Below, one piece after another: positions 1 through 64,000 of a DNA stretch of 64,000 bases (within the stretch, counting starts at the first letter, position 1; each line of letters begins with the position of its first letter). Under the pieces are notes generated by a model. The model saw nothing but the letters and a program-made list of their open reading frames with translations, did not search any database and was not told the DNA's origin. This DNA comes from Gammaproteobacteria bacterium (GTDB taxonomy: Bacteria > Pseudomonadota > Gammaproteobacteria > Competibacterales > Competibacteraceae), in the NCBI GenBank assembly GCA_020846135.1, contig JADLEK010000004.1, positions 1 through 64,000 on the forward strand, written 5' to 3'. Made by a program: the position numbers and the translations under genes.

Positions 1-225
1 CATAGCGCGGTTGGCCCGCTGGCGGACTGGCTAAGTTGCACTGCAACATAAATCCTGAAAATCAAGAAGTTTTTGTCTCACCATCCCATCGTGACAGTAG
101 ACTTGCCCGGCGTGAAAAGCATATCATGCTCAACGAGAAGCTGGAGCAGTGGTTGGATCAGCTCAATGACAAGCAGCGGATCGGGAAGGATTTTCCCAGG
201 ACTTTTTGTAGGCGAATCCCTAGTT
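1..225. other. window-edge stretch without a supported gene
   Basis: No gene can be supported here. Frame 1 of the plus strand is open from base 1 to a stop at 49-51 and could be the last 16 codons of a gene lying outside the window. A short reading from an ATG at 126 (MLNEKLEQWLDQLNDKQR...) looks helix-like and may be a gene remnant, but it has no clear ribosome-binding site or recognisable family. GTTGCACTGCAAC at 35-47 is a perfect small inverted repeat without a following T-run. Confidence 0.3.
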
Positions 226-603
226 CTAATCGGCCATGATCAGCAAGGCCGCCGCAACCCGGCGGCCTTCCAGCATGATGAGGTTGTAGGTACGGCAAGC
301 GGCGGCGGTATCCATGACTTCCACGCCGATACCCCGAGCCAATAGCGCCTGTGTCAGAGGCGGGCGCGGAAACCGCTGCCGGTCGCCTGTTCCCAGCAAC
401 ACAATCTCCGGCTCCAGTTGCGCGATCGCCTCGAAATGCGCCGCCTCCAAATCGGCAAAGGTCTGCGGCGACCAATCGGTGACCAGTTGGTCCGGGGTCA
501 CGATCACGCTCCGGCGGATTTCCCGCTCATTGACGTTGATCCAGCCGGAGCCGTAGCCTTTGATAAAGTAGCGGTTGGCGTCGATGTCGAGATTAAAGCG
601 CAT
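226..603 (-). CDS. Mth938-like domain protein (DUF498/NDUFAF3 family)
   Basis: A 125-residue protein matching in length and pattern the Mth938-like family, whose eukaryotic member NDUFAF3 assists complex I assembly; the bacterial role is unknown. The central stretch PEIVLLGTGDRQRFPRPPL and the C-terminal NLIMLEGRRVAAALLI are typical of the family. I chose the ATG at 603 (MRFNLDIDANRYFIKGYG) over an upstream ATG because family members begin just before this point and GAGGGA lies about 6 bases upstream. It is divergent from the metallo-hydrolase at 714, so the 110-base gap probably holds both promoters. Confidence 0.85.
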   Translation of the reverse strand: MRFNLDIDANRYFIKGYGSGWINVNEREIRRSVIVTPDQLVTDWSPQTFADLEAAHFEAIAQLEPEIVLLGTGDRQRFPRPPLTQALLARGIGVEVMDTAAACRTYNLIMLEGRRVAAALLIMAD

Positions 604-713
604 GACGAATCCCTCTGGGTGAATGGAAGACCGGGTTGATGGATTCATTCTGAGTCGCTGCCGCCGTTAATGTTCCAAGCTCCCACCCGCTCTCACTCTC
701 TGGAAACTGCGCG

Positions 714-1418
714 ATGACCGACACCTCTCCGCACACGATTCACGCCCTGGAACTGGGCCACATGGGCAACTTCATCTATATCATCCACGATCATGCGACC
801 GACCGGGCGGCGGTGGTCGACCCGGCCTGGGATCCATCAGCCATTCTGGCCTTGACCCAACAGCATGGACTGCGGATCAGCGATATTCTGCTGACCCACA
901 GTCATTTCGATCATATCAACGGCGTTGAAGCGTTGCTGAAGGTCAGCGATGCGCAACTGCATCTGCTTCGGGCCGAGGCGACATTCTGGGATCGCTATCT
1001 GGACCTGCCAACCCTGCATGAAGGCGGCGACCAGATTCGGTTGGGTGAAACCGTCATCGACATCTTGCACACCCCCGGCCATACCCCCGGTTCGGCCTGC
1101 TACCAAGTCGGCCATCAGGTGTTGACCGGCGACACCCTGTTCGTTTTTGGCTGCGGACGCTGCGATCTGCGCGGCGGCGATCCGGAACTGATGTACCAGA
1201 GCCTGCGCCGGTTGGGCGAGAGACTACCCGGTGAAACCATCATTCGCCCCGGCCATAATTACGGGATCACGCCGACCTCGACCTGGCTGGAGCAACTGGC
1301 TGGCAACCCGTTTCTGCATTGCGCCGATAAATCCGGCTTCGTGAATTACCGGATGCGCCTGCATGACCGCGAAGAGCCGTACCGGCCCGAACCTCGCCCG
1401 CATCGCCATCCACATTGA
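714..1418 (+). CDS. MBL-fold hydrolase, glyoxalase II-like
   Basis: A 234-residue metallo-beta-lactamase-fold protein related to hydroxyacylglutathione hydrolase. The zinc-binding motif THSHFDH is at about residues 61-67, followed by the second-half markers HTPGHTPGS (about 121-129), TGDTLF and RPGHNYG. This is the hydroxyacylglutathione hydrolase/YcbL-type arrangement, but the long C-terminal substrate domain of GloB is absent. After the last metal ligand comes a short His/Arg-rich tail. The substrate cannot be read from sequence: a glutathione thioester or persulfide are options known in the family. The CorA-type gene follows within about 15 bases, suggesting one transcript. Confidence 0.85.
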   Translation: MTDTSPHTIHALELGHMGNFIYIIHDHATDRAAVVDPAWDPSAILALTQQHGLRISDILLTHSHFDHINGVEALLKVSDAQLHLLRAEATFWDRYLDLPTLHEGGDQIRLGETVIDILHTPGHTPGSACYQVGHQVLTGDTLFVFGCGRCDLRGGDPELMYQSLRRLGERLPGETIIRPGHNYGITPTSTWLEQLAGNPFLHCADKSGFVNYRMRLHDREEPYRPEPRPHRHPH

Positions 1419-1433
1419 CTGTGATTGACTGCA

Positions 1434-2429
1434 ATGAGTGCTGCCATGAATGACGCCATGATCGTCAACTGCGTGGCCTATGCCAATGGTCACAAACTGC
1501 CCCATCTGACCCTGGAGAATGTACCGGCGCTGCTGCGTGACCCGGCGGATGCCTTCGTCTGGCTGGGTTTGCGCGAGCCGGACGAGGAGTTGATGGCGCG
1601 GATTCAGGATCTGTTCGGCCTGCATGAACTGGCGGCCGAAGACGCCCACCGCGCCCACCAGCGGCCCAAGGTCGAACGCTATGGCGATGGGCTGTTCGTG
1701 GCGCTGCGCACCGCGCAACTGCGGGACGGCCAGGTGGATTTTGGCGAAACTCATTTGTTTGTGGGGCCGCGCTATCTGATCTCAGTGCGACACGGCGCTT
1801 CATCCCCCTTCACCGCAGTGCGCGCCCGCTGCGAAAGCAACCCGGAACTGTTGCGTAAAGGACCGGGGTTCGTGCTGTACGCCATTCTTGATTTCGTGGT
1901 GGATCACTATTTTCCGATTCTCGACGGGGTGGAAGACACGGTCGAGCAGTTGGAGGAGCAGTTCTTCAAGGGCGATTTCAGCCCGGAGGACATCAGCCTG
2001 CTCTACGAGCTCAAGCGCGATCTGGTGAACCTGCGCCGCGCCGTCGCGCCCTTGGTCGAAGTGTGCAACTATCTGGTTACCGATGTGTTCAACGGCCTGA
2101 TTCCTGAAGACATCCGGCCTTATTTCCGCGATGTTTACGACCATGCCCTGCGCATCAACGAGGCGGTGGACGCCTTGCGGGAAACCCTGGTGATGACCTT
2201 GCAGATCAGCCTGTCCTTGAGCGCCACGCGCCAGAATGAGGCCACCAAGAAACTGGCCGGCTGGGGAGCGCTGCTGGCGACTCCAACTATGGTGTTCAGT
2301 GTCTATGGGATGAACTTCAAAGCCATGCCGGAGTTGAACTGGTCTTACGGCTATCCGCTGGTCATGGGGAGCGTCGCCGTCATCTGCCTGGTGCTGTACC
2401 GCTTTCTGAGAAAAGCCGGCTGGTTGTAG
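1434..2429 (+). CDS. corA: CorA-family magnesium/divalent cation transporter
   Basis: About 331 residues. The N-terminal two thirds are the acidic/helical cytoplasmic funnel. The C-terminus has two membrane helices (about residues 268-290 and 302-322) separated by the signature YGMNF, the loop that forms the selectivity filter in CorA pentamers, followed by the acidic MPEL segment. This supports an inner-membrane Mg2+/Co2+ channel. The start is uncertain: a TTG at 1425, ATGs at 1434, 1446 and 1458 are all in frame, none with a strong ribosome-binding site, and CorA homologues usually begin near VNCVAY. The stop codon directly abuts the ATG of trmO. Confidence 0.88.
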   Translation: MSAAMNDAMIVNCVAYANGHKLPHLTLENVPALLRDPADAFVWLGLREPDEELMARIQDLFGLHELAAEDAHRAHQRPKVERYGDGLFVALRTAQLRDGQVDFGETHLFVGPRYLISVRHGASSPFTAVRARCESNPELLRKGPGFVLYAILDFVVDHYFPILDGVEDTVEQLEEQFFKGDFSPEDISLLYELKRDLVNLRRAVAPLVEVCNYLVTDVFNGLIPEDIRPYFRDVYDHALRINEAVDALRETLVMTLQISLSLSATRQNEATKKLAGWGALLATPTMVFSVYGMNFKAMPELNWSYGYPLVMGSVAVICLVLYRFLRKAGWL

Positions 2430-3128
2430 ATGGTTTCGTTTGCGCCGATTGGCGTCATTCATTCCTGCTTCGGCGAAAAATTCGGCATTCCCCGGCAGGC
2501 TGGGCTGGTTCCGGCGGCGCGGGCGACGCTGGATCTGTTGCCACCTTATGCCGCGCCGGAGGCGCTGCGCGGGCTGGATGGATTTTCCCATCTGTGGCTG
2601 ATCTTCATCTTCCACGGCATCCCGGACGGACAGTGGCAGCCGACGGTGCGACCGCCGCGACTGGGCGGCAGACAACGGATGGGGGTGTTCGCCAGCCGTT
2701 CCCCGTTTCGGCCCAATCCCATCGGCCTGTCGGTGGTGAAACTGGAGCGGATCGCCATTGTTCAGGGCCGGATTACCCTGCATCTATCCGGTGTAGATCT
2801 GCTGGATGGAACGCCGGTGCTGGATATCAAGCCGTATCTGCCTTACGCGGACAGCCTGCCGGATGCGGTGGGCGGATTCGCGTCGCAAGCGCCGGAACTG
2901 CGATTAACGGTGGAGTTCAGCCCGGCGGCGGCAACGTTCTGTGCGACTTGGCCGGATGACGAGTGGCGAGAACTGATCGTGCAGGTGCTGGGGCAGGATC
3001 CCCGACCCGCCTACGAACGAGCCAGTTCAGCGCCACAGCGTTATGGAATGCGCCTGAAGGGAATGGAGGTGCATTGGGAAATGCGTGGCGAGACGGCGTA
3101 TGTGACCGATATCAGCCCCGGTAGCTGA
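2430..3128 (+). CDS. trmO: tRNA (N6-threonylcarbamoyladenosine(37)-N6)-methyltransferase TrmO
   Basis: A 232-residue protein of the TsaA/YaeB/VirR family. In E. coli TrmO methylates t6A37 of threonine tRNAs with S-adenosylmethionine. The characteristic N-terminal beta-barrel motifs are visible: PIGVIHSCFGEKFGIPRQ (about 6-23), GFSHLWLIFIFH (about 51-62), the glycine/arginine-rich GRQRMGVFASRSPFRPNPIG (about 85-104) and DLLDGTPVLDIKPYLPYAD (about 128-146). The C-terminal domain of about 80 residues is also present, so it is full length. The ATG starts immediately after the corA stop, so translational coupling is likely. Confidence 0.92.
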   Translation: MVSFAPIGVIHSCFGEKFGIPRQAGLVPAARATLDLLPPYAAPEALRGLDGFSHLWLIFIFHGIPDGQWQPTVRPPRLGGRQRMGVFASRSPFRPNPIGLSVVKLERIAIVQGRITLHLSGVDLLDGTPVLDIKPYLPYADSLPDAVGGFASQAPELRLTVEFSPAAATFCATWPDDEWRELIVQVLGQDPRPAYERASSAPQRYGMRLKGMEVHWEMRGETAYVTDISPGS

Positions 3129-3147
3129 AAAACCGGATCGCCAACAT

Positions 3148-3169
3148 AAAAAAGCCGGCTTGCGCCGGC
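3148..3169 (-). terminator. intrinsic terminator of the minus-strand EF-hand gene
   Basis: On the minus strand this reads GCCGGC, loop GCAA, GCCGGC, then six T residues. It is a perfect 6-bp GC stem with a tetraloop and U-tract. The U-tract exists only in the minus direction, so it serves the gene ending at 3190 rather than trmO. It lies about 20 bases beyond that gene's stop. Confidence 0.85.
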
Positions 3170-3189
3170 GGTGAAGAAGAAGGCAGCCA

Positions 3190-3567
3190 TCAGGCCATGA
3201 TGGATAACGCGCTCCCGGATGAGTTGAAGCTCTGGTTCGATCCGCCGTAAGCCTGCATCAATCGCCCCATCTGCTTCAGCAACGAAACCGCACTGCCTTG
3301 ATCCTGACTGGCCGATGTCGAAGCGCTGGCTGAAGAAGCGCAGGCTGAAGTTGATCCGCTCGATGAGGATGTGGGTTGCGCTTGGGCAGCCATCGCTTCC
3401 TGCATACTGACGGTGCTGTCCTGATTGGCGTCAGCCGGCTGGTCGCCACCGCCCTCGGTCTGGCCCCCTGCGCCATCGGCGCCGGCAACGCGGATCGCTT
3501 CGCCACTGTTGCCGGAACCCACGATTATGAAGAAACCTCGGTGGGCGAATTCGCCCTGTCCGGTCAA
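3190..3567 (-). CDS. small uncharacterised protein with one EF-hand loop
   Basis: Up to 125 residues, family not recognised. Residues 46-57 (DANQDSTVSMQE) form a nearly ideal EF-hand calcium loop: D1, N3, D5, hydrophobic V8 and E12, with Ser replacing the usual Gly6. Then come a Ser/Ala-rich linker (SSSSGSTSACASSASAS) and a C-terminal amphipathic stretch, LLKQMGRLMQAYGG. The reading frame is supported by a strong intrinsic terminator 20 bases downstream in the same orientation. The N-terminus is unsure: starting at 3567 leaves 20 bases to the divergent exporter gene, and an in-frame GTG about 15 codons later is possible. There is no obvious signal peptide. Its position beside a peptide exporter invites, but does not prove, a link to export. 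Confidence 0.6.
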   Translation of the reverse strand: MTGQGEFAHRGFFIIVGSGNSGEAIRVAGADGAGGQTEGGGDQPADANQDSTVSMQEAMAAQAQPTSSSSGSTSACASSASASTSASQDQGSAVSLLKQMGRLMQAYGGSNQSFNSSGSALSIMA

Positions 3568-3587
3568 CCTGTTAAAGACAACACACT

Positions 3588-4859
3588 GTGAATCCTGCCC
3601 TCTTTCGTCCCCAGGCTCTGGCCAAGATCAGCGATCCCGATCAGCTCGATCAGGCCTTGCGCATCGTGCGGCCCCGGCATGTCCTCGGGTTCGGAGTCAT
3701 CGCCGTCGTCATGATCGCCGGCCTGATCTGGAGTGTGATCTCGACCGCGCCGGTCAAGGTCGGGGGACCGGGCGTCCTGCTCTCTCCCGCCGGCGTCGCC
3801 TCGATAACCGCCCCTGATACCGGGCATATCGATCAGATCTTCGTCCGGCCCGGCGATCAGGTCACGGTGGACCAGCCCATCGCCCTGATCCGCCGCCCCG
3901 AGCAACTCGACGCGCTACGCGCCGCCGATGAGGAAGCTCGTGAAGTCCAGGATCGCTATCAGGCCCTGCAAGCAGAATTCGCCGCCCAGGATCGGATTCA
4001 GGCCGACCTGCTGGCCCGGACGCAGGCAGCCTATGAAAACCGGGTTGCCAACCTCGGGGCGCAAAGCGCCACCTTGGCCAAGCGCCGCGAGGGTGAGTCC
4101 AAACTGCGTGATCAGGGCATCCTCAGCGCCCTGAGCCTGTTTGAGACCGAGACCCAACTGGCGCTGGTCAACAACGAACTGGCTACGGCCCGCAACCGGA
4201 TCACCGAACTGGCTCTGGAACGCGAGCAGCAGGCCGGCAAACAGCGCCAGGAACTGGCCGAACTCCGGATCCGGGCGCAAAGCCTCACCCGCCAGGCTGC
4301 AAATCTGCGGCGCGAATACGAGCGCGATCGCCAGGTATTGGCCACCACCGCCGGGGCTATTGCCGAAATCGGGGTCGATGTCGATGACCCGGTCATCGCG
4401 GGTCAGGTCATCGCCCGCCTGCTAGTGAATGATGCGGGGGAAGCCCGGCTGACCGCCATCGCCTATCTGCCAGCCGCCGAGGGCAAGAAAGTCAAGGCGG
4501 AGATGGCCGCCCGCGTCTCGCCGTCTACGGTCAAGTTTGAACTGGAGGGCTACATCTTGGGCCGGGTGGTCCGGATCGCGGAACTGCCCGCCAGCCGCGA
4601 AGGGCTGTTGCGCCGCCTCAAGAATGCGGTGCTGGTGGAAGAAATTCTCAAGGCCGGCACACCCTTTGAGGTTGAAGTCGAATTGCAGCGGGACGCAACC
4701 ACGCCCAGCGGCTATGCCTGGACCTCGGGTGAGGGGCCGGATATTCGCATCGAACCCGGCACCCTGGCCCGGACCGAGGTGGTGGTGGAGCGCATCCATC
4801 TCATCAGCCTCATCTTCCCGGCCATGGATTATGTCTTCGGCTGGTTTAAAGCCTTATGA
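3588..4859 (+). CDS. NHLM/NHLP-type secretion membrane-fusion protein (HlyD family)
   Basis: A 423-residue periplasmic adaptor. There is a cytoplasmic N-terminus (about 1-33), one membrane helix (about 34-57, GFGVIAVVMIAGLIWSVI), a short lipoyl-like half (GVASITAPDTGHIDQIFVRPGDQV), a long coiled-coil hairpin rich in Q, E, A and R (about 100-255), then the returning beta domain ending in a hydrophobic C-terminus. This matches the membrane-fusion component of NHLM bacteriocin systems, which export ribosomally made peptides. Translation appears to start at a GTG. The stop overlaps the ATG of the ABC transporter by four bases (ATGA), so the two are co-translated. It is divergent from the EF-hand gene. 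Confidence 0.85.
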   Translation: MNPALFRPQALAKISDPDQLDQALRIVRPRHVLGFGVIAVVMIAGLIWSVISTAPVKVGGPGVLLSPAGVASITAPDTGHIDQIFVRPGDQVTVDQPIALIRRPEQLDALRAADEEAREVQDRYQALQAEFAAQDRIQADLLARTQAAYENRVANLGAQSATLAKRREGESKLRDQGILSALSLFETETQLALVNNELATARNRITELALEREQQAGKQRQELAELRIRAQSLTRQAANLRREYERDRQVLATTAGAIAEIGVDVDDPVIAGQVIARLLVNDAGEARLTAIAYLPAAEGKKVKAEMAARVSPSTVKFELEGYILGRVVRIAELPASREGLLRRLKNAVLVEEILKAGTPFEVEVELQRDATTPSGYAWTSGEGPDIRIEPGTLARTEVVVERIHLISLIFPAMDYVFGWFKAL

Positions 4860-7039
4860 GCGCGCGCCAGCCAACGCTCGGGGTCGTTCGCACCCCGACC
4901 ATCCTGCAAATGGAGGCACTGGAATGTGGCGCTGCCGCCCTGGCCATGATTCTGGCCCATTACGGACGCTGGGCGCCGCTGGAGGAATTGCGGGTGCAGT
5001 GTGGGGTATCGCGCGACGGTAGCAAGGCTATCAACCTGGTCAAGGCCGCCCGCAGTTTCGGGCTGAAAGCGCAGGGCAAGCGCCTGGAGCCGTCACAGTT
5101 GGCCAACCTGCCGACCCCGGCCATCCTCTTCGTCAACATGAACCACTTCGTGATCTTCGAGGGGATGACGAAAGTGGGCTTCCAGATCAACGATCCCGGC
5201 GGTGGCCGCCGAACGGTGACTGCGGCAGAGTTCGACGGCATGTTCTCCGGCATCGTGCTGACCTTCGAACCGACCGCTGACTTTCAGCCGGGCGGATCGC
5301 CGCCGGCCATTCTGTCCAGCCTGTGGGCGATGGCGCGCCAGTCGGTCAAGCCCCTGACTTTGCTGGCTCTGGCCGGGCTGCTGATGGCAGTGTTCAGTCT
5401 CCTCTTGCCGGGTTTCCAGCGCGTCTATCTCGACCGCATCCTGATCGAACGGCTGGATGACTGGGTCTATCCGCTGGCGATCACGCTGGGAGCGGTTGCG
5501 CCGCTGATCGCCTTCCTGACCGGGCTGCATGGGCGACTGATGGCGGCGATCAACGCCAAGCTGTCGATTGTCCTGTCCAGCCGGATAGTCTGGCGGGCGT
5601 TGCGCCTGCCGGTGGTCTTTTTCAGCCAGCGCTATGCCGGGATGATCAGCAGTCGGGTGGCGCTGGCCGACCAGTTGGTGCTGACCGCCACCCAGAGCCT
5701 GTCTCAGGCGCTGATCAATCTCGCCCTGCTGCTGATGCTGACACTGCTGATGCTGCAATACAGCGTCGTCCTGACCCTGATCTGCCTCGGCATGACCCTA
5801 TTCAACGCCCTCCTGTTCCGCCATCTGCGCAAGGCGATGGGCGAAGCCTCGGAGAAGGTCGCCATGCAGATGGTGAAGATGTCCGGCAAGGCGATGCAGG
5901 GGCTGCGGATGATGGAGACCCTGAAATCGACCGGCACCGACGATTTCTTTTTTGCCCAGTGGGCCGGGTTGCAGGCCCTGTACATCAACGCCCAGCAAGA
6001 GATCTCCCGGCGCGAGGCCCTGATCGCCGCTCTCCAGACCTGGCTGGCCAGCTTGACGGCAGCGGCGGTGCTGGTGGTTGGCGGCTACTTCACCATGGTC
6101 GATCGCTTTTCCATCGGCATGCTGGTGGCCTTCTCGACCATCACCATCCTCTTCAATCCGCCGGTGACGATTCTGGTCAATCTCGCCGGGGTCCTGCAAC
6201 AGACCAAGGGTTCGCTCAGTCAGGTGGATGACACCCTGCGCTACCCGCCGGCGACCGAGTTCAGCCAGACCGAAACGGCCACTGCGGGTCCCCGGCAGGC
6301 CGCCACTGCACCGTTGCGCCGGTTGACCGGTCAGGTGCGCATCGAGGCGGCATCCTTTGGCTACGCGCCGCTGGAAGCGCCGTTGATCCGCGACTTTTCG
6401 CTGGACATGGCTCCAGGCAGCCGGGTGGCGCTGGTCGGCGGTTCGGGCAGCGGTAAATCGACGGTGGGCAAGCTGGTGACGGGCTTGCTGGAACCGCAGG
6501 CCGGGCGGATTGAATTCGACGGCGTCCCGATGACTGCGATCCCCCGGGATATTTTGCGCAATTCCCTGGCGGTGGTGGATCAGGAGATCGTCCTATTCGA
6601 GGGCAGCATCCGCGACAACATCAGCCTCTGGGATGAGACCCTGCCCCAGGAGCATCTGATTGCCGCCGCCAAGGATGCGATGATTCACGATCTGATTCTC
6701 AGTCGGCGGGGCGGCTATGAGGGGCCGGTGGAGGAGAACGGCCGCAACCTGAGCGGCGGTCAGCGCCAACGCTTGGAGATCGCCCGCGCCCTGGCTGGGA
6801 ATCCAACCTTGCTGGTGCTGGACGAGGCGACCAGCGCCCTGGACTCGATGACGGAAGAAGGGATCATGAATAGCCTGCGCCGGCGTGGCTGCACCTGCCT
6901 GATCATCGCCCACCGCCTCAGCACCATTCGCGATTGTGACGAGATCATCGTCATGCATCAGGGCCGGATTCTGCAACGCGGCTCCCATAGCCAGTTGATA
7001 GCCGAGGACGGCCCGTACCGCCGGCTGATCGAAACCTGA
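4856..7039 (+). CDS. NHLP-family export ABC transporter with C39 peptidase domain
   Basis: A 727-residue bacteriocin-type exporter. Residues 1-140 are a C39 double-glycine peptidase with the triad visible: Cys24 (MEALECGAAAL), His97 (NHFVIFEG) and Asp113 (INDPGGG). About 160-450 is a six-helix ABC membrane domain. From about 480 comes the ATPase: Walker A GGSGSGKST, signature LSGGQRQRLEIARAL, Walker B LLVLDEATSALD and the switch His in IIAHRLST. All catalytic residues look intact, so it should cleave a GG-type leader and export the product. The second ATPase/permease usually encoded beside NHLP systems and any precursor with a nitrile-hydratase-like leader are not seen in this window. Confidence 0.9.
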   Translation: MSARQPTLGVVRTPTILQMEALECGAAALAMILAHYGRWAPLEELRVQCGVSRDGSKAINLVKAARSFGLKAQGKRLEPSQLANLPTPAILFVNMNHFVIFEGMTKVGFQINDPGGGRRTVTAAEFDGMFSGIVLTFEPTADFQPGGSPPAILSSLWAMARQSVKPLTLLALAGLLMAVFSLLLPGFQRVYLDRILIERLDDWVYPLAITLGAVAPLIAFLTGLHGRLMAAINAKLSIVLSSRIVWRALRLPVVFFSQRYAGMISSRVALADQLVLTATQSLSQALINLALLLMLTLLMLQYSVVLTLICLGMTLFNALLFRHLRKAMGEASEKVAMQMVKMSGKAMQGLRMMETLKSTGTDDFFFAQWAGLQALYINAQQEISRREALIAALQTWLASLTAAAVLVVGGYFTMVDRFSIGMLVAFSTITILFNPPVTILVNLAGVLQQTKGSLSQVDDTLRYPPATEFSQTETATAGPRQAATAPLRRLTGQVRIEAASFGYAPLEAPLIRDFSLDMAPGSRVALVGGSGSGKSTVGKLVTGLLEPQAGRIEFDGVPMTAIPRDILRNSLAVVDQEIVLFEGSIRDNISLWDETLPQEHLIAAAKDAMIHDLILSRRGGYEGPVEENGRNLSGGQRQRLEIARALAGNPTLLVLDEATSALDSMTEEGIMNSLRRRGCTCLIIAHRLSTIRDCDEIIVMHQGRILQRGSHSQLIAEDGPYRRLIET

Positions 7040-7082
7040 CGCCGATGCTCGTTAGGTTTTTGCATTGACGGTTCTCTCTTTT

Positions 7083-7153
7083 CGTCATACCCGCGAATGC
7101 GGGAATCCAGGTAGCCGCCGAACAACGGGATACCCGCTTTCGCGGGTATGACG
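7083..7153. repeat. 71-bp inverted CGTCATACCCGC repeat, copy 1
   Basis: Two head-to-head palindromic units: CGTCATACCCGCGAATGCGG on the left and its counterpart CCCGCTTTCGCGGGTATGAC on the right, separated by about 20 bases. Each unit can fold alone (CCCGC/GCGGG stem) and the whole can fold as one long hairpin. A second copy of nearly the same length lies at 61769-61840. This is a REP/BIME-like dispersed repeat; similar CGTCAT..CCCGC..GCGGG elements are common in gammaproteobacteria. It follows the exporter gene and could stop transcription or protect the mRNA 3' end. Confidence 0.85.
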
Positions 7154-7460
7154 ATATTGAGTGGTGGTATGACCGGTCAGTCCCTTCCGTCAGGTACCTT
7201 CAAACACCCGGAATGTTGCTTTGTGTCGTTTTTTAGAGACAAAATCTACCGACCAACGCTGTGCAACCCTGCTCAACCCTCTCGTCAAGGAACCCCCATG
7301 CCCCATCGCCCAAGCGGAACTGTGGAACACCACAGGCGGGATGCTGATCCGGGGGAATGCCGACACCCGCCAGGGCGAGGCGGTATCGTCGCGGCGGCGG
7401 CGAGGTGTGGGTTTGGTCTTCATCCGCCATACTTTCATGGCCACTTCTCTGGAGCGTCCC
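7154..7460. other. gene-free stretch before the radical SAM gene
   Basis: About 300 bases without a supportable gene. The radical SAM reading frame is open upstream back to 7221, but that extension is Arg/Gly-rich and unlike the family, so it is taken as untranslated leader. No clear promoter or terminator is recognised. Confidence 0.4.
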
Positions 7461-8342
7461 ATGCCCATCCATTACGACTTGCCGGTCTGGCGACCGCCGT
7501 CCGAAGCAGACAGCTTCATTCTGCAAGTAACGCTCGGTTGCAGCTTCAACCGGTGTAGCTTCTGTTCGATGTACCGCACCAAAACCTTCACGATTCGCCC
7601 GCTGGACGCCGTCAACGCCGATATTCAGACCGTGGCGCGGCAATACCCACAGACCCGGCGGGTGTTTCTGGCCGACGGCGACGCTCTGGCCGCGCCGACT
7701 GACGATCTGCTGGCGATTCTGGCCGCGCTGCATACGGCTTTTCCCCGGCTGGGGCGAGTATCGAGCTATGCCCTGCCGGCCAATCTGCTGAAAAAGTCGG
7801 TGGAAGAACTGACCCAACTGCGGGCAGCGGGCCTGACGCTGCTGTATTACGGCGTCGAAACCGGCTCGGCGGATTTGCTCAAACGGATTACCAAGGGCGC
7901 AACGCCGGAAGTCATGATCAGCGGCTTGACCAAAGCCAAATCAGCGGGATTGACCATCTCTGCGACCGCCATTCTCGGTCTGGGCGGGCAGGGGCGCTGG
8001 CGGGAACATATCGACGCCACTGCGAATCTGGTCAACCAGGTCGAACTGGACTATCTGTCCACCTTGCAACTGATGCTCGACCCGCTGATTGACGCTGAAT
8101 TTCACCGCAAATTTCGCGAACCGTTCCGGGAGCAGGACGATCAGGCGCTGCTATTGGAACAGGTTCGCTTGATCGAACGGCTGAATCCACCCGCGCCGCT
8201 GATCTTTCGCTCCAACCATGCCTCAAACGCCCTGGCCTTGGCCGGCGAGCTGCCGCGAGACCGGGAAAAGCTGCTGGCGCAACTGGAGCGGGCGCTGGCT
8301 GGTAGAGTGGCTTTACGCCCGGAATGGCTGCGTGGCTATTGA
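7461..8342 (+). CDS. radical SAM protein of unknown substrate
   Basis: A 293-residue protein with the 4Fe-4S cluster motif CSFNRCSFC (CxxxCxxC, about residues 31-39) in the context FILQVTLGCSFNRCSFCSMYRTKTF. It also has YYGVETGSADLLKRITKG, the segment typical of the radical SAM barrel region that contacts S-adenosylmethionine, and ILGLGGQ near the strand-6 position. It belongs to a widespread family of stand-alone radical SAM proteins without known substrate. The ATG at 7461 has GGAG about 7 bases upstream, and family members begin at this point. It lies 400 bases downstream of the peptide exporter, but the family is generic, so a role in peptide maturation is only a possibility. Convergent with parC. 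Confidence 0.85.
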   Translation: MPIHYDLPVWRPPSEADSFILQVTLGCSFNRCSFCSMYRTKTFTIRPLDAVNADIQTVARQYPQTRRVFLADGDALAAPTDDLLAILAALHTAFPRLGRVSSYALPANLLKKSVEELTQLRAAGLTLLYYGVETGSADLLKRITKGATPEVMISGLTKAKSAGLTISATAILGLGGQGRWREHIDATANLVNQVELDYLSTLQLMLDPLIDAEFHRKFREPFREQDDQALLLEQVRLIERLNPPAPLIFRSNHASNALALAGELPRDREKLLAQLERALAGRVALRPEWLRGY

Positions 8343-8390
8343 GGAATGGGCGCGCACTCAGTTCCTCGGCGCCGCTCACAGAGAGGACGC

Positions 8391-10625
8391 TCATTCCGCG
8401 ACCACCACCCGCTCCACCCGCTGATAACCGCGCGGCAGCGGTTTGCTCCGTCGGCCCCGTTCGCCGGCGTAACCGTCCAGATCCGCCGGCTTGAGTTTCA
8501 AATCCCGCTTCCCGGCGGTCAGAATCAGACTCTGGTTCGGCGGTACGGCAAGCAACGCAGTCAATCGTTCCTCGCCGCGCAGATCGAGAATCTTGTTGCC
8601 CTTGCCTTTGGGCAGACGCGGCAATTCGCTGATTGGAAAGAGCAACAGCCGCCCGTCGCTGCTGAGCGCCGCCAGCCGGTCCATCGCCAAGCCGGTAACC
8701 GGCAAAGGTGGCCAAATTTTCGCCCCGCCCGGTACTGTTAACACCACTTTCCCGGCCTTGTTACGGCTGACCAGGTCATCAAAGGCGCAAATAAAGCCGT
8801 AGCCGGCGTCGGTCGCCAGCAGGTAAAGGTCTTCGGGATTCCCCAGTAACACGTTGATAAAACTGGCTCCATCCGGGGGACTGAGCTTGCCGGTGAGCGG
8901 TTCGCCGTAGCCCCGCGCCGAAGCCAGCCCCGCAACGGGCAGGGTGTAGGTTCGCCCGGTGGTGTCCAGAAATACCGCAGATTGATTGCTACGGCCTTGC
9001 GCCTGTGCCAGAAAGCCGTCGCCGGATTTATAGCTGAGCGCCCCGGCGTCGATCTCGCGGCCTTTCGCGGCCCGCACCCAGCCCTTTTGTGACAGCACCA
9101 CGATCATCGGCTCACTTGGGGTCAGGCTGGCTTCATCCAATGCCTGGGCCGGTCGTCGTTCTACCAGTTGGCAACGGCGCGGATCGGCAAACCGTTTGGC
9201 GTCTTCCTGAATTTCCTTGCGGATCAGCGTACTCAGCCGCTTTTCCGAACCGAGCAATTGCTGCAACTGCTCCTGTTCCTTGCGGAGTTCATCCTGTTCA
9301 CCGCGCAGTTTCATTTCTTCCAACCGAGCCAGATGCCGCAGCTTGGTTTCCAGAATCGCCTCGGCTTGAATTTCCGACAGTTGAAAGCGGGCGATTAAGG
9401 CCGGCTTGGGTTTGTCTTCAAAGCGGAGAATCCGAATCACTTCATCCAGATTCAGATAGGCAATCAGCAGGCCGTCGAGAATATGCAGACGCTGCTCAAC
9501 CTGAGTCAGGCGGAATTGCAAGCGGCGCTGCACGGTAGTGATTCGATAGTGCAGCCATTCTTCGACAATCTGCCGGAGATTTTTAACTTGGGGCCGACCA
9601 TCCAGACCAATCATGTTGAGATTGACCCGATAGCTTTTCTCCAGATCGGTGGTCGCAAACAGATGGTCCATCAGCAAATCGGCATCAACCCGGTTGGAGC
9701 GCAACGCCAGGACAATCCGGGTCGGATTTTCATGATCAGACTCGTCGCGCAAGTCCTCGACCATCGGCAGTTTTTTCGCATTCATTTGCGCGGCGATTTG
9801 TTCCAGAATCCGCGATCCGGAGACTTGATGCGGTAATGCAATAATCACAATATCGCCGTTATCCCGTTCAAAAACCGCCCGCAGCCGCACCGAGCCAGCG
9901 CCGGTCTGATACATCTTGCGCAATTCATCGCGGGGCGTAATGATTTCTGCTCCACCCGGATAATCCGGGGCGGGAATCAGCTCATAGAGAGCCTCATCAT
10001 GGCTATCAGGATGATCGAGCAGATAGATACAGGCGACGGCGATTTCACCGAGATTATGCGGTGGAATATCGGTCGCCATCCCGACCGCAATGCCCATTGC
10101 GCCATTCAGCAATGCATTCGGCAAGCGGGCCGGCAATAACACCGGCTCATCTAGAGTACCGTCAAAATTGGGCGTCCAATCGACTGTGCCTTGTCCCAGT
10201 TCAGCGAGTAATACTTGCGCGAATGGCGATAACCGGGCTTCCGTGTAGCGCATGGCGGCAAAGGATTTAGGATCATCCGGCGACCCCCAATTGCCTTGAC
10301 CGTCCACCAATGGATAGCGGTAGGAAAAGGGCTGAGCCATTAATACCATCGCTTCATAACAGGCTGAATCGCCATGCGGATGGTATTTGCCCAGGACATC
10401 GCCCACAGTGCGGGCGGATTTTTTATGCTTGGACCCGGCATTCAGGCCCAATTCCGACATAGCGTAAACAATCCGCCGTTGCACTGGTTTTAAGCCGTCG
10501 CCAATGTGCGGCAAAGCGCGGTCAAGAATGACGTACATGGAATAGTCCAGATACGCCTTTTCGGTAAAAACTTTCAGCGGCAGTCGTTCGGAAGCGTCGT
10601 TAGCAAAGAGTGCGAGTTCAGTCAT
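8391..10625 (-). CDS. parC: DNA topoisomerase IV subunit A (ParC)
   Basis: A 744-residue type IIA topoisomerase breakage-reunion subunit that decatenates daughter chromosomes with ParE. The active-site Tyr127 is in RYTEARLS. The quinolone-determining segment [12 protein letters not shown] carries Ser87 and Glu91, the wild-type residues equivalent to E. coli Ser80 and Glu84. A coiled-coil region (about 380-470) and a C-terminal pinwheel domain follow. The length matches ParC rather than GyrA, and the shortened C-terminal domain lacks a GyrA box. The ATG at 10625 is preceded by a 188-base spacer after der. That spacer includes a CCTCTCAAAGAGGG hairpin and an AT-rich patch that could hold the promoter. 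Confidence 0.96.
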
Positions 10626-10813
10626 TTTGATTCATTCGATAATGCCGTAGTACAGTAAGCGCATCCCTCTCAAAGAGGGTCGAACCTCGTAGGGGTAACG
10701 TGGTTGAGCAGGTGATGCGTTCTACTTCATAAGTAGAGGGGCTAATAATTTTCTTGATCATTCATGTTTCCCGGTTATAAACATCCTTTCTGAATCCCTA
10801 ATCGCGGTCAATA

Positions 10814-12208
10814 TTACCGCCCTGGTTTACGCCGCCCATCGGTTTTAGGTCGCCCCGACGCGGTCGCCGGTTTATACGGATTCTCACCACCGCGAAATTC
10901 AATCCGGATCGGCGTCCCCCATAACTCCAGCCGCTTCCGATAAAACCCGATCAGATAGCGCCGGTACGAGTCCGGGACATGGTCAATCCGGTTGCCATGA
11001 ATAATGATCATCGGCGGATTCTGCCCACCCTGATGGGCGTAACGCAGCTTGATACTGTGGCCATGAACCAAAGGCGGCTGATGCGCGGTCACTGCGGCTT
11101 CAAGCAGGCGGGTCAATTCCGGGGTCGACAATTTACGGGTTGCTGCAGCGTAGGCAGCCCGCACCGAACCGAGCAACTCGCCAACCCCGGCGCCATGCAA
11201 CGCCGAAATGAAATGGATTTTAGCGAAGTCAATAAAACTCAGTCGGCGATCCAGTTCGCTTTTTACGCCGGCGCGAGTTTCCTGATCGAGGTGATCCCAT
11301 TTATTCACCGCCAGCACCAGCGCCCGTCCCCGTTCCAGAATCAGCCCCAGCAAGGTCGCGTCCTGATCGCTGATCCCCTGCCGAGCGTCCAGCACCAGCA
11401 CCGTGACGTGAGCCTGATCAATCGCTTGCAGCGCCTTAATCACGCTAAATTTTTCCACCGTTTCGTTGACCCGCGACCTGCGGCGCACCCCGGCGGTATC
11501 GATCAGCAGATAGCGTTGCCCATCGCGATCAAACGGCACAGATACGCTGTCGCGGGTGGTGCCGGGCATGTCACAGGCCAGCATCCGCTCCTCGCCTAAC
11601 AGCCGGTTGACCAGGGTGGATTTGCCAACATTCGGTCGCCCCACCACCGCGAGTTTGATCACATCGTCCGGCCCGGCGGCCAGCGCCGTTTCATCCGTGT
11701 CCACGGCCTCATCCACCATGGGCAATGAGGGCAGAACCGCCTCCATCAGCGTTTCAACCCCCTGATTATGAGCGGCGGCGATGACGTGCAGATGCTCCAG
11801 ACCCAGAGCGTGAAAGTCGGCGCTGATCAGATCGGGATCGCGGTGTTCGGCCTTGTTGACGACCAGATGCAGCGGCTTGCCGGACCGACGCAACTGGCCG
11901 GCGATCTCCTCATCGGCCCCGGTCAGCCCGGCCCGGCCATCGACCAGCAGCAAGATCGCGTCGGCTTCCTGAATCGCCCGCCAGACCTGCTGTTCGATCT
12001 GGCCTTCCAGCCCGGCATCGGCCCCGGTCAGACCGCCAGTATCGACCACCAGATAGGGTTGCGGGCCGCGCTGGCCGAGACCGTACTGCCGGTCGCGGGT
12101 CAGACCGGGCATATCCGCGACCAGTGCGTTGCGGGTGCGGGTCAGAGAATTGAACAGGGTGGATTTGCCGACATTGGGTCGGCCAACAATCGCGATAATC
12201 GGGAGCAT
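10814..12208 (-). CDS. der: ribosome biogenesis GTPase Der (EngA)
   Basis: A 464-residue tandem GTPase required for 50S subunit maturation. Two G domains are visible. The first P-loop is GRPNVGKST at residues 9-17 with switch DTGG and NKAE. The second P-loop GRPNVGKST is near residue 190, with DTAG and NKWD. A KH-like C-terminal domain follows ([25 protein letters not shown]...), then a short basic tail. The spacing and two-domain layout are diagnostic. The start ATG at 12208 has little ribosome-binding-site match. Immediately upstream lies a heptamer repeat tract shared with two other loci in the window. Confidence 0.96.
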
Positions 12209-12218
12209 GGGAGAGGGA

Positions 12219-12290
12219 GGTTCAAGGTTAAAGGTGTCAGATTAAAGGTTAAAGGAGCTTGACCTTTAAGCTTTCCGCGTCTTCCATGGA
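12219..12290. repeat. degenerate AAAGG heptamer tract between der and trpF
   Basis: Plus-strand sequence contains four close AAGGTTAAAGG-type units, a reverse unit (GACCTTTAAG), and CTTTCCGCGTCTTCCATGG. The last piece resembles the TTCCGTGTCTTTCCGTGG motif at 15158-15177. The tract sits between divergent der and trpF and is the most degenerate member of a three-locus family (also 15071-15120 and 25771-25806). Confidence 0.6.
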
Positions 12291-12406
12291 CAGCAAGACA
12301 GGGCAATTATGCCCGAAACCATCGCCTGCTAACCGGACGGATTTCTGATAGGCTTTGTCTTTCCCGATGGTCCCCGCCTGTTCAGACCGATTTTCAGACC
12401 CATTCC

Positions 12407-13048
12407 ATGACTCCGCCGACCCGCACCCACGTCAAAATTTGCGGCATTACCCGTATTGAAGACGGCGTGATCGCAGCCAGGTTGGGCGCAGACGCTATCG
12501 GACTGGTGTTTTATCCGCCCAGTCCCCGGTTCGTGAACCCGGAACAGGCGCGGCAGATCGTCATGGCGTTGCCGCCGTTCATCACCGCCGTTGGGCTGTT
12601 CGTGAATGCGGAACCCGCCACGGTGCGGGCTGTTCTGAGTGAGGTTCCGTTGGCGCTGCTGCAGTTTCATGGCGACGAGGAGTCCGACTATTGCGCTGCC
12701 TTTGGCCGACCGTATCTCAAAGCCGTACCGATGGGCGCCGGGGCTGAGGTGCATGATTATGAACAACGGTTCGCGACGGCTGCCGGTTTATTGCTCGATA
12801 GTCATGGCGGCGCACAAACCGGCGGTTCCGGGCACGGTTTCGACTGGGCGCGAATTCCCGCTGAACGGCATAAGCCGCTGATTCTGGCGGGCGGGCTGCA
12901 TCCCGGCAATGTCGCCGCCGCGATCCGGCAAGTACGCCCCGAGGCGGTCGATGTCAGCAGTGGCGTTGAATCGGCCAAAGGCGTCAAAAATGGCGAACTG
13001 ATCCACGCATTTCTGCGAGAGGTGCATGATGGTGAACGCAATGCGTAA
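12407..13048 (+). CDS. trpF: phosphoribosylanthranilate isomerase
   Basis: A 213-residue TIM-barrel enzyme for the third step of tryptophan synthesis (PRA to CdRP). The catalytic Cys12 sits in VKICGIT and the catalytic Asp131 in LLLDSHGG. The phosphate-binding [10 protein letters not shown] and VDVSSGVE segments are present. The length is typical. The ATG at 12407 opens the trpF-trpB-trpA set, and trpB starts inside its 3' end (23-base overlap). Standing apart from trpEGDC and beside accD/folC is the usual gammaproteobacterial arrangement. Confidence 0.96.
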
Positions 13049-14252
13049 CCCGATTGATTTCAGTCAATTTCCTGACGAGCGTGGTCACTTTGGCCGCTAC
13101 GGCGGGCGGTTTGTCGCCGAGACGTTGATGGAGGCGCTGCACGAACTCGATACGGCTTGGCAAAGCTGCCGCAACGATCCCGAATTTCTGGCGGAATTGG
13201 ACCTGGATCTGGCCCGCTATGTCGGTCGCCCCAGTCCGCTTTATCACGCCGAACGCTGGAGCCGGAAGCTCGGCGGGGCGCAGATTTACCTCAAGCGCGA
13301 AGACCTGAACCATACCGGAGCGCACAAGATCAACAACACGGTCGGGCAGGCGCTGGTCGCGAAACGAATGGGCAAAACTCGGCTGATCGCGGAAACCGGC
13401 GCCGGTCAGCATGGCGTCGCTTCCGCCACGGTCGCCGCCCGGCTCGGCATGGAATGCGTGGTTTACATGGGCGCGGAGGACATTCAACGCCAGGCGCTGA
13501 ACGTCTATCGGATGCGCTTGCTGGGCGCGACGGTGCAGCCGGTCACTTCCGGATCGCGCACTCTGAAAGACGCCCTGAACGAAGCGCTGCGCGACTGGGT
13601 CGCCAATGTGGACAACACCTTTTATATGATCGGCACCGTCGCCGGCCCGCATCCTTACCCGTTGATGGTGCGCGAGTTTCAGGCGGTGATCGGCCGCGAG
13701 GCGCGAGAGCAGATGCTGACCGATTACGGCCATTTGCCGGATGCGCTGGTCGCTTGCGTCGGCGGCGGTTCCAACGCCATTGGCCTGTTTCACCCGTTTC
13801 TGAACGATACCGGAGTCGCTATTTACGGCGTCGAAGCCGCTGGATTGGGAATTGAAACCGGACGTCATGCCGCCACTCTTTGCGCGGGCCGGCCCGGTGT
13901 GTTGCACGGCAACCGCACCTATCTGCTCAACGACGCCAACGGCCAGATTACCGAGACCCATTCGGTGTCCGCCGGACTGGATTATCCCGGCGTCGGCCCC
14001 GAACACGCCTGGTTGAAGGACATTGGCCGGGCGCACTACGTCGCGGTGACGGATGAACAGGCAATCCAGGGCTTCCACGATCTGACTCTCATCGAGGGGA
14101 TCATTCCGGCGCTGGAAAGCAGCCACGCCATCGCTTACGTCACCCAACTGGCCCCGACCCTGCGCCGCGATCAAAGCATCGTGGTCAACCTGTCCGGGCG
14201 TGGCGACAAGGATATTTACACCGTCGCCGCGCTGGAAGGCATTCAACTTTAA
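13026..14252 (+). CDS. trpB: tryptophan synthase beta subunit
   Basis: A 408-residue PLP enzyme that condenses indole with serine. The Schiff-base Lys101 lies in [14 protein letters not shown], the phosphate-binding loop is GGGSNAIG, and the C-terminal serine of the LSGRGDKD segment is present. The start is at 13026, where GAGAGGTGC gives a ribosome-binding site. A downstream ATG at 13041 would give a five-residue shorter protein and also fits the family. It overlaps trpF by 23 bases. The spacing to trpA is 13 bases, supporting coupled production of the alpha2beta2 complex. Confidence 0.97.
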
Positions 14253-14265
14253 GAGTTTTCGCCGA

Positions 14266-15090
14266 ATGAACCGTATTGCCCGCCGTTTTGAAACGTTGCG
14301 CCACACTGGCCGCAAGGCATTGATTCCGTACATCACCGCCGGCGACCCGCGCCCGGAATTAACCGTACCGATGCTGCATACCCTGGTTCAGGCCGGGGCG
14401 GATTTAATTGAACTGGGCGTGCCGTTTTCCGACCCGATGGCCGACGGCCCGGTGATTCAAAAAGCCTGCGAGCGGGCCTTGAGTCATGGGATGTCACTGC
14501 GCGGGGTGCTGGCATTGGTGCGCGAATTCCGCCAGACCGATAGCGAAACCCCCTTGGTCCTCATGGGTTATCTCAACCCGATTGAAAGCTTCGGCTATGA
14601 AAGTTTTGTCGCCGGCGTGGCTGAATCGGGCGTAGACGGAGTGCTGACCGTTGATCTGCCCCCGGAAGAAGCCGCGGAACTGGCCGAACCCTTGATTGCC
14701 GCCGGCATTGATCCGATCTTTCTACTAGCCCCGACCAGTTCCGCCGAACGGATTCGCCAAACCGCGCCACTGGCTCGCGGCTATCTCTACTATGTTTCGC
14801 TGAAAGGCGTCACTGGCTCCGCGATCATCAATGTTGCTGAAGTTGCCGACAAGTTGGCGGAAATTCGCGCCCTGAGCGATTTACCGCTCGGCGTTGGTTT
14901 TGGCATCAAGGACCCAGCCACCGCCGCCGCGATTGCCCAGGTTGCTGATGCAGTCGTGGTCGGCAGCGCGCTGGTCAGCAAAATGGCGGAACTGGCGAAT
15001 GAGCCGGAAGCCATGCGCCGCGAGGTTGGTGGAATGATTGCGGCCATGCGTCAGGCGATGGAAGAAGAGAGGCTAAAGGCTAAAAGCTAA
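14266..15090 (+). CDS. trpA: tryptophan synthase alpha subunit
   Basis: A 274-residue TIM barrel that releases indole from indoleglycerol phosphate. The catalytic residues Glu49 ([11 protein letters not shown]) and Asp60 (DPMADGP) sit exactly where they do in the Salmonella enzyme. The phosphate-binding GVGFGIKDP and VVGSALV are seen. The ATG at 14266 is the canonical start ([11 protein letters not shown]); the frame is open further upstream inside trpB. The last six codons (LKAKS and stop) are written by a tandem heptamer repeat that begins inside the gene, so the native C-terminus was probably replaced by repeat sequence. Confidence 0.96.
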
Positions 15091-15120
15091 AGGCTAAAGG
15101 CTAAAGGCTAAAGGCTAAAG
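15071..15120 (+). repeat. seven tandem GGCTAAA heptamers across the trpA 3' end
   Basis: Seven consecutive 7-base units start at 15071, 15078, 15085, 15092, 15099, 15106 and 15113. Six are identical GGCTAAA and one is AGCTAAA. The trpA stop TAA lies in the third unit. Because the unit is 7 bases long, the array does not keep a reading frame. Confidence 0.95.
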
Positions 15121-15148
15121 AATTTAGCTTTAACCTTTTTAGTTTTTT
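15113..15148 (+). terminator. possible trp terminator built from the last heptamer
   Basis: GGCTAAAG (15113-15120) pairs with CTTTAACC (15128-15135), seven of eight positions, around a 7-base loop. TTTTT follows immediately and TTTTTT a few bases later. The weak AT-rich stem makes this a modest intrinsic terminator. The left arm is the last repeat unit plus one base. Confidence 0.45.
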
Positions 15149-15197
15149 CCATCTTTTTTCCGTGTCTTTCCGTGGCTAAAAGCGTATTGAATTTCCC

Positions 15198-16061
15198 ATG
15201 AGCTGGTACGAAAAACTCGTTCCTTCCCGCATCCGCACCGACGGTCACAACAAGCACCAGATGCCTGAAGGGCTATGGAGCAAGTGCGATGATTGCAGCG
15301 CGGTTTTATATCGCGTTGAGTTGGAGCGCAATCTGCAAGTTTGTCCAAAATGTGCCCATCACATGTATTTCAGCGCCCGGAAACGGTTGCACACCTTTCT
15401 CGATGAGGGAGAGTTGACTGAAATCGGCGCGGATATTGAACCGACCGATTTCCTCAAATTCAAGGATGGCAAAAAATACAAGGATCGTCTGGTTCAGGCA
15501 CAAAAAACCTGTGAAGAAAAGGATGCGTTGATCGTATTGCGCGGGTTGCTTAAAGGAATGCCGGTGGTTGCCGCCGCTTTTGAATTTTCCTTTATGGGCG
15601 GCTCTATGGGTTCCGTAGTGGGCGAGCGGTTTGTCCGCGCTGCGCAAGTCGCTTTGCATGAACATATTCCGTTGATCTGCTTTACCGCCAGTGGCGGAGC
15701 GCGAATGCAGGAAGCGCTGGTGTCGTTGATGCAAATGGCGAAAACCAGCGCTGTTCTGGCCCGCTTGTCCGAGCATGGCGTTCCCTATATTTCAGTGCTG
15801 ACTCATCCTACTACCGGCGGTGTTTCCGCCAGTCTGGCCCTGCTGGGCGACTTGAACATTGCTGAACCCAAGGCGCTGATTGGCTTTGCCGGGCCACGGG
15901 TGATTGAACAAACCGTGCGCGAAAAACTGCCGGACGGTTTCCAGCGCAGCGAATTTCTGCTGGAACATGGCGCAATCGACCTGATTGTGGATCGCCGGGA
16001 ATTGCGCGACCGGTTGGCGGCATTGCTGGCGATGCTGACTGGCTCGCCAGTTCTTGGTTAA
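15198..16061 (+). CDS. accD: acetyl-CoA carboxylase carboxyltransferase subunit beta
   Basis: A 287-residue beta subunit that, with AccA, transfers the carboxyl group from biotin to acetyl-CoA, giving malonyl-CoA for fatty acid synthesis. The N-terminal zinc ribbon has Cys30, Cys33, Cys49 and Cys52 (SKCDDC...QVCPKC). The crotonase-like core contains [28 protein letters not shown] and [11 protein letters not shown]. The length and order match E. coli AccD. The spacer from trpA contains the heptamer array, a possible terminator and a TTCCGTGG motif (15158-15177), so accD probably has its own promoter. Confidence 0.97.
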
Positions 16062-16113
16062 TTGTGGACGCTATTTTCGGTCAATAACCCACCCTGATTG
16101 CTATTCCCTGAAT

Positions 16114-17409
16114 ATGCGTTTCGCCACCCTTAAAGATTGGCTGGACTGGCAAGAAACCCTGCATCCGAAGGCCATCGATCTCGGTCTGGATCGGGTGCGG
16201 GCCGTCTTGCAGCGACTGCAACCAGAACCACTGCCGTTTCTCGTGATCACGGTCGGCGGCACCAATGGCAAGGGTTCCTGCGTAGCGATGCTGGAGGCGA
16301 TTTTATCTGCCTCCGGTTATCAAGTGGGCGCTTATACTTCGCCGCATCTGCTGCGTTATAACGAACGGATTCGCATTAACGGACAGGAGGTCGAGGATGA
16401 GGCGCTGTGCCAAACCTTCGCCCGCATCGATCAAGTGCGCGGCGATCAATCCCTCACCTATTTTGAATTTAGCGCACTGGCGGCGCTGGAGTTATTTCAC
16501 GAAGCCCGGATCGAGGTGGCCGTGCTGGAAGTCGGACTCGGTGGGCGACTGGATGCGGTGAATGTCCTCGATGCCGACGCTGCGCTGGTCGTCAGCATTG
16601 GTCTGGACCATATCGATTGGCTGGGGCCGGATCGCGATAGCATTAGCTACGAAAAAGCCGGCATTTATCGCCCTAACCGTCCGGCGATTTGCGCCGATCC
16701 CGATCCGCCGCACCAGCTGGTCGAATTTGCGGAAAATATCGGCGCAAAGTTTCAACGGGTTGGCCGCGACTACACGTTCACCCGCACCCGATCAAGCTGG
16801 CGCTGGGAATCAGCGCAGGTCTACTTCGACGGCCTGCCGCCGCCGACATTGCCAGGCGCACACCAGATCGGCAACGCCGCCGCGGTCTTGGCGACTCTGA
16901 TCAGCCTGCGCGCTCGCTTGCCGGTATCGGCAGATGCAATTCACGTCGGCCTCGCTCAAGTTCAATTGCCGGGCCGGTTTCAAATCATTCCCGGCCCGGT
17001 TGAGTGGATTCTCGACGTTGCCCATAATCCGCCCGCTGCTGAAATTCTGGCTGCTAATTTGCGAGCGCGACGCTGCGCCGGACGGACTTTGGCCGTTGTC
17101 GGCATTCTGGCTGATAAGGATGTGGGTGGCGTGATTCAGGCGCTGGCGAGCGTCATTGATGAATGGTATGCGGCAGCGCTCGCCGGACCGCGTGGCCGCA
17201 GTGATGTGGAACTGAAAGATTTGCTGATCACAAACGGCTGCCCAGCCAAGGCTGCCGGCGATGTCCTCAACGCTTGCCGGATCGCCCATCAAGCCGCCCA
17301 ACCGGGCGACCGGATCGTTATTCTGGGATCATTTCATACCGTTGCCCCGGCTTTGGCCGCCCAACTGTGGCAACCCCATTTCCCCTTGCCGTTATCCTCG
17401 GAGACCTGA
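16114..17409 (+). CDS. folC: bifunctional dihydrofolate/folylpolyglutamate synthase
   Basis: A 431-residue Mur-ligase-like enzyme that adds glutamate to dihydropteroate and to folates. The P-loop VGGTNGKGS is at about 46-54, with YTSPHLLRYNERI, LEVGLGGRLDAVN and the carboxylated-lysine loop SYEKAGIYR. The C-terminal domain holds ILDVAHNP and GRSDVEL. The ATG at 16114 (MRFATLKDWLDWQETLHP) is the usual family start; the open frame extends 20 codons upstream. It is separated by 52 bases from accD and ends one base before the TTG start proposed for the SPOR gene. Confidence 0.95.
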   Translation: MRFATLKDWLDWQETLHPKAIDLGLDRVRAVLQRLQPEPLPFLVITVGGTNGKGSCVAMLEAILSASGYQVGAYTSPHLLRYNERIRINGQEVEDEALCQTFARIDQVRGDQSLTYFEFSALAALELFHEARIEVAVLEVGLGGRLDAVNVLDADAALVVSIGLDHIDWLGPDRDSISYEKAGIYRPNRPAICADPDPPHQLVEFAENIGAKFQRVGRDYTFTRTRSSWRWESAQVYFDGLPPPTLPGAHQIGNAAAVLATLISLRARLPVSADAIHVGLAQVQLPGRFQIIPGPVEWILDVAHNPPAAEILAANLRARRCAGRTLAVVGILADKDVGGVIQALASVIDEWYAAALAGPRGRSDVELKDLLITNGCPAKAAGDVLNACRIAHQAAQPGDRIVILGSFHTVAPALAAQLWQPHFPLPLSSET

Positions 17410-17410
17410 T

Positions 17411-18466
17411 TTGGACAACCGCCTGACTCAACGATTGGTCGGCGCCGCCGTGATCGCGGCGTTGGCTGTCATCTTTGTGCCGGAAATGCTGGAACGGCAG
17501 CCACCGCCGGCGCCGGTTCAGCCTGCCCGGGTTCCCGATCCCCCAACCCTGACCTTTTCCTCCCAGCCCCAGCCGCCGGCTACGCCGCCTCCGGCAGTCG
17601 TCGCACCGGTTCCAGCGCCGTTGGTTCCAGCACCGCCGGCTGTACCCGAGCCGGCTCCGCTACCGGTAGTCGCTACGCAACCTCCAGCCCCCGGCCCCTC
17701 TCCAGCTGAAGTTGTCGCCCAAGAAGAAGCGGCCCGGACCCGGGCCGCTCAAGCCGCCCGGGCCAAGGCCGACGCGGAACGGATCGCCGCCGCCAAGGCT
17801 CGCGCCGAAGCCGTCCGCCGCGCCGCCCAGGCCGAAGCCGCCAAAGCCCGCGCCAAAGCCGAGGCGGAACGTGGCGTCGCTGCCCGGGCGGAAGCCACCC
17901 GGCTCGAAGCTACCCAGACTCAAACTCCGCCCGCCCGGAGTACGACTGCGGAAACCACCGCGACTCAAGCTGAAACTGCTCGAGCCGCAGAAGCCGCCCG
18001 GCGGGAGGCCGCCCGCGCGGATACCGCTCGCAAGGCGGCGCAAGCCGACGCTGCCCAGAAATCCGCGCAGGCCGAAGCCGCCCGCGCTGAAGCCGCCCGT
18101 GCTGACACCGCCCGCCGCAGCGCGCAGGCCGAAACTGCTCCTGCCCGCGCTGAACAGCCAACATCGGATACCGCCCGTCCGAAACCGCCGGCTACCTTGC
18201 CTAAAATCGAGCTGGTTTCGCGTACTGAACCCGCGGCGCGTCCAGCGTCTACGCCGGCTCCCGCCGCCGCTCCGCCCCGTCCAACCGCCGCAGCTCCCGC
18301 CGCGCCAGCCAGTCGGCCCAGCGGCGGCAACATCGTCGGCAGTTACGCACTCCAGGAAAATGCCTATGCCTTGCGCGACTATTACCGCAGTCAAAACGTG
18401 CGGGCCGGGGTGGAGCGGATCATGCTCAATGACCGGCCGATGTATCAGGTGCGGGTGTGGCGCTGA
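17411..18466 (+). CDS. SPOR-domain membrane protein with shortened C-terminus (DedD-like position)
   Basis: About 351 residues. The N-terminus (DNRLTQRLVGAAVIAALAVIFVPEML) is the conserved start of the DedD/SPOR protein found between folC and cvpA and contains one membrane helix. A Pro-rich part and a very Ala-rich, charged helical stretch (about 100-240) follow, then a SPOR domain (VGSYALQENAYALRDYYRSQNVRAGVERIMLNDRPMYQVRV). In the family this domain binds denuded peptidoglycan at the septum. A TTG start at 17411 is needed to include the conserved N-terminus. The SPOR domain stops at VRVWR, lacking its usual second half; shifting one base inside GTGTGG continues as VGADRQDPRRLRQ, which resembles part of it. 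A frameshift or sequencing error is likely. Confidence 0.82.
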   Translation: MDNRLTQRLVGAAVIAALAVIFVPEMLERQPPPAPVQPARVPDPPTLTFSSQPQPPATPPPAVVAPVPAPLVPAPPAVPEPAPLPVVATQPPAPGPSPAEVVAQEEAARTRAAQAARAKADAERIAAAKARAEAVRRAAQAEAAKARAKAEAERGVAARAEATRLEATQTQTPPARSTTAETTATQAETARAAEAARREAARADTARKAAQADAAQKSAQAEAARAEAARADTARRSAQAETAPARAEQPTSDTARPKPPATLPKIELVSRTEPAARPASTPAPAAAPPRPTAAAPAAPASRPSGGNIVGSYALQENAYALRDYYRSQNVRAGVERIMLNDRPMYQVRVWR

Positions 18467-18587
18467 TCGCCAGGATCCACGTCGTTTAAGGCAATGATCC
18501 TTTCTGCTACCATGCCCCGCTTCAATCAGCGGACGCTAGGCGCAGCAGCGCAAGCCATTCACGATTCAGGGCGGGATAACACACTCC

Positions 18588-19079
18588 ATGAACTGGGCTG
18601 ATTACCTCATCATCATCGTCATCGCCCTGTCCATGCTGATCGGCCTCTGGCGCGGTCTGTTGCGCGAAGTCATCTCGCTGGCGACCTGGATCGCCGCCTT
18701 TGCCATCGCCTTTCTGTTCGCGGAAGACGGCGCGGCGCATCTCACTCCCTACCTCGATATTCCCTCGTTGCGGATCGCCGCCGCTTTCGGCGGGCTGTTC
18801 CTCGCCACCCTGCTGATTGGCGGGCTGATCAACATTCTCGCGTCGTATCTGGTGGATTACACCGGCCTGACCGGCACTGACCGGGTGTTGGGCATGGCAT
18901 TTGGCCTGGCGCGGGGCGCAGCGGTCATCACGCTGCTGGTGCTGGCGGCGGGCCTGACTCCATTGCCCCGTGACCCGTGGTGGCAACAGGCGCTGTTGCT
19001 GCACCATTTCCAGGAAGGCGCCGTTTGGCTGCAAAGCTTGCTGCCGCCGGAACTGGCCCAGAACATTCACTTTCCCTGA
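18588..19079 (+). CDS. cvpA: CvpA family membrane protein
   Basis: A 163-residue inner-membrane protein with four predicted helices. It begins MNWADYLIIIVIALSMLIGLWRGLLREVISLATWIAAF, the hallmark CvpA N-terminus. The family is required for colicin V production and, in other bacteria, for bile or envelope stress resistance; the biochemical role is unknown. It lies directly upstream of purF (24-base gap), as in most gammaproteobacteria. About 120 bases separate it from the SPOR gene. Confidence 0.93.
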   Translation: MNWADYLIIIVIALSMLIGLWRGLLREVISLATWIAAFAIAFLFAEDGAAHLTPYLDIPSLRIAAAFGGLFLATLLIGGLINILASYLVDYTGLTGTDRVLGMAFGLARGAAVITLLVLAAGLTPLPRDPWWQQALLLHHFQEGAVWLQSLLPPELAQNIHFP

Positions 19080-19103
19080 ATTGGTTCGCGGAGGGTTCAG
19101 TCT

Positions 19104-20618
19104 ATGTGCGGAATTATTGGCATTGCCGGGCGCGGTCCGGTCAATCAAAGCCTGTTCGACGGCCTGACCGTCTTGCAGCACCGGGGTCAGGACGCCGCCG
19201 GCATCGTTACCTGCGATCACAGCCGGCTGTTCCTGCGCAAGGATAATGGGCTGGTGCGCGATGTGATCCGCACCCGCCACATGCGCAATCTGCATGGCGA
19301 CATCGGTATCGGCCATGTCCGCTATCCGACTGCCGGCAGCGCCGATTCCGCCGAGGCCCAGCCGTTCTACGTCAACTCGCCGTTCGGCATTACCCTGGCC
19401 CACAACGGCAACCTGACCAATGCCGCCCAGCTCAAGGACGAACTGTTTCGCGCCGACCTGCGTCATATCAATACCCGTTCCGATTCGGAAATCCTGCTGA
19501 ATGTCTTCGCCCACGAGTTGCAACAACGCAGCCGGCTGGCGGTGGATGCGGATGATATTTTCGCAGCGGTGGCGGCGGTGCATCGGCGGGTGCGCGGCGC
19601 TTACGCAGCAGTCGTGCTGATCGTCGGAGTCGGGCTGGTGGCGTTCCGCGATCCGCATGGCATCCGGCCACTGGTGTTCGGCAGTCGTGAAACCGACAGC
19701 GGTATGGAGTACATGGCAGCGTCTGAGAGCGTCGCGCTGGATGCGCTGGACTTTGAGCGAATCCGCGATGTCGCGCCCGGGGAGGCGGTGCTGTTTGATA
19801 TGCAGGGCCGATTGCACACCCGCCAGTGCGCCGAGCATCCGTGTTATTCGCCCTGCATTTTCGAGTTCGTCTATCTGGCCCGGCCCGATTCCATCATGGA
19901 TCAGGTTTCGGTACATAAAGCCCGGTTGCGGATGGGCGAATATCTGGCTGACAAAATTCTGCGGGTCTGGCCGGATCAGGACATTGACGTGGTGATCCCG
20001 ATCCCCGACACCAGCCGCACCGCCGCCTTGCAAATGGCCTCGATTCTCGGCATCAAATACCGTGAAGGCTTCATCAAGAACCGCTACATCGCCCGCACCT
20101 TCATCATGCCGGGGCAAAAAATCCGCAAGAAGTCAGTCCGACAGAAACTGAACGCGATTGATCTGGAGTTCCGGGACAAAAACGTGCTGCTGGTCGACGA
20201 CTCCATCGTGCGCGGCACCACCTCGGAAGAGATCATCCGCATGGCCCGCGATGCCGGCGCCCGCAAGGTCTATTTCGCGTCCGCCGCGCCGCCGGTGCGT
20301 TATCCGAATGTCTACGGCATTGATATGCCCGCCGCCCACGAATTGATCGCGCATAACCGTTCCGAAGCGGAAATCGCGCAGGCGATTGGCGCTGACTATC
20401 TGATTTTCCAGGATTTGGCTGATCTGGAAGAGGCAGTGCGGCGCGGCAACCGGTTGTTGGAACGGTTCGATGCTTCCTGCTTTACTGGCGAATATGTCAC
20501 GGGCGATATTGACCGCGACTATCTGGACTGTCTGGCCCAGCAACGCGCTGATGCCATCAAGAATGCGGCTCAGGACAGCGCCGATAACGCCATTATCGAT
20601 TTGCATAATCACGACTAA
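19104..20618 (+). CDS. purF: amidophosphoribosyltransferase
   Basis: A 504-residue enzyme for the first committed step of purine synthesis (PRPP plus glutamine to phosphoribosylamine). After removal of Met1 the nucleophile is Cys2 (MCGIIGIAG). The glutaminase domain shows [11 protein letters not shown] and LAHNGNL. The phosphoribosyltransferase domain carries the PRPP loop [17 protein letters not shown] (about 363-379). The [10 protein letters not shown] and [19 protein letters not shown] segments are typical of the long E. coli-type enzyme, without Fe-S cysteines. A long minus-strand open frame covers most of it and is a shadow. Confidence 0.97.
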
Positions 20619-20635
20619 TCTGGAGTGGCCCGGCC

Positions 20636-21835
20636 ATGCCTTGCTTTGATGATGACGCGCCAGAACTCGGTTTCGCCAGTCTGGCGGTGCGAGCCGGTCA
20701 GGTTCGCACCCTGGAAGGCGAACACGCCGAACCGATTTTCACCACCTCCAGCTTTGTGTTCGCCAGCGCGGCTGAAGCGGCGGCCCGGTTCAGTGGTGCG
20801 GTTCCCGGCAACATTTATTCCCGCTTCACCAATCCGACAGTGCGGGTATTTCAGGAACGGCTGGCGGCGCTGGAAGGTGGCGCGAGCTGCATCGCTACCT
20901 CCTCCGGGATGGCGGCGATCCTGGCGACCTGCATGGCGTTGTTGAAAAGCGGCGATCACATCGTCTCGGCCAACAGCATCTTTGGCAGCACCATCTCATT
21001 GTTCACGAACTATCTGAGCAAGTTTGGGATCGCCACCAGTTATGTCCCGTTGAGCGATCCGGCGGCCTGGGCAGCGGCGATTCGCCCGGAAACCCGACTG
21101 TTCTATGTGGAAACGCCGTCCAACCCGCTGATGGAACTGGCCGATATTCAAGCCCTGGCGGATATTGCCCATGCCCACGGTGTTTTGCTGGTGGTGGATA
21201 ACTGCTTCTGCACCCCGGCCCTGCAACAGCCGTTCAAACTGGGCGCGGATCTGGTGATTCATTCTGCGACCAAATATCTGGATGGGCAGGGCCGCTGCAT
21301 CGGCGGGGCGGTGGTGGGCGATCAACAGCGGGTCGGAGTGGACATTTACGGCTTTCTGCGCACCGCCGGGCCGACCATGAGTCCGTTCAACGCCTGGGTG
21401 TTTCTCAAGGGGCTGGAAACACTGCGGTTGCGGATGCGGGCGCACAGCGAAGCCGCGCTGCACCTGGCGCACTGGCTGGAGGCACAGCCCGCGGTGGCGC
21501 GAGTTTACTATCCGGGTCTGCCCTCACACCCGCAGCACGAACTGGCACAACGGCAACAGAGCGGCTTTGGCGGGATTGTGGCGTTTGAACTGCGTGGTGG
21601 GCGGGAAGCCGCCTGGACGCTGATTGACCACACCCGGCTGATCTCGATTACCGCCAATCTGGGCGACGCCAAGACTACGATTACTCATCCGGCAACCACC
21701 ACGCATGGCCGGCTGACCCCGGCGGAACGGGAGCGGGCTGGGATTGGCGAGGGACTGGTGCGGATTTCGGTGGGTCTGGAAGAGGTGGCGGATGTGCAGG
21801 CTGATCTGGAGCGCGGTTTTCGGCGGTTGGCTTAA
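20636..21835 (+). CDS. metZ: O-succinylhomoserine sulfhydrylase
   Basis: A 399-residue PLP enzyme of the Cys/Met metabolism family that makes homocysteine directly from O-succinylhomoserine and sulfide. PLP-site markers are SRFTNPTVRVFQERLAALEG, SSGMAAI, VDNCFCTPALQQP and HSATKYLDGQGR, with the Schiff-base Lys in ATKYLDG. The segment YLDGQGRCIGGAVVG and the purF-metZ adjacency point to MetZ rather than MetB or MetC. The gap after purF is 17 bases with GGAG just before the ATG, so cvpA-purF-metZ is probably one operon. A broken toxin-gene remnant follows directly. Confidence 0.93.
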   Translation: MPCFDDDAPELGFASLAVRAGQVRTLEGEHAEPIFTTSSFVFASAAEAAARFSGAVPGNIYSRFTNPTVRVFQERLAALEGGASCIATSSGMAAILATCMALLKSGDHIVSANSIFGSTISLFTNYLSKFGIATSYVPLSDPAAWAAAIRPETRLFYVETPSNPLMELADIQALADIAHAHGVLLVVDNCFCTPALQQPFKLGADLVIHSATKYLDGQGRCIGGAVVGDQQRVGVDIYGFLRTAGPTMSPFNAWVFLKGLETLRLRMRAHSEAALHLAHWLEAQPAVARVYYPGLPSHPQHELAQRQQSGFGGIVAFELRGGREAAWTLIDHTRLISITANLGDAKTTITHPATTTHGRLTPAERERAGIGEGLVRISVGLEEVADVQADLERGFRRLA

Positions 21836-21856
21836 GCGGCGACGGGCAGAAAGCGC

Positions 21857-21987
21857 CTGCTGTAATGCGGGTCCCCTGATTGCGTTAGCCACGGTGCAAC
21901 AGTTGGGGCTGCTTGGGCGACTCTAAACTCTACGGTTCAGTTCTGGCGCCCGAGGCGGTTTTTCAGGAACTCACCGCTTTTGGATAG
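21857..21987 (+). pseudogene. remnant of a DUF3368/PIN-domain toxin
   Basis: Translation from about 21857 gives ESACCNAGPLIALATVQQLGLLGRL and then a stop. Resuming after a 7-base duplication (CTCTAAA then CTCTACG near 21921-21934) gives LYGSVLAPEAVFQELTAFG and a stop at 21987. Joined, it reads NAGPLIALATVQQLGLLGRLYGSVLAPEAVFQEL, the N-terminal signature of DUF3368 VapC-like PIN proteins (SNAGPLIALA...LYGxVxxPxAVxxEL). The start codon and the C-terminal two thirds are missing, and the N-terminus runs into the metZ 3' end in another frame. No antitoxin remains. The 3' end overlaps the minus-strand acyltransferase. Confidence 0.7.
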
Positions 21988-22594
21988 CCCCGCCCCGGCG
22001 CTGCATCTCCAGAATCCGCGCTGGAATGCCGACCGCCACTGCCCCCGGCGCAATGTCGCGCGTCACCACTGCATTAGCGCCGATCACTGCGCCATCGCCA
22101 ATCGTCACCCCCGGCAACACCATCACGCCCCGCCCAATCCAGACTTTGCGGCCAATCCGGATCGGCGCGGCTTCATGCCCCGACCAGCGAATCGCCCGCT
22201 CACCGCCGAACCGGTGGTTAGCGTCGCGCAGGCTGGCGTATTCGCCGATCAGCGTCCCAGAACCGATGCTGACTTCCTGAAACGCCACCACATGAACCCC
22301 CCGCGACATCACCACTTCATCGCCGATGCTGATGCGCCCCTCGCCCTGGGTTTCCAGATACAGGCCGGGATACAGAAACAACTCCCGGCCCAGTTCAATC
22401 CGTCCGGTACCGCGCACTTCCGCCGCGCCCAGAATCACCACCGACGGATCAACTGACCCCGTGATCGCGGCTCGTAACCGGGTATGCGCCCACAACCGCC
22501 GCCACGGTTCACCGACGGTCTGCGCCAGCCGCGCCACGGGTAACAGGGCGCTGACCAATACTCGTTTCGCCAGTCCGCTCATGGTCGTCGCCAC
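21971..22594 (-). CDS. hexapeptide-repeat acyltransferase (WcaF/maltose acetyltransferase-like)
   Basis: A 207-residue left-handed beta-helix protein. A hydrophobic N-terminal helix precedes isoleucine/valine-rich hexapeptide turns (VVILGAAEVRGTGRIELGRELFLYPG, ISIGDEVVMSRGVHVV) and the typical C-terminal coil IGRKVWIGRGVMVLPGVTIGDGAVIGANAVVTRDIAPGAVAVGIPARIL. Such enzymes O-acetylate sugars using acetyl-CoA. It is third in a minus-strand set after two glycosyltransferases, so modification of a surface glycan or glycolipid is likely. The GTG at 22594 directly follows the upstream stop; an ATG at 22582 (MSGLAKRVLV) is an equally plausible start. Confidence 0.85.
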   Translation of the reverse strand: MATTMSGLAKRVLVSALLPVARLAQTVGEPWRRLWAHTRLRAAITGSVDPSVVILGAAEVRGTGRIELGRELFLYPGLYLETQGEGRISIGDEVVMSRGVHVVAFQEVSIGSGTLIGEYASLRDANHRFGGERAIRWSGHEAAPIRIGRKVWIGRGVMVLPGVTIGDGAVIGANAVVTRDIAPGAVAVGIPARILEMQRRGGAIQKR

Positions 22595-23611
22595 TCACTT
22601 GTACTCGATCAAACCGCGCTGCCGCCCGCGCCGCCGATCCCGGTAATAGCCCAGTTGCCCGATCAGAATCGGAATCTGTTGCAGGTGGGAGTGAACGCCA
22701 TAGAGCAGGCGGGTCAGCGGATCGCGGCTTTTCCAGTCAACTTTCAACGCGGTGCGCACCGCCAGCGCCAGCCAGAAACCCAGCATCAGCAACAGCGGCA
22801 TCGCTGACTGGGCAACCACCGCGCCGCCGACACCCAGCGCCAGACTCAGCAGCAACACCCCACCGTGAATCTGGTTACGCCGGACTTCGCGCTCCCACAG
22901 CGGCGTATCCGTTCCACGAAACCGCTCGGCAACTTCGGCGTAGGCATGACCGGCCCGCACGGCCCGCCGCCAGTATTGCCGCCACTGGGTCATCGCCAGA
23001 TCGTGGCCAGTCATGGGCCGGTCAACGTGCAGAATCTGTCCGCCCCGCGCCCGCAACCGCCGGCATAGCTCTGGCTCCTCGCCGGCGATCAATGTGGCGT
23101 CGAAGCCATCCACTTCGACCAGCGCCACCCGCCGCATCAAGGCGTCGCCGCCGCAAAACTCGCTCAGGCCGGGCGGGTAAATCCAGTCGAGGTCCAGGAC
23201 CCGGTTGTACAGCGAGGCGTCCGGGCGAATTTCCCGGCGATGTCCCCACACTGCCGCCACCTGGGGATTCTGAAATTCCGGCAATGAATCCGCCACAAAC
23301 CGGGGATGCAAAAGGGTATCGCCGTCCAGAAACAGCACGATGGGCGCTTGCGCCGCCCGCCAGCCGGCATTGCGGCCCAGCGCCGCCGAAGGCCGTTCCG
23401 GCTGTACCGTAATGACCTGCGCGCCCAGCGCCGCCGCCCGCTCCGGGCTGCCGTCGGTCGAGGCGGAATCGACATAAATCAGTTCCACCGGCCCGCCCGG
23501 ATCAGCCATCGCCCGCACCGACTCCAGACAGCGCGCCAGCCGTTCGCCTTCATTACGGCCAATGACCACCACCGACAAGACCGGTGCAGGGTCAATCGTA
23601 TGGTCAGCCAT
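22595..23611 (-). CDS. glycosyltransferase family 2 membrane-associated protein
   Basis: A 338-residue GT-A fold enzyme. The N-terminal LSVVVIGRNEGERLARCLESV, YVDSASTDGSPERAA, and the DXD-like FLDGDTLLHPRF are classic GT2 nucleotide-sugar motifs. FCGGDALMRRVALVEVDGFDATLIAGEEPELCRRLRARG gives the ED-type acceptor region. The C-terminus has two or three hydrophobic helices (about 265-305) that probably tether it to the inner membrane. The ATG at 23611 (MADHTIDPAP) overlaps the end of the preceding glycosyltransferase gene by 8 bases. Confidence 0.9.
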   Translation of the reverse strand: MADHTIDPAPVLSVVVIGRNEGERLARCLESVRAMADPGGPVELIYVDSASTDGSPERAAALGAQVITVQPERPSAALGRNAGWRAAQAPIVLFLDGDTLLHPRFVADSLPEFQNPQVAAVWGHRREIRPDASLYNRVLDLDWIYPPGLSEFCGGDALMRRVALVEVDGFDATLIAGEEPELCRRLRARGGQILHVDRPMTGHDLAMTQWRQYWRRAVRAGHAYAEVAERFRGTDTPLWEREVRRNQIHGGVLLLSLALGVGGAVVAQSAMPLLLMLGFWLALAVRTALKVDWKSRDPLTRLLYGVHSHLQQIPILIGQLGYYRDRRRGRQRGLIEYK

Positions 23612-24665
23612 CGAGTTCCTCCGCCAGCAGCCGGGCATAATCGGCTACTCGTTCGCGTTGGGAAAACCGGGTCGCCAGCGCCCGGTCGCCGCCGGCAACC
23701 CATTGATTCAGCCGTTGCGGCGGATCGGTTTGCAATTCCCGCAGCCGTTCCGCCAGCGCATCGGCATCATCAGCCAGAAATCGGCTGCCGGACACACCAT
23801 CCTCGACCAGCAGCGCCGCCCCGCCGGTATCGGGAACCAGCACCGGAATCCCGGCAGCCATCGCTTCCAGGATCGCCAGTCCAAACGGCTCGCTTGGACA
23901 CAGATGCAGCAGCAGATCAGACGCGGCCAGTTCGTCGGCGACCGTGGCGCTGAAACCGATAAACTCGACATTGGGATGCTGCGCCGCCGCCCGTTGCCGC
24001 AGTTTCTCCAGTTCCCAGCCCGACCCGAAAATACGGAAGCTCAGCCCGGCCAGATCGGGATGGCGATCCAGCGCGTCCAGCAGGAGATCAACCCGCTTGA
24101 TCGGATCGATCCGCGACACCACCGCTACCCGCTGCACTCCGGCAGTCTGAAACGGCGGGCGACGCGGCGCGGTTCGCACCCGATCATCGGTCAGGAAATT
24201 TTCGATGACCTGAATGTGATCCGGGGCGACGCCATTCGCGATCAAGCGCTCTTTTACGAAGGCCGACACCGCGACCAGCACCGCGTCGGTGCGGTTCAAC
24301 AACCGTTTGCGGCCATAACTCAGCCGCTCGTCCGTGCCACCATGCACCAGATGCAGATGCGCCGCCCGTCGCCGATAGCCGGCGTTCAGGGCCAGAAAGA
24401 TCAGGGAATGCGCCACGCCGGTAGCGATGAATGCGACTTGCCGGTTGCGGGCCAGCCAGGGTTGCAAGCGGCGGGCGAACGCCCAGGGACTGGCGAACGG
24501 CTCACCGGAAATTCCCAGCCGCGCCGCTTCGGCCAGGGCCGGTCCCAGTGGGGCGAACAGCACCGGCGCAAACCGGTCGCGCAAACCTTCCAGCGTCGCC
24601 AGCGCCATCCGCTCGGTTCCGTACAGATTGCCGCTGTGCAGCACATACAGCAGAGGAATCGTCAT
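23604..24665 (-). CDS. glycosyltransferase family 4/1 (GT-B)
   Basis: A 353-residue GT-B enzyme. The N-terminal acceptor domain begins TIPLLYVLHSGNLYGTERMALATLEGL. The C-terminal donor domain includes VAVVSRIDPIKRVDLLLDAL, FRIFGSGWELEKLRQRA and the EX7E-type SEPFGLAILEAMAAGIPVLVPDTGGAALLVEDG. It probably transfers a sugar from a nucleotide donor in the cytoplasm during glycan assembly. I chose the ATG at 24665 (MTIPLL) with GAGG about 11 bases upstream rather than an earlier in-frame ATG. It follows leuB by 46 bases and is co-directional, but its function is unrelated to leucine. Confidence 0.9.
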   Translation of the reverse strand: MTIPLLYVLHSGNLYGTERMALATLEGLRDRFAPVLFAPLGPALAEAARLGISGEPFASPWAFARRLQPWLARNRQVAFIATGVAHSLIFLALNAGYRRRAAHLHLVHGGTDERLSYGRKRLLNRTDAVLVAVSAFVKERLIANGVAPDHIQVIENFLTDDRVRTAPRRPPFQTAGVQRVAVVSRIDPIKRVDLLLDALDRHPDLAGLSFRIFGSGWELEKLRQRAAAQHPNVEFIGFSATVADELAASDLLLHLCPSEPFGLAILEAMAAGIPVLVPDTGGAALLVEDGVSGSRFLADDADALAERLRELQTDPPQRLNQWVAGGDRALATRFSQRERVADYARLLAEELDG

Positions 24666-24711
24666 CAACGAAGCCTCAACATGGAGCATTTCCTCTGCCT
24701 GTAAGCCATAT

Positions 24712-25770
24712 CTAAAGACGCTGGATGATCTCGTCCGCCATCTGGGTCGTGGTCAGTTTCCCACCGAGATCCGCAGTGCGCGCCCCGGCAGTAATGGTTT
24801 CATCCACAGCTTTTTCAATCGCCGCCGCTTCAGTTTCCAGTCCCAGCGAATGGCGCAGCAGCATGGCGGTGGACAGGATCATGCCGATGGGATTGGCAAT
24901 GCCCTTGCCGGCAATATCAGGGGCGGAACCATGAATCGGCTCATACAAACCGACCCGCCCAGCTCCCAGACTGGCCGACGGCAACATCCCCATTGAACCG
25001 GCTAAAACCGAGGCCTCGTCGGTGAGAATGTCGCCAAACATGTTTTCGGTGACCATCACATCCATCGAAGCCGGACCGGTGATCAGGCGCATCGCGGCGG
25101 TATCCACCAGCACATGTTCCAAGGCGATCGACGGCTGCTCCGCACCGACCTGCACCGCAATCTGCCGCCACAACCGCGACGATTCAAGGACATTGGCTTT
25201 GTCCACCGACATCACTTTGCGTTGGCGCCCTTGAGCCAGGTTGAACGCCAGATCCATCACCCGGCGGATTTCGTAATCGTAATACTCCAGGGTATCGACG
25301 GCCCGCTCCCGGCCATCCTTGACATCGCGACCCTTCGGCCAGCCGAAATACAGGCCGCCGGTCAATTCACGGATGACCAGAATATCTACGCCCCGGAGTT
25401 TTTCGGGCTTGAGCGGCGAGGCATCGATCAGCGCCGGGTGAACCTTGACCGGGCGCAAATTGGCGAATACGCCCAAGCCCTTGCGCAAAGCCAATAATCC
25501 CCGTTCAGGGCGATCCTTGGCGTTCGGGTTATCCCATTTCGGCCCACCCACCGCGCCCAGCAACACCGCATCCGCCGCCTGGCAATCCGCCAGAGTTTCG
25601 TCGGTCAGCGATGAGCCGAACTGATCAATCGAGCAGCCGCCCATCAGCCGTTCCTGATAGGCGAACTGGTGATTAAATTTCCCGGCGATAGCGTCCAGCG
25701 CGCGAACGGCCTGGCTGACCACTTCCGGGCCGATGCCGTCACCGGGGAGTAAAACGATGTTTGCTTTCAT
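24712..25770 (-). CDS. leuB: 3-isopropylmalate dehydrogenase
   Basis: A 352-residue NAD-dependent enzyme that oxidises and decarboxylates 3-isopropylmalate in leucine synthesis, and often also 3-methylmalate in the citramalate route. Family motifs are [49 protein letters not shown] and the C-terminal [27 protein letters not shown] with [19 protein letters not shown]. The ATG at 25770 follows a heptamer repeat whose last full AAAGG unit provides the ribosome-binding site, 6 bases before the start. Confidence 0.96.
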
Positions 25771-25806
25771 CTTTAGCCTTTAACCTTTGACCTTTGACCT
25801 TTAATC
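25771..25806 (-). repeat. five AAAGG heptamers forming the leuB leader
   Basis: On the minus strand five 7-base units (ATTAAAG, two GTCAAAG, GTTAAAG, GCTAAAG) run up to the leuB ATG, filling nearly the whole 42-base gap after cimA. They belong to the family seen at 15071-15120 and 12219-12290. AAAGG six bases before the ATG acts as the Shine-Dalgarno sequence. Changes in copy number would slide alternative SD units past the start. Confidence 0.85.
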
Positions 25807-25812
25807 TTGCTG

Positions 25813-27372
25813 TCAATGCGCCACGGACAACCCATACTCCACCGCATCGATCAGCGCCTGCCAGGAGGCTTCGATGATGTTGGCGCTGGCGCCGACGGTA
25901 CTCCAGAGCCGGGAAGTATTGCGGGTGTCAATCAACACTCGGGTAATCGCCTCGGTGCCATCCTGACCATCCAGAATCCGGACCTTGTAATCGGCCAGAT
26001 GGAACGAGGCGATGTCCGGGTAATGACCGATCAGCGCCTTGCGTAGCGCGAGGTCAAGGGCGTTGACCGGGCCATTGCCTTCGGCCGCGGTATGCAGCAC
26101 TTCATCGCCGACTTTCAGCTTGACCATCGCCTCGGCAAAAATCCCGCGTCCCTGGCGATGTTCGACGTTGACCAGAAAATCGACCAGTTCAAACAGCGGC
26201 TGATAACCGGGCTGCTGGCGCTTGAGCATCATCGCCACTGAAGCTTCGGCGGCCTCGAAGGAAAAGCCGCGCGCTTCGAGTTCCTTCACATCGTTCAGCA
26301 CGCCGACCACATCGGCCACGCTGCTGACATCCACACCATGCTCCTCGGCCTTGCTGAGCAGATTGGCCCGCCCCGACAGCGCCGAAACCACCACCCGCAT
26401 CTTGTTGCCAACCCGCTCCGGCGCAACGTGCTGGTAGGACTGGGCCGAACGCCGCATCGCCGCCACATGGACGCCGCCCTTGTGGGCAAAGGCGCTCTTG
26501 CCGACGTAAGGCAGATGATCGTTGGGCGTGACGTTGGCGACTTCATCGACAAAATGCGACAGCTCGTACAGCTTGCTCAAGCTGCCTTCCGGCAAGCACT
26601 GGCGACCCATTTTGAGTTCCAGATTGGCCATGACCGAACACAGATTGGCGTTGCCGCAACGCTCGCCCACGCCGTTAATCGTGCCCTGCACCTGGATTGC
26701 GCCTTCCCGCACCGCCAGCAGCGCGTTGATCGCTGCGGACTCGCCATCGTTATGGGTGTGAATGCCAAATGGGTGCTGGATCTCTGCCTTCACCTCGCGG
26801 AGAATGGTTTCCACCTCCCAGGGCAGAGTGCCGCCGTTGGTGTCGCAGAACACGACCGTTTCGGCCCCGCCGCGAATGGCGGCTTTCAGCGTCTCAATGG
26901 CATAAAACGGATCGGCCCGGTAGCCGTCGAAAAAATGCTCGGCGTCGTAAATCACCCGGCGACCCGCCGACCGCAAGTAGGCGACCGACTGCTCAATGAT
27001 CCGCAGGTTGTCTTCCAGCGTCGTCAGCAGCACATCGGTGACATGCAGAGTCCAGGTTTTGCCGAAAATGGTGCAAACCGGCGTCTGCGCCTCGATCAGC
27101 GCCTGGATATTGGCATCATCCTCTGGCCCCGCCTTGACCCGGCAAGTGGAGCCAAACGCCGCAATCCGCGCGGTTTTCCACTCCATGTCCCGGACGCGTT
27201 CAAAAAACTCGGCATCCTTAGGGTTGGAGCCGGGCCAGCCGCCTTCGATAAAGGCCACACCCAAATCGTCCAGCCGCCGAGCCACGCGGATTTTGTCGTA
27301 GCCCGACAGGGTAAAACCTTCGCTCTGAGTGCCGTCGCGCAGGGTCGTATCGTAAATCTGAATGAATGACAT
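25813..27372 (-). CDS. cimA: citramalate synthase (CimA-type LeuA homologue)
   Basis: A 519-residue acyltransferase of the alpha-IPM synthase/homocitrate synthase family. The catalytic barrel opens with IYDTTLRDGTQSEGFTLSGYDKIRVARRLDDLGV. It has EGGWPGSNPKDAEFF, the metal-site HTHND, and the GERCGNANLCSVMANLELK loop. The C-terminal region has a LeuA regulatory dimer domain (ADYKVRILDGQDGTEAITRVLI...). EGGWPGSNPKD and the overall shape match TIGR00977-type citramalate synthases (pyruvate plus acetyl-CoA, route to isoleucine) rather than classical LeuA; substrate choice is inferred. The ATG at 27372 (MSFIQIYDTTLRDGT) is 4 bases after leuD. It occupies the position where leuA might be expected. 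Confidence 0.85.
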   Translation of the reverse strand: MSFIQIYDTTLRDGTQSEGFTLSGYDKIRVARRLDDLGVAFIEGGWPGSNPKDAEFFERVRDMEWKTARIAAFGSTCRVKAGPEDDANIQALIEAQTPVCTIFGKTWTLHVTDVLLTTLEDNLRIIEQSVAYLRSAGRRVIYDAEHFFDGYRADPFYAIETLKAAIRGGAETVVFCDTNGGTLPWEVETILREVKAEIQHPFGIHTHNDGESAAINALLAVREGAIQVQGTINGVGERCGNANLCSVMANLELKMGRQCLPEGSLSKLYELSHFVDEVANVTPNDHLPYVGKSAFAHKGGVHVAAMRRSAQSYQHVAPERVGNKMRVVVSALSGRANLLSKAEEHGVDVSSVADVVGVLNDVKELEARGFSFEAAEASVAMMLKRQQPGYQPLFELVDFLVNVEHRQGRGIFAEAMVKLKVGDEVLHTAAEGNGPVNALDLALRKALIGHYPDIASFHLADYKVRILDGQDGTEAITRVLIDTRNTSRLWSTVGASANIIEASWQALIDAVEYGLSVAH

Positions 27373-27376
27373 AGGC

Positions 27377-27958
27377 TTACCTTCGTGCTTCAAACGCTGC
27401 GATGTCCTTCTCGAAGCCCAGGATGTAGCCCAACTCGTCCACGCCATTGAGCAGGCAGGTTTTGTTGAACGGGTCAATCGGGAACGAAACCGCGCCGCCG
27501 GGGAAGGACAGCGTTTGAGTCGCCAGATCAATGGTCAGCGCCGCGCCGGGATTTTCCCGGGCCAGCGTCAGCAACTGGTGGTGAGTCTGCTCATCAACGA
27601 TGATCGGCAGCAGCCCGTTTTTCAGCGCATTGCTGCGGAAAATATCGGCAAACGAGGTGCTGATCACCGCCCGGAACCCGAACCCGGTCAAGGCCCAAGG
27701 CGCATGTTCGCGGGAGGACCCACAGCCGAAATTATCGCCCGCCAGCAGAATCTGGCAGCCCGCCGCCCGGGGCTGGTTCAGCACAAAATCCAGCTTGGGC
27801 GAACCGTCCGCGTGATAACGCCAGTCGGCGAACAGGTTGTAGCCCATTCCGGTTTTGTCGGTCGCCTTCAAAAACCGGGCGGGGATAATCTGGTCGGTGT
27901 CGATATCGTTGACCGGCAACGCAACGACGTGGGAAGTCAGGGCAGTAAATTGAGCCAT
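27377..27958 (-). CDS. leuD: 3-isopropylmalate dehydratase small subunit
   Basis: A 193-residue swivelling-domain subunit of isopropylmalate isomerase. It contains [33 protein letters not shown] and [21 protein letters not shown], all diagnostic of LeuD. The chosen ATG at 27958 ([15 protein letters not shown]) leaves a single base after the leuC stop, so coupled translation is expected. The C-terminal [25 protein letters not shown] is the E. coli-type long form. Confidence 0.96.
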
Positions 27959-27959
27959 C

Positions 27960-29369
27960 TTAGCGGTCTCCGGCCAGAGTGCGCGGATCAGCGACAGCGC
28001 CGGCAATGGCGCTGGCGGCGGCGGTTAAGGGACTGGCGAGGAAGGTGCGCCCGCCCTGACCCTGACGGCCTTCAAAATTGCGGTTGCTGGTGCTGACCGC
28101 GTACTGACCGGGCTGGAGCTGGTCGCCATTCATGGCGATACACATGCTGCAGCCGGGTTCGCGCCATTCTGCACCGGCGGACTTGAACACCTGATCCAGC
28201 CCTTCCGCTTCGGCCTGCTGCTTGATCACCTGCGAGCCGGGCACCACCATCACCCGCACACTGTTAGCGACCTTGCGGCCGTCGAGCAGCGCCGCCGCTT
28301 CCCGCAGATCGGAAATCCGCGAGTTGGTGCAACTGCCAATAAAGACCACGTCCACTTTATGGCCGAGCAGTGCCTGACCGGGCTGGAGACCCATATAGCG
28401 TAACGCCTTATCCAGCGCCGTTTTCTGGTGGGCATCGCTCAGGCTGGCCGGATCGGGAACCCGTCCGGTAATGCCCATGCCCATGCCGGGATTGGTGCCA
28501 TAGGTAATCATCGGTTCGAGCGCGGTGGCATCGAGGGTGATGACGTGGTCGTAGGTCGCGCCGGCAGCGCTGGGCAGCGCCCGCCAGCGGGCTACCGCCT
28601 GATCCCACTCCGCGCCTTTCGGGGCGTGGTCGCGGCCCTTGAGATAGGCAAAAGTGGTGTCATCGGGGGCAATCAGCCCAGCCCGCGCCCCAGCTTCGAT
28701 AGACATATTGCAGACCGTCATCCGCTGTTCCATCGTCAGCCCGCGAATCGCGGAACCGGTGTATTCAAAGACATACCCCGTTCCGCCGCCCACCCCGATC
28801 TTGGCGATCAGCGCCAGAATAATGTCCTTGGCGGTCACGCCCGCCGGCAGCGCCCCGTCGATGCGGACTTCACAGGTCTTGGGCCGGGTCTGGAGCAGGC
28901 ACTGGCTGGCGAGGACATGTTCGACTTCGCTGGTGCCGATACCGAACGCCAGTGCGCCAAACGCGCCGTGAGTAGCGGTATGGCTGTCGCCGCAAACGAT
29001 GGTCATGCCGGGCTGGGTCAGGCCGAGTTCCGGGCCAATGACATGAACGATGCCGCGATGGGCGCTGGCCATGCCGTGCAGGGTGATGCCGAACTCAGCC
29101 GCATTGACTTCCATCTGGCGGATTTGGGCGGCGGCCAGCGGATCGGCGATCGGCACGTTGATCGGCGTGGTCGGGATGGAATGATCCATCGTGGCGACGG
29201 TGCGCTCCGGGCGACGGATGGTCAAACCGCGCTGGCGCAGACCGGTAAAGGCCTGGGGCGAAGTCACTTCGTGGACGAGATGCAGGTCGATATACAGAAT
29301 GGCCGGCGCATTAGGCTGTTCGGCAACGACATGTGACTCCCAGATTTTTTCAAAGAGGGTCTTGGGCAT
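27960..29369 (-). CDS. leuC: 3-isopropylmalate dehydratase large subunit
   Basis: A 469-residue aconitase-type subunit that binds the 4Fe-4S cluster and interconverts 2- and 3-isopropylmalate (and citramalate/methylmalate). Cluster cysteines are in [14 protein letters not shown] and [11 protein letters not shown]. The substrate region [31 protein letters not shown] and the C-terminal [12 protein letters not shown] are present. The ATG at 29369 ([15 protein letters not shown]) is the canonical start. It is the first gene of the minus-strand leuC-leuD-cimA-leuB unit, and the 237-base upstream gap should hold the operon promoter. Confidence 0.97.
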
Positions 29370-29555
29370 GATTTCGGTAACGATAGGGTAAATTTTCAGT
29401 GCCAACCGGAAGTTGGGATTTTTGACAGTGGCGTCAATAGCCTTTTGGGGTATTCGCCAGCTTGGCGTCCGTAGCAGGGCGAGTATCGATTTTCCATGGT
29501 TTCATAAACAAGGTCGAAAATTCAACTGCCCTGGAACCGCGAAACTTCCGCCCCC

Positions 29556-29580
29556 GAAAAAGCCCAGGTCACAGCGGGCT
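29556..29580 (-). terminator. probable terminator of the serine hydrolase gene
   Basis: On the minus strand AGCCC, a 10-base loop, GGGCT and then TTTT follow the hydrolase stop codon by about 26 bases. The stem is short but GC-rich and correctly placed between this gene and the leu operon. Confidence 0.5.
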
Positions 29581-29606
29581 GGTGAATGACGGGCGTGGCG
29601 GGCGAT

Positions 29607-31730
29607 CTACGCGATGATCTGGACCTCGACCACCGCGCCTGGCGCGCCATACACCATTAACCAGGCGGGCTTGCCGCTACCCGGCAGCGCGACACTGCCA
29701 TCACCCTCGCCATCCGCCTGGAAGGCGAAATCGGCATCATAGAGCAGCCAGGCGATGGCGTTGCGCACCGCGAGAGTCCCGCTGGCCGAGACTTGCAGCC
29801 ACTGCGCATGATCCTCGACCTCGATGGTCAGGGAGACGCCGCCGGTCTGCAGTACAGGTACGCTATCCAGCGGGCGGAAGACGCCGCGACCGAAGCGGAC
29901 CCATTCCTCCCCTTCCCGGTCTTCAATGACCAAATCATCGAGATCGCGACCGTTGTTGACCGGGATTTTCATCCACATCCGGGTCCGCCGACCGTCCTGG
30001 CTGGCGTCCAGCAGTTGGGTCCCCATGAAGGTGGCGGCAACATAACCGAGGAGCGTCGGGAGCGCCTCCAGCTCAAGCCGGGGCGGTTCCAGTCGCAGGA
30101 TCCAGGAGGAGGCGGCTTCATTGACCAGCAACCATTTTCGACCGAGACGCTCATCCCAGCCAGGGGCGCGGGCGCTACGCGACGGAATGCGCTGGACATA
30201 GGGCAACTCCAAAAGGCAATGTCCATAGCCCCACGGGATGCGAACGACCAGGTAATCGCCAACATCTGTGGTCAAGGGCCGGTAGGCATGGAGCGGACTG
30301 GCATCGCTGGAGAAAGTGCCGTCGGTCCGGTACTTGAGGTTCTTCGCTGCCTCCGTCCAGACGCCGGACTGGTAGGTTGACAGGGTCAGGGCGCGATCCG
30401 CCTGGACCTCAACCTTGACCACAGCATCGTACTTGGCGAAATAGCCGGCCATCGCCGCCAGGGTCTGGTCGTCGACCGGGACTTCAGGCAAGGGAGTCGC
30501 CGCGAGAGGAACCGGCATAGCCGCCAGTTGGCCGCTTTCGACCAGGGCGTTGAACAGAATGCGTTCGGCCAGCTTGGCGCTGCCATAGCTGAGCGTAGTC
30601 CCGCTCATAGCCAAGCCGAGGCGAGCTTCCGGCAACACAAAGAACTCACTGCCGTAGAACAGGGTTCCACCATTCTTGGCCCAGGCTTTCACCCCAACTG
30701 CGGCCAGCCCTTTTTGGGATACATCGTCCCAGCCGAGTCCCCATTGAAAGGTGGGCACCGGATTGAAGGCGAGGGTCCGGGTCTGATCGCGGGCCATTTC
30801 CGCCACGGAGGCGGCGCTGAGAATGCGCCGCCCATCGAGAATGCCGCCCTGGAGCAGGAGCCGCGCCAACCGCCCCATATTCGAGGGCGTGGCGTAGAGG
30901 CCGCCAGTGGCGAAGCCATTGGTGAATTCCTGCGGCTGGGGCGCATCGCCGACAAAGGCTGGAGCGAAACTGCCTGCCGGCAAGGGTTCGAGAGGATAGG
31001 CGCTATCGGTCATGCCGGTGGGCGCGAGAATCTCCTCGGTCACGAATTTGGGGTAACTCCGCCCGGTTACAGCCTCGACCAGGCGTTCGATCAGAGTGAA
31101 GCCATCGTTGCAATAAACCGCCATTTCACCGGGATCATGCTTGAGCCGCTCCTCAGCCAGAGCGGCTTGGGTCTGCGCCGAGTACTCCGGATGGGGGGTC
31201 TGGGTGAACAGGTTGATAAAGTTGGTGCCGGGGAGGCCCGGGGCATGGCTGAGCAACTGGCGGATCGTGATCCGGGCGGCTTCCGGCGTGAGCATCGCAA
31301 AGTCCTGAACATACCTCACCAAGGGCGCATCCAGTTCGACCAGCCCGCGCTCGACCAGAATCAGGGTGGACATGGCCGCCAGCACCTTGCTGCAGGAGCC
31401 GATACAGAACCGGGTCGCCGTGGTCGGGGCCAGATTCTTTTCCTTGTCAATGACGCCGAAGGCTTCAGCCCAGATGATGCGCTGATCATCCACTAGGGCC
31501 ACCGAGACTGAAGGCGTATGGGTATCGGCCATGGCCTTGAGGATGGCGGCGCGGGCGTCGGCGATGGTGGCCGCGTAGGTTAGAGACGAATCATCGTCAT
31601 CGCTCCCGCAACCGGTCAGCAGGCTGGGGAAGCCGGGCGCCAGCAGACCCAGGCCGATCAGGCGCAACGCCTCGCGGCGGGTCAGGGTGAGCGGGAACCG
31701 GTTGGTAGCGTAGTCAGTCGGTAAATTCAT
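29607..31730 (-). CDS. exported beta-lactamase-family serine hydrolase
   Basis: 707 residues. The N-terminus has a twin-arginine-like stretch (LTRREALRLIGLGLL, Arg18-Arg19) ending in the lipobox LLTGC with Cys41, so a Tat-exported lipoprotein is likely. The penicillin-binding/class C fold shows the SxxK motif at Ser112-Lys115 (GSCSKV), the YxN motif Tyr206-Asn208 (YCND), and LLSHAPGLPG typical of esterase/D-aminopeptidase members. About 250 C-terminal residues beyond the catalytic domain form unidentified beta-rich regions. The substrate is unknown: ester, peptide or beta-lactam are all options. The ATG at 31730 is the start that places the signal sequence at the N-terminus; an in-frame open stretch runs 61 codons upstream. 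Confidence 0.88.
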   Translation of the reverse strand: MNLPTDYATNRFPLTLTRREALRLIGLGLLAPGFPSLLTGCGSDDDDSSLTYAATIADARAAILKAMADTHTPSVSVALVDDQRIIWAEAFGVIDKEKNLAPTTATRFCIGSCSKVLAAMSTLILVERGLVELDAPLVRYVQDFAMLTPEAARITIRQLLSHAPGLPGTNFINLFTQTPHPEYSAQTQAALAEERLKHDPGEMAVYCNDGFTLIERLVEAVTGRSYPKFVTEEILAPTGMTDSAYPLEPLPAGSFAPAFVGDAPQPQEFTNGFATGGLYATPSNMGRLARLLLQGGILDGRRILSAASVAEMARDQTRTLAFNPVPTFQWGLGWDDVSQKGLAAVGVKAWAKNGGTLFYGSEFFVLPEARLGLAMSGTTLSYGSAKLAERILFNALVESGQLAAMPVPLAATPLPEVPVDDQTLAAMAGYFAKYDAVVKVEVQADRALTLSTYQSGVWTEAAKNLKYRTDGTFSSDASPLHAYRPLTTDVGDYLVVRIPWGYGHCLLELPYVQRIPSRSARAPGWDERLGRKWLLVNEAASSWILRLEPPRLELEALPTLLGYVAATFMGTQLLDASQDGRRTRMWMKIPVNNGRDLDDLVIEDREGEEWVRFGRGVFRPLDSVPVLQTGGVSLTIEVEDHAQWLQVSASGTLAVRNAIAWLLYDADFAFQADGEGDGSVALPGSGKPAWLMVYGAPGAVVEVQIIA

Positions 31731-31881
31731 CAGGGTATCCTTGGGTTCTTCGGAGCTTCGGACGCACCATTGACCCGAATCGCAGGTTTCCCAGCCATAC
31801 GGTGATAGCTTGGAGAAACAACTTTCCCGATGTAGGCAACGACGCATGATTCCAATTGAACAACAATAGCTTACAATATTG

Positions 31882-32124
31882 TCAATTTCCATGCCGAACA
31901 GTATTGGCCGCATCGGCGCTCAGAATAACGTCAAGGGTGATTCCACGTTCGGCGGCATAATTAACCAGTGACTGACCGTCCGAAAAGACGATCTGATCGA
32001 CGGGCAATGGACTATCGGGCATAGCATCAATGCGTTCCAAAATTTCATCGCTCAAACCTTCATCCCAATTTACAGTTTTAAGGCTGAAGCGCGGTTGACG
32101 CCCTTGCCAGGCAAGGCTTAGCAT
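31882..32124 (-). CDS. small uncharacterised ORF upstream of the serine hydrolase
   Basis: An 80-residue frame that reads like real protein (SDEILERIDAMPDSPLPVDQIVFSDGQSLVNYAAERGITLDVILSAD), balanced in composition with predicted helix-strand-helix. I do not recognise the family. No obvious ribosome-binding site was found, and it ends 150 bases before the hydrolase start. It could be a remnant of a longer gene. An AT-rich patch near 31860-31890 with TTGACA on the minus strand may hold a promoter for the hydrolase. Confidence 0.3.
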   Translation of the reverse strand: MLSLAWQGRQPRFSLKTVNWDEGLSDEILERIDAMPDSPLPVDQIVFSDGQSLVNYAAERGITLDVILSADAANTVRHGN

Positions 32125-32137
32125 CGCTGCGTTTAGC

Positions 32138-32326
32138 GACCCGGTTTCCCCGATGGCGTTCGCCGGAGGGACGAAAAGGGAATCTGGTGCGGCGGTGCTT
32201 GATCCGCCTATTCCAGGGCTGCCCCCGCAACTGTAAACAGCGAGTCACCCCCTGCACGCCACTGGCCGAACCGGCTGGGAAGGTGGGGGAAGCGACCATG
32301 ACCTGTGAGCCAGGAGACCTGCCGGG
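32138..32326 (+). promoter_or_regulatory. cobalamin (B12) riboswitch upstream of cbiM
   Basis: The conserved elements occur in order: AAAGGGAATCTGGTGC, the core CCCGCAACTGTA (about 32224-32235), GCCACTGG (about 32258), GGGAAGGTGGGG, and the B12 box AGCCAGGAGACCTGCC (about 32309-32323). CCCGG near 32140 can pair with CCGGG near 32322 to close the P1 helix. The cbiM ATG is about 150 bases further on. In this class adenosylcobalamin binding reduces expression, so cobalt uptake should be turned down when B12 is plentiful. Confidence 0.93.
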
Positions 32327-32476
32327 ATTGTTTTCCAGCTTCATTCCGGGCGGGGTGTTCCGGGGTTGCGGACCGTCCCAGCCAGCAGGTCGCCTTCATA
32401 ACTTACAGCGACCGCCACTCCAAGACGCCCCGCCCCAGCCCAGACCTGCCCATTACATTAACCGGGGAGGTTTGTC

Positions 32477-33163
32477 ATGCATATTGCCGAAGGTTTCTTG
32501 CCGCCACTGCACGCCGCCGTGTGGACTGCGGTTGCTTTGCCGTTTGTCATCGCCGGCGCCCGCCGCGCCAATCGTCTGATGCAGGATCAACCACAAACCA
32601 AGTTGCTGCTGGCGGCGTCGGGCGCATTCGCTTTTGTGCTGTCGGCGCTTAAGCTGCCGTCGGTGACCGGCAGTTGTTCTCATGCGACCGGCGCCGGACT
32701 GGGCGCGATCCTGTTTGGCCCCTCGGTGATGGCGCTGTTGGGAACCATCGTGCTGCTATTTCAGGCGTTATTACTGGCGCATGGCGGCTTGACCACGCTG
32801 GGCGCGAACGTATTTTCCATGGCGATTGTTGGGCCGTGGGTCGCCTATGGATTACTACGCGGGACCCAGCGCTTGCACGCGCCGCTGGCGGTCAGCGTAT
32901 TTCTGGCGGCCATGCTGGGCGATATGGCGACCTATGCCGTCACTGCCGGCCAATTGGCCTTGGCGTTTCCCGATCCGGCCAGTGGCGTTGCGGGATCATT
33001 TATCAAGTTCATAGGCATCTTCGCCCCAACGCAACTGCCGCTGGCGGTGATCGAGGGGCTGCTGACTGTCGTCATCGTCAATTTATTGCAGCAATACAGC
33101 CAGAATGAATTGCGTGAGTTGCAGGCTTTTCCCCAATGGTCGGCAGTGGAGATCCGCTCATGA
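32477..33163 (+). CDS. cbiM: cobalt/nickel ECF transporter substrate-binding subunit CbiM
   Basis: A 228-residue membrane protein with about six to seven helices. The mature N-terminus MHIAEGFL carries the His2 that coordinates the metal in CbiM/Nik[36 protein letters not shown] is the family signature including the second metal-binding histidine. GGAGG lies about 10 bases before the ATG. It is first in cbiM-cbiN-cbiQ-cbiO, controlled by the upstream cobalamin riboswitch, so cobalt is the more likely substrate. Confidence 0.95.
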
Positions 33164-33477
33164 ACCGGCATAACCTCGGCCTGATCGCGATAGCGGTCGT
33201 GTTGGTTGTCATTTCGCTGATTATGGGCGGTCGACAGGAAGGCGCAGAATTTGCCGGCGCTGATGGGCAGGCGATGGCGGCAGTCGCCACGCTTCAGCCT
33301 GATTATCAACCCTGGTTCAGCCCGATCTGGCAACCGCCGTCCGGCGAGGTGGAAGGTCTGCTGTTTGCGTTGCAGGCGGCCCTGGGCACGGGATTACTCG
33401 GTTACTACCTCGGCCTCCGGCGCGGCCAGTCCCAGTCCCGCGCACGGCAACCGGATCGGGTTGATGCAGGCGATTGA
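33160..33477 (+). CDS. cbiN: cobalt ECF transporter auxiliary subunit CbiN
   Basis: A 105-residue protein with two membrane helices: residues about 5-24 ([18 protein letters not shown]) and about 68-88 ([20 protein letters not shown]). The short extracytoplasmic loop contains FAGADGQA and [16 protein letters not shown], typical of CbiN. In related systems CbiN helps load metal into CbiM. The start overlaps the cbiM stop by four bases (ATGA). The C-terminus has a longer polar tail than usual and overlaps cbiQ by 14 bases. Confidence 0.9.
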
Positions 33478-34216
33478 TCATCACGCCTGGACGAACCGCT
33501 GGCGGAACCGGCATCCCGTCGAAAAGCTGTTGCCGGCCTTGACTCTTCTCGCGCTGACTCTGGCGTTGCCGCCATTGACCATCGGCCCGCTGGTATTGGC
33601 GGCGACCCTGCTGGCCACGGTGCGCGGCGCGGGAATCCCCCTGAAAACCGTCCTGAGCGTACTGGCCGCGCCGGCGGCGTTTCTGCTGGCCGGCGCGCCC
33701 TTTCTGGCAATTTCAGTCCGCTTCCACGATGGTTTTAGCGTCCAGTTCTCTCCGGATGGGTTGCGCCTGGCGGTGGATACGATGGTGCGGGCGCTGGCGG
33801 CGACCAGTTGCCTGACCGCGCTGATCCTGACCACGCCGCTGACCGATCTGGTTCCGTTGTTGCGCCGGGTCGGCGTTCCGACCGGGATCGTTGAGCTGAT
33901 TCTGCTGATTTACCGGTTGATTTTCGTCTTCGCCGAGCGGGCGTTGACCGGACGGCAGGCACAAGCGGCCCGGCTAGGCTATTCCAGCGTACCGCGTGGG
34001 ATACGCTCTGCTGGCTGGCTGGCAGGTGCGCTGTTTCAGCGGGCGTTGGAGCGGGCGCAGCGGCTGGAATTAGGCTTGACCGCCCGGGGTTACGCCGGCG
34101 AATTGCGGGTATTGCCGTCGGAGTGCGCGCTGTCCTGGTCCCGGTTGGCGCTGAGCATGACCTTGGTTGGACTGATCGGTTTGACCAGCAGTCTGCTGGC
34201 GCGCGGGCTGGCATGA
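33464..34216 (+). CDS. cbiQ: cobalt ECF transporter transmembrane subunit CbiQ
   Basis: A 250-residue T component. It begins [23 protein letters not shown], a CbiQ-like N-terminus, then has four to five membrane helices. The coupling helices that contact the ATPase include the conserved ARG motif here as LTARGYAGEL (about 217-226) and the earlier AARLGYSS. It overlaps cbiN by 14 bases and cbiO by 4 bases. Confidence 0.92.
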   Translation: MQAIDHHAWTNRWRNRHPVEKLLPALTLLALTLALPPLTIGPLVLAATLLATVRGAGIPLKTVLSVLAAPAAFLLAGAPFLAISVRFHDGFSVQFSPDGLRLAVDTMVRALAATSCLTALILTTPLTDLVPLLRRVGVPTGIVELILLIYRLIFVFAERALTGRQAQAARLGYSSVPRGIRSAGWLAGALFQRALERAQRLELGLTARGYAGELRVLPSECALSWSRLALSMTLVGLIGLTSSLLARGLA

Positions 34217-35034
34217 CCGTTCCGCTGCTGACCGTTCGCGGCGTCGACTATGCCTATCCAGGCGGAGTCATGGCGCTGCGCAATCTGAATCTGACCGTTG
34301 AGAAAGGCCAAAAACTGGCAATCCTCGGCCCCAACGGCTCCGGCAAAACCACCCTGCTGCTGCATCTTAACGGCGCTTTTCAGCCGACATGCGGCGAAAT
34401 CCGGCTGGAGGATCGGCCAGCAGGCTATGACCGCCGTTCCCTGACCGATTGGCGGCGGCGGGTCGGTCTGGTGTTGCAGGAGCCGGATGATCAATTGTTC
34501 GCCGCTACCGTGGGTCAGGATGTGTCGTTCGGGCCGCTGAATCTGGGCCTGACCGCGGTGGAAACCCGGGAGCGGGTCGGCGAGGCGCTGGCGGCGTTGC
34601 GGATTGATCATTTGGCGGATCGGGCGACGCATACCCTCAGTTTCGGCCAGAAGAAGCGGGTGGCGATGGCCGGGGTTCTGGCGATGCGTCCGGAGATTCT
34701 GGCGCTGGACGAACCGACCGCCGGACTGGACTCGCACGGCGTCGCCCATTTGCTCGATGCGTTGCAGCGCTTGCACGAGGCCGGAACGACCCTGGTGTTT
34801 TCGACCCACGATGTGGAACTGGCCTACGCCTGGGCCGATCAGGCCGCAATTTTTCAGGATGGAACGGTGCTGCGTCAGGGCGAAACCACCGCGGTGCTGG
34901 CGGATCGGGACCTGTTGCAGCAGGCGCGGCTGCGGCCGCCGCTGCTGCTGGAATTAGCGCAACTGCTGCCGGGGCCGCTGCTGCGATCCAGAGAGGCTGT
35001 GCTGGCGCAGTTGCAGGAGCGCTTGCAAGGTTGA
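34213..35034 (+). CDS. cbiO: cobalt ECF transporter ATPase CbiO
   Basis: A 273-residue ABC ATPase. Walker A GPNGSGKTT is at 39-47, Q-loop LQEPDDQLF, signature LSFGQKKRVAMAGVLA, Walker B ILALDEPTAGLD and switch His in STHDVELA. The QEPDDQLF form is typical of ECF-type ATPases. A C-terminal extension of about 45 residues follows the ATPase core. It completes the cbiMNQO module; the ATG overlaps the cbiQ stop (ATGA). Confidence 0.95.
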   Translation: MTVPLLTVRGVDYAYPGGVMALRNLNLTVEKGQKLAILGPNGSGKTTLLLHLNGAFQPTCGEIRLEDRPAGYDRRSLTDWRRRVGLVLQEPDDQLFAATVGQDVSFGPLNLGLTAVETRERVGEALAALRIDHLADRATHTLSFGQKKRVAMAGVLAMRPEILALDEPTAGLDSHGVAHLLDALQRLHEAGTTLVFSTHDVELAYAWADQAAIFQDGTVLRQGETTAVLADRDLLQQARLRPPLLLELAQLLPGPLLRSREAVLAQLQERLQG

Positions 35035-35120
35035 AGAGGCCGCGTCAGGCGCGATAGAGCGCCCATTGCGCCATAACTGGCTATCATTCCGGGCTACTTC
35101 ACGATGGTAGGTTGCCTTCC

Positions 35121-36986
35121 ATGCGCTACGACATCCAACTGTTGCCCATCCCGGCCTTCGCCGACGCATTGCAACAACAATCGGTGGATGACCTTAAAAA
35201 AATCGCGGCACAGATCAGCGATGAAAAGAACAGACTGGTTCGCAAGGCGGATTTGGTGAACTTCATTCGGCAACAGCTCAGCATTGATCCAGGCCGGTTA
35301 CGCCAGGTTGAGAATGACCCATTGCAAGGCTTCTGGCGCAAGCTCGACTCCTTGCAGCAGGCGGCCATCGCTGAAGTCGCGCATGGCCCTAATCCTTGGT
35401 TTGACCCGGATCGCTTTGAAGCCAAGCACGGCCAGTCGCCGAACTGGGGCCAGCGCGACCACTGCTACAACCTTACCCCTTCGTTGTTGGGCGTGTTCTT
35501 CTTCAACGGGGTTATGCCCGACGATCTGCGCCGCCGCTTCAAATCCTTTGCGCCAAAACCCGAACCGGTGCGACTCTCGCCGTTATCCGAACTGCCGGCG
35601 GAATGGGTGCTGACTGATGAGAAATTGGATCCGAAAACCCGCGCTACGACGGTGGTGCAGAAGCCGGTCCCGATCACGATCCGACTGACCGATCGGGCGG
35701 CGATTCACGATCTCAAGGCGATATTGCGACTGATTGACGCCGGCAAACTGGCGGTCAGCGACAAGACCAGCCAGCCTGGAATTGCGGCGGTGCGAACCGT
35801 GGACGCTTTATTGCTGGGCGGCGATTTCTATGACGACAGCGACTACCCGGAAGAGCAGAAGATCGGCCCGATCAGAGCCTTTGCCTGGCCGATGCTGGCG
35901 CAGGGCGGCAAACTGGCGGTACTGAGCGGCAAGATCCTGCAATTGACCAAGGCCGGGCAGAAGGCGCTCACCGATCCAGTCGAAAAAACCCTGGCGCAGA
36001 TGTGGCGGCACTGGCTGAAAACCACGGTGTTCGATGAGTTTCTGCGGATCGACCTGATCAAGGGCCAGACCGGTAAAGGCAAACGCGGCTTGACCGCGCC
36101 GTCCGGGCGGCGGGCGGCGCTGCATCAGGCGTTGCGCGGCTGCCCGCCGGGGCAATGGATCGGTGTCAACGACCTGTTTCGCCAGATGTGGGCCAATGGC
36201 GCAGGGTTCGAGATCACCCGCGATCCCTATAACCTCTACGTTAGCCAGCCCGGCTACGATCTGGGTTCCGAGGATTATCGGCACTGGCGACTGCTCCAGG
36301 CCCGTTATGCGCTCTGCGTCCTGTTTGAATACGCCGCCACCTTGGGTCTGATCGATGTCGCCTATATCCCGCCGCAGGGCGCCCGCCGCGATTATGGCGA
36401 ACTGTGGCGGATCGCCCGTTGGCCGTTTGTCAGCCGCTATGACGGCCTGCTCTATCTCCGGGTCAACCCGCTGGGCGCGTACTGCCTGGAACTGACCGGT
36501 CATTACCAGCCCTCCGCCCCGGAGATCGCCTCGACGCCGCTGGTGAGGGTATTGCCGAATCTGGAAATCGCCGCCATTGGCCCCCACCTGGAACCGGCGG
36601 ACGCCATGCTGCTGGATAGTTATGCCGAGAAGATCTCCGACGCGGTCTGGAAACTGGATCAGGATCGCCTGATTGAAGCGCTGGAAAACGGTCATGAACT
36701 GACGGCGCTGGCGGAATTGCTGGTGTCGTTGAGCGGTCAGCCGTTGCCGGAAACGGTTGAGCGGTTTCTGACCGATATGAACCACCGCGCCCGCAGCCTG
36801 CAAGCACAGGGAACCGCCAAGCTGATCGAATGCGCTGATGCGATGCTGGCGACCTTGATCGCCAATGACAGTCGCACCAAACCGTTTTGCCTGCTGGCGG
36901 GGGAACGGCATCTGGCGGTGCCAGTTGAGGGCGAAACCCGATTCCGCAGCGCCCTCCGTAAACTGGGTTATGGTCTCCCCCGATGA
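35121..36986 (+). CDS. helicase-associated partner protein of bacterial XPB
   Basis: 621 residues. The sequence resembles the bacterial helicase-associated (Helicase_C_3-like) proteins encoded next to XPB/Rad25 helicases, best known in actinobacteria. The N-terminus DDLKKIAAQISDEKNRLVRKADLVNFIRQQL looks like a small helical binding module. Winged-helix-like segments and a C-terminal region (ALENGHELTALAELLVSLSGQPLPETVERFLTDM) follow. There is no Walker motif, so it is not itself a motor. The ATG at 35121 is preferred over an in-frame TTG three codons earlier. Its stop overlaps the helicase ATG (ATGA). The function in bacteria is unproven; a DNA-repair partner is the usual suggestion. Confidence 0.75.
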   Translation: MRYDIQLLPIPAFADALQQQSVDDLKKIAAQISDEKNRLVRKADLVNFIRQQLSIDPGRLRQVENDPLQGFWRKLDSLQQAAIAEVAHGPNPWFDPDRFEAKHGQSPNWGQRDHCYNLTPSLLGVFFFNGVMPDDLRRRFKSFAPKPEPVRLSPLSELPAEWVLTDEKLDPKTRATTVVQKPVPITIRLTDRAAIHDLKAILRLIDAGKLAVSDKTSQPGIAAVRTVDALLLGGDFYDDSDYPEEQKIGPIRAFAWPMLAQGGKLAVLSGKILQLTKAGQKALTDPVEKTLAQMWRHWLKTTVFDEFLRIDLIKGQTGKGKRGLTAPSGRRAALHQALRGCPPGQWIGVNDLFRQMWANGAGFEITRDPYNLYVSQPGYDLGSEDYRHWRLLQARYALCVLFEYAATLGLIDVAYIPPQGARRDYGELWRIARWPFVSRYDGLLYLRVNPLGAYCLELTGHYQPSAPEIASTPLVRVLPNLEIAAIGPHLEPADAMLLDSYAEKISDAVWKLDQDRLIEALENGHELTALAELLVSLSGQPLPETVERFLTDMNHRARSLQAQGTAKLIECADAMLATLIANDSRTKPFCLLAGERHLAVPVEGETRFRSALRKLGYGLPR

Positions 36987-38659
36987 GTGATTACGTTCCT
37001 GATAATCCATTGATCGTGCAAAGCGATCAAACCGTGCTGCTGGAAGTGCATTCCCCGCGCAGCGAAGCGGCTCGCGAGGCGATTGTGCCGTTTGCGGAAT
37101 TGCTCAAAAGTCCCGAACACATCCACACCTACCGCATCACTCCACTGAGCATCTGGAACGCCCGCGCCTCCGGCCTGAGTACCGCGGCGATGGTGGCGAC
37201 TCTGCGCGAGTACGCCAAATACCCGATCCCGGAAGGAGTCGCCCAGGAGATCGATGCGCTGGGTCGGCGCTACGGGCTGGCGGTCATTGACCGCGCTGCC
37301 GATCAGGGGCTGGTGCTGTGGGTAGCGGATCCGGCGCTGGCGGAACTGCTGGCCCGCGACCGGCAGGTGGCGCCGCTGTTGAGCGAGCGGCTGGGCGACC
37401 TGCAATTCCGGATCAAGCTCGGGGTGCGCGGCTTGCTCAAGCAGGCGCTGGTCGCTATTGGCTATCCGGCGGACGATCTGGCCGGCTACAGCGAGGGCCA
37501 GGAATTGCCGCTGCGCCTGCGCGAAATCTGCGCCAGTGGTGGGCCGTTCCGGGTCCGTGAATACCAGTGGGAAGCGGCGGAAGCGTTCTATCAGGACGGC
37601 CAGGCCCGGGGCGGCAGTGGAGTGATTGTGCTGCCGTGCGGGGCGGGAAAAACCATTGTCGGGATGGCGGTCATGGCGCTGGCGCAGGAAAACACCCTGA
37701 TTCTGACCACCAGCCAGACCTCAATGGAACAATGGCGGCGGGAGCTGCTGGACAAGACCGACCTGCCGGCGGACGCCATCGCCGAATACAGCGGGCAGCG
37801 CAAGGATACCGGCGCGGTGACCGTGGCGACTTATCAGATGCTCACCTACCGCGCCAGCAAGGACGGCGAGTTTGTCCATTTCGGCCTGTTCCACGCCCGC
37901 GCCTGGGGATTGATCATTTATGACGAGGTGCATCTGTTGCCCGCGCCGGTGTTTCGCATCACCGCCGAACTGCAATCGCGCCGCCGGTTAGGATTGACGG
38001 CGACCCTGATTCGGGAAGACGGGCTGGAGAAAGATGTCTTTGCGCTGATCGGCCCGAAACGCTATGACGCGCCATGGCGGGAACTGGAAGGGCAGGGCTG
38101 GATCGCCGCCGCTGATTGCGTCGAGTTCCGGCTGCGGCAAACCCCGGAGCGGGATATGGAATACGCCCTGGCTCCCCGCCGCAACCAGTTTCGGATTGCT
38201 GCGGAAAATCCCCGCAAGCGTCTGGTGGTCAAGGAATTGCTGCAACGGGAAGCCGGGCATCGGATTCTGGTGATCGGCGAATATCTGGACCAGTTGGCGG
38301 CGCTGGCGACGGACACCGGCTTTCCGTTGCTGACTGGCAAGACCCCGCAGCTGGAGCGGGAGAAGCTGTATCAGGCGTTCCGGGCGCGGAGCGTCCCAGG
38401 GCTGGTGCTGTCGCGGGTGGGTAATTTTGCAGTGGATTTGCCCGATGCCGATGTGCTAATTCAGGTATCCGGCAAGTACGGCTCGCGGCAGGAGGAAGCG
38501 CAACGGCTGGGGCGGGTGCTGCGGCCCAAAGCGGACGGGCGACGGGCGCGGTTTTATACCCTGGTCAGCCTGCGGACCTGTGAGGAGGATTTCGCCCGTC
38601 ACCGGCAACTGTTTCTGACCGAGCAGGGCTATAGCTACCGAATTGAAGGGGAACGCTGA
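36983..38659 (+). CDS. bacterial XPB/Rad25-type DNA helicase
   Basis: A 558-residue superfamily 2 helicase. An N-terminal XPB-like damage-recognition region (about 1-185) precedes the motor. Motif I is PCGAGKT at 218-224, motif II is the DEVH box at 314-317, motif III is GLTATL, and the XPB-specific RED motif (Arg344-Glu345-Asp346 in TLIREDG) is present. Motif VI is QEEAQRLGRVLRPK. These mark an XPB 3'-5' helicase rather than RecG or a restriction helicase. In eukaryotes XPB belongs to TFIIH; bacterial copies are 3'-5' helicases whose cellular role is poorly known. It is translationally coupled to the partner upstream. XPB is sporadic in gammaproteobacteria, so acquisition by transfer is possible. 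Confidence 0.9.
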   Translation: MSDYVPDNPLIVQSDQTVLLEVHSPRSEAAREAIVPFAELLKSPEHIHTYRITPLSIWNARASGLSTAAMVATLREYAKYPIPEGVAQEIDALGRRYGLAVIDRAADQGLVLWVADPALAELLARDRQVAPLLSERLGDLQFRIKLGVRGLLKQALVAIGYPADDLAGYSEGQELPLRLREICASGGPFRVREYQWEAAEAFYQDGQARGGSGVIVLPCGAGKTIVGMAVMALAQENTLILTTSQTSMEQWRRELLDKTDLPADAIAEYSGQRKDTGAVTVATYQMLTYRASKDGEFVHFGLFHARAWGLIIYDEVHLLPAPVFRITAELQSRRRLGLTATLIREDGLEKDVFALIGPKRYDAPWRELEGQGWIAAADCVEFRLRQTPERDMEYALAPRRNQFRIAAENPRKRLVVKELLQREAGHRILVIGEYLDQLAALATDTGFPLLTGKTPQLEREKLYQAFRARSVPGLVLSRVGNFAVDLPDADVLIQVSGKYGSRQEEAQRLGRVLRPKADGRRARFYTLVSLRTCEEDFARHRQLFLTEQGYSYRIEGER

Positions 38660-38726
38660 GGCTGGCTATGAACCCGTGTCTGATGAACCCGCGTCCATGC
38701 TCTGGCAGTGATTGAATTTGTTGATG

Positions 38727-38757
38727 GTGCGCTGCACAATATGATGCGTTGCATCAT
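38727..38757. repeat. two adjacent small inverted repeats upstream of the response regulator
   Basis: GTGCGCTGCAC (about 38727-38737) and the perfect ATGATGC-GTT-GCATCAT (38741-38757) lie back to back about 80 bases before the response regulator gene. Neither is followed by a T-run. They could be a regulator-binding site or short mRNA hairpins; nothing identifies the factor. Confidence 0.5.
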
Positions 38758-38835
38758 AGAAAATCCTTGCTGTTGACTGCGCGGCCCGCAACCGCCAACC
38801 CTGACCTCACTGGACTCTGGCGGACTTAAAAAAAG

Positions 38836-39213
38836 ATGACCCATCCCCAACGCCTGCTGATTGTCGATGACGAACCCGACTTCGGCGAATTTGCCCGGCA
38901 CGTTGCCCAAGGCCTTGATTATGAGGTGGTGGTGGCGACCAACAGCCGCTCTTTCCAGAAAAGCTATGCGGAGTTTCAGCCGACCCTAATCATGCTCGAC
39001 ATGGTGATGCCGGACATGGATGGAAATGAACTGTTGCTCTGGCTCCTGCAACAGGGCTACGCCGCCGGCCTGATTATCACCACTGGCTACAGTCCGGATT
39101 ATGCCCAGGAAGCCAAGACTCTCGCCGAATTCAACGGCTTGCATACCGTGATCACGCTGACCAAACCGGTGCGGCTGGCCGATCTGCGCGCCGTCCTGAC
39201 CCAAACCGCATAA
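38836..39213 (+). CDS. single-domain response regulator
   Basis: A 125-residue receiver domain without output domain (CheY/Spo0F-like). The acidic pocket is Asp11-Asp12, the phosphoacceptor is Asp55 (LIMLDMVMPDMDG), the switch Thr is in IITTGY (about 82-83) and Lys110 is in LTKPV. It is complete and probably active as a phosphotransfer or protein-binding switch. It is first in a three-gene set with a periplasmic protein and a hybrid kinase. Two small inverted repeats lie upstream. Confidence 0.92.
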   Translation: MTHPQRLLIVDDEPDFGEFARHVAQGLDYEVVVATNSRSFQKSYAEFQPTLIMLDMVMPDMDGNELLLWLLQQGYAAGLIITTGYSPDYAQEAKTLAEFNGLHTVITLTKPVRLADLRAVLTQTA

Positions 39214-39229
39214 TCGCCGCCGATTGCCT

Positions 39230-40222
39230 ATGTCGCCCCTGTTCAAAATTCCCGTCCTGATCCTACTCGGTCTGCTGCTGAATCCCGCAGTCGCCCAGGA
39301 GGAGAGTGCGCCGCCCGCCGCGCCTGCCGAATCCGCCGCGACTATCACCCTGCGGATGACCGGCTTTGCGCAAGACCTGGACCTGTTGCGGCGCTTCATG
39401 GGAATGCCTGAAATCCCCGCAATCGATCTTAGGATTCGAAGCGACCTGCCCCGCGATCTGTACTTTCAGGCGCTGAACCTGTGGCAAAGGGCCGACCGGT
39501 TACTGTTCGAAATCCGCCGCACCCACGGCAGTCCGCCACAACCGCCCGCCGGCGCCATTGATCTGGTCGATGTCTTGCCGCCGTTGCGCGATGCCCACGA
39601 AACCCTCCGGCAGGTGATGCGGGAGTTGCAAATCACCCCGGTCACTCTGACCCAGGAAGCGCTGCCCCGGACCGAAAACCGCCAGGCGTTGTTCGTGCTC
39701 CTGCTGACGCTCAACCGCCAGCTTGACGCGCTGCTGGAACGCCATTTCGCCCCCCGGGACGTGTACATGGAGATTATGCTGGCGACCGCCTACGCCAGCC
39801 GTCTGCTGAGTCGCTATCCCGAGGTTGACGCGATGCCGATGGATCCGCCGTTTGAACCCTATCGCCAGCCCGCCGATGTTTATGTGCGTCTGATGGATTG
39901 TCTGGAGCGCATCACCCGGATTTTCCACCGCCTTAATCTTCCGGTGCTGGAGATTGATGACCCTCGGGCTGCCCCGGATCGGCTAACCCCGGGCGATGTC
40001 TTCGCGGTGGCCTCGCTGATCGTCTCCCAGCTCGATTTTCTCTACCAACAGCTTGGCATCGTCCTCCCCCCACCTCAGCCGGTTTATCCAGGGCTGAAAT
40101 TCCCGGCGCACAGCGTTCAGCGGGTCGGCATCCTGCAAGCGCAACTGGAGCAGTTGGAACGGCAGATCCTGGCCCGCCCCTCTGGAGACGTCGGTCATGA
40201 ATCCCCCCACCCAACCCGCTGA
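39230..40222 (+). CDS. exported uncharacterised helical protein between signalling genes
   Basis: 330 residues. A cleavable signal peptide (MSPLFKIPVLILLGLLLNPAVAQ, probable cut after AVA) exports it to the periplasm. The mature part is mainly amphipathic helices with no domain I recognise. Segments such as NLWQRADRLLFEIRR and LFVLLLTLNRQLDALLERHFAPRDVYMEIMLATAYASRLL suggest a helical bundle that might bind a ligand or the sensor region of the next protein. It follows the response regulator by 16 bases, and its end overlaps the hybrid kinase gene by 26 bases. The role as an accessory sensor protein is inferred from context only. ATG at 39230 is chosen; a TTG two codons earlier is in frame. 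Confidence 0.75.
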   Translation: MSPLFKIPVLILLGLLLNPAVAQEESAPPAAPAESAATITLRMTGFAQDLDLLRRFMGMPEIPAIDLRIRSDLPRDLYFQALNLWQRADRLLFEIRRTHGSPPQPPAGAIDLVDVLPPLRDAHETLRQVMRELQITPVTLTQEALPRTENRQALFVLLLTLNRQLDALLERHFAPRDVYMEIMLATAYASRLLSRYPEVDAMPMDPPFEPYRQPADVYVRLMDCLERITRIFHRLNLPVLEIDDPRAAPDRLTPGDVFAVASLIVSQLDFLYQQLGIVLPPPQPVYPGLKFPAHSVQRVGILQAQLEQLERQILARPSGDVGHESPHPTR

Positions 40223-43049
40223 ACGTCCCCGGCGCCAGCGTTCGCTCAGCCGGCAGTTGCTGCGATCCCATCTGTTGGTTGCGGCGGTGGGGCTGGCCAT
40301 GCTGTGCATCGCGCTGATCGCCACGTTTGAACTGCGCACGCGAATCATCCTCCTGACCCGCGAGGGCGCGCCGCTGATGCAGGCCTCATCGCAGATGCTC
40401 GTCGGCATCCAGCGCTCTCAAGCCAGTCTGCGCGGCTGGGTGAGCCTCGGCGACCGGAAGTTTCTGGACGACTGGCGCTCCGCCTGGAGCGACGATATTC
40501 AACCGGCGCTGAAGCTGATCAATCAGGAATGTCCTGACGTATTCGAACAGGCCTGCGATCGGCAAGGCTTGCGCCAAATTAAAGCGCTGCTGGCCGAGTT
40601 GCGGGAGTCGCAATGGCGGGTGCAGGATGTGGCCCGCACTCCGGGCAACGAACCGGCGCGCGTGGTTTATCTGCTTGAAGCCGGACCGAGCGCTGATGAA
40701 GTCAATTCCATCATTGCCGGACTGCTCCAGAAAGAAGTCGAGCAGGACGGCGGCGCTGAACGTAAAGCCTTGCTGGCGCGACTGGCGGAACTGCAAAACG
40801 CCTTTTCCGCCACTCACCTGCTGCTGAGGGAAATTCTGGGCGGCAATGGCCTGAGCTATGAAGAGCAATTCCATCAGCAACTGGAGCGCACCATGGTCAT
40901 GGTCGCGCAACTCAGCGGCAGCCCGTCACCGACCGCCGAGCAGTATCGGCTGCTGAGTCTGCTGCGGACGGAATTACACACCTTCGCCCAGTTGGCCGAG
41001 ACCGTGATCCGGAACCGCCGTTCCCCGGACTGGAATATCGCCATTTACACCCTGGCTCAGGAAACCGATCCACTGGCTCATCAGGTGCTTGGATTGACCT
41101 CGGCGCTGGCGGCCCGCGCCAAGACTCGTCTTGAACAGGAAGCCGAAGCGGCCCAAGCCGCCAGCTCGATTACGATCTGGAATCTGGCGGTGATGATCTC
41201 GATCATGCTGGTGGTCGCCTATGTCCTGTCCAAGCGCCGCGCTGATGCCCTCGCCCGCCCGCTGATCGCGCTGGCCCGGGCAACGCAACGGCTGGCAGAT
41301 GGCCGGTTGCACGACGATCTGCCCGTCAGCGATGACGAACTCGGCGATCTCACCCACGCCTTTAATACCATGCGTACTTCGCTGCAACAGGCGCAGGACG
41401 AATTGCGCGAAGCTAACGCCCTGCTGGAACGGCGGGTCGCTGAACGGACCGTGGCGCTGGAAGCGCTCAACAACACCCTAAATCTGGAAATTGCCGGTCA
41501 CAACCAGACGGAAAAGGCGTTGCGGGAAAGCGAGGCGCGGCTGCTGGCCATGACCAAAGCCATTCCCGATCTGGTGTTCGTCGTCGATGAAGACGGCTAT
41601 TACCGGGAAATTCTGGCCGCCCGAACCGATGCGGTCGCCATCGGCCCGCTGCGGGGAAAACGCTTGCACGAAGTGCATTCGCCGGACATGGCCGACTATT
41701 TTCTGGAGATCATCCGCCGGGCGTTGACCACCCAGCATATTCAGGTCGCGGAATACGAACTGCATACGGCAGCGGGGCTGCGCTGGTTCGAGTCGCGCAG
41801 CGCCCCGCTGGATGTCGAGTTCGACGCCAAAGCCGCGGCGATCGTGGTGGCCCGCGATATTACCCAGCGCAAGCAGACCGAAACCCAGCTTCGTCAGGCG
41901 CAAAAGATGCAGGCGATTGGGCAACTCACCGGCGGCATCGCCCATGATTTCAATAATCTGCTGGCGATTATCATGGGCAATCTGGAACTGCTGCATGAGC
42001 AGCTGACCGCGCAGCCCCGGTTGCTGGACCTGGCCCAGCAGGCGCTCAAGGCGGTGGATCGGGGCGCTAATCTCAGCCGGCGCTTGTTGGTCTTCGCCCG
42101 GCGGCAGCCGCTGCTGACGCAACCGACCGACCTGAATAAACTGGCGCAGAGCATGCTGGATTTAATGCGCCGCACCCTGGGCGCCACCATTCAGGTCGAC
42201 ACGGCGCTGGCGGCGGATCTGCACCAGACCCTGGTTGATCCCGGGCAATTCGAGACGGCGTTGCTCAATCTGGTGATTAACGCCCGCGACGCCATGCCGC
42301 ACAGCGGCAAACTGATTCTGGAAACCGCCAACGTCATTCTCGACCGCGAGCATCTCGTCGCCCACCCGGACGTGCGGCCCGGGCCTTATGTAATGCTCTC
42401 GGTCAGCGATTCCGGGGTCGGAATGACGCCCGATATGCTGGAACACGCCTTTGAGCCGTTTTTCACCACCAAGGAAGCCAGCAAAGGCAGCGGGCTGGGC
42501 TTGAGCATGGTGTATGGATTGGTCAAGCAGTCGGGCGGGCATATCGCCATGTACAGCGAACCGGGTCATGGCACCACGGTCCGGCTCTATCTGCCGCCGT
42601 TGCTGCGCCCGGTGCAGGCCTTGCCGGAAGCGCCCATCATCGAAGCCATTCCCCAAGGTCAGGGCGAGACGGTGCTGGTGGTCGAGGACGATCCTGATGT
42701 GCGCCTGTTCGCGGTCAGCGCGTTACGGAGCCTGGGCTATGACAGCCGGCAGGCAGGCGATGCCGAAACCGCGTTGCAGGTGCTGGAAGCAACGCCGGAA
42801 ATCGCCCTGCTGTTCACCGACATCGTCTTGCCGGGCGGGATGGACGGCGTGGGGCTGGCGACTGAAGTCCAGCGCCTTCGTCCCGGTCTGCCGATTCTGT
42901 TCACGTCCGGTTATACCGAACATACCCTCGTCGGCGGTGGCCAGTTGATGGATGGAGTCGAGGTGTTGACCAAGCCCTATCGCAAGGTGGAACTGGCCGG
43001 CAAATTGCGCACGATGCTGAGTCGGCGGCGCGAGACCAAGTCCCGGTAA
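40197..43049 (+). CDS. hybrid sensor histidine kinase (HAMP-PAS-HisKA-REC)
   Basis: A 950-residue membrane kinase. A helix at about 25-45 and another at 323-343 bracket a large periplasmic helical sensor region. HAMP (about 345-400), a coiled coil, a PAS domain (about 440-560), HisKA with His583 (TGGIAHDFNNLL), HATPase with NLVINARDAMP and DSGVGMTPDMLEHAFEPFFTTK, then a C-terminal receiver (about 824-945) with phosphoacceptor Asp875 (FTDIVLPGGMDG) and Lys in TKPYR follow. All catalytic residues are visible. The N-box form HDFNN places it with HisKA kinases common in hybrid systems. The start overlaps the preceding exported protein, so the three genes form an operon. The signal sensed and downstream target are unknown. 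Confidence 0.93.
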   Translation: MNPPTQPAERPRRQRSLSRQLLRSHLLVAAVGLAMLCIALIATFELRTRIILLTREGAPLMQASSQMLVGIQRSQASLRGWVSLGDRKFLDDWRSAWSDDIQPALKLINQECPDVFEQACDRQGLRQIKALLAELRESQWRVQDVARTPGNEPARVVYLLEAGPSADEVNSIIAGLLQKEVEQDGGAERKALLARLAELQNAFSATHLLLREILGGNGLSYEEQFHQQLERTMVMVAQLSGSPSPTAEQYRLLSLLRTELHTFAQLAETVIRNRRSPDWNIAIYTLAQETDPLAHQVLGLTSALAARAKTRLEQEAEAAQAASSITIWNLAVMISIMLVVAYVLSKRRADALARPLIALARATQRLADGRLHDDLPVSDDELGDLTHAFNTMRTSLQQAQDELREANALLERRVAERTVALEALNNTLNLEIAGHNQTEKALRESEARLLAMTKAIPDLVFVVDEDGYYREILAARTDAVAIGPLRGKRLHEVHSPDMADYFLEIIRRALTTQHIQVAEYELHTAAGLRWFESRSAPLDVEFDAKAAAIVVARDITQRKQTETQLRQAQKMQAIGQLTGGIAHDFNNLLAIIMGNLELLHEQLTAQPRLLDLAQQALKAVDRGANLSRRLLVFARRQPLLTQPTDLNKLAQSMLDLMRRTLGATIQVDTALAADLHQTLVDPGQFETALLNLVINARDAMPHSGKLILETANVILDREHLVAHPDVRPGPYVMLSVSDSGVGMTPDMLEHAFEPFFTTKEASKGSGLGLSMVYGLVKQSGGHIAMYSEPGHGTTVRLYLPPLLRPVQALPEAPIIEAIPQGQGETVLVVEDDPDVRLFAVSALRSLGYDSRQAGDAETALQVLEATPEIALLFTDIVLPGGMDGVGLATEVQRLRPGLPILFTSGYTEHTLVGGGQLMDGVEVLTKPYRKVELAGKLRTMLSRRRETKSR

Positions 43050-43228
43050 TACCCATTTTCGGCAGGTTTTCGTACTTCCAAGAAGCGGGTAGCCTCCACC
43101 CCGAGGCTGGTGAATCGGCTGCCTGGTGGCCCGGTACTGGTCGGCGTAGCAGCGATCCTTGATCTGCTGCCCTGCGGTTATTTTGCAGTCAGCTTGACCC
43201 GGGTGGTCAAGTCACCGGTCTGTACCCG

Positions 43229-43447
43229 CTACCAGTAAAAATTCACCAGCGGATCGTCAGAGTAACGGGAACGCAAGCGGGCGAACCGATGGGTGGCCAA
43301 GGAATCTTCAGCGGTTAACAGCGCATAGGCCTCGGCGTATTTCTCCATCAGATCGTCCAGCAGGCTATAAGCGGCCAGCGGGTTGAACACCGACAATGCT
43401 TCCTGCTTGCCCTTGACCACCACCTGCCCCATCGGCCGAAACCACAT
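43229..43447 (-). pseudogene. C-terminal remnant of a class III adenylate/guanylate cyclase
   Basis: Seventy-two codons reading MWFRPMGQVVVKGKQEALSVFNPL...YAEAYALLTAEDSLATHRFARLRSRYSDDPLVNFYW. FRPLGRVVVKGKxExxxVFEPL followed by YxxAYxLL...RFxxLxxRYPDDPL is the usual C-terminus of CHASE2-type class III cyclases. The catalytic domain, CHASE2 and membrane helices are absent, and upstream sequence on the same strand shows no cyclase motif. It is a gene end left after deletion. The rest of the 480-base gap between the kinase and HDOD genes (43050-43228 and 43448-43531) shows nothing else recognisable; the latter part should hold the HDOD gene promoter. Confidence 0.65.
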
Positions 43448-43531
43448 GGATTCAGTAGCTCGGATGCCGGGTTTTGGCGTAGTCTCTCGAGGGTCTAATA
43501 GCTTTCAGCCCCATCACCAGGGATTCACCCC

Positions 43532-45166
43532 ATGCATGCTGAACTGGAGCAACGCCTGCGTTTTTGCGGCAACCTGCCGAGTCTGCCTGCGGTCGCTTTG
43601 CAAGTCATCGATCTCGCCAATAACCCGGATGTGCAATTGAATGACCTGGCCAAGGCGATCGAACTGGACCCGGCGCTGGTCACTAAATTGTTCCGGGCCG
43701 CCAATTCGCCATTGTACGGAACGCGTCGCCAGGCCACTAACCTGCGGCAAGTCCTGAACCTGCTGGGCTTGCAGGGAACGCTGGTGCTGGCGCTCGGGTT
43801 TTCGCTGATGGCAAGTTCGCCCACCGCCACGACTAAGCTGCTGGATACCGAACAGTTCTGGCGGCGTTCGCTGCTGACCGCCACTGCCTGTCGCATTCTA
43901 GGTGAGCAGCTGGCGCTGAAAACTACAGACGAACTGTTTCTGGCCGGGTTGCTACACGGGATCGGGATTCTGGTGCTGACGCTGATGATGCCGGAGGACT
44001 ATAGCCGGCTGTTACGTCAGGCTACCGATCCCCAGGAAAAGAGGCCGGCGATTCTGGACTGCGGACGGCTGGCCGGGCTGGAGCGCGAACAACTGGACGC
44101 CGATCACGCCGAGGTTGGCGCCTGGTTATTGCGCTATTGGCAATTGCCGGAATCGATCTGCCATGCGGTGGCCGGTAGTCTGGACCCGACCAGCGCTACC
44201 GGATCTGAAACTCAGCAACGCCAGGCCCAGTGCGTCGCGTTGGCGATCCGGATCGCCGATATCTGGATCCGGCCCAGCGATTGGCAGCTTTCACCCCAGA
44301 TTGCGGCTCTGGCTCAACAGTGGTTCGGGCTGGGCGAAGACGATTACATGGCGGTGCTGGAGGCGATGGGCGAGAAATTTCCCGAAATCGCCAACCTGTT
44401 CCAAATTTGCTCCCTCGATGCGCTCGAAATCGCCGGGATTCTCGATCAGGCCCGCGAGGTGCTGGCGATTCGCAACGCTGCCCAGCACCAGTCTAGCGCC
44501 AGTCCACGCGCACTGCCTGATGGCTCGGTACAACCGGCGCTGTCGCCGCCCCGTCCGACGCCGGCCACCACGGGTAGCGCCACTCACTCCGTGCGCAGCG
44601 CCGCCTCCACGTTCGGGCTACGGCATTATTCGTTCGATGCCTTGACCGGACTGTTCAACCGCCAGAGCCTGGATGATTGTCTGCGCCAGGAACTGGCCAG
44701 CGCCCGTAGTCGCGGCTGGCCGCTCAGTCTGGCCCTGATCGATCTGGACGGTTGCGCGCAGATCAATGACACCTATGGCCATGCGGTCAGCGATCAGTTG
44801 CTAATCGCGCTGGCGGGGCTTCTGGGCGGCAGCATCCGCCGCCAGGACCTGGTGACCCGTTATGACGAGGATGGGTTTGCACTGCTGCTGCCGGCCAGCG
44901 GGCTAAAAGTGGCTCGACCGCTGCTTGATCGGTTGCTGGCGCTGATTCGGAGCTGGCGACCGGATCAGTCCAGCCGGCGCAGCGCTGCTCTGAACAATGA
45001 GAGTTTGAACCGGGTGCGCCTGAGGGTTTCGGTAGGGCTGGCCACCTATTCGGAAACCGATCTAACCGAATGCGATTCCGCTGATCAGTTGCTGGAAGCG
45101 GTTGAATACGCCCTGAATCAGGCCAAAGCAGAAGGCGGCGACCGGCTGGTGGTGTATGGCGAATGA
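43532..45166 (+). CDS. HDOD-domain protein with degenerate GGDEF domain
   Basis: 544 residues. The N-terminal HDOD domain (about 5-210) begins LPSLPAVALQVIDLANNPDVQLNDLAKAIELDPALVTKLFRAANSPLYG, typical of this non-catalytic HD relative. The C-terminal GGDEF domain (about 365-540) has the expected fold markers (FDALTGLFNRQSLDD, LIDLDGCAQINDTYGHAVSDQLL), but the active-site loop is DEDGF at 445-449 instead of GGDEF. Two glycines and the catalytic glutamate are lost, so cyclase activity is unlikely. The inhibitory-site RxxD (RRQD) five residues upstream is retained, as in proteins that bind c-di-GMP as receptors. Converges with rarD, only 8 bases apart. Confidence 0.9.
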   Translation: MHAELEQRLRFCGNLPSLPAVALQVIDLANNPDVQLNDLAKAIELDPALVTKLFRAANSPLYGTRRQATNLRQVLNLLGLQGTLVLALGFSLMASSPTATTKLLDTEQFWRRSLLTATACRILGEQLALKTTDELFLAGLLHGIGILVLTLMMPEDYSRLLRQATDPQEKRPAILDCGRLAGLEREQLDADHAEVGAWLLRYWQLPESICHAVAGSLDPTSATGSETQQRQAQCVALAIRIADIWIRPSDWQLSPQIAALAQQWFGLGEDDYMAVLEAMGEKFPEIANLFQICSLDALEIAGILDQAREVLAIRNAAQHQSSASPRALPDGSVQPALSPPRPTPATTGSATHSVRSAASTFGLRHYSFDALTGLFNRQSLDDCLRQELASARSRGWPLSLALIDLDGCAQINDTYGHAVSDQLLIALAGLLGGSIRRQDLVTRYDEDGFALLLPASGLKVARPLLDRLLALIRSWRPDQSSRRSAALNNESLNRVRLRVSVGLATYSETDLTECDSADQLLEAVEYALNQAKAEGGDRLVVYGE

Positions 45167-45174
45167 CGGGCGGG

Positions 45175-46077
45175 TCAGCGGCGACGATGGCCAAACCAGG
45201 CATCGCCGCTATACAGCGCCAGCGCCAGCCAGATGCAGCCGAACGCCGCCAGATGTACTCCGGTGAACCGTTCGTGATAGACGACCACCGCCAGCAGGAA
45301 TTGCAGGGTGGGCGTCAGGTACTGGATCAGACCCACCGTGGACAGCCGCAGGCGCTGGCCGGCCTCGAGAAACAGCAACAGCGGCGCAACCGTGATCGGC
45401 CCTGCCGCTAACAGCAGCAGATCGGTGCGCCGGTCGATCATGCCCAACGCGCCGCCGCCCAGCGCCGCCAGGAATAGCAGGGCGACTGGGGCCAGCAATA
45501 GCGTTTCCACCGCCAGCCCCAGGGTGGGGTTGAGGCCGGCTTTCTTGCGCAACATCCCGTAGCTGCCGAAGCTGAACGCCAGGGTCAGGGCGATCCAGGG
45601 AAAGACCCCGTGACCGATGACCAGCGTCAACACGCCGACCCCAGCGAGCGCGACTGCCAGCCATTGGCGCGGATTCAGCCGTTCGTGCAGGAACAGCACC
45701 CCCAGCAGAACGTTGACCAGCGGATTGATGTAATAGCCGAAGCTGGCGTCCAGAATCCGGCCTTGCTGCACCGCCCAGATGTACAGCAGCCAGTTGCCGG
45801 AAATCAGCAGCGTAGTCAGCAGATAAAAGCGCAGCCGCCGCCCATCGCGGAATTCGCCCCACAGCGCCGGCCAGCGGCCCTGCAGCCCGATCAACGCCAG
45901 CAGCACCAGCGCCGACCCCAGAATCCGGTGCGACACCACTTCCAGCGGCGGAACCTGTTCCAGCAGCTTGAAGTAGATCGGAAACAGCCCCCAGAAGCTG
46001 AAACAGCCCAGGGCGCTGAGTACCCCGGTCAGGACCTGATTGGCGGGTTGGCGGGTCATGCGGATCCATCGCGCCAT
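45175..46077 (-). CDS. rarD: EamA-family transporter RarD
   Basis: A 300-residue drug/metabolite-type permease with ten membrane helices. LSALGCFSFWGLFPIYFKLLEQVPPLEVVSHRILGS is the RarD hallmark, and FGYYINPLVNVLLGVLFLHERLNPRQW and QYLTPTLQFLLAVVVYHERFT complete the family pattern. The substrate is unknown. The ATG at 46077 shares one base with the stop of the large secreted protein gene upstream (TGATG), so the two are translationally coupled. A second ATG at 46059 (MTRQPANQ) is also possible. Confidence 0.92.
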   Translation of the reverse strand: MARWIRMTRQPANQVLTGVLSALGCFSFWGLFPIYFKLLEQVPPLEVVSHRILGSALVLLALIGLQGRWPALWGEFRDGRRLRFYLLTTLLISGNWLLYIWAVQQGRILDASFGYYINPLVNVLLGVLFLHERLNPRQWLAVALAGVGVLTLVIGHGVFPWIALTLAFSFGSYGMLRKKAGLNPTLGLAVETLLLAPVALLFLAALGGGALGMIDRRTDLLLLAAGPITVAPLLLFLEAGQRLRLSTVGLIQYLTPTLQFLLAVVVYHERFTGVHLAAFGCIWLALALYSGDAWFGHRRR

Positions 46078-49000
46078 CAGTAGCGCAATTCCAGATCCGC
46101 CGGGAACTGGCCCAGCGTGATGACGTTCGCGGTGAAGGTGGTGATGGGCAAGCGATTGACGAGGACTTCCCGCAGCGGTCGATCCAGCGGCGAGTGCAGA
46201 ATAATCCCGCCCGGCGGCACGGTGACATCGCCCGCCAGTTGCATCCGTAAGGTATCCGAGCCGGCCATCGCCATCCGGTAATTCAAGGTTCCATGCCAGG
46301 TCGGCATCCGCTTAATCGCGACTCCTTCAGTGTTTTCCACCCAGGCGGCAGGAATGCCGGCCCCAATCACCAGCGCCTGATCAGCTTCGCGTTCGTAGAC
46401 GAACAGGCTACGGGCGGCGCGAATGAAATCCGAACCGACCCAGGTGTGCGGCATATCGCCGATAAAGCGCGGAATCCGGGGATCGCTCCAAACCACCTCC
46501 GCCCACTGGTTCCAGCCCGCTGGCCGCTGGCCCTCGAAAAAGAACGCCAGCGCCTCCAGCGCCAGATCGCGCCGGCCCAGCCGGATCAGCGACCCCACGA
46601 TTCGCCATTCATAAGGGGTGTACGCCTTGGAGATTTGCTCAACGCGGCGCTTGTGGAAGAACTCGGCGTAACGCTCGAAAGTGCGATCCAGCGCCGGTTG
46701 CGGGAGCAGGCCCAGTTCGCCGCCCGGATCCAGCGCGACCGTGGTCGAGGTCGGGTCAAAGTCGCCCAATTCGACTGCGCCGGGAATGTAGTCGATCCGG
46801 CGCAGTTGCATGGTCGCCAGGATCGAGGCGTACAAATCCTTGCGGAAGGCGTCGCGGATCGTGGCGAACCGTCGCGCCTGCTGATCTTCGCCCAGAATGG
46901 CGGCCATGGCGGTGGCGTCCTTCAAGCCCCGCAGGATGAAAAAGTTATCCCAGTAGGAATGGCGCGGTTTGTTGGAATAGCCTTCATGGCTGATCGATTC
47001 GGGAACCAGCCCGCAGTAGGCGCATGAATCCAGATTCAGGTAAGCCTCGGTCAGGCGTTGCTGACGCAAGGTCTCGATATAGTCCGCCGCCTTGATCGCA
47101 TAGGGCCACATTTCGCGCAGAAAGCCGACATCGCGGGTGTAGCGGTAGTACTCCATCACCGCGTAAATCAACTGGCCGTGGCTGTCGTGTTCCACCGTCG
47201 GGTCGGCCCCGCGCGCATCGACACAGCACGGGACCTTGCCATCCGGGAACTGGTAAGGCGCGTACCATTGTAGGAATTGCCGCACTTCCTCGGTGTAGCC
47301 CATGCCGAGCAGCGCCGCTGAGGTTAATGCGCCGTCGCGGATCCAGGACCGGGCATAGGCGCGGGAGCCGGGTTGCAGGGCCGGACCATCGCGGTTGATG
47401 AGAATGTAGGCCAGGGTGGTTTTGATGCTGTTGGCCAGGGGCCGGGCGACCGGCGGCAGCTCCAGCCCGACCCGATCCAGGCGCGCCGCCCAGGCGCGGC
47501 GGGTTTTTTCCAGCAGTTGCTCGACCTCAGCAGCAGCGTCAGCCTCGGTTGGCTCCCCCTCGCTGCTGGTTCCGCGCGCCTTGAGCGAAATCGGCGCGGG
47601 CGCAGCGGCGTGAAACGGGATTTGCAGGTAGACGGTGCGGGCTTCGCCGGGCCGCAAATCCCAGCCGTACTCTAGCGCCCCGGAGGCGTAACCAAAACTG
47701 TCGTCCACTGCCCGGGTCCGGTCCGGCAGCTTGCCCAACGCCAGGCTGTTGATCAGCAGTCCTTGATCAAAGCTGGCGGCGCGAAATCGATCCGGCGCAT
47801 TCAGCACCGCAATCTGTTTGCCGGCGGGCGTCACCCGGACGATCTGATCGGCATAGTCCAGTTCGCGGATCGGCGAAACGCCGCCGACCATATTCAGCGA
47901 TTGCCAGGGCGGGTTGACCTGAAACGGCCGCACTGCCAGAAATAGGGTGACGTGGCGGGTTTCATCGCTCAGGTTTTCCACCCGATAGCGGGCATATAGC
48001 GCCGATTCGCCCGGTTTGCCCGCAGCAAACGCGGTAATGCCGAGCCAGACATGCTGGTGTTCCCAGCGCACGGTGGGAATCGGCAAATAATCGTCGGCCA
48101 GACTTTGCGCCGGCTCCACATCGGCCCAGGTGATCAGGTGGCCGTCGGTGAACAGAAACGGCTCGATGGTGAAACTGCCCCGGTCGACTTCCAGCGCGCC
48201 GTCTTCACTGAACAGCGCCTCCTTGCTGTCGCCGTCACCGGCTCCGACCACAGTCCAGTAACCCTGTTCGCCCTGGAAATAGCGCGGGTAATAGCCACGC
48301 GGCGCGTCATGGGCGATCGCTTCAAAAAACCGGTTCGGTGAGGCGGAAAATTCGTAGGACTGGACCTGGACCCGACCCATGGCATAACCCCGGCTCCGGC
48401 TGCTGCGTTGCAGATTCAGCCGCAAATAGCGGGATTCGGCGTCGTGCAAATACAGATAATCCCGCCGGCCATTGCCTTCGCGCACCGTGTAGAGGGTTCG
48501 CCAGCGTTCGCCATCATTGGAAATCTGCGCCTGGTAATCGCTGGCGTAGTCCTCGGCGTCCCAGTCAATCACCAGGCCGCCGTATTCGCGGGGCCTGAGA
48601 AAATCCAGCAGCAACCATTGCTCCTCGGCCAGCGAACCGCTGCGCCACTGGGTAGCGGGGTCGGGATCCAGCACTGCTTCCGGCGGCTGGCCCTCCACCG
48701 TGGTCGAGGCGCGAACTGCCGGAGTCAGGGTGTAATCCGGGGCCGGGTCGCGCTCTTCAAAGCTCAGATCATCGATCCATACCGATCCCTTGCCCAGCGT
48801 TCCGGCAGACAAGGCCAATTCGAGGACGACCACATCGTCCATCGTTCCGCCCGGCCCCCAGGCCAGGCTGAGGTGGCGCTTCTTGATGATGGTCGGCTGC
48901 CAGTCGCCGGGAAATTCGTAATCGCGCTGTTTAAACCACCAGACGCTTTGGCGGGAGTCGACCAGCTTGAATTCGAGATCGGTGCGGGGAGCGTCGCCGC

Positions 49001-49370
49001 GCATCTGGAAGCGGAAGGCGAAATTCTCCGGCAGACGCAGCGGCAGCGCCCGGCGGGCGACCACATAACCGGCGCCATCCTTAAACTCGAAGTCCAGGCG
49101 CATGGCCCGGCCGTTCAGTCCGGCATCCTGGGCGATTTCCAGCCGGGCGCTGGGCGAGGTGGCGATGCTCCAGCCGTTGAGATCCTCGAAATCATCCAGC
49201 AGGAACGCCGGGCGGGGGATCGCTGGACCGGAAACCACCGGCGCAGCGGTAGTGAGTGCTTCTTCCGGCGCTGCCGCCAGCAGCGGCGGGGCGTACATCA
49301 ACAGGAGCATGGCGAAAATCAATGCTGCAACTACGCTGAATTGACCAACAGAAGTAGGGCGGATCAGCAT
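46077..49370 (-). CDS. large secreted discoidin/(alpha/alpha)-barrel glycosidase-like protein
   Basis: 1097 residues. A signal peptide or N-terminal anchor (about 13-34) precedes a beta-rich carbohydrate-binding-like domain (about 55-215), then a discoidin/F5-8C-type domain (about 225-345: ASTTVEGQPPEAVLDPDPATQWRSG). A beta-sandwich follows, then a long C-terminal helical region (about 640-1000) with ARSWIRDGALTSAALLGMGY, SYWDNFFILRGLKDA, YTPYEWRIVG and WNQWAEVVW. This resembles the (alpha/alpha)6 toroid of glycoside hydrolase/phosphorylase families. It probably acts on a polysaccharide outside the cytoplasm; the exact GH family and catalytic acids are not assigned. The start at 49370 is chosen because the signal sequence follows at once; no strong ribosome-binding site. 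Confidence 0.8.
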   Translation of the reverse strand: MLIRPTSVGQFSVVAALIFAMLLLMYAPPLLAAAPEEALTTAAPVVSGPAIPRPAFLLDDFEDLNGWSIATSPSARLEIAQDAGLNGRAMRLDFEFKDGAGYVVARRALPLRLPENFAFRFQMRGDAPRTDLEFKLVDSRQSVWWFKQRDYEFPGDWQPTIIKKRHLSLAWGPGGTMDDVVVLELALSAGTLGKGSVWIDDLSFEERDPAPDYTLTPAVRASTTVEGQPPEAVLDPDPATQWRSGSLAEEQWLLLDFLRPREYGGLVIDWDAEDYASDYQAQISNDGERWRTLYTVREGNGRRDYLYLHDAESRYLRLNLQRSSRSRGYAMGRVQVQSYEFSASPNRFFEAIAHDAPRGYYPRYFQGEQGYWTVVGAGDGDSKEALFSEDGALEVDRGSFTIEPFLFTDGHLITWADVEPAQSLADDYLPIPTVRWEHQHVWLGITAFAAGKPGESALYARYRVENLSDETRHVTLFLAVRPFQVNPPWQSLNMVGGVSPIRELDYADQIVRVTPAGKQIAVLNAPDRFRAASFDQGLLINSLALGKLPDRTRAVDDSFGYASGALEYGWDLRPGEARTVYLQIPFHAAAPAPISLKARGTSSEGEPTEADAAAEVEQLLEKTRRAWAARLDRVGLELPPVARPLANSIKTTLAYILINRDGPALQPGSRAYARSWIRDGALTSAALLGMGYTEEVRQFLQWYAPYQFPDGKVPCCVDARGADPTVEHDSHGQLIYAVMEYYRYTRDVGFLREMWPYAIKAADYIETLRQQRLTEAYLNLDSCAYCGLVPESISHEGYSNKPRHSYWDNFFILRGLKDATAMAAILGEDQQARRFATIRDAFRKDLYASILATMQLRRIDYIPGAVELGDFDPTSTTVALDPGGELGLLPQPALDRTFERYAEFFHKRRVEQISKAYTPYEWRIVGSLIRLGRRDLALEALAFFFEGQRPAGWNQWAEVVWSDPRIPRFIGDMPHTWVGSDFIRAARSLFVYEREADQALVIGAGIPAAWVENTEGVAIKRMPTWHGTLNYRMAMAGSDTLRMQLAGDVTVPPGGIILHSPLDRPLREVLVNRLPITTFTANVITLGQFPADLELRY

Positions 49371-49813
49371 AGCGCATCCGCCAAACCGGGCCGCTAGCGG
49401 ATGCGGCGCAAGCGCCTTATCCGCTCTACCCATCCTGACGTCATTTAAGGTTGATTGGGACACTAGCAGCGCGGTTCGGACAGGCAAGGACAGCATGAAT
49501 ATGGACACTCGTTGGCAGAATGTACGGTTTCAAGGACAGTGACCGGGACGTCAATGTATTGACGATTGACCCGATTCCTTGAGCGTCTCTCTCTAAGTCA
49601 ATATATTGACGGAACTAAAATAGAGATATAGATTGATCTATAAATTCTTTATTGAATGGCACTGGTTTTGCTTAAAGCCATATTGCCATCCTGCCGCCAG
49701 CAACGCGCTCCAAGCGGCGGGACTCGGAAGCCTTTGGAGGGCCGGGTTAAGGCTGAAGGTTCGAGAGCGAATCACTGCACACACCATGAAGAATAACGGC
49801 AAAGGCAATCAAA
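49371..49813. other. AT-rich divergent intergenic region with palindromes
   Basis: About 440 bases separate the large secreted protein gene (minus) from the GGDEF gene (plus). Around 49550-49650 the sequence is strikingly AT-rich for this genome. It holds GTCAATGTATTGAC, GTCAATATATTGAC and TATAGATTGATCTATA, described separately. No tRNA or small gene is seen. The minus frame of the secreted protein is open up to 49508, but that part has no signal-sequence character. Confidence 0.6.
49550..49642. promoter_or_regulatory. candidate operator cluster: paired GTCAAT-N2-ATTGAC palindromes
   Basis: GTCAATGTATTGAC (49550-49563) and the perfect 14-base palindrome GTCAATATATTGAC (49597-49610) have centres 47 bases apart. 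An extra half site ATTGAC is at 49565-49570. TATAGAT-TG-ATCTATA, perfect 7-base arms, is at 49627-49642. The arrangement looks like a dimeric repressor/activator site between two divergent genes. The regulator is not known. Confidence 0.55.
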
Positions 49814-50719
49814 ATGGAAACCAACCTGATGCGCTTTTTTGATCTGTCCGTGAAAACCTTCGCCTTGGCAGGCGTCTGGCGCGGCGCTTCAGCAATGGTC
49901 GCGAATGGCGCGATGACCGAACCTCTGGGGCTGTTGCAGACGCTTGAGCCGTTCACGATCCCGGCTACCCTGCTGGCGGTGATCGGTTCGGTAGCGGCCA
50001 CCCAGATCGGCATTCGCAGTTGGCGGAGATTTCGCCGGGTGCTGGGCAAGGAAGGGCGGGTTGCCCGGCCGCAGCCAGCCCGCGAGTGGTCGCCGGCTGA
50101 CCACCGTGACCAGTTGATTGCGGATTTACAGAATCAGGTCATCGAACTGCACCAGGAAAAAGAACACCTGAGCCGCATCCTTGCGGAAAAGAGCGCCAGC
50201 CTGCGACGGGACCCGCTGACCGGCATCGCGAACCGACTGGCCTATGAAGAGCGGTTGCAACAGGAGTTTCTGCGCTGGAAGCGGTTTGGCCATCCGTTGA
50301 CCCTGCTGGTTTGGGACATCGATCACTTCAAGCAGGTCAACGATAATCACGGTCACGCGGTCGGCGATGCGGTGTTGCGCAAGGTCGCCCAGCAACTGGC
50401 GAGTTATCTGCGGATTACCGATTTTGTCGCCCGCTTTGGTGGCGAAGAATTTGTAATGCTGTTGCCGGGCGCTGATACCGGCGCCGCGCTGCATCTGGCC
50501 GAGCAGATTCGCCGCCAGATCGCTGCATCGGGTGCTGACCAAAGTCATGAGTATGTGCCGGTGACGATTTCCTGCGGCGTGTCCCGCTTTGAACCGGACG
50601 ATTCGCTGCAAAGCGTGTTTAAGCGCGCCGATCAGGCCCTCTATCAGGCCAAGCGAGACGGGCGGAATTGCTGCCGGGTGGGTCGAAATGATACCCGTTT
50701 TGGTGTTCACACCAGCTAA
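49814..50719 (+). CDS. diguanylate cyclase (GGDEF domain)
   Basis: 301 residues. There is a short N-terminal region with one probable membrane helix (about 44-64, PFTIPATLLAVIGSVAATQIGI), then a coiled coil (about 90-130), then a complete GGDEF domain (about 132-295). The active loop is GGEEF (209-213), a fully functional variant. The I-site RxxD (RITD) lies five residues before it, so product inhibition is expected. DPLTGIANRLAYEERL and WDIDHFKQVNDNHGHAVGD provide the metal/GTP site. It should make c-di-GMP from two GTP at the inner membrane. The upstream gap holds the palindrome cluster; the downstream gap holds an inverted repeat. Confidence 0.92.
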   Translation: METNLMRFFDLSVKTFALAGVWRGASAMVANGAMTEPLGLLQTLEPFTIPATLLAVIGSVAATQIGIRSWRRFRRVLGKEGRVARPQPAREWSPADHRDQLIADLQNQVIELHQEKEHLSRILAEKSASLRRDPLTGIANRLAYEERLQQEFLRWKRFGHPLTLLVWDIDHFKQVNDNHGHAVGDAVLRKVAQQLASYLRITDFVARFGGEEFVMLLPGADTGAALHLAEQIRRQIAASGADQSHEYVPVTISCGVSRFEPDDSLQSVFKRADQALYQAKRDGRNCCRVGRNDTRFGVHTS

Positions 50720-50732
50720 ACCTAAGGATATT

Positions 50733-50803
50733 AGCCACGGAATAACACGGAAACACACTGAAAAAGAAAAATTTTCCGCGTTATTCCGTGTTATTCCGTG
50801 GCT
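50733..50803. repeat. 71-bp TTCCGTGG inverted repeat covering the yihY stop
   Basis: AGCCACGGAATAACAC (50733-50748) and its exact reverse complement (50788-50803) are 16-base arms around a 39-base AT-rich centre. The right half also contains TTATTCCGTG twice in tandem. A close relative, TTCCGTGTCTTTCCGTGGCT, is at 15158-15177, and a weaker one lies near 12268-12289. The right arm encodes the final residues (PRNNTE) and stop codon of the minus-strand yihY gene. It may also act as a bidirectional terminator. Confidence 0.85.
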
Positions 50804-51707
50804 GGTTTCCGGGATGGTGATCGACGCTCGGTATGGTTCCCGCGCCGAACTCCGGCAGCAGCCGTTCATACTCGGCGATCGCTTGCGCTCCCAGCAGGAT
50901 AATGATGCCAATGGCGTCCAGGGTCATCAGTACGATCACGACGCCGGCCAGCGATCCGTACACCACGTTCACCGCCGACAGATTGGCGAGATACCACACC
51001 AGCCCGGTGCGCACCCCCTCCCACAGCAGCCCGGCAATCACCCCACCGAGCAGCGCATGTCGCCACGGTAGCCGGCCCACCGGCATCACCTGATAAATCA
51101 GGGTTAGCGCTGCGATCTGGCTCGATAACCCGACGGCGTACAGCGCGAATGCCTGTAACCCGCTCAATGACCATGCCCAGCCGAACCACCGAATCTCGCC
51201 GGCAATCACGCCTTGCAACAAGCCGATCAGCAGGGTCATCGCCAGCAGGCCGAATCCCAGCAGCAGCACCGCCAGGTAGGGTAACAGCAGCGAAATCAGC
51301 CAGTTCCGTTGATGGATGACATGGCGGTGGGAAAAAATGACGGTCATGGCGTTTTGCAGCGCGCCAAAGGCGGCGGCACTGAAAAACAATAGGGTTCCGA
51401 CCATCGTCCAGCCCAACACCCGGCGTTGCCCAAGAAACTGGGCGACCTGGTTCAAAATCAGGTCGGATTCGCCGGGAACCAGCTGCTCCAGATAACGGTG
51501 AATAAAATCAATCAATTGCGCCTCATTGATCACCTGAGACAGAGCGACCAGCAACAGGATCGCTAGCGGAACCAGCGCCAGCAGGGCGTAGTAGGCAATG
51601 GCTGCGGCCAGCAACAAACCCTGGTTGGTTTGAAACTTGCGCAGCGCCTGGAGGGCGAACACGAACGGATGGCGGAGTACAAAACGGACGGGGGACGAAC
51701 AAGTCAT
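50781..51707 (-). CDS. YihY/BrkB-family inner membrane protein
   Basis: 308 residues with six membrane helices. The family start FALQALRKFQTNQGLLLAAAIAYYALLALVPLAILLLVALS (about 18-58) and later NVVYGSLAGVVIVLMTLDAIGIIILLGAQAIAEYE (about 242-276) are diagnostic. Members were once proposed as RNase BN and are now regarded as envelope proteins of unknown transport role. The C-terminal residues PRNNTE and the stop codon fall within the TTCCGTGG inverted repeat, so the original end was probably replaced. Confidence 0.9.
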   Translation of the reverse strand: MTCSSPVRFVLRHPFVFALQALRKFQTNQGLLLAAAIAYYALLALVPLAILLLVALSQVINEAQLIDFIHRYLEQLVPGESDLILNQVAQFLGQRRVLGWTMVGTLLFFSAAAFGALQNAMTVIFSHRHVIHQRNWLISLLLPYLAVLLLGFGLLAMTLLIGLLQGVIAGEIRWFGWAWSLSGLQAFALYAVGLSSQIAALTLIYQVMPVGRLPWRHALLGGVIAGLLWEGVRTGLVWYLANLSAVNVVYGSLAGVVIVLMTLDAIGIIILLGAQAIAEYERLLPEFGAGTIPSVDHHPGNQPRNNTE

Positions 51708-51859
51708 GGCGGGAGGCGCTCGCGGGGAAAATCAGTCAATCATGCCAAAGTAAGCCGGTTTTAACATGACATTCAGTACTGATTTATTGTTATGTGAAGC
51801 CCGTATTCACCATCGATCTGGCGCATTGTCCTACTTTCTACCGCTGCGACGACCAGCCC

Positions 51860-53341
51860 ATGAACTCTAATAAAAAAGCCTTGCGGCGTTGCGAAGACGC
51901 CTTGGCCCACGCGACCGATTACGCCACCTGGAGCGCAGCCGCGCAGGAACATGACCGGCTGACCGGCGCGGTAGAGTGGCAGGAACAGGATGCGTCGCCG
52001 GATTACGATTACCGGTTGGTGCAAGCTCGCCTCGAAGAATTGCGTGAATTGCGCCGGCATGGCGAAGTGGCCCGACTGGTGTTTTGCCTCCATGAAGGCC
52101 TGCACGGCAACCTCGGCAACATCGCCAACCCGACGCTCTATGGGTATTGCCGGTTTGGGACCAAGCGATTATTGACCGCTTATCTCGACGAGATCGCCGC
52201 TGCGCTCGACTATCTCTGCGATTACGAAACCCCGGCATTCCCACTGCCCGACAAATTGCGCTTCTTTGAACGCACCGCCCAGAGTTTTGGCCGCTCGGCG
52301 CTGATGTTGAGCGGCGGCGCAACCCTCGGTCTGTTCCATTTGGGCGTGATCAAGGCGCTGTGGTCGGAAAGCCTGTTGCCGCGAGTCGTATCCGGCTCCA
52401 GTTCCGGCTCCATCGTCGCGGCGACCCTGGGTACACATACCGATGCCGAACTGGCGCGGGTATTTGATCCAAATCTGTTTACGGTCGAGGCGTGGCGCAG
52501 TCTGGGCTTCAAGAGTCTGCTCAAGGGCAGTTCGCTGATGGACAGCCGGCAACTGGAGCGCTGCATCGACCATAACGTCCGCGCCCTGACCTTCGAGGAA
52601 GCCTTTGATCGCACCGGGCGGATCGTCAGCATTCCGGTGTCGCCGGCCCGGGCGCACCAGCACTCGCGGTTGCTGAACTATCTGAGCGCCCCAAATGTGC
52701 TGATTCGCCGGGCAGCGCTGGCCTCCTGTGCGATTCCCGGCGTCTTTCCAGCGGTGATGCTGGAGGCGCGGGATTTCAATGGCGTCACCGTTCCCTACAT
52801 GCCCGGCGACAAGTGGGTGGACGGCACCTTGAACAGCGATTTGCCGATGCTGCGGGTGGCGCGAATGCACAACGTCAATCATTACATCGTCAGTCAGACC
52901 AACCCGCACATCGTCCCCTTCATCGGCGATCCCAAACCCCATGAGAAAGGACTGCTGTCGTTTACTCGGGACATCGTCAGTTCCACTTTCCAGCTTTACC
53001 TCAAACACTTGCTGGACCTGGCCCGCCAGAATGTCGATTCCCATACGTTGGGGTTGTTGCTGGACAAGGCTTATTCAGTGGCCGACCAGAGTTACAGTGG
53101 TGATATCACCATCGTGCCGCCGACCTGGCTGAACAACCTGCTGGATATTTTTTCCAACCCCCGCCCGGAACGGATCGCCGAGTTTATCCTGACCGGCGAA
53201 CGGGCAACCTGGCCAAAGCTGGAACGAATCCGTAACGCTACCCGGATCAGCCGCGCTTTTGAAACCTGCCTGGAACGGCTGCGGACCCGGTTGGCGTTCC
53301 CGGTTGCTGCCGATGAACCCGCCGGTCGCACCAGCGCCTGA
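51860..53341 (+). CDS. patatin-like phospholipase/triacylglycerol lipase with DUF3336
   Basis: 493 residues. The N-terminal region (about 1-125) resembles DUF3336, found in yeast Tgl3-type and plant SDP1-type triacylglycerol lipases and their bacterial relatives. The patatin domain has the oxyanion-hole SGGATLGLFHLGVIKAL, the nucleophile Ser181 in GSSSG, and the catalytic Asp321 in VDGTLNSDLP. Lipid acyl hydrolysis is therefore well supported, but the lipid class is not. ATG at 51860 (MNSNKKALRRCEDAL) is favoured; the frame is open for 22 more codons upstream. It could be relevant to storage-lipid metabolism. Confidence 0.9.
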   Translation: MNSNKKALRRCEDALAHATDYATWSAAAQEHDRLTGAVEWQEQDASPDYDYRLVQARLEELRELRRHGEVARLVFCLHEGLHGNLGNIANPTLYGYCRFGTKRLLTAYLDEIAAALDYLCDYETPAFPLPDKLRFFERTAQSFGRSALMLSGGATLGLFHLGVIKALWSESLLPRVVSGSSSGSIVAATLGTHTDAELARVFDPNLFTVEAWRSLGFKSLLKGSSLMDSRQLERCIDHNVRALTFEEAFDRTGRIVSIPVSPARAHQHSRLLNYLSAPNVLIRRAALASCAIPGVFPAVMLEARDFNGVTVPYMPGDKWVDGTLNSDLPMLRVARMHNVNHYIVSQTNPHIVPFIGDPKPHEKGLLSFTRDIVSSTFQLYLKHLLDLARQNVDSHTLGLLLDKAYSVADQSYSGDITIVPPTWLNNLLDIFSNPRPERIAEFILTGERATWPKLERIRNATRISRAFETCLERLRTRLAFPVAADEPAGRTSA

Positions 53342-53555
53342 ATGCCCCGCCACTCCGTTTTCTGTCGACTTCCTCCGGATCGCCGATCCAGGGGAAGCGG
53401 TATTGTTGTTAATACATAACATAAGGTTGATTTTTGAGCCGAAATTAACCATGCTTAACGCTCAATGAGTTAAGCGCAGCGCCGCATTTAAGGTATGGGC
53501 TGCCGATTACGGTATTCCGTGTGTCGCATGGGAACCAGAAACGAGGGCCAGATCG

Positions 53556-56500
53556 ATGCAGCCTTTGATCAATGGCAATAAAGATAACCCGATGGGCCTC
53601 AGACGATGGCTGGTCGGAGCCGCCGTATTATGGAGCGTGCTGATCGCGACGTCGCTGTTCTCCCCTCTGGGCGGGATACCCTGGTCGCTGGCGCATGGCT
53701 TGATCTGGGTCTTGGGTCTGATGGGTTTGGTCGGCGCTGTTCGCTATTTTCGACACCAGGATCAGAAGCGGGCGCACATTGAGGCGCTGCTGCGAGACAG
53801 CGAAGCCAAATACCGCATGGTGGCCGATTTCACCTATGACTGGGAATACTGGATCGACCACGGTCGCCTGCTCTATGTCTCCCCGGCCTGCGAACTGATC
53901 ACCGGTTACCGCCCTGACGAGTTCATCGCCGATCCCGGTTTGTTGCAGGGTATTGTCCATCCCGAAGATCGCCCCGCTGTTGTTGAACACTTCGGTTTTT
54001 ATTCCCAACCCATTGATGAAGCCTCAGCCAATTTCGATTTCCGCATCATCACTCGGCAAGGCGAAACTCGCTGGATGAGCCATCGCTGTCTGCCGGTCTT
54101 TGAGGAAGGAAGTTACCGGGGACGCCGCGTCAGCAACCGCGACATTACCCAGCGTAAACAAACTGAGGCCGATTTGCAGCGAACGACGGGCTTGCTGAAA
54201 GCAGTGCGCAGGGTGCAGGCGCTTTACCTGAGCGAAGCTGATTCCCAACAGGTTTTTAAAGAACTGCTGAACGTCCTGGTCAGCATTACCGATAGCGAAT
54301 TCGGCTTTCTGGACGAAGTGCTCCGGGATGAAAAAGGGACTTACAAACTCAGTCCCGCCCTTTCCGATATTTCCTGGAATGAGTCTTCGCGGCAGTTGTA
54401 CGCCAATCTGGTGGCCCGCAACCTGGAATTCCGCAATCTGAACAACCTGGCGGACGCACCGGTCACCACCGGAAAGCGGGTCATTGCCAACGATGCGCTG
54501 CACGATCCACGTTCCGGCGGACTGCCGCCCGATCATCCGCCGCTGTATAACTATCTGGGAATGCCCATCTACTTCGGCAGCGAACTGATTGGCGTGGCGG
54601 GCGTCGCCAACCGTCCAGGCGGCTACGATGACGAACTGGCCGACTGGCTGGAGCCGTTTCTAAGCACTTGCGCCGGCATCCTCCACGCGATGCATCTGGA
54701 ACAGGGTCGGCGGCAGACTGAACAAGCCTTCCGAAACAGCACCGACTCGATGACCGCGATTCTAAACGCCCTGCCGGAATCGGCGTTTTTAATGGATCGC
54801 GATGGAACCATACTCGGCGTCAACGAAACCATGACGCGGCGCCTGGGGCATCCCGTTTCAGCCATGCTGGGAGCCAATGCCTATGCGCTGATTCTCTCCG
54901 ATCTGGCGTCATCCCGTCGGCAACAGATTGAAGCGATGTTTGAAACCGCCGAGCCGATCCAGTTCGAGGATATGCGCGAGGGCCAACTTATTGACAACTC
55001 CATTTATCCGGTGGTGGATGAGCGGGGCAAGGTCAGCCGGGTCGTGGTTTTCAGCGTAGACATCACCGAACGCCGGCAAGTGGAAGAGGCGCTCTGGATG
55101 GCTAATCTCTACAACCGTAATTTACTGGAAGCCAGCCTGGATTCGCTGATGGTCATCGATCCGGACGAGCGGTTCAGCGATGTCAATGCTGCGACCGAGC
55201 AAGTGACCGGTTATCCGCGTGAAGAACTGGTGGGAGCCGATTTCTCCGCGTACTTTACTGATCCAGAGCGAGCGCGGGCCGGATGCCAACAGACTTTTGC
55301 CCAAGGCGAGGTGCATGATTACGAACTGGCGATTCGCCACCGTGAAGGGCGGGTAACGCCGGTGTTGTACAACGCTGCGGTCTGCCGGGACGAAAGCGGC
55401 GAAATCATCGGAGTATTCGCCGCCGCCCGCGACATCACCGATCGCAAGCAGATGACGGATTTGATACAGGCCCGACTGCGGCTCATCCAGTTTGCCGCGA
55501 CCCACTCGCTGGAGGAATTGCTCCAGGCGACTTTGGACGAAGCCGGCATCCTGACCGACAGTCCCATCGGCTTCTATCACTTTCTCGAAGCCGATCAGCA
55601 GACCCTGCATCTCCAAGCCTGGTCCACCCAGACCGTGCAGCTATTTTGCAAAGCCGTGGGCAAAAGCCGGCATTACGACCTGGAGGAAGCCGGAGTCTGG
55701 GCAGACTGTGTGCGCGAACGCCGCCCGATCATTCACAACGATTATGTCGCTCTGCCACAGCGCCGGGATTTGCCGCCTGGACATGCCACAGTGATCCGTG
55801 AACTGGTGATTCCTGTATTCCGAGGCGAGCGCATCGTCGCGGTTCTTGGGGTCGGCAACCGCCCGTATGACTATGGCGAGCAGGACATTGACACCGTGGC
55901 GACTCTGGCTGATCTGGCCTGGGACATTGCCGAGCGCAAGCAGGCTGAGGAAGCGCTACGGCAGAGCGAGGCGCGTTATCGCCGGATCGTTGAGACCGCC
56001 AATGAAGGCATCTGGGCGATGGACGAGGATTATCTGACTACTTTCATCAACCCACGGATGGCGGCGCTGCTGGGCTATACGATGGACGAGATACTGGGCC
56101 AGCCAGTGACCGCGTTCCTGTTTGAAGCAGACTTGGCGGACCACCGGGAAAAAATGCGCATCCGACAACAGGGTGGCGATGCCCGATACGAGCGCCGGTT
56201 CCGGCGTAAGGATGGTAGCGAACTGTGGACACTGGTGTCGGCGGTCGCGCTTAGCGATGACCACCTCCGGTTTGGTGGCTCGTTCGCCATGTTTACCGAC
56301 ATCACCCTGCTGAAGGAGCAGCAACAGCGTCTGGAACAAATGGCGCACTATGACGCACTGACCCAGTTGCCCAATCGGGTGTTGCTGGCGGATCGGTTGC
56401 GGATTGCGCTGGCGCTGGCGCGGCGCGAGGATCGGCTGCTGGCGATTTGCTATCTGGATCTGGATGGCTTCAAGCCGATCAATGACACGCTCGGTCACGA

Positions 56501-56867
56501 GGTCGGCGACCGGTTGCTGGCCGCCGTGGCCGGACGACTGCAACAGTGCCTGCGCGAGGGCGACACGGTAGCGCGGATGGGCGGCGATGAATTCGTGCTG
56601 TTGCTCGGCGGGTTAAGCGATGTTGCGGAAGGGGAGCGGGCGTTGCACCGCCTGCTGGCGGCGATAGCGGAACCGTATGCCCTTGGCGACGGGTTATTAC
56701 CGGTCAGCATATCCGCCAGCGTTGGCGTCACCCTGTTTCCGCTGGATCACACCGAACCGGACATTCTGCTGCGTCATGCTGATCAGGCCATGTACCAGGC
56801 CAAGCACACCGGGCGTAACCGCTACTGCCGGTTTTCGGAAAGGCCGGAATTAGCGATGAGTGATTAG
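53556..56867 (+). CDS. multi-sensor diguanylate cyclase (PAS/GAF repeats + GGDEF)
   Basis: 1103 residues. Two N-terminal membrane helices (about 18-62) precede PAS (about 80-200), GAF (about 215-385), PAS (about 395-510), PAS (about 515-635), GAF (about 640-800), PAS (about 805-930) and GGDEF (about 935-1095). The active loop is MGGDEF (GGDEF at 1009-1013), intact, with an RxxD I-site (REGD) five residues upstream. There is no EAL domain. The paired GAF domains share PLPHRRDLPPGH-like and GVANRPGGYDD/GVGNRPYDYGE segments, suggesting internal duplication. It should make c-di-GMP in response to several small-molecule or redox cues. The stop converges on the TIR protein gene 16 bases away. Confidence 0.92.
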   Translation: MQPLINGNKDNPMGLRRWLVGAAVLWSVLIATSLFSPLGGIPWSLAHGLIWVLGLMGLVGAVRYFRHQDQKRAHIEALLRDSEAKYRMVADFTYDWEYWIDHGRLLYVSPACELITGYRPDEFIADPGLLQGIVHPEDRPAVVEHFGFYSQPIDEASANFDFRIITRQGETRWMSHRCLPVFEEGSYRGRRVSNRDITQRKQTEADLQRTTGLLKAVRRVQALYLSEADSQQVFKELLNVLVSITDSEFGFLDEVLRDEKGTYKLSPALSDISWNESSRQLYANLVARNLEFRNLNNLADAPVTTGKRVIANDALHDPRSGGLPPDHPPLYNYLGMPIYFGSELIGVAGVANRPGGYDDELADWLEPFLSTCAGILHAMHLEQGRRQTEQAFRNSTDSMTAILNALPESAFLMDRDGTILGVNETMTRRLGHPVSAMLGANAYALILSDLASSRRQQIEAMFETAEPIQFEDMREGQLIDNSIYPVVDERGKVSRVVVFSVDITERRQVEEALWMANLYNRNLLEASLDSLMVIDPDERFSDVNAATEQVTGYPREELVGADFSAYFTDPERARAGCQQTFAQGEVHDYELAIRHREGRVTPVLYNAAVCRDESGEIIGVFAAARDITDRKQMTDLIQARLRLIQFAATHSLEELLQATLDEAGILTDSPIGFYHFLEADQQTLHLQAWSTQTVQLFCKAVGKSRHYDLEEAGVWADCVRERRPIIHNDYVALPQRRDLPPGHATVIRELVIPVFRGERIVAVLGVGNRPYDYGEQDIDTVATLADLAWDIAERKQAEEALRQSEARYRRIVETANEGIWAMDEDYLTTFINPRMAALLGYTMDEILGQPVTAFLFEADLADHREKMRIRQQGGDARYERRFRRKDGSELWTLVSAVALSDDHLRFGGSFAMFTDITLLKEQQQRLEQMAHYDALTQLPNRVLLADRLRIALALARREDRLLAICYLDLDGFKPINDTLGHEVGDRLLAAVAGRLQQCLREGDTVARMGGDEFVLLLGGLSDVAEGERALHRLLAAIAEPYALGDGLLPVSISASVGVTLFPLDHTEPDILLRHADQAMYQAKHTGRNRYCRFSERPELAMSD

Positions 56868-56882
56868 CGATCCGATCAGATG

Positions 56883-59800
56883 CTAGCCTAACCCAGACCG
56901 GGCCAGGTCCTCCAGCAGTAACTGAATTTCCACCGCATATTGATAATGCAGGTTGGGATCCATGGCCAGTGACAGATTGCGTTCGCCCGCCAAAATCGCC
57001 TGAAGTTTCTTAATCAACAGCTTGCCATCTTCGGGAACATTGGGACTGGCCATGATTTGCGCCATTTTAGCGATCATCGCCTCGGTATCGCCGGCCCGGA
57101 TCGCCTGACCAATCTGGGTGCACAACTTGGCTCCGGCATTTGCGTTCTCGCCGCCCACCCGTCGATAAGCCAGATACTTTTGAATCGCCTGCTGTCGAGC
57201 CTGATCGGTGACGCTGGGATTTTGCACCGTCTGGCTCACATCACGCAGACCGCGCCGGATCGCCCAGTTGCGGGCGGTAGGGCTTTCCGGCAGGTTGCAC
57301 TCGCTGGCCCGGTACAACTCCTGCCGGGCTTCGTCAGGCCGCCGCAATTGAATCAGCACGTTAGCCAGGCGGTTGCGGCTGGTCTCCTCGCCGCGCCCAT
57401 CGCCCAGTTGCTGATAGATCTCGGCCATGCGCCGGTAAGCCAGCACCGATTCTTCAAGTTGATTCAGCACCTGATGCAAGTGGGCGAGTTCACCCAGCAC
57501 TTCAGCGACTCCGGCGCGGTTGCGCTGCTGTTCGTACAGGTATAGCGCCTGCTGGGCGGCATTCAGCGCCATTTCCATTTGCCCGCCCAGCTTGCGGGCT
57601 ACGCCCAGTTGCCGCCAGGCCTGGGCCGCGCCTTCCGGTTCGCCCAGTTTTTCAAACGCTTGCCGGGCCGCTTCATACAACAGCGCCGCTTCGGCGTAGC
57701 AACCCTGCCGCTGTCGCACCAGCCCCAGCTGCATTTTGTTGGCGGCGATGGCCGGACTGACCGCATTGGGATCGGTCTGAGCCAGCGCCGTTTCATAAGC
57801 CGCCGCTGCTTCCTGCAACCGCCGCAGATAGCTCAGACAATCGCCGATTTCAGCCCCGGCCACCGCAGCCATCCGCCCGGCGCTGGCATTGCCGGCATCG
57901 GCCAAGGTCTGGAACTGCTGCCGGGCCGCCTCCAGTTCCCGCGCCGCTGGTTCAGCCGCACCGGCCAGTTTCAGCAATTTGCCCAGATCAAACCCGGCCC
58001 GGGCCAGATCATAGGCTGCGCCGGGATAAGCATCGACCTCCGCCACCTGACAGCGGCGCTGCAATTGCCGGGCGGATTGCAGCGCATCCTCCAGCGATCC
58101 AGCCTCGCGCAACCGTTCGATCCGCAGCCGTTCGTTTTCAAACCGGGCGCGATTCCAGTCCTGCAAGGCCAGTCCAGCCCGTTCACGGGCGGCGACCACT
58201 TCCACCAGCGCAGCGGGAACGCCCAGTCCGGCGAGTAACTGCTCCAGTTGTCCCGCCAGCCGGGCCCGCGCCTCCGCAGTGGCGTTTTGCTGGCTGTCGC
58301 GCAGCAGCGCCAGCAGGTTCGGCAATTCCAGCCGCAGCAACCGGCTGGTCCGGGCGCCATCCTTGAAATACTGGGGGTAGACGACCGCCAGAAGCTGGAT
58401 CATGCCGGCGCGCCAGCGGTCCAGCCAAACCGCCTGTTGGTCTGGCTCCAGCCCCTTGGCCAGATGATGGGCCAGCGCCGGATCGAAACGCAGGTGGCCA
58501 TAACCTCGGTCCTCGACCAGGCCTAGTCCGATCAGCCGATCAACCAGCGCATTGATCGCCGATGGTTCCAGCGCCAGGGCATAGCTCAAAGCGAGCCGGT
58601 TGACTCCCTGCCGGAAAAACGCCAGCACTGCCAGGCGTTCCCGATCATGGTCAGGCAACCGGCGCAAGAGCAGTTCCAACCGAAGGTACAACGGCCATTG
58701 CGAATCATCACCGTGCCGGGACAGCAGTTCGCTGTGCAATGGCCGCACCAGCGCCAAGGTCGCCTTGACCCCGCGCGCGCCCATTTCATGGGCCAGTCGG
58801 CGGAGCGCCCCGGGATGACCCCCGGCCAGATCCGCCAGTTCGCATAAGAGTTGAAAACCATCCCCACTATCAGCGGCAGGCGGCGCTTCGTGGGTGGCTA
58901 ACAGGGTTTGCTTGAGCAGGGCTATTGCATCATTTTCATCGAGGGGACCCAGTTTCATTTCGGTCCAGGGCCGGGCGAAGGCAGGCGGTCCCAGTCGCCC
59001 CAGTCCCAACAACCGCAACCCCGGCCAGTCATCCAGCCATTGTTTCCAGAACTGATCGAACAATTCCTCGTGTTCCGCCGGCCATTGCTCCAACTGATCC
59101 AGCACGATCAGCGCCGGCTGGGCGCGCAGGGTCTGGCGCAGATCGTCCAGCGCCTGCCAGACGGTCGGATAACGCTCCACCGACCAGTGGCCACCATCAG
59201 GAAGCAACTGCCGACCCAGGATCCCCAGCAGCGGAGTCAGTTCCCCGGCATCGCCGGCATGGACATACGCAATCCGGCGGAAACGCCGGTTGCTCTCCAG
59301 CCACCTCGCCAGGGCGGCGGCGGCGGTGGTTTTGCCACTGCCGCCGCCGCCCTGCAGAAAGACGGTGGTCCGATCTTCAAGCAGTCGTTCCAGTCTGAGC
59401 AGATCACGACTGCGCCCGATGAAGCCGGTGGCGGGAGCTTCGGGGAGCAGGCCCAGCGAACTGGCTCGCGGCTGATTGCTCAACCGACGCCACAGTTCCA
59501 GCGGCGGGCGCAGCATCAGCCGGGGATCGCGCTCACCCAGATACAGCGCACTGATGAACTCGTCCTGCAGGTGGACCCCGCCACCGCCCAGGCCTGGCAT
59601 CCGGTAGCTGTCGCTGGTTAGCCGGCGTTGTCCGACGAACAGCGCTTGGCCGATCCGGACGCCCCGCAACAGTTCTTCGTAGAAGGCATTCCAAAACCGG
59701 CGCAAGGTTTCCGCCGGCGCATCGGGGTGAATCGTCAGCACCGCCGCGATTCCGGCGTTCAGCAGCAGGGCGGCCAGACGGACCGCGATGCTCCCGGCGC

Positions 59801-61130
59801 AGATGATCGCAACCAGATGGAGGTGATAGGTGGCCAGCAGCGCCACCAGCGCTGACCCGGCTACAAAGTGGGCATCGCGGCAGGTCGGCGCCAGCGCGTT
59901 GCTGACCGCCTCAAACCCAAAACGGAGGCCATCGCCGTCAGAATCGGCGCACAGGTAGCCATCCAGATGCAGCGCCGTGAAGGGCCGACCCGCCGCCCAG
60001 GCGTCATTCAACCGTTTTTCCAGCGCTGCGAGGCTGGGAGGAGTCAGCGCGGTGAATTCCACCAGTTCGCCGAGTACGCCCAGCGCCTCGGCCAGCGGCA
60101 AGGCGCTGCGTCGGTAGTCAGCATGACCGGTGGGTTCGGTATCGGGACGCGGGCTGATAGTCAGGATGCGCAAGGGCGGCGGCGCGGGCGGAAAGGGGTC
60201 GCCACCGCCAGGCAGCCGGCGCTGGATTTGAATCGGCTGTTTGCCATGACTCAGGAAACCGGCGCCATCGTGCAGGAGTTCCCAGGGCAGCGCGAACAGG
60301 TCGAGTGCAGGAGACGCGGCTTCAGCCTGCACCGTCAAGCGCTGTTCGCCGGGCGCATCGCGCCAGGTGGCGATCAAACCCTGTGAGTCGGGCGCGCCGA
60401 GCGTGATTCGGTGCAGATTCTGGCCCCAGGCGGCCAGCCAGGCATCGGTTTGGCGGACGACCCGCCGGACTGCATCGGTTGGCCAAAGCGGCAGATCCAG
60501 CCAGTAACCGCGCAGAATCCGGGCGGCGGGCGGCGGGGGCAATGGCCCAATCACGGTCGTGATTTCAGCGGTCGGCTTGGTTCCGGGGCCACGATTCAGG
60601 CGGGTGGTCATCCGCCAACGCCCGACTGACGTCGCGGCTTCAGGGCTAAAGGTCAGCGTCAGGTTGGCCAAGGGCGGCGGGTTGCGCTCGGAAGCTGATT
60701 CGGTGGGCAGCGATTCACCCAAAGCGGTCAGCAGCTTCGGCAAGGCTGCCCCCAGACCGCCATCGGTCAGCCGGATCGGGGCGACCCGGGGCGGCGCAGA
60801 GAACCAGGCCACCAGCGTCGCATGATCGACGCCCGGCAACAACAGCGGGATCACCCGATAGCTATTAGCCTGACGCCGCTCCACATCCTGGGCCACTTCG
60901 ATTTCCCGGCGCAACCAGGCCGGATCGCCGGTATTGAGGCCGACCACCACGATCACTTGTCGCGCCTGTTCAATCGCCCAGCGCACGTCGGTGGTGAGCC
61001 GCTCGCTACCGCGCAACTTGCGCTGATCGCGCCAGACGCTAAGCCGGAAGGTTTCCAGCGCAACCGCCAAATCCCGGGCGAAGGCGTCCTCAGTGAACGC
61101 ATGACAGATAAAGACGGAAGCAGCGGTCAT
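56883..61130 (-). CDS. TIR / CHAT-like / NB-ARC / TPR multidomain protein
   Basis: 1415 residues. Residues 1-140 are a TIR domain (MTAASVFICHAFTEDAFARDLAVAL); Glu76 in AWLRREIE matches the NADase glutamate position. About 270-550 is CHAT-like (LFALPWELLHDGAGFLSHG, Leu-Pro-Trp at 281-283), but the protease motif HxxGHG appears as HLDGYL (Tyr392 for the catalytic His) and the usual ACxS as CAGS (Cys444 one position early), so it is probably inactive. About 565-800 is an NB-ARC/STAND ATPase: GFIGR, Walker A GGGGSGKTT (594-602), Walker B LIVLDQ. A winged-helix-like part follows, then TPR repeats (about 1000-1300). The layout is that of bacterial NLR-like defence proteins; function is inferred. 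Confidence 0.85.
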   Translation of the reverse strand: MTAASVFICHAFTEDAFARDLAVALETFRLSVWRDQRKLRGSERLTTDVRWAIEQARQVIVVVGLNTGDPAWLRREIEVAQDVERRQANSYRVIPLLLPGVDHATLVAWFSAPPRVAPIRLTDGGLGAALPKLLTALGESLPTESASERNPPPLANLTLTFSPEAATSVGRWRMTTRLNRGPGTKPTAEITTVIGPLPPPPAARILRGYWLDLPLWPTDAVRRVVRQTDAWLAAWGQNLHRITLGAPDSQGLIATWRDAPGEQRLTVQAEAASPALDLFALPWELLHDGAGFLSHGKQPIQIQRRLPGGGDPFPPAPPPLRILTISPRPDTEPTGHADYRRSALPLAEALGVLGELVEFTALTPPSLAALEKRLNDAWAAGRPFTALHLDGYLCADSDGDGLRFGFEAVSNALAPTCRDAHFVAGSALVALLATYHLHLVAIICAGSIAVRLAALLLNAGIAAVLTIHPDAPAETLRRFWNAFYEELLRGVRIGQALFVGQRRLTSDSYRMPGLGGGGVHLQDEFISALYLGERDPRLMLRPPLELWRRLSNQPRASSLGLLPEAPATGFIGRSRDLLRLERLLEDRTTVFLQGGGGSGKTTAAAALARWLESNRRFRRIAYVHAGDAGELTPLLGILGRQLLPDGGHWSVERYPTVWQALDDLRQTLRAQPALIVLDQLEQWPAEHEELFDQFWKQWLDDWPGLRLLGLGRLGPPAFARPWTEMKLGPLDENDAIALLKQTLLATHEAPPAADSGDGFQLLCELADLAGGHPGALRRLAHEMGARGVKATLALVRPLHSELLSRHGDDSQWPLYLRLELLLRRLPDHDRERLAVLAFFRQGVNRLALSYALALEPSAINALVDRLIGLGLVEDRGYGHLRFDPALAHHLAKGLEPDQQAVWLDRWRAGMIQLLAVVYPQYFKDGARTSRLLRLELPNLLALLRDSQQNATAEARARLAGQLEQLLAGLGVPAALVEVVAARERAGLALQDWNRARFENERLRIERLREAGSLEDALQSARQLQRRCQVAEVDAYPGAAYDLARAGFDLGKLLKLAGAAEPAARELEAARQQFQTLADAGNASAGRMAAVAGAEIGDCLSYLRRLQEAAAAYETALAQTDPNAVSPAIAANKMQLGLVRQRQGCYAEAALLYEAARQAFEKLGEPEGAAQAWRQLGVARKLGGQMEMALNAAQQALYLYEQQRNRAGVAEVLGELAHLHQVLNQLEESVLAYRRMAEIYQQLGDGRGEETSRNRLANVLIQLRRPDEARQELYRASECNLPESPTARNWAIRRGLRDVSQTVQNPSVTDQARQQAIQKYLAYRRVGGENANAGAKLCTQIGQAIRAGDTEAMIAKMAQIMASPNVPEDGKLLIKKLQAILAGERNLSLAMDPNLHYQYAVEIQLLLEDLARSGLG

Positions 61131-61201
61131 GGATGGGTTCCGGCGGTGGGGGGAAGGTCAAGGCTTTTAGTAGCTTAGCTCAAAAAAACCTGGGCGGGGG
61201 A

Positions 61202-61229
61202 CTTGAAAATCAGGAGAGCGGCCCCAATT
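61202..61229 (+). promoter_or_regulatory. sigma-32-like heat-shock promoter of hsp20
   Basis: CTTGAAA (61202-61208), a 13-base spacer, then CCCCAATT (61222-61229) closely match the RpoH consensus CTTGAAA-N13-15-CCCCATNT. It lies about 60 bases before the hsp20 ATG, giving a short leader with GAGGAG as ribosome-binding site. Confidence 0.75.
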
Positions 61230-61289
61230 AAGTAGTCATCTAGGGGCGTTCACTGAACGCCGAAATCCAAACCACGAGGAGATGCCATC

Positions 61290-61730
61290 ATGACACTGAT
61301 GCGTTATGAACCTTTCAATCTGTTGAACCAGTTGCAGCGGGAAGTCAACCGGCTGTTTGACACCAACCGGTTCGGCGATGAAGAAACCGGCCATGCGCTG
61401 GCGGATTGGGCGCCGGCGGTGGACATTAAGGAAGAAGCCAACCAGTTCATCATCCACGCCGACCTGCCGGGCGTCGAGGTTAAGGATATCGATATTTCGC
61501 TGGAGAACGGCGTATTGACCCTGAAAGGCCAGCGCTCGATTGAGCAAAAGGAGGAAACTGATAAATATCGGCGGGTCGAGCGGGTGCGCGGTTCGTTCCT
61601 GCGGCGGTTCTCGCTGCCGGATGCGGTGGATGCAGAGAAAGTCTCCGCCAAATGCCGGGATGGCGTACTGGAATTGCTGGTGCCGAAACGGGAAGCAGCG
61701 CAACCTCGCCGGATCGCGATTGAAAGCTGA
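61290..61730 (+). CDS. small heat-shock protein Hsp20
   Basis: A 146-residue alpha-crystallin-family chaperone. The N-terminal arm MTLMRYEPFNLLNQLQREVNRLF, the alpha-crystallin domain (about 42-135: WAPAVDIKEEANQFIIHADLPGVEVKDIDISLENGVLTLKGQR) with SFLRRFSLPDAVDAEKVSAKCRDGVLELLVPK, and the C-terminal IxI-type RRIAIES are all present. It should bind unfolding proteins as an ATP-independent oligomeric holdase. GAGGAG lies 7 bases upstream of the ATG. A sigma-32-like promoter precedes it and a long inverted repeat follows. Confidence 0.95.
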   Translation: MTLMRYEPFNLLNQLQREVNRLFDTNRFGDEETGHALADWAPAVDIKEEANQFIIHADLPGVEVKDIDISLENGVLTLKGQRSIEQKEETDKYRRVERVRGSFLRRFSLPDAVDAEKVSAKCRDGVLELLVPKREAAQPRRIAIES

Positions 61731-61768
61731 GGTTTCAACCCGGGACTTTCGCCGGTAGTCTTTTAATT

Positions 61769-61840
61769 CGTCATACCCGCGAATGCGGGTATCCAGTCTT
61801 TTCAGCCACTGACTGGATTCTCGCAGACGCGGGTATGACG
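61769..61840. repeat. 72-bp inverted CGTCATACCCGC repeat, copy 2
   Basis: Same architecture as the element at 7083-7153: CGTCATACCCGCGAATGCGG on the left, CGCGGGTATGACG on the right, about 72 bases overall, with an inner CCAGTC...GACTGG stem. It lies between convergent hsp20 and the MDR dehydrogenase gene and could terminate both. The two copies match closely in the arms but not in the centre. Confidence 0.85.
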
Positions 61841-61863
61841 GCAAGCGAAAGTCCCATCGCCAC

Positions 61864-62856
61864 TCAACCCGAATTCCCATAGCTGATCCTGTGGCAAAGA
61901 ACGCCGGGTGCATCCCGGCTCAGTTCGGCCATCACCGTTGGCAGATCGGCAAACCGGCTTTCGCCGCTGATCAGCGCATCCAGCGCCGGATCATTCAGCA
62001 AGTCCATTACCGTGGCCATCCGCCGCTGATAGTTCCAGCGGCTGCGTTGTGCAGTCGCGATCTGCCCCACCTGTGAACTGCGAATGCACAGCCGCTGGGC
62101 GTGAAAATCCGCGCCCAGCGGCAAACTCACCGGCTGGGTTCCGAACCAGCTTGCTTCGATCACCGTCGCTTCAAACCCAGCCAGACTCAACGCTAACGCC
62201 AGTCCGGCAGGCGAACCGCTGGCGTGAATCAGCACATCCTGACCGTCTTGCGCCTGCTCTGGCGCGGCGAAGTCAACGCCCAGTCGGGTCGCAATCGCCG
62301 CTTTGCCTGCATCCACATCCAGCAGTTGCACCCGACAACCCGGCAGTTTTCCCGCCAGCCAGGCGATCAGGCACCCAACCACGCCGGCTCCGATCACCGT
62401 AATCCGGTCGCCCAACCGGGGCGTGGCGTCCCACAAGACATTCAGCGCGGTTTCCAGATTGGCGGCCAGCACCGCCCGACCCGGCGGCACGGCGGCGGGA
62501 ACCAAGGTGATTGCCGTGGCCGGAACCACATAGCGATCCTGATGCGGATAGAGGCAGAACCCGATTTGTCCCCGCCAGGGTTCCGGGCCGGCTTCGACGA
62601 TGCCGACACTGCAATAGCCGTACTTGACCGGCGCGGGAAATTCGCCCTGCTGGAAGGGGGCGCGCATGGCCTGATACTGGCTGGGCGGCACTTCGCCGCG
62701 AAATACCCGGCTTTCGGTGCCGCGACTGATCGCGGTATACAGCGTCCGGATCAGCACCTCGCCGGGGCCGGGCGGCGTTAACCGCTCGCTACGAAGTTCG
62801 CCCTGACCGGGCGCGATCAGCCAGAAGGCCCGCGTTGTCAACTCAGCATCTACCAT
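61864..62856 (-). CDS. MDR-family dehydrogenase without canonical zinc cysteine
   Basis: 330 residues of the medium-chain dehydrogenase/reductase fold. The N-terminal GroES-like domain has PGEVLIRTLYTAISRGTESRVFRGEVP, where the usual CGTD zinc cysteine is replaced by SRGTE. The structural-zinc cysteine cluster is also missing. The Rossmann motif VIGAGVVGCLIAWLAG is at about 153-168. SRGTE is shared with BchC-like members, which act without a catalytic zinc. The cofactor is likely NAD(P)H; the substrate is unknown. AGGAGGG precedes the ATG at 62856. It is divergent from the CDP-alcohol phosphatidyltransferase gene 37 bases away. Confidence 0.82.
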   Translation of the reverse strand: MVDAELTTRAFWLIAPGQGELRSERLTPPGPGEVLIRTLYTAISRGTESRVFRGEVPPSQYQAMRAPFQQGEFPAPVKYGYCSVGIVEAGPEPWRGQIGFCLYPHQDRYVVPATAITLVPAAVPPGRAVLAANLETALNVLWDATPRLGDRITVIGAGVVGCLIAWLAGKLPGCRVQLLDVDAGKAAIATRLGVDFAAPEQAQDGQDVLIHASGSPAGLALALSLAGFEATVIEASWFGTQPVSLPLGADFHAQRLCIRSSQVGQIATAQRSRWNYQRRMATVMDLLNDPALDALISGESRFADLPTVMAELSRDAPGVLCHRISYGNSG

Positions 62857-62892
62857 TAACGATCCCTCCTGTTGCCGAATCGGATTATCGCC

Positions 62893-63642
62893 ATGCTTCT
62901 TGCCATTTCTTCGCTCCCACCGTTAATGGTCAGCGCCTTGCGCAACGTGGGGGCCGCGCTGCTGCTGATCGCTGGAGTCGCCGCCGGGATCGCCGGGATT
63001 TTTCAATTGCCCGCCGGCTATGTTGCTCAGGTTCTGGCGGTCTTCTGCGGCTTGCTGCTGGCGCTGAGTCCGTTCCTGCCGCACCACCAGCCGCTGACCC
63101 GGTTCGGTCCGGCCAATCGCGTTACCCTGCTGCGGGCCGGAATCGGGGCGCTGTTGGCCGGGCTGGTGGGCAGAGCCGTTCCGGAACCGGGATTGGCTTG
63201 GCTACTGGCGGCGCTGGCTGGCTTGGCGCTGCTGCTCGATGGAGTGGACGGCTGGCTGGCGCGGCGCGGCGGTTGGGAAAGCAAGTTCGGGGCGCGGTTT
63301 GATCTGGAAATTGACGCCTTTTTCATTCTGACCCTGGCCGCGCTGGTCTGGCAATCCGGCAAGGCCGGGAGTTGGGTGCTGCTGTCGGGTGGACTGCGTT
63401 ATGGCTTTGTCGCCCTCGGCCAGATTTTGCCCTGGCTGAACCGGCCTCTGCCGCCGCGCCGTCGTCGGCAAACCGTGTGCGTCATTCAGACCGTGGCCTT
63501 GGCGATCTGCCTGATTCCGCCGCTGGTTCCACCGTGGCCGACGCTGCTGGCCGCTGGCGCTCTGGTCGCCCTGATCGGGTCATTTGCGGTCGATACCGTC
63601 TGGCTGGCGCGCCATGCCGGTCGGGAATCAGCGCCTTCATGA
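62893..63642 (+). CDS. CDP-alcohol phosphatidyltransferase family protein
   Basis: 249 residues, multi-spanning membrane enzyme. The catalytic motif D(x)2DG(x)2AR(x)8G(x)3D(x)3D is complete at about 119-143: DGVDGWLARRGGWESKFGARFDLEID. It transfers a phospho-alcohol group from a CDP-alcohol to another alcohol in lipid synthesis; which lipid is unknown. An extra N-terminal hydrophobic stretch of about 65 residues precedes the core. ATG at 62893 is chosen; a TTG seven codons upstream is also in frame, and neither has a clear ribosome-binding site. Confidence 0.88.
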   Translation: MLLAISSLPPLMVSALRNVGAALLLIAGVAAGIAGIFQLPAGYVAQVLAVFCGLLLALSPFLPHHQPLTRFGPANRVTLLRAGIGALLAGLVGRAVPEPGLAWLLAALAGLALLLDGVDGWLARRGGWESKFGARFDLEIDAFFILTLAALVWQSGKAGSWVLLSGGLRYGFVALGQILPWLNRPLPPRRRRQTVCVIQTVALAICLIPPLVPPWPTLLAAGALVALIGSFAVDTVWLARHAGRESAPS

Positions 63643-63704
63643 GTCAACCGGGGATCAACGGCTATCGGACCTGGCGAAAGGCTGAAAACCAATCCCTTAT
63701 TGTA

Positions 63705-63718
63705 GTAACGTACCATAC
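63705..63718. promoter_or_regulatory. candidate antitoxin operator/promoter
   Basis: GTAACGTACCATAC is an imperfect 14-base palindrome (10 of 14 positions symmetric) about 25 bases before the antitoxin ATG, next to a TATAG-containing AT-rich patch. Phd/YefM antitoxins repress their own promoters, so an operator is expected here. Confidence 0.4.
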
Positions 63719-63741
63719 ATTATAGGGTGGGGAGCCGCAAA

Positions 63742-63999
63742 ATGACGATCACCAAACTTTCCAGCCGGGAATTTAACCAGGATGCCGGCAGGGCAAAAAA
63801 AGCCGCCAGAAATGGTCCAGTGTTCATCACTGATCGGGGTCGGCCTGCACATGTGCTGTTGACCATCGAGGAGTACCAGCGAATCACCGGTGATCAGACC
63901 AGCATCGTCGAGCGGCTCGCCATGCCTGCTGACGTTGACCTGGAGTTCGAAGCCCCCCGTTTACAGGGCGAGTGGCACCGGCTGGCGGATCTCTCCTGA
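63742..63999 (+). CDS. Phd/YefM-type antitoxin at window edge
   Basis: An 85-residue protein with the Phd/YefM N-terminal DNA-binding fold (MTITKLSSREFNQDAGRAKKAARNGPVFITDRGRPAHVLLTIEEYQRI) and an acidic C-terminal toxin-binding tail (ADVDLEFEAPRL). The ATG at 63742 has GGGGAG about 11 bases upstream. The stop TGA is followed by T as the last base of the window, so a toxin (VapC/PIN or Doc type) starting at or just beyond 63999 in a TGATG overlap is likely but not visible. Unrelated to the PIN remnant at 21857. Confidence 0.88.
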   Translation: MTITKLSSREFNQDAGRAKKAARNGPVFITDRGRPAHVLLTIEEYQRITGDQTSIVERLAMPADVDLEFEAPRLQGEWHRLADLS

Positions 64000-64000
64000 T

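Follow-up and report, generated by a model that had tools for sequence, protein, structure and literature searches.

The window, a stretch of 64,000 nucleotides from a Ca. Competibacteraceae member of the Gammaproteobacteria, contains two overlapping genes on the forward strand, which code for a 621-residue protein (here called the partner) and an XPB-type helicase. The host is a wastewater bacterium. The features of the locus are the following:

35121..36986, +, gene of the predicted p52/Tfb2-like partner, 621 aa; open reading frame from ATG 35121 to TGA 36986, stop included, 621 codons
35154..35291, +, partner residues 12–57, small helical domain similar to the N-terminal (SAP-like) domain of Rho; VIA aligns 46 residues with Rho at Z 6.3, a middling score
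35562..36515, +, partner residues 148–465, winged-helix region resembling the N-terminal half of p52; 6tru_D, Z 10.2, rmsd 3.6, 158 residues, model 148–458 against p52 121–318
36516..36800, +, partner residues 466–560, clutch-like domain (PF13625) with the predicted fold of the XPB N-terminal domain; 6ro4_A, Z 12.2, rmsd 2.2, 89 residues; PF13625 E 1e-7
36801..36983, +, partner residues 561–621, C-terminal domain similar to the Tfb5/p8-binding domain of Tfb2; 3dgp_A, Z 4.5, rmsd 2.6, 57 residues
36983..36986, +, ATGA start/stop overlap of the partner and XPB genes
36983..38659, +, gene of the XPB helicase, 558 aa, 558 codons; NF045503, 827.9 bits
37010..37393, +, XPB residues 10–137, N-terminal domain PF13625 (114.5 bits), the expected docking domain for the partner
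37634..37654, +, XPB residues 218–224, Walker A, PCGAGKT, invariant in 11 family members
37922..37933, +, XPB residues 314–317, Walker B, DEVH, invariant in 11 family members
38012..38020, +, XPB residues 344–346, RED motif, invariant in 11 family members

The helicase and its overlapping partner gene

The helicase exceeds the curated cut-off of 610 bits of the NCBIfam model NF045503, ‘DNA repair helicase XPB’, and its residues 6 to 554 align with human XPB (8ebt_A). The three motifs by which the earlier note had recognized an XPB-type enzyme hold up: across 14 diverse XPBs they are invariant save for P218 and C219, which are not, or only nearly, invariant. The N-terminal PF13625 domain is of the bacterial/eukaryotic type and takes the place of the archaeal DRD, to which this protein shows no match; most archaeal XPBs have a DRD instead of the PF13625 domain, according to PMC3353954. 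The genome also encodes a DRD-type XPB, in another gene on contig C32 (L002). For XPB from M. tuberculosis, DNA-dependent ATPase and 3'-5' helicase/translocase activity is described as demonstrated (PMC3353954); the XPB of the pair is predicted to be an ATP-driven motor.

The ATGA overlap of the two genes, also reported by the earlier note, is confirmed, and the last partner codon and the first XPB codon share one base in all 12 Competibacteraceae loci. The partner is a real gene: its dN/dS against the nearest relative is 0.106/0.46, the corresponding value for XPB being 0.021/0.297. It had been described as lacking motor motifs, and indeed none is present, but the protein is not featureless. 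A PF13625 (XPB N-terminal-like domain) match covers residues 479–589 at 32.4 bits, 1.8 bits short of the gathering threshold (34.2), and the same family matches all 75 aligned partner relatives at E <= 1, the best at 2.6e-12.

Predicted fold of the partner

The AlphaFold model of the partner is confident (pLDDT 88.9). In a Foldseek search of the PDB, the 16 matches with E <= 0.001 are p52/Tfb2 chains, the best at 2.3e-7, followed by XPB chains; the identity of these chains as p52/Tfb2 or XPB is our assumption, except for 6trs, 6tru, 3dgp and 3dom. The entry 6trs, ‘TFIIH subunit p52 in complex with p8’, is found at E 1.8e-6. VIA aligns p52 with the model at Z 15.2 over 301 residues, matching model residues 148–617 to p52 residues 119–460 with the same domain order, and places the XPB N-terminal domain at residues 469–561 with Z 12.3. 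The next unrelated fold among the matches listed is FokI, with Z 4.7. The superposition on p52 has an rmsd of about 6 Å, probably reflecting differing angles between the domains; in Foldseek the best p52 chains reach TM-scores of 0.32–0.42. The C-terminal match at Z 4.5 is weak when taken alone, YebC-type proteins reaching 4.0–4.2, but its place in the order is right. By its modelled fold the partner is thus a p52/Tfb2-like protein.

Where a counterpart of the p52 N-terminal domain (residues 1–118) would be expected, partner residues 1–190 give only the Rho-N match and weak winged helices. Foldseek with the N-terminus alone yields no match at E <= 0.001, though a fold missing from such a list may still be present, and SAP families match partner relatives in single members only (E 0.02–0.13). 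The earlier note had left the choice between a nuclease and a winged-helix domain to fold prediction; winged helices are found, and the significant Foldseek matches include no nuclease fold.

The relation to p52 is seen in the modelled structure and not in sequence searches. Neither Pfam Tfb2 (PF03849) nor Pfam Tfb5 matches the genome at E <= 10, so that p8 was not found, the partner profile has no match to PDB sequences at E <= 10, and hmmscan of 75 partner members at E <= 1 returned no Tfb2 among the best 25 of 33 families. Because there is no PF03849 match, the protein is named p52-like and not a Pfam Tfb2 member. A Tfb5 match in one partner member (E 0.058) was taken as chance. Small open reading frames beside XPB were considered as p8 candidates, of 99 aa in Deinococcus and Actinomyces and of 110 aa in Nostoc, but none of them matched Tfb5 and they were set aside; the 110-aa frame is Ycf66-like.

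Distribution, co-inheritance and constraint

Co-occurrence of the two genes is perfect among 59 relatives, with both present in 14 and neither in 45, which bears out the proposal that this bacterial XPB belongs to a two-component unit. XPB lies inside the locus in 45 of 80 partner relatives, and in 40 of these the partner gene precedes that of XPB. Sharing of the partner with ordinary SF2 helicases, which the earlier note had named as a refutation, was not found in that form, yet 25 of the 35 partner genomes with no XPB in the locus, many of them drafts, have no canonical XPB.

The pair recurs in several phyla, stands at different sites in different genomes and is also found on plasmids. Of five relatives examined, four have the flanking cbi and response-regulator genes together with no pair between them, and in three of the four the pair is present at another place. 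Such movement between sites agrees with the earlier suggestion that it was acquired. A repeat search for flanking transposon repeats gave short matches, none at both ends, and viral contigs contained no relative with partner or XPB as the query.

Mirror-tree distances of XPB and partner correlate over 32 loci (Pearson 0.81, Spearman 0.61; Spearman 0.36 for pairs with an XPB distance over 0.2), a correlation treated as weak because shared species history alone would give it. The XPB tree has 57 rows after nine partial XPBs were dropped. Alignment A4 comprises the window sequence and 74 of 80 loci (L072, L095, L098, L117, L130 and L133 were omitted as partial or redundant), the N-terminal alignment A5 comprises 49 of 80 loci, and alignment A8 has 15 rows, with L038 and L043 out and L152 in.

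In the XPB-less partner clade, 14 of 17 altered conserved positions fall in the clutch and the C-terminal domain, which account for 44 of the 151 conserved partner positions that form the background (hypergeometric 2e-6); in four control clades the proportion is 13 of 46. This signal rests mainly on one clade, the six of 24 XPB-less rows outside it having been left out. Of these, L093, L100 and L096 mostly retain the residues of the XPB type, two Pseudanabaena isolates fall in between and L126 has changed strongly. Judged from the alignment, constraint on the putative docking domains goes with the presence of XPB.

A putative XPB–p52 module in bacteria

Several readings of the pair have been weighed. 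The partner might share only PF13625 with XPB and be a DNA-binding regulator that came into an XPB operon by chance, with generic, independently assembled winged helices. Such helices are common, a Tfb2 sequence match is missing and the protein often occurs without XPB (the 25 of 35 genomes above). However, the part of the protein that precedes the clutch, taken alone, matches the p52 N-terminal half at Z 10.2, unrelated folds listed reach Z 4.7 at most, the domain order is that of p52, and it is precisely the docking domains that lose constraint along with the loss of XPB. We consider this reading unlikely.

Less likely still is an anti-phage or anti-plasmid system, although a defence unit had been suggested earlier and the patchy occurrence in the family (14 of 59), the differing sites, the plasmid copies and XPB-less partner copies close to Wadjet (Cupriavidus) and to Hachiman (Polaromonas) would suit one. 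PADLOC assigns the partner to 0 families and gives XPB partial matches in the helicase region only (PbeA, DinG, HmaA, Cas3-like). Neighbours were scanned at 20 loci of each kind, with up to three open reading frames of 120 aa or more per side and hits not assigned to loci. Among the families listed, up to 25 per tally, none reaches more than 3 of 103 neighbouring open reading frames in one tally or 2 of 111 in the other, and because defence neighbours are not recurrent, defence was rejected. Viral contigs hold no partner copy, a viral fold library has no match to the model at E <= 0.001, and no nuclease fold is among the significant Foldseek matches; a role in defence is unsupported. A bacterial counterpart of archaeal XPB–Bax1 would likewise combine an XPB-family motor with a dedicated partner, Bax1 being the nuclease that pairs with archaeal XPB (PMC7672443), but the fold here is p52-like, and the XPB has PF13625 and no DRD match, the DRD-type XPB being elsewhere in the genome. 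This reading is very improbable.

The preferred reading, to which we give a probability of roughly 0.78, is that the pair forms a two-subunit, ATP-driven DNA translocase working like the XPB–p52 module of TFIIH, the complex that serves transcription and DNA repair in humans; physical binding, regulation and cellular role are what we infer from the observations above. XPB would be the motor. The clutch of the partner would pair with the homologous N-terminal domain of XPB, as p52 and XPB are described to bind via a pseudo-symmetric dimer of paired homologous domains, one from each protein (PMC6422496). The C-terminal domain would stabilise the motor, and together these contacts may anchor XPB and set its ATPase; p52 is reported to set the ATPase of XPB (PMC7708078). 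The winged helices and the Rho-N/SAP-like N-terminus would be free for DNA or a third protein. The module may act at lesions or at a blocked RNA polymerase and open or clear the DNA there, alongside UvrABC/Mfd and not replacing them; UvrA and Mfd are both encoded in the genome. Deletion of ercc3 (XPB) in M. tuberculosis increased rifampin killing 2.6-fold according to PMC10534295, which also reports that the effect was absent in another screen (Li et al.).

A 2026 review describes what XPB does in archaea and bacteria as more elusive (PMC13024598). A bacterial p52 would provide a defined partner for bacterial XPB, with a predicted interface. The two proteins of the pair offer a system in which to study how XPB is anchored and throttled by p52, a step that disease mutations in human XPB affect. 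Earlier papers describe bacteria as having no p52 partner of XPB, and no report of a bacterial p52 was found in the literature searched.

Like the eukaryotic XPB–p52(–p8) module (Ssl2–Tfb2–Tfb5 in yeast), the pair has an XPB with a PF13625 N-terminal domain and a partner in which winged helices, clutch and C-terminal domain follow one another as in p52. Unlike that module, it is encoded by two overlapping bacterial genes, with no p8 found and no detectable Tfb2 sequence match, and its p52-like protein has an additional Rho-N/SAP-like N-terminus.

The partner also resembles the PF13625-containing ‘helicase-associated domain-containing protein’ that adjoins XPB in Actinomyces, Deinococcus, Paenibacillus and others; its profile matches these proteins over 317 columns (prob 99.2, E 1.5e-19). 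In the three named genera they differ in being 657–847 aa long, lying after or opposite XPB and being only distantly similar. The literature searched contains no description of these neighbours as p52-like. More tentatively, at somewhat less than even odds, bacterial XPB would not be a lone helicase but part of a widespread two-gene XPB–p52 module, a minimal relative of the TFIIH translocase arm, either older than its eukaryotic counterpart or the source of it, with eukaryotic XPB and p52 co-descended from such a pair and the ‘helicase-associated’ XPB neighbours of Actinobacteria, Deinococcus, Firmicutes and Chloroflexi belonging to the p52 family too. A bacterial p52 makes the origin of the XPB–p52 part of TFIIH testable.

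A similar layout occurs in the Pseudomonadota lineages f59/f79, where all 16 loci have the gene of a 468-aa protein immediately upstream of XPB. This protein differs from the partner, to which it shows no clear relation (prob 3.4); its relationship is with the helicase-associated proteins (prob 91.5). Its gene overlaps that of XPB by four bases in L152 and L153.

A p52-like partner encoded with XPB

The helicase XPB is encoded in the window together with a partner protein, their genes sharing the ATGA at 36983-36986.

35121-36986, + strand: gene of the p52/Tfb2-like partner, 621 aa, PF13625 at residues 479-589
36983-38659, + strand: gene of the XPB helicase, NF045503 at 827.9 bits (cut-off 610)

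The Walker A, DEVH and RED motifs of XPB are all intact, and human XPB can be aligned with it over residues 6 to 554, which makes it a full-length helicase. The sole family match in the partner is PF13625, with a score slightly below the gathering score; the family is matched by 75/75 aligned partner relatives (E <= 1). The dN/dS values against the nearest relative, 0.106/0.46 for the partner and 0.021/0.297 for XPB, show both genes to be under purifying selection.

The AlphaFold model of the partner, built from 75 sequences, has a mean pLDDT of 88.9 and a pTM of 0.80. A Foldseek search of the PDB with this model returned 16 chains at E <= 0.001, among them 6trs (p52 with p8, E 1.8e-6). We take all 16 to be p52/Tfb2, the TFIIH subunit that anchors XPB. 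The next matches, over some 160-185 columns, are mostly XPB chains, and VIA-align structure alignment places them on the XPB N-terminal domain.

In VIA-align, the fit to p52 spans 301 residues and pairs model 148-617 with p52 119-460 (Z 15.2, rmsd near 6 Å); the N-terminal half of p52 by itself (6tru_D) gives Z 10.2 (158 residues, rmsd 3.6). At model 469-561 the N-terminal domain of XPB fits with Z 12.2-12.3 (rmsd 2.2-2.6). Z is 4.5 for the Tfb2 C-terminal domain and 4.7 for FokI, the first fold in the ranking that is unrelated. By these domain scores, three successive parts of the partner each resemble p52 in the same order, the last one weakly. Residues 1-147 differ, comprising a domain of Rho-N/SAP-like type (46 residues, Z 6.3) and a winged helix whose match is weak.

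Several observations count against the p52-like reading: at E <= 10 the genome contains no sequence matching Tfb2 or Tfb5, the partner profile had no match among PDB sequences, the rmsd is high, and the partner often occurs without XPB. The available portion of a 2026 review (PMC13024598) mentions no bacterial p52 or PF13625 partner of XPB. Searches of open-access literature turned up neither a described bacterial p52 nor a function for the PF13625 partner.

Predicted docking domains and their constraint

The pair encodes both sides of a p52-XPB type dimer, namely the clutch of the partner (residues 466-560) and the N-terminal domain of XPB. In a profile comparison, partner columns 479-611 align with XPB 24-164 (probability 87, E 3.8e-6). 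The clutch and the C-terminal domain (561-621) would hold XPB, in which case constraint on them should relax where XPB has been lost. On a partner tree built without these two domains, 18 of 24 XPB-less rows group together. Across 51 XPB-bearing rows 151 partner positions are conserved, 44 of them within the clutch and C-terminal domain, whose limits the author took from the model. In the XPB-less clade 17/151 of these positions are lost, 14/17 of them in the two domains (hypergeometric 2e-6, relatedness ignored), a test that concerns mainly one clade; the corresponding losses in four control clades retaining XPB are 2/4, 4/20, 0/5 and 7/17. The partner at locus L106, which groups with the XPB-less clade yet has XPB, retains the XPB-type residues.

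Distribution and history of the pair

The partner occurs in 14/59 related genomes, the window's own counted, and XPB (E <= 1e-60) in exactly the same 14. Among named organisms, Ca. Contendobacter (Ca. Competibacteraceae, Gammaproteobacteria; partner identity 82%) is the closest relative, and an ATGA-type overlap is found in 12/12 Competibacteraceae loci measured. When 84,980 species genomes were scanned, 302 partner relatives came up, of which the best 80 were retained. Among these 80, 45 have XPB within the partner locus: 40 with the partner followed by XPB on one strand, 4 reversed and 1 on the opposite strand. The gap is <= 100 bases in 22 of the 40, including locus L098, whose computed value of -642 comes from a truncated match. 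The other 35 genomes comprise 10 with XPB elsewhere and 25, many of them drafts, without any at E <= 1e-60. Cyanobacteria, Acidobacteria, Chloroflexi, Planctomycetes and Burkholderiales are among the hosts.

A plasmid of the cyanobacterium Gloeocapsopsis dulcis carries the pair in the gene order of the window. The XPB copies of Competibacteraceae cluster as a single group in the XPB tree (12 rows, SH-aLRT 100), nested in a supported set (35 rows, SH-aLRT 99) whose remaining members are all Cyanobacteria.

In the window the pair lies between a response-regulator/kinase block and an inverted cobalt-transport block.

32477-35034: genes for cobalt transport (CbiM, CbiQ, ABC ATPase), in the opposite orientation to that in four related genomes

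In 4/5 relatives examined (G001, G002, G004, G010) the two blocks are divergent and ~510-570 bases apart, without the pair between them, and in three of these (G001, G004, G010) the pair is on another contig; in the fifth relative, G003, the blocks are on separate contigs. The pair has thus changed place, or the DNA on either side of it was rearranged; a search for transposon ends at the pair found none.

Tandem partner paralogues are present at L140:6087-9836 and L086:2552-6162. A RecD2-like helicase ORF (L129:717-2906) is located near the partner gene of an XPB-less Burkholderiales, and a related ORF is also near the partner at L120, L125, L138 and L099 (several XPB-less Burkholderiales and one Nodosilinea). 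The MAG labelled Synechococcaceae cyanobacterium SM1_2_3 (L069, JAAUTD010000345.1) has XPB and partner genes of Competibacteraceae type, and the same gene is on a 4151-base contig in G034, a member of the window's family; this MAG appears to be misnamed or its bin mixed. The partner gene on a 4649-base contig of an Asgard MAG (L119, Ca. Thorarchaeota) groups with Chloroflexota copies and represents either transfer or contamination; this genome additionally has a canonical XPB, and the locus is of interest for the origins of TFIIH.

Other XPB neighbours and possible role

Longer PF13625 proteins adjoin XPB in Paenibacillus, Deinococcus and Actinomyces. Aligned with similar XPB neighbours from Chloroflexi and Planctomycetes genomes, they match the window partner over 317 columns (probability 99.2, E 1.5e-19). 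XPB was found in 17 genomes of 398 sampled Pseudomonadota, and in all 16 besides the window's a 468-aa-type protein is directly upstream of it; one of the 16 also has a window-type partner beside XPB.

L152:3532-4938 and L153:3867-5273: 468-aa protein overlapping XPB, Pseudomonadota lineage, adjoining a class I tRNA synthetase gene

In that lineage, 16/16 loci carry a relative of this protein upstream of XPB. The 468-aa type matches the longer PF13625 proteins with probability 91.5 and the window partner with 3.4, so that its relation to the latter is not clear. The occurrence of PF13625 proteins beside XPB across lineages suggests that a partner of this type is general for bacterial XPB and comes in at least three forms, of which the window partner is one. 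The window's genome has both kinds of XPB, since another XPB-like helicase, of archaeal type with a PF18458 damage-recognition domain, is encoded on it (L002:1213-2703, contig C32, 496 aa).

UvrA and Mfd are both present in this genome, and the pair is thus not a replacement for them. According to PMC10534295, deletion of M. tuberculosis XPB (ercc3) raised rifampin killing 2.6-fold under starvation, and another screen cited there found no ercc3 effect; the rifampin effect would fit a role at blocked RNA polymerase. A defence role for the pair is unsupported, as the partner matches no PADLOC model and defence genes do not recur beside it, although individual copies of the partner without XPB are found close to Wadjet or Hachiman. 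Elsewhere in the window, 56883-61130 encodes a protein of 1415 aa that has TPR repeats and, at its N-terminus, a TIR domain; it is possibly a defence or signalling protein.

Follow-up and report, generated by a model that had tools for sequence, protein, structure and literature searches.

Bacterial NLR-like proteins are usually regarded as fast-moving phage defence genes. A proven antiphage system with the domain order TIR-STAND-TPR is the TIR-NLR of P4-like satellites (Rousset et al. 2022, PMC9122126). In Thiohalocapsa PB-PSB1, DGR 2 targets a protein combining CHAT and TIR, and the CHAT domain is there called proteolytic (PMC10907252). Catalytically inactive caspase domains occur in the MoxR-vWA conflict systems, where a dominant-negative or peptide-binding role has been proposed (Kaur et al. 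2020, PMC7159879). In plants, it has been shown that the NLR I-2 interacts with an Hsp20 partner, RSI2, on which it depends for its stability (PMC2988412).

We analysed a window of 64,000 nucleotides (the whole stretch of DNA under study) from a genome of the Competibacteraceae, which are glycogen-accumulating bacteria of wastewater plants without easy genetics. One ATG-started frame at 56883..61130 on the minus strand (stop codon 56883-56885) encodes a protein of 1415 aa, internally labelled P0001, with the order TIR, pseudo-CHAT, STAND ATPase, TPR and C-terminal tail. Set beside it by description, the P4-satellite protein shares the N-terminal TIR, the central STAND NTPase and the C-terminal TPR; P0001 has this order plus an extra pseudo-CHAT, whereas no CHAT is described in the satellite protein; that protein is carried by mobile phage satellites, P0001 by a chromosomal core gene (PMC9122126). 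The DGR 2 target likewise joins a caspase-like CHAT to a TIR in a single protein, but it is diversified by a retroelement, while in P0001 we saw no variable region and the CHAT is dead (PMC10907252). The MoxR-vWA systems also retain inactive caspase-fold domains in a conflict-type protein, fused however to vWA components of ternary systems rather than to TIR-STAND-TPR (PMC7159879). The I-2/RSI2 pair is an analogy only, again an NLR-type receptor with a small heat-shock protein, but eukaryotic and with a demonstrated interaction, whereas the link between P0001 and its Hsp20 is one of gene neighbourhood (PMC2988412).

Much closer are TIR-CHAT-STAND-TPR proteins with a live CHAT (L036/P0003, L046/P0002, L066, L068 and others), found in other Competibacteraceae and in other members of the phylum. 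They have the identical domain order over the full length and an alignable C-tail; identity to P0001 is 33-41% for L036, L046, L047 and L049. They differ in their intact HFDGHG and ACQ motifs, in matching PF12770 above cut-off, and in a patchy distribution across the family (about 6 of 39 genomes) where the P0001 type is core. An earlier note, made from this DNA alone, had proposed that this could be an undescribed defence architecture. That proposal is not supported, given the live-CHAT version elsewhere, the CHAT+TIR protein of PMC10907252 and the core, non-patchy gene next to Hsp20 found here. The live-CHAT architecture is not unique, and it is the pairing of a dead CHAT with Hsp20 that appears to be undescribed; our literature search found no paper tying Competibacter to a TIR domain.

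P0001 looks like the opposite of a fast-moving defence gene: its gene is core and keeps a fixed chaperone neighbour, its putative sensor is frozen, and its pseudo-protease is fixed throughout the clade. Our preferred reading, to which we give a probability of about 0.48, is that of a domesticated bacterial TIR-NLR paired with a divergent Hsp20 gene, more a built-in stress switch than a mobile gene against viruses. Should this be confirmed, P0001 would illustrate how bacteria can domesticate an immune-type receptor for the physiology of the cell, and it would offer a natural test of the role of a pseudo-caspase within an NLR.

The frame is full-length in most of the 30 genomes carrying an orthologue, and is thus no chance ORF; the orthologues G002 and G004 are each broken into two frames, possibly by assembly error or decay. 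Orthologue conservation and profile matches confirm that TIR, CHAT-like region, STAND and TPRs are combined in one frame, as the note had it. Between TIR and pseudo-CHAT lies a variable linker (residues 141-270, 60321..60710, minus strand), the least conserved part of the protein (dN/dS 0.15-0.48).

The pseudo-CHAT domain (residues 271-545, 59496..60320, minus strand) is recognised through its relatives. PF12770 gave no match with the full-length protein, and with the isolated region an E-value of 2.5e-4, below cut-off (21 of 24 bits). It matched all 28 orthologue segments searched (E up to 1, best 1e-11), and a profile-profile comparison of dead CHAT with the live-CHAT relatives (hhalign) reached 100% probability over 277 columns. 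As a PF12770 profile search of the own genome matched nothing, not even the TIR-pseudo-CHAT gene, the CHAT assignment rests on these relatives; by the same result the pseudo-CHAT is unlikely to serve as a decoy for a live CHAT in its own genome. Searching the PDB with profiles built from the dead-CHAT and live-CHAT alignments yielded no useful match. AlphaFold2 models were of low confidence (pLDDT 57-58, with a mean of 57.5 for the one judged for a caspase-like fold) and carry no claim beyond the TIR fold: the order of the CHAT elements was compatible with such a fold, the fold matches listed were TIR, and no CHAT or caspase structure was among them.

The loss of the active site is clear from the alignments. 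HLDGYL (residues 388-393, 59952..59969, minus strand), correctly read in the note as replacing HxxGHG, is the relic of HFDGHG and places Tyr392 in the column of the catalytic His. This His is absent in 28-29 of 29 Competibacteraceae orthologues (3% His in this column, vs 100% in the live form). The catalytic Cys column is occupied by A445 in P0001 and holds Cys in none of the 29 dead orthologues, vs 95% in the live form. The AC motif is therefore not shifted to ICAGS (residues 443-447, 59790..59804, minus strand), as had been supposed; this sequence occupies what was once the ACQ site, its C444 is unconserved, and the nearest relative has ITGTGS there. Tabulating His and Cys across homologues, as the note had suggested, separates dead Competibacteraceae orthologues from sister TIR-CHAT-STAND-TPR proteins that retain HFDGHG and ACQ. 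We consider it very improbable that the CHAT has rebuilt a dyad and remains a protease. Candidate residues do exist (C417 in 86% of orthologues, H336, H388 and H468 in 83-90%), but none of the Cys residues is conserved throughout (C417 gives way to Tyr in 4 of 29), the columns that hold the HG, ACQ and SHS motifs in the live form carry other residues in the dead set, and a conserved His/Cys pair of another kind, such as the note named as a refutation, is not visible in the 29 orthologues. The core, by contrast with the lost columns, has been kept: P282, W283, E284, R321, R328, R340, F406, E407, G460, F483, G490 and D523 are present in 100%, and L389, W480, L488 and G516 are new invariants of the dead clade. 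With a dN/dS of 0.12-0.18, similar to the STAND domain, the dead CHAT is, judged from its codons, under purifying selection and not decaying.

The TIR domain (residues 1-140, 60711..61130, minus strand) matches PF13676 at residues 6-100 (E 9e-15, 55.6 bits vs a cut-off of 28); its model aligns to the RUN1/SARM1 TIR with a VIA-align Z of 16, and its dN/dS is 0.06-0.19. The predicted catalytic Glu76 (60903..60905, minus strand), in the conserved W-x3-E position of WLRREIE, is unchanged in all 26 orthologues compared and aligns with the catalytic Glu of BtTir/AbTir. NADase activity is not certain, as the first TIR motif reads FICHA instead of FISHA. The TIR is a plausible enzyme, predicted to hydrolyse or cyclise NAD+, and the note's view of it as the effector is likewise plausible. 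In the STAND/AP-ATPase nucleotide-binding domain (residues 546-800, 58731..59495, minus strand), Walker A (GGGGSGKT, 59328..59351, minus strand) and Walker B (LIVLD, 59097..59111, minus strand) are intact, as the note had said, with GxxxxGKT/S and hhhhD in all orthologues spanning them. AAA_16/NB-ARC match weakly at 570-690 and NACHT weakly too; NB-ARC scores 22.2 of 23.5 bits with P0001, under the curated cut-off, which the relative P0003 passes with 30.1. The model's Foldseek match to the STAND-TPR protein 6mfv is consistent with this assignment.

MalT/AfsR-type STAND-TPR proteins are regulators. One might thus imagine a non-enzymatic signalling hub, in which TIR and pseudo-CHAT only bind proteins and the ATPase is the switch, for instance in heat-shock regulation. 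One enzyme site has already been lost, the gene is paired with Hsp20, and these regulators resemble P0001 in the TPR only; but across 26 orthologues Glu76 and a large part of the TIR core vary hardly or not at all, which is hard to explain without catalysis, and we consider such a hub improbable.

The putative sensor is the TPR array (residues 961-1275, 57306..58250, minus strand), with a weak TPR_12 (PF13424) match at 1132-1201, a dN/dS of 0.05-0.09 and a mean pairwise identity of 73%. The conserved C-terminal tail (residues 1276-1415, 56886..57305, minus strand) has a mean column identity of 81% and a dN/dS of 0.04-0.13, and a Pfam search gave no convincing family. Within the dead clade, conservation is highest in the TPR and C-tail, whereas among the live relatives it is lower in the TPR than in the CHAT. 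From these alignments, TPR and C-tail appear unlike a typical arms-race sensor; a conserved TPR could possibly still sense a conserved phage protein.

The 30 genomes with the dead-CHAT gene lie in one RpoB clade (support 100/100), in which 20 of 21 good genomes carry it, and the sister clade is without it. The dead-CHAT proteins are monophyletic (SH-aLRT 100) and their nearest relative is a live-CHAT protein (SH-aLRT 85). The gene is core and apparently vertically inherited, and CHAT death is fixed across its orthologues; in the best reading, the site was lost a single time, in the stem lineage of the main Competibacteraceae clade. Neither a patchy distribution nor carriage by phages or plasmids, as in a mobile defence gene, was found: plasmid and phage records gave no match, none was confirmed in viral contigs, and an order-level homologue search returned the same family and nothing further. 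These observations bear on an alternative that we take as a genuine, if tentative, possibility, namely an antiphage TIR-NLR turned core immunity, whose TPRs would sense a conserved phage product, its STAND oligomerise and its TIR deplete NAD+, aborting infection, with the dead CHAT as a leftover spacer. TIR-STAND-TPR proteins are proven antiphage (PMC9122126), the TIR and STAND motifs are intact here, and a type IIG restriction-modification gene (about 3.7 kb past the TIR gene start) and a Phd/PIN pair lie just outside the window. The surroundings of the dead-CHAT gene are, however, housekeeping genes, and none of the other loci examined showed the restriction-modification cassette. Core genes can be immune genes nonetheless; given a core, vertical gene, its housekeeping and Hsp20 surroundings and its conserved putative sensor, antiphage defence is possible but is not the pattern seen.

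The domesticated stress switch that we prefer draws also on the divergent Hsp20 gene (61290..61730, plus strand; PF00011, E 1e-25). Hsp20 is the neighbour at 28 of 29 assessable orthologue loci, while the other neighbours vary; the gap is about 160 bp (155-175 bp where measured), and no related Hsp20 gene occurs in the examined flanks of live-CHAT relatives. A sigma-32-type promoter, CTTGAAA-N13-CCCCA (61202..61229, plus strand), faces Hsp20; it is the single match in the window (0.03 expected) and is present in all 25 aligned intergenic regions, with CTTGAAA invariant in 25/25. The pairing may reflect shared promoter space only.

For the stress switch we infer the enzymatic, oligomerisation, sensing and chaperone steps as follows. 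The ancestor would have been a TIR-CHAT-STAND-TPR protein whose caspase-like protease still worked; it would have lost the protease active site once and become a core gene paired with the divergent Hsp20 and its sigma-32-type promoter. The TPR array and C-tail would keep the protein off until they bind a conserved ligand, probably one that is internal or linked to stress; the STAND ATPase would then swap its nucleotide and oligomerise, bringing TIR domains together for NAD+ cleavage or a cyclic ADP-ribose signal that slows or kills the cell. The pseudo-CHAT may sit as a rigid module between TIR and STAND and either couple or restrain them, and Hsp20 may stabilise the receptor or be co-expressed with it under protein-folding stress. 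One might speculate further, on a version that we regard as somewhat unlikely, that a caspase-armed TIR-NLR became a proteostasis checkpoint, its protease dead and its NAD-cutting TIR kept, with an Hsp20 chaperone recruited for it alone and regulated along with it, which would mirror in bacteria the NLR-Hsp20 dependence of plants.

The intergenic region contains two further conserved elements. A box TAGCTTAGCNCAAAA (61171..61185, minus strand), found in the intergenic alignment, reads TTTTGNGCTAAGCTA toward the TIR gene, for which it is probably the promoter -10; it was rejected as a regulon site, being unique in the genome. The Hsp20 5' leader holds a hairpin, GGCGTTC-N3-GAACGCC (61245..61261, plus strand), which matched no Rfam family, RNA thermometers included, and which is conserved with paired changes in L016 and L027.

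The frame at 56883-61130 (reverse strand) proved to be a real gene of 1415 codons, whose close orthologues, in records titled Candidatus Contendobacter and Competibacteraceae, are 63-87% identical. The domain content proposed in an earlier note, made from the sequence alone, was confirmed by HMM matches for the TIR domain (residues 6-100), the STAND/NB-ARC ATPase (residues 570-690, a weak signal) and the TPRs (residues 1095-1201). Its CHAT-like region also stands. Pfam makes no CHAT call in the full-length protein and matches the excised region below cut-off (E 2.5e-4); the domain was matched by 28/28 orthologue segments (best 1.1e-11), and profile-profile comparison with live-CHAT relatives, those with intact HFDGHG and ACQ motifs, gave 100% probability over 277 columns. 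Two of these relatives, P0002 and P0003, show TIR, CHAT, AAA and TPR matches above cut-off in the same order. The TIR residue Glu76, singled out earlier, is invariant in 26/26 TIR rows and aligns with the position of the catalytic glutamate in BtTir and AbTir; the TIR model matches the RUN1 and SARM1 TIR structures (Z about 16). Walker A and B, likewise noted before, are present throughout the orthologues that cover them, and a low-confidence model of the STAND-TPR half resembles 6mfv, a STAND-TPR protein, as well as TPR proteins. Judged by sequence, the TIR and STAND motifs are thus intact, unlike those of CHAT.

The CHAT domain is, as had been supposed, dead in its catalytic columns: the His column holds His in 1/29 orthologue rows (Tyr in 21/29) and the Cys column holds Cys in none of the 29, with HPD-type residues where the next motif, SHS, would be. 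Across 19 live relatives these columns show 95-100% conservation. The proposal that the AC motif had shifted to ICAGS fails, as that cysteine is not conserved among orthologues, and no strictly conserved Cys able to rebuild the dyad was found in the 29 rows; the alignment indicates clean loss of the site, not a motif shift. Structural residues are kept (PWE, R321, R328, R340, F406-E407, G460, F483, G490, D523), and L389, W480, L488 and G516 are new invariants. Structure models of the pseudo-CHAT had low confidence. By a simple pairwise NG86-type estimate, the dN/dS of the dead CHAT (0.12-0.18) is close to that of the STAND domain, and the pre-CHAT linker (0.15-0.48) lies above it in every pair. 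The kept residues and low dN/dS indicate retention for a non-proteolytic role.

Within the host's family, Competibacteraceae, orthologues (E at most 1e-10) occur in 30 of the 39 genomes, mostly draft assemblies; the tally also counted G001 and G023, which have relatives only and lie outside the 30. Carriers form one clade of the RpoB tree (support 100/100), with the gene in 20/21 of its good genomes, and the sister clade of 6 genomes has no orthologue. The sole absence inside the carrier clade on this tree is G012 (1.2 Mb), whose contig stops beside its hsp20 gene; two incomplete genomes with no RpoB row also lack the orthologue. In G002 and G004 frame changes break the orthologue into two frames that overlap or abut, reflecting either assembly error or recent decay. 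The gene tree unites all the family's dead orthologues in a single clade with SH-aLRT 100, on a stem of 1.06 changes per site; next to it (SH-aLRT 85) falls L036, which has a live CHAT and comes from a sister-clade genome. Outside the family, samples of 369 class and 398 phylum genomes yielded only the live lineage, the degenerate L037/L045 and TIR-less CHAT-STAND proteins; rare cases may be missed, because only two candidates were scored per genome. L085, a single sequence, has Cys replaced by Gly. L037 and L045 (family f117) represent a second lineage with the domain order TIR-CHAT-STAND-TPR, whose degenerate CHAT site reads HFDGYG/HLDGYG and lacks ACQ, and whose TIR differs in the BB-loop region; their CHAT site was apparently lost separately. 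Plasmid and phage records gave no match to the gene, and viral contigs no confirmed one. Confinement to one clade with no mobile carriage found speaks against the strongest rival reading, core antiphage immunity, which the blocking of phages by TIR-STAND-TPR proteins (PMC9122126) favours.

An Hsp20 gene lies divergent from the TIR gene in 28/29 orthologue loci with upstream sequence (gap 155-175 bp, 25 loci measured; 64-95% identical to the window's copy at tabulated loci), the exception being G025, where no Hsp20 match passed the cut-off. The pair is constant while other neighbours differ between loci (ptsP-like and FieF-like genes, assigned by eye; BrkB and patatin, whose window copies Pfam identifies). 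No related Hsp20 was found in the covered flanks of live relatives. In G001 and G022, the sister-clade genomes inspected for this, the nearest Hsp20 gene instead adjoins a DnaJ/CbpA-like gene (by eye). The window's intergenic region carries the textbook sigma-32 promoter sequence toward Hsp20, CTTGAAA-N13-CCCCA (1 in the window vs 0.03 expected), with CTTGAAA invariant in 25/25 aligned loci. A second conserved box, occurring once in the genome, sits where a promoter of the TIR gene would be expected. The Hsp20 leader contains a hairpin (61245-61261) with paired compensatory changes (GGCATTC/GAATGCC in L027, GACGTTC/GAATGTC in L016) and no Rfam match, which could be a thermosensor or operator. 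This setting amid housekeeping genes, with a heat-shock gene adjoining, again tells against antiphage immunity.

Within the dead clade, mean pairwise identity is 73% for the TPR array and 71% for the C-tail (dN/dS 0.04-0.13 over the two), slightly above TIR (70%) and clearly above CHAT (64%) and STAND (60%); live relatives have the TPR (51%) below the CHAT (58%). Sensors in an arms race are usually the most variable part of a protein, so the simpler reading of these alignments is that the putative sensor has a conserved, probably internal, ligand. So frozen a putative sensor is a further point against antiphage immunity; the combined evidence leans away from an arms-race gene, although core antiphage immunity is still a fairly likely alternative. 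The gene is best read as a domesticated TIR-NLR. The parts of the system are already known: inactive caspase-type domains are likewise kept in conflict proteins (PMC7159879), CHAT and TIR are likewise combined in one protein (PMC10907252), and a plant NLR depends on an Hsp20 for stability (PMC2988412). The fixed dead-CHAT form and its pairing with Hsp20 were not found in the literature searched.

At and just past the window end lies a Phd-type antitoxin and PIN-type toxin pair (both by eye; antitoxin at window 63727-63999), followed by a restriction-modification gene of type IIG (PADLOC E 0) and an ATPase-like fragment; this set, at 728-5076 of L131 (G000:C4:63000-72000), was not found at the other loci covered. 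The live-CHAT paralogues L046, L049 and L051, patchy in the family, share one locus in several genomes, which adjoins genes resembling isocitrate lyase and another metabolic enzyme (by eye), with no obvious defence island there either. Two diguanylate cyclase genes lie close to the TIR gene, at 49814-50719 (GGDEF) and 53556-56867 (PAS/GAF-GGDEF), the latter convergent with it and kept in the nearest relative, L006.
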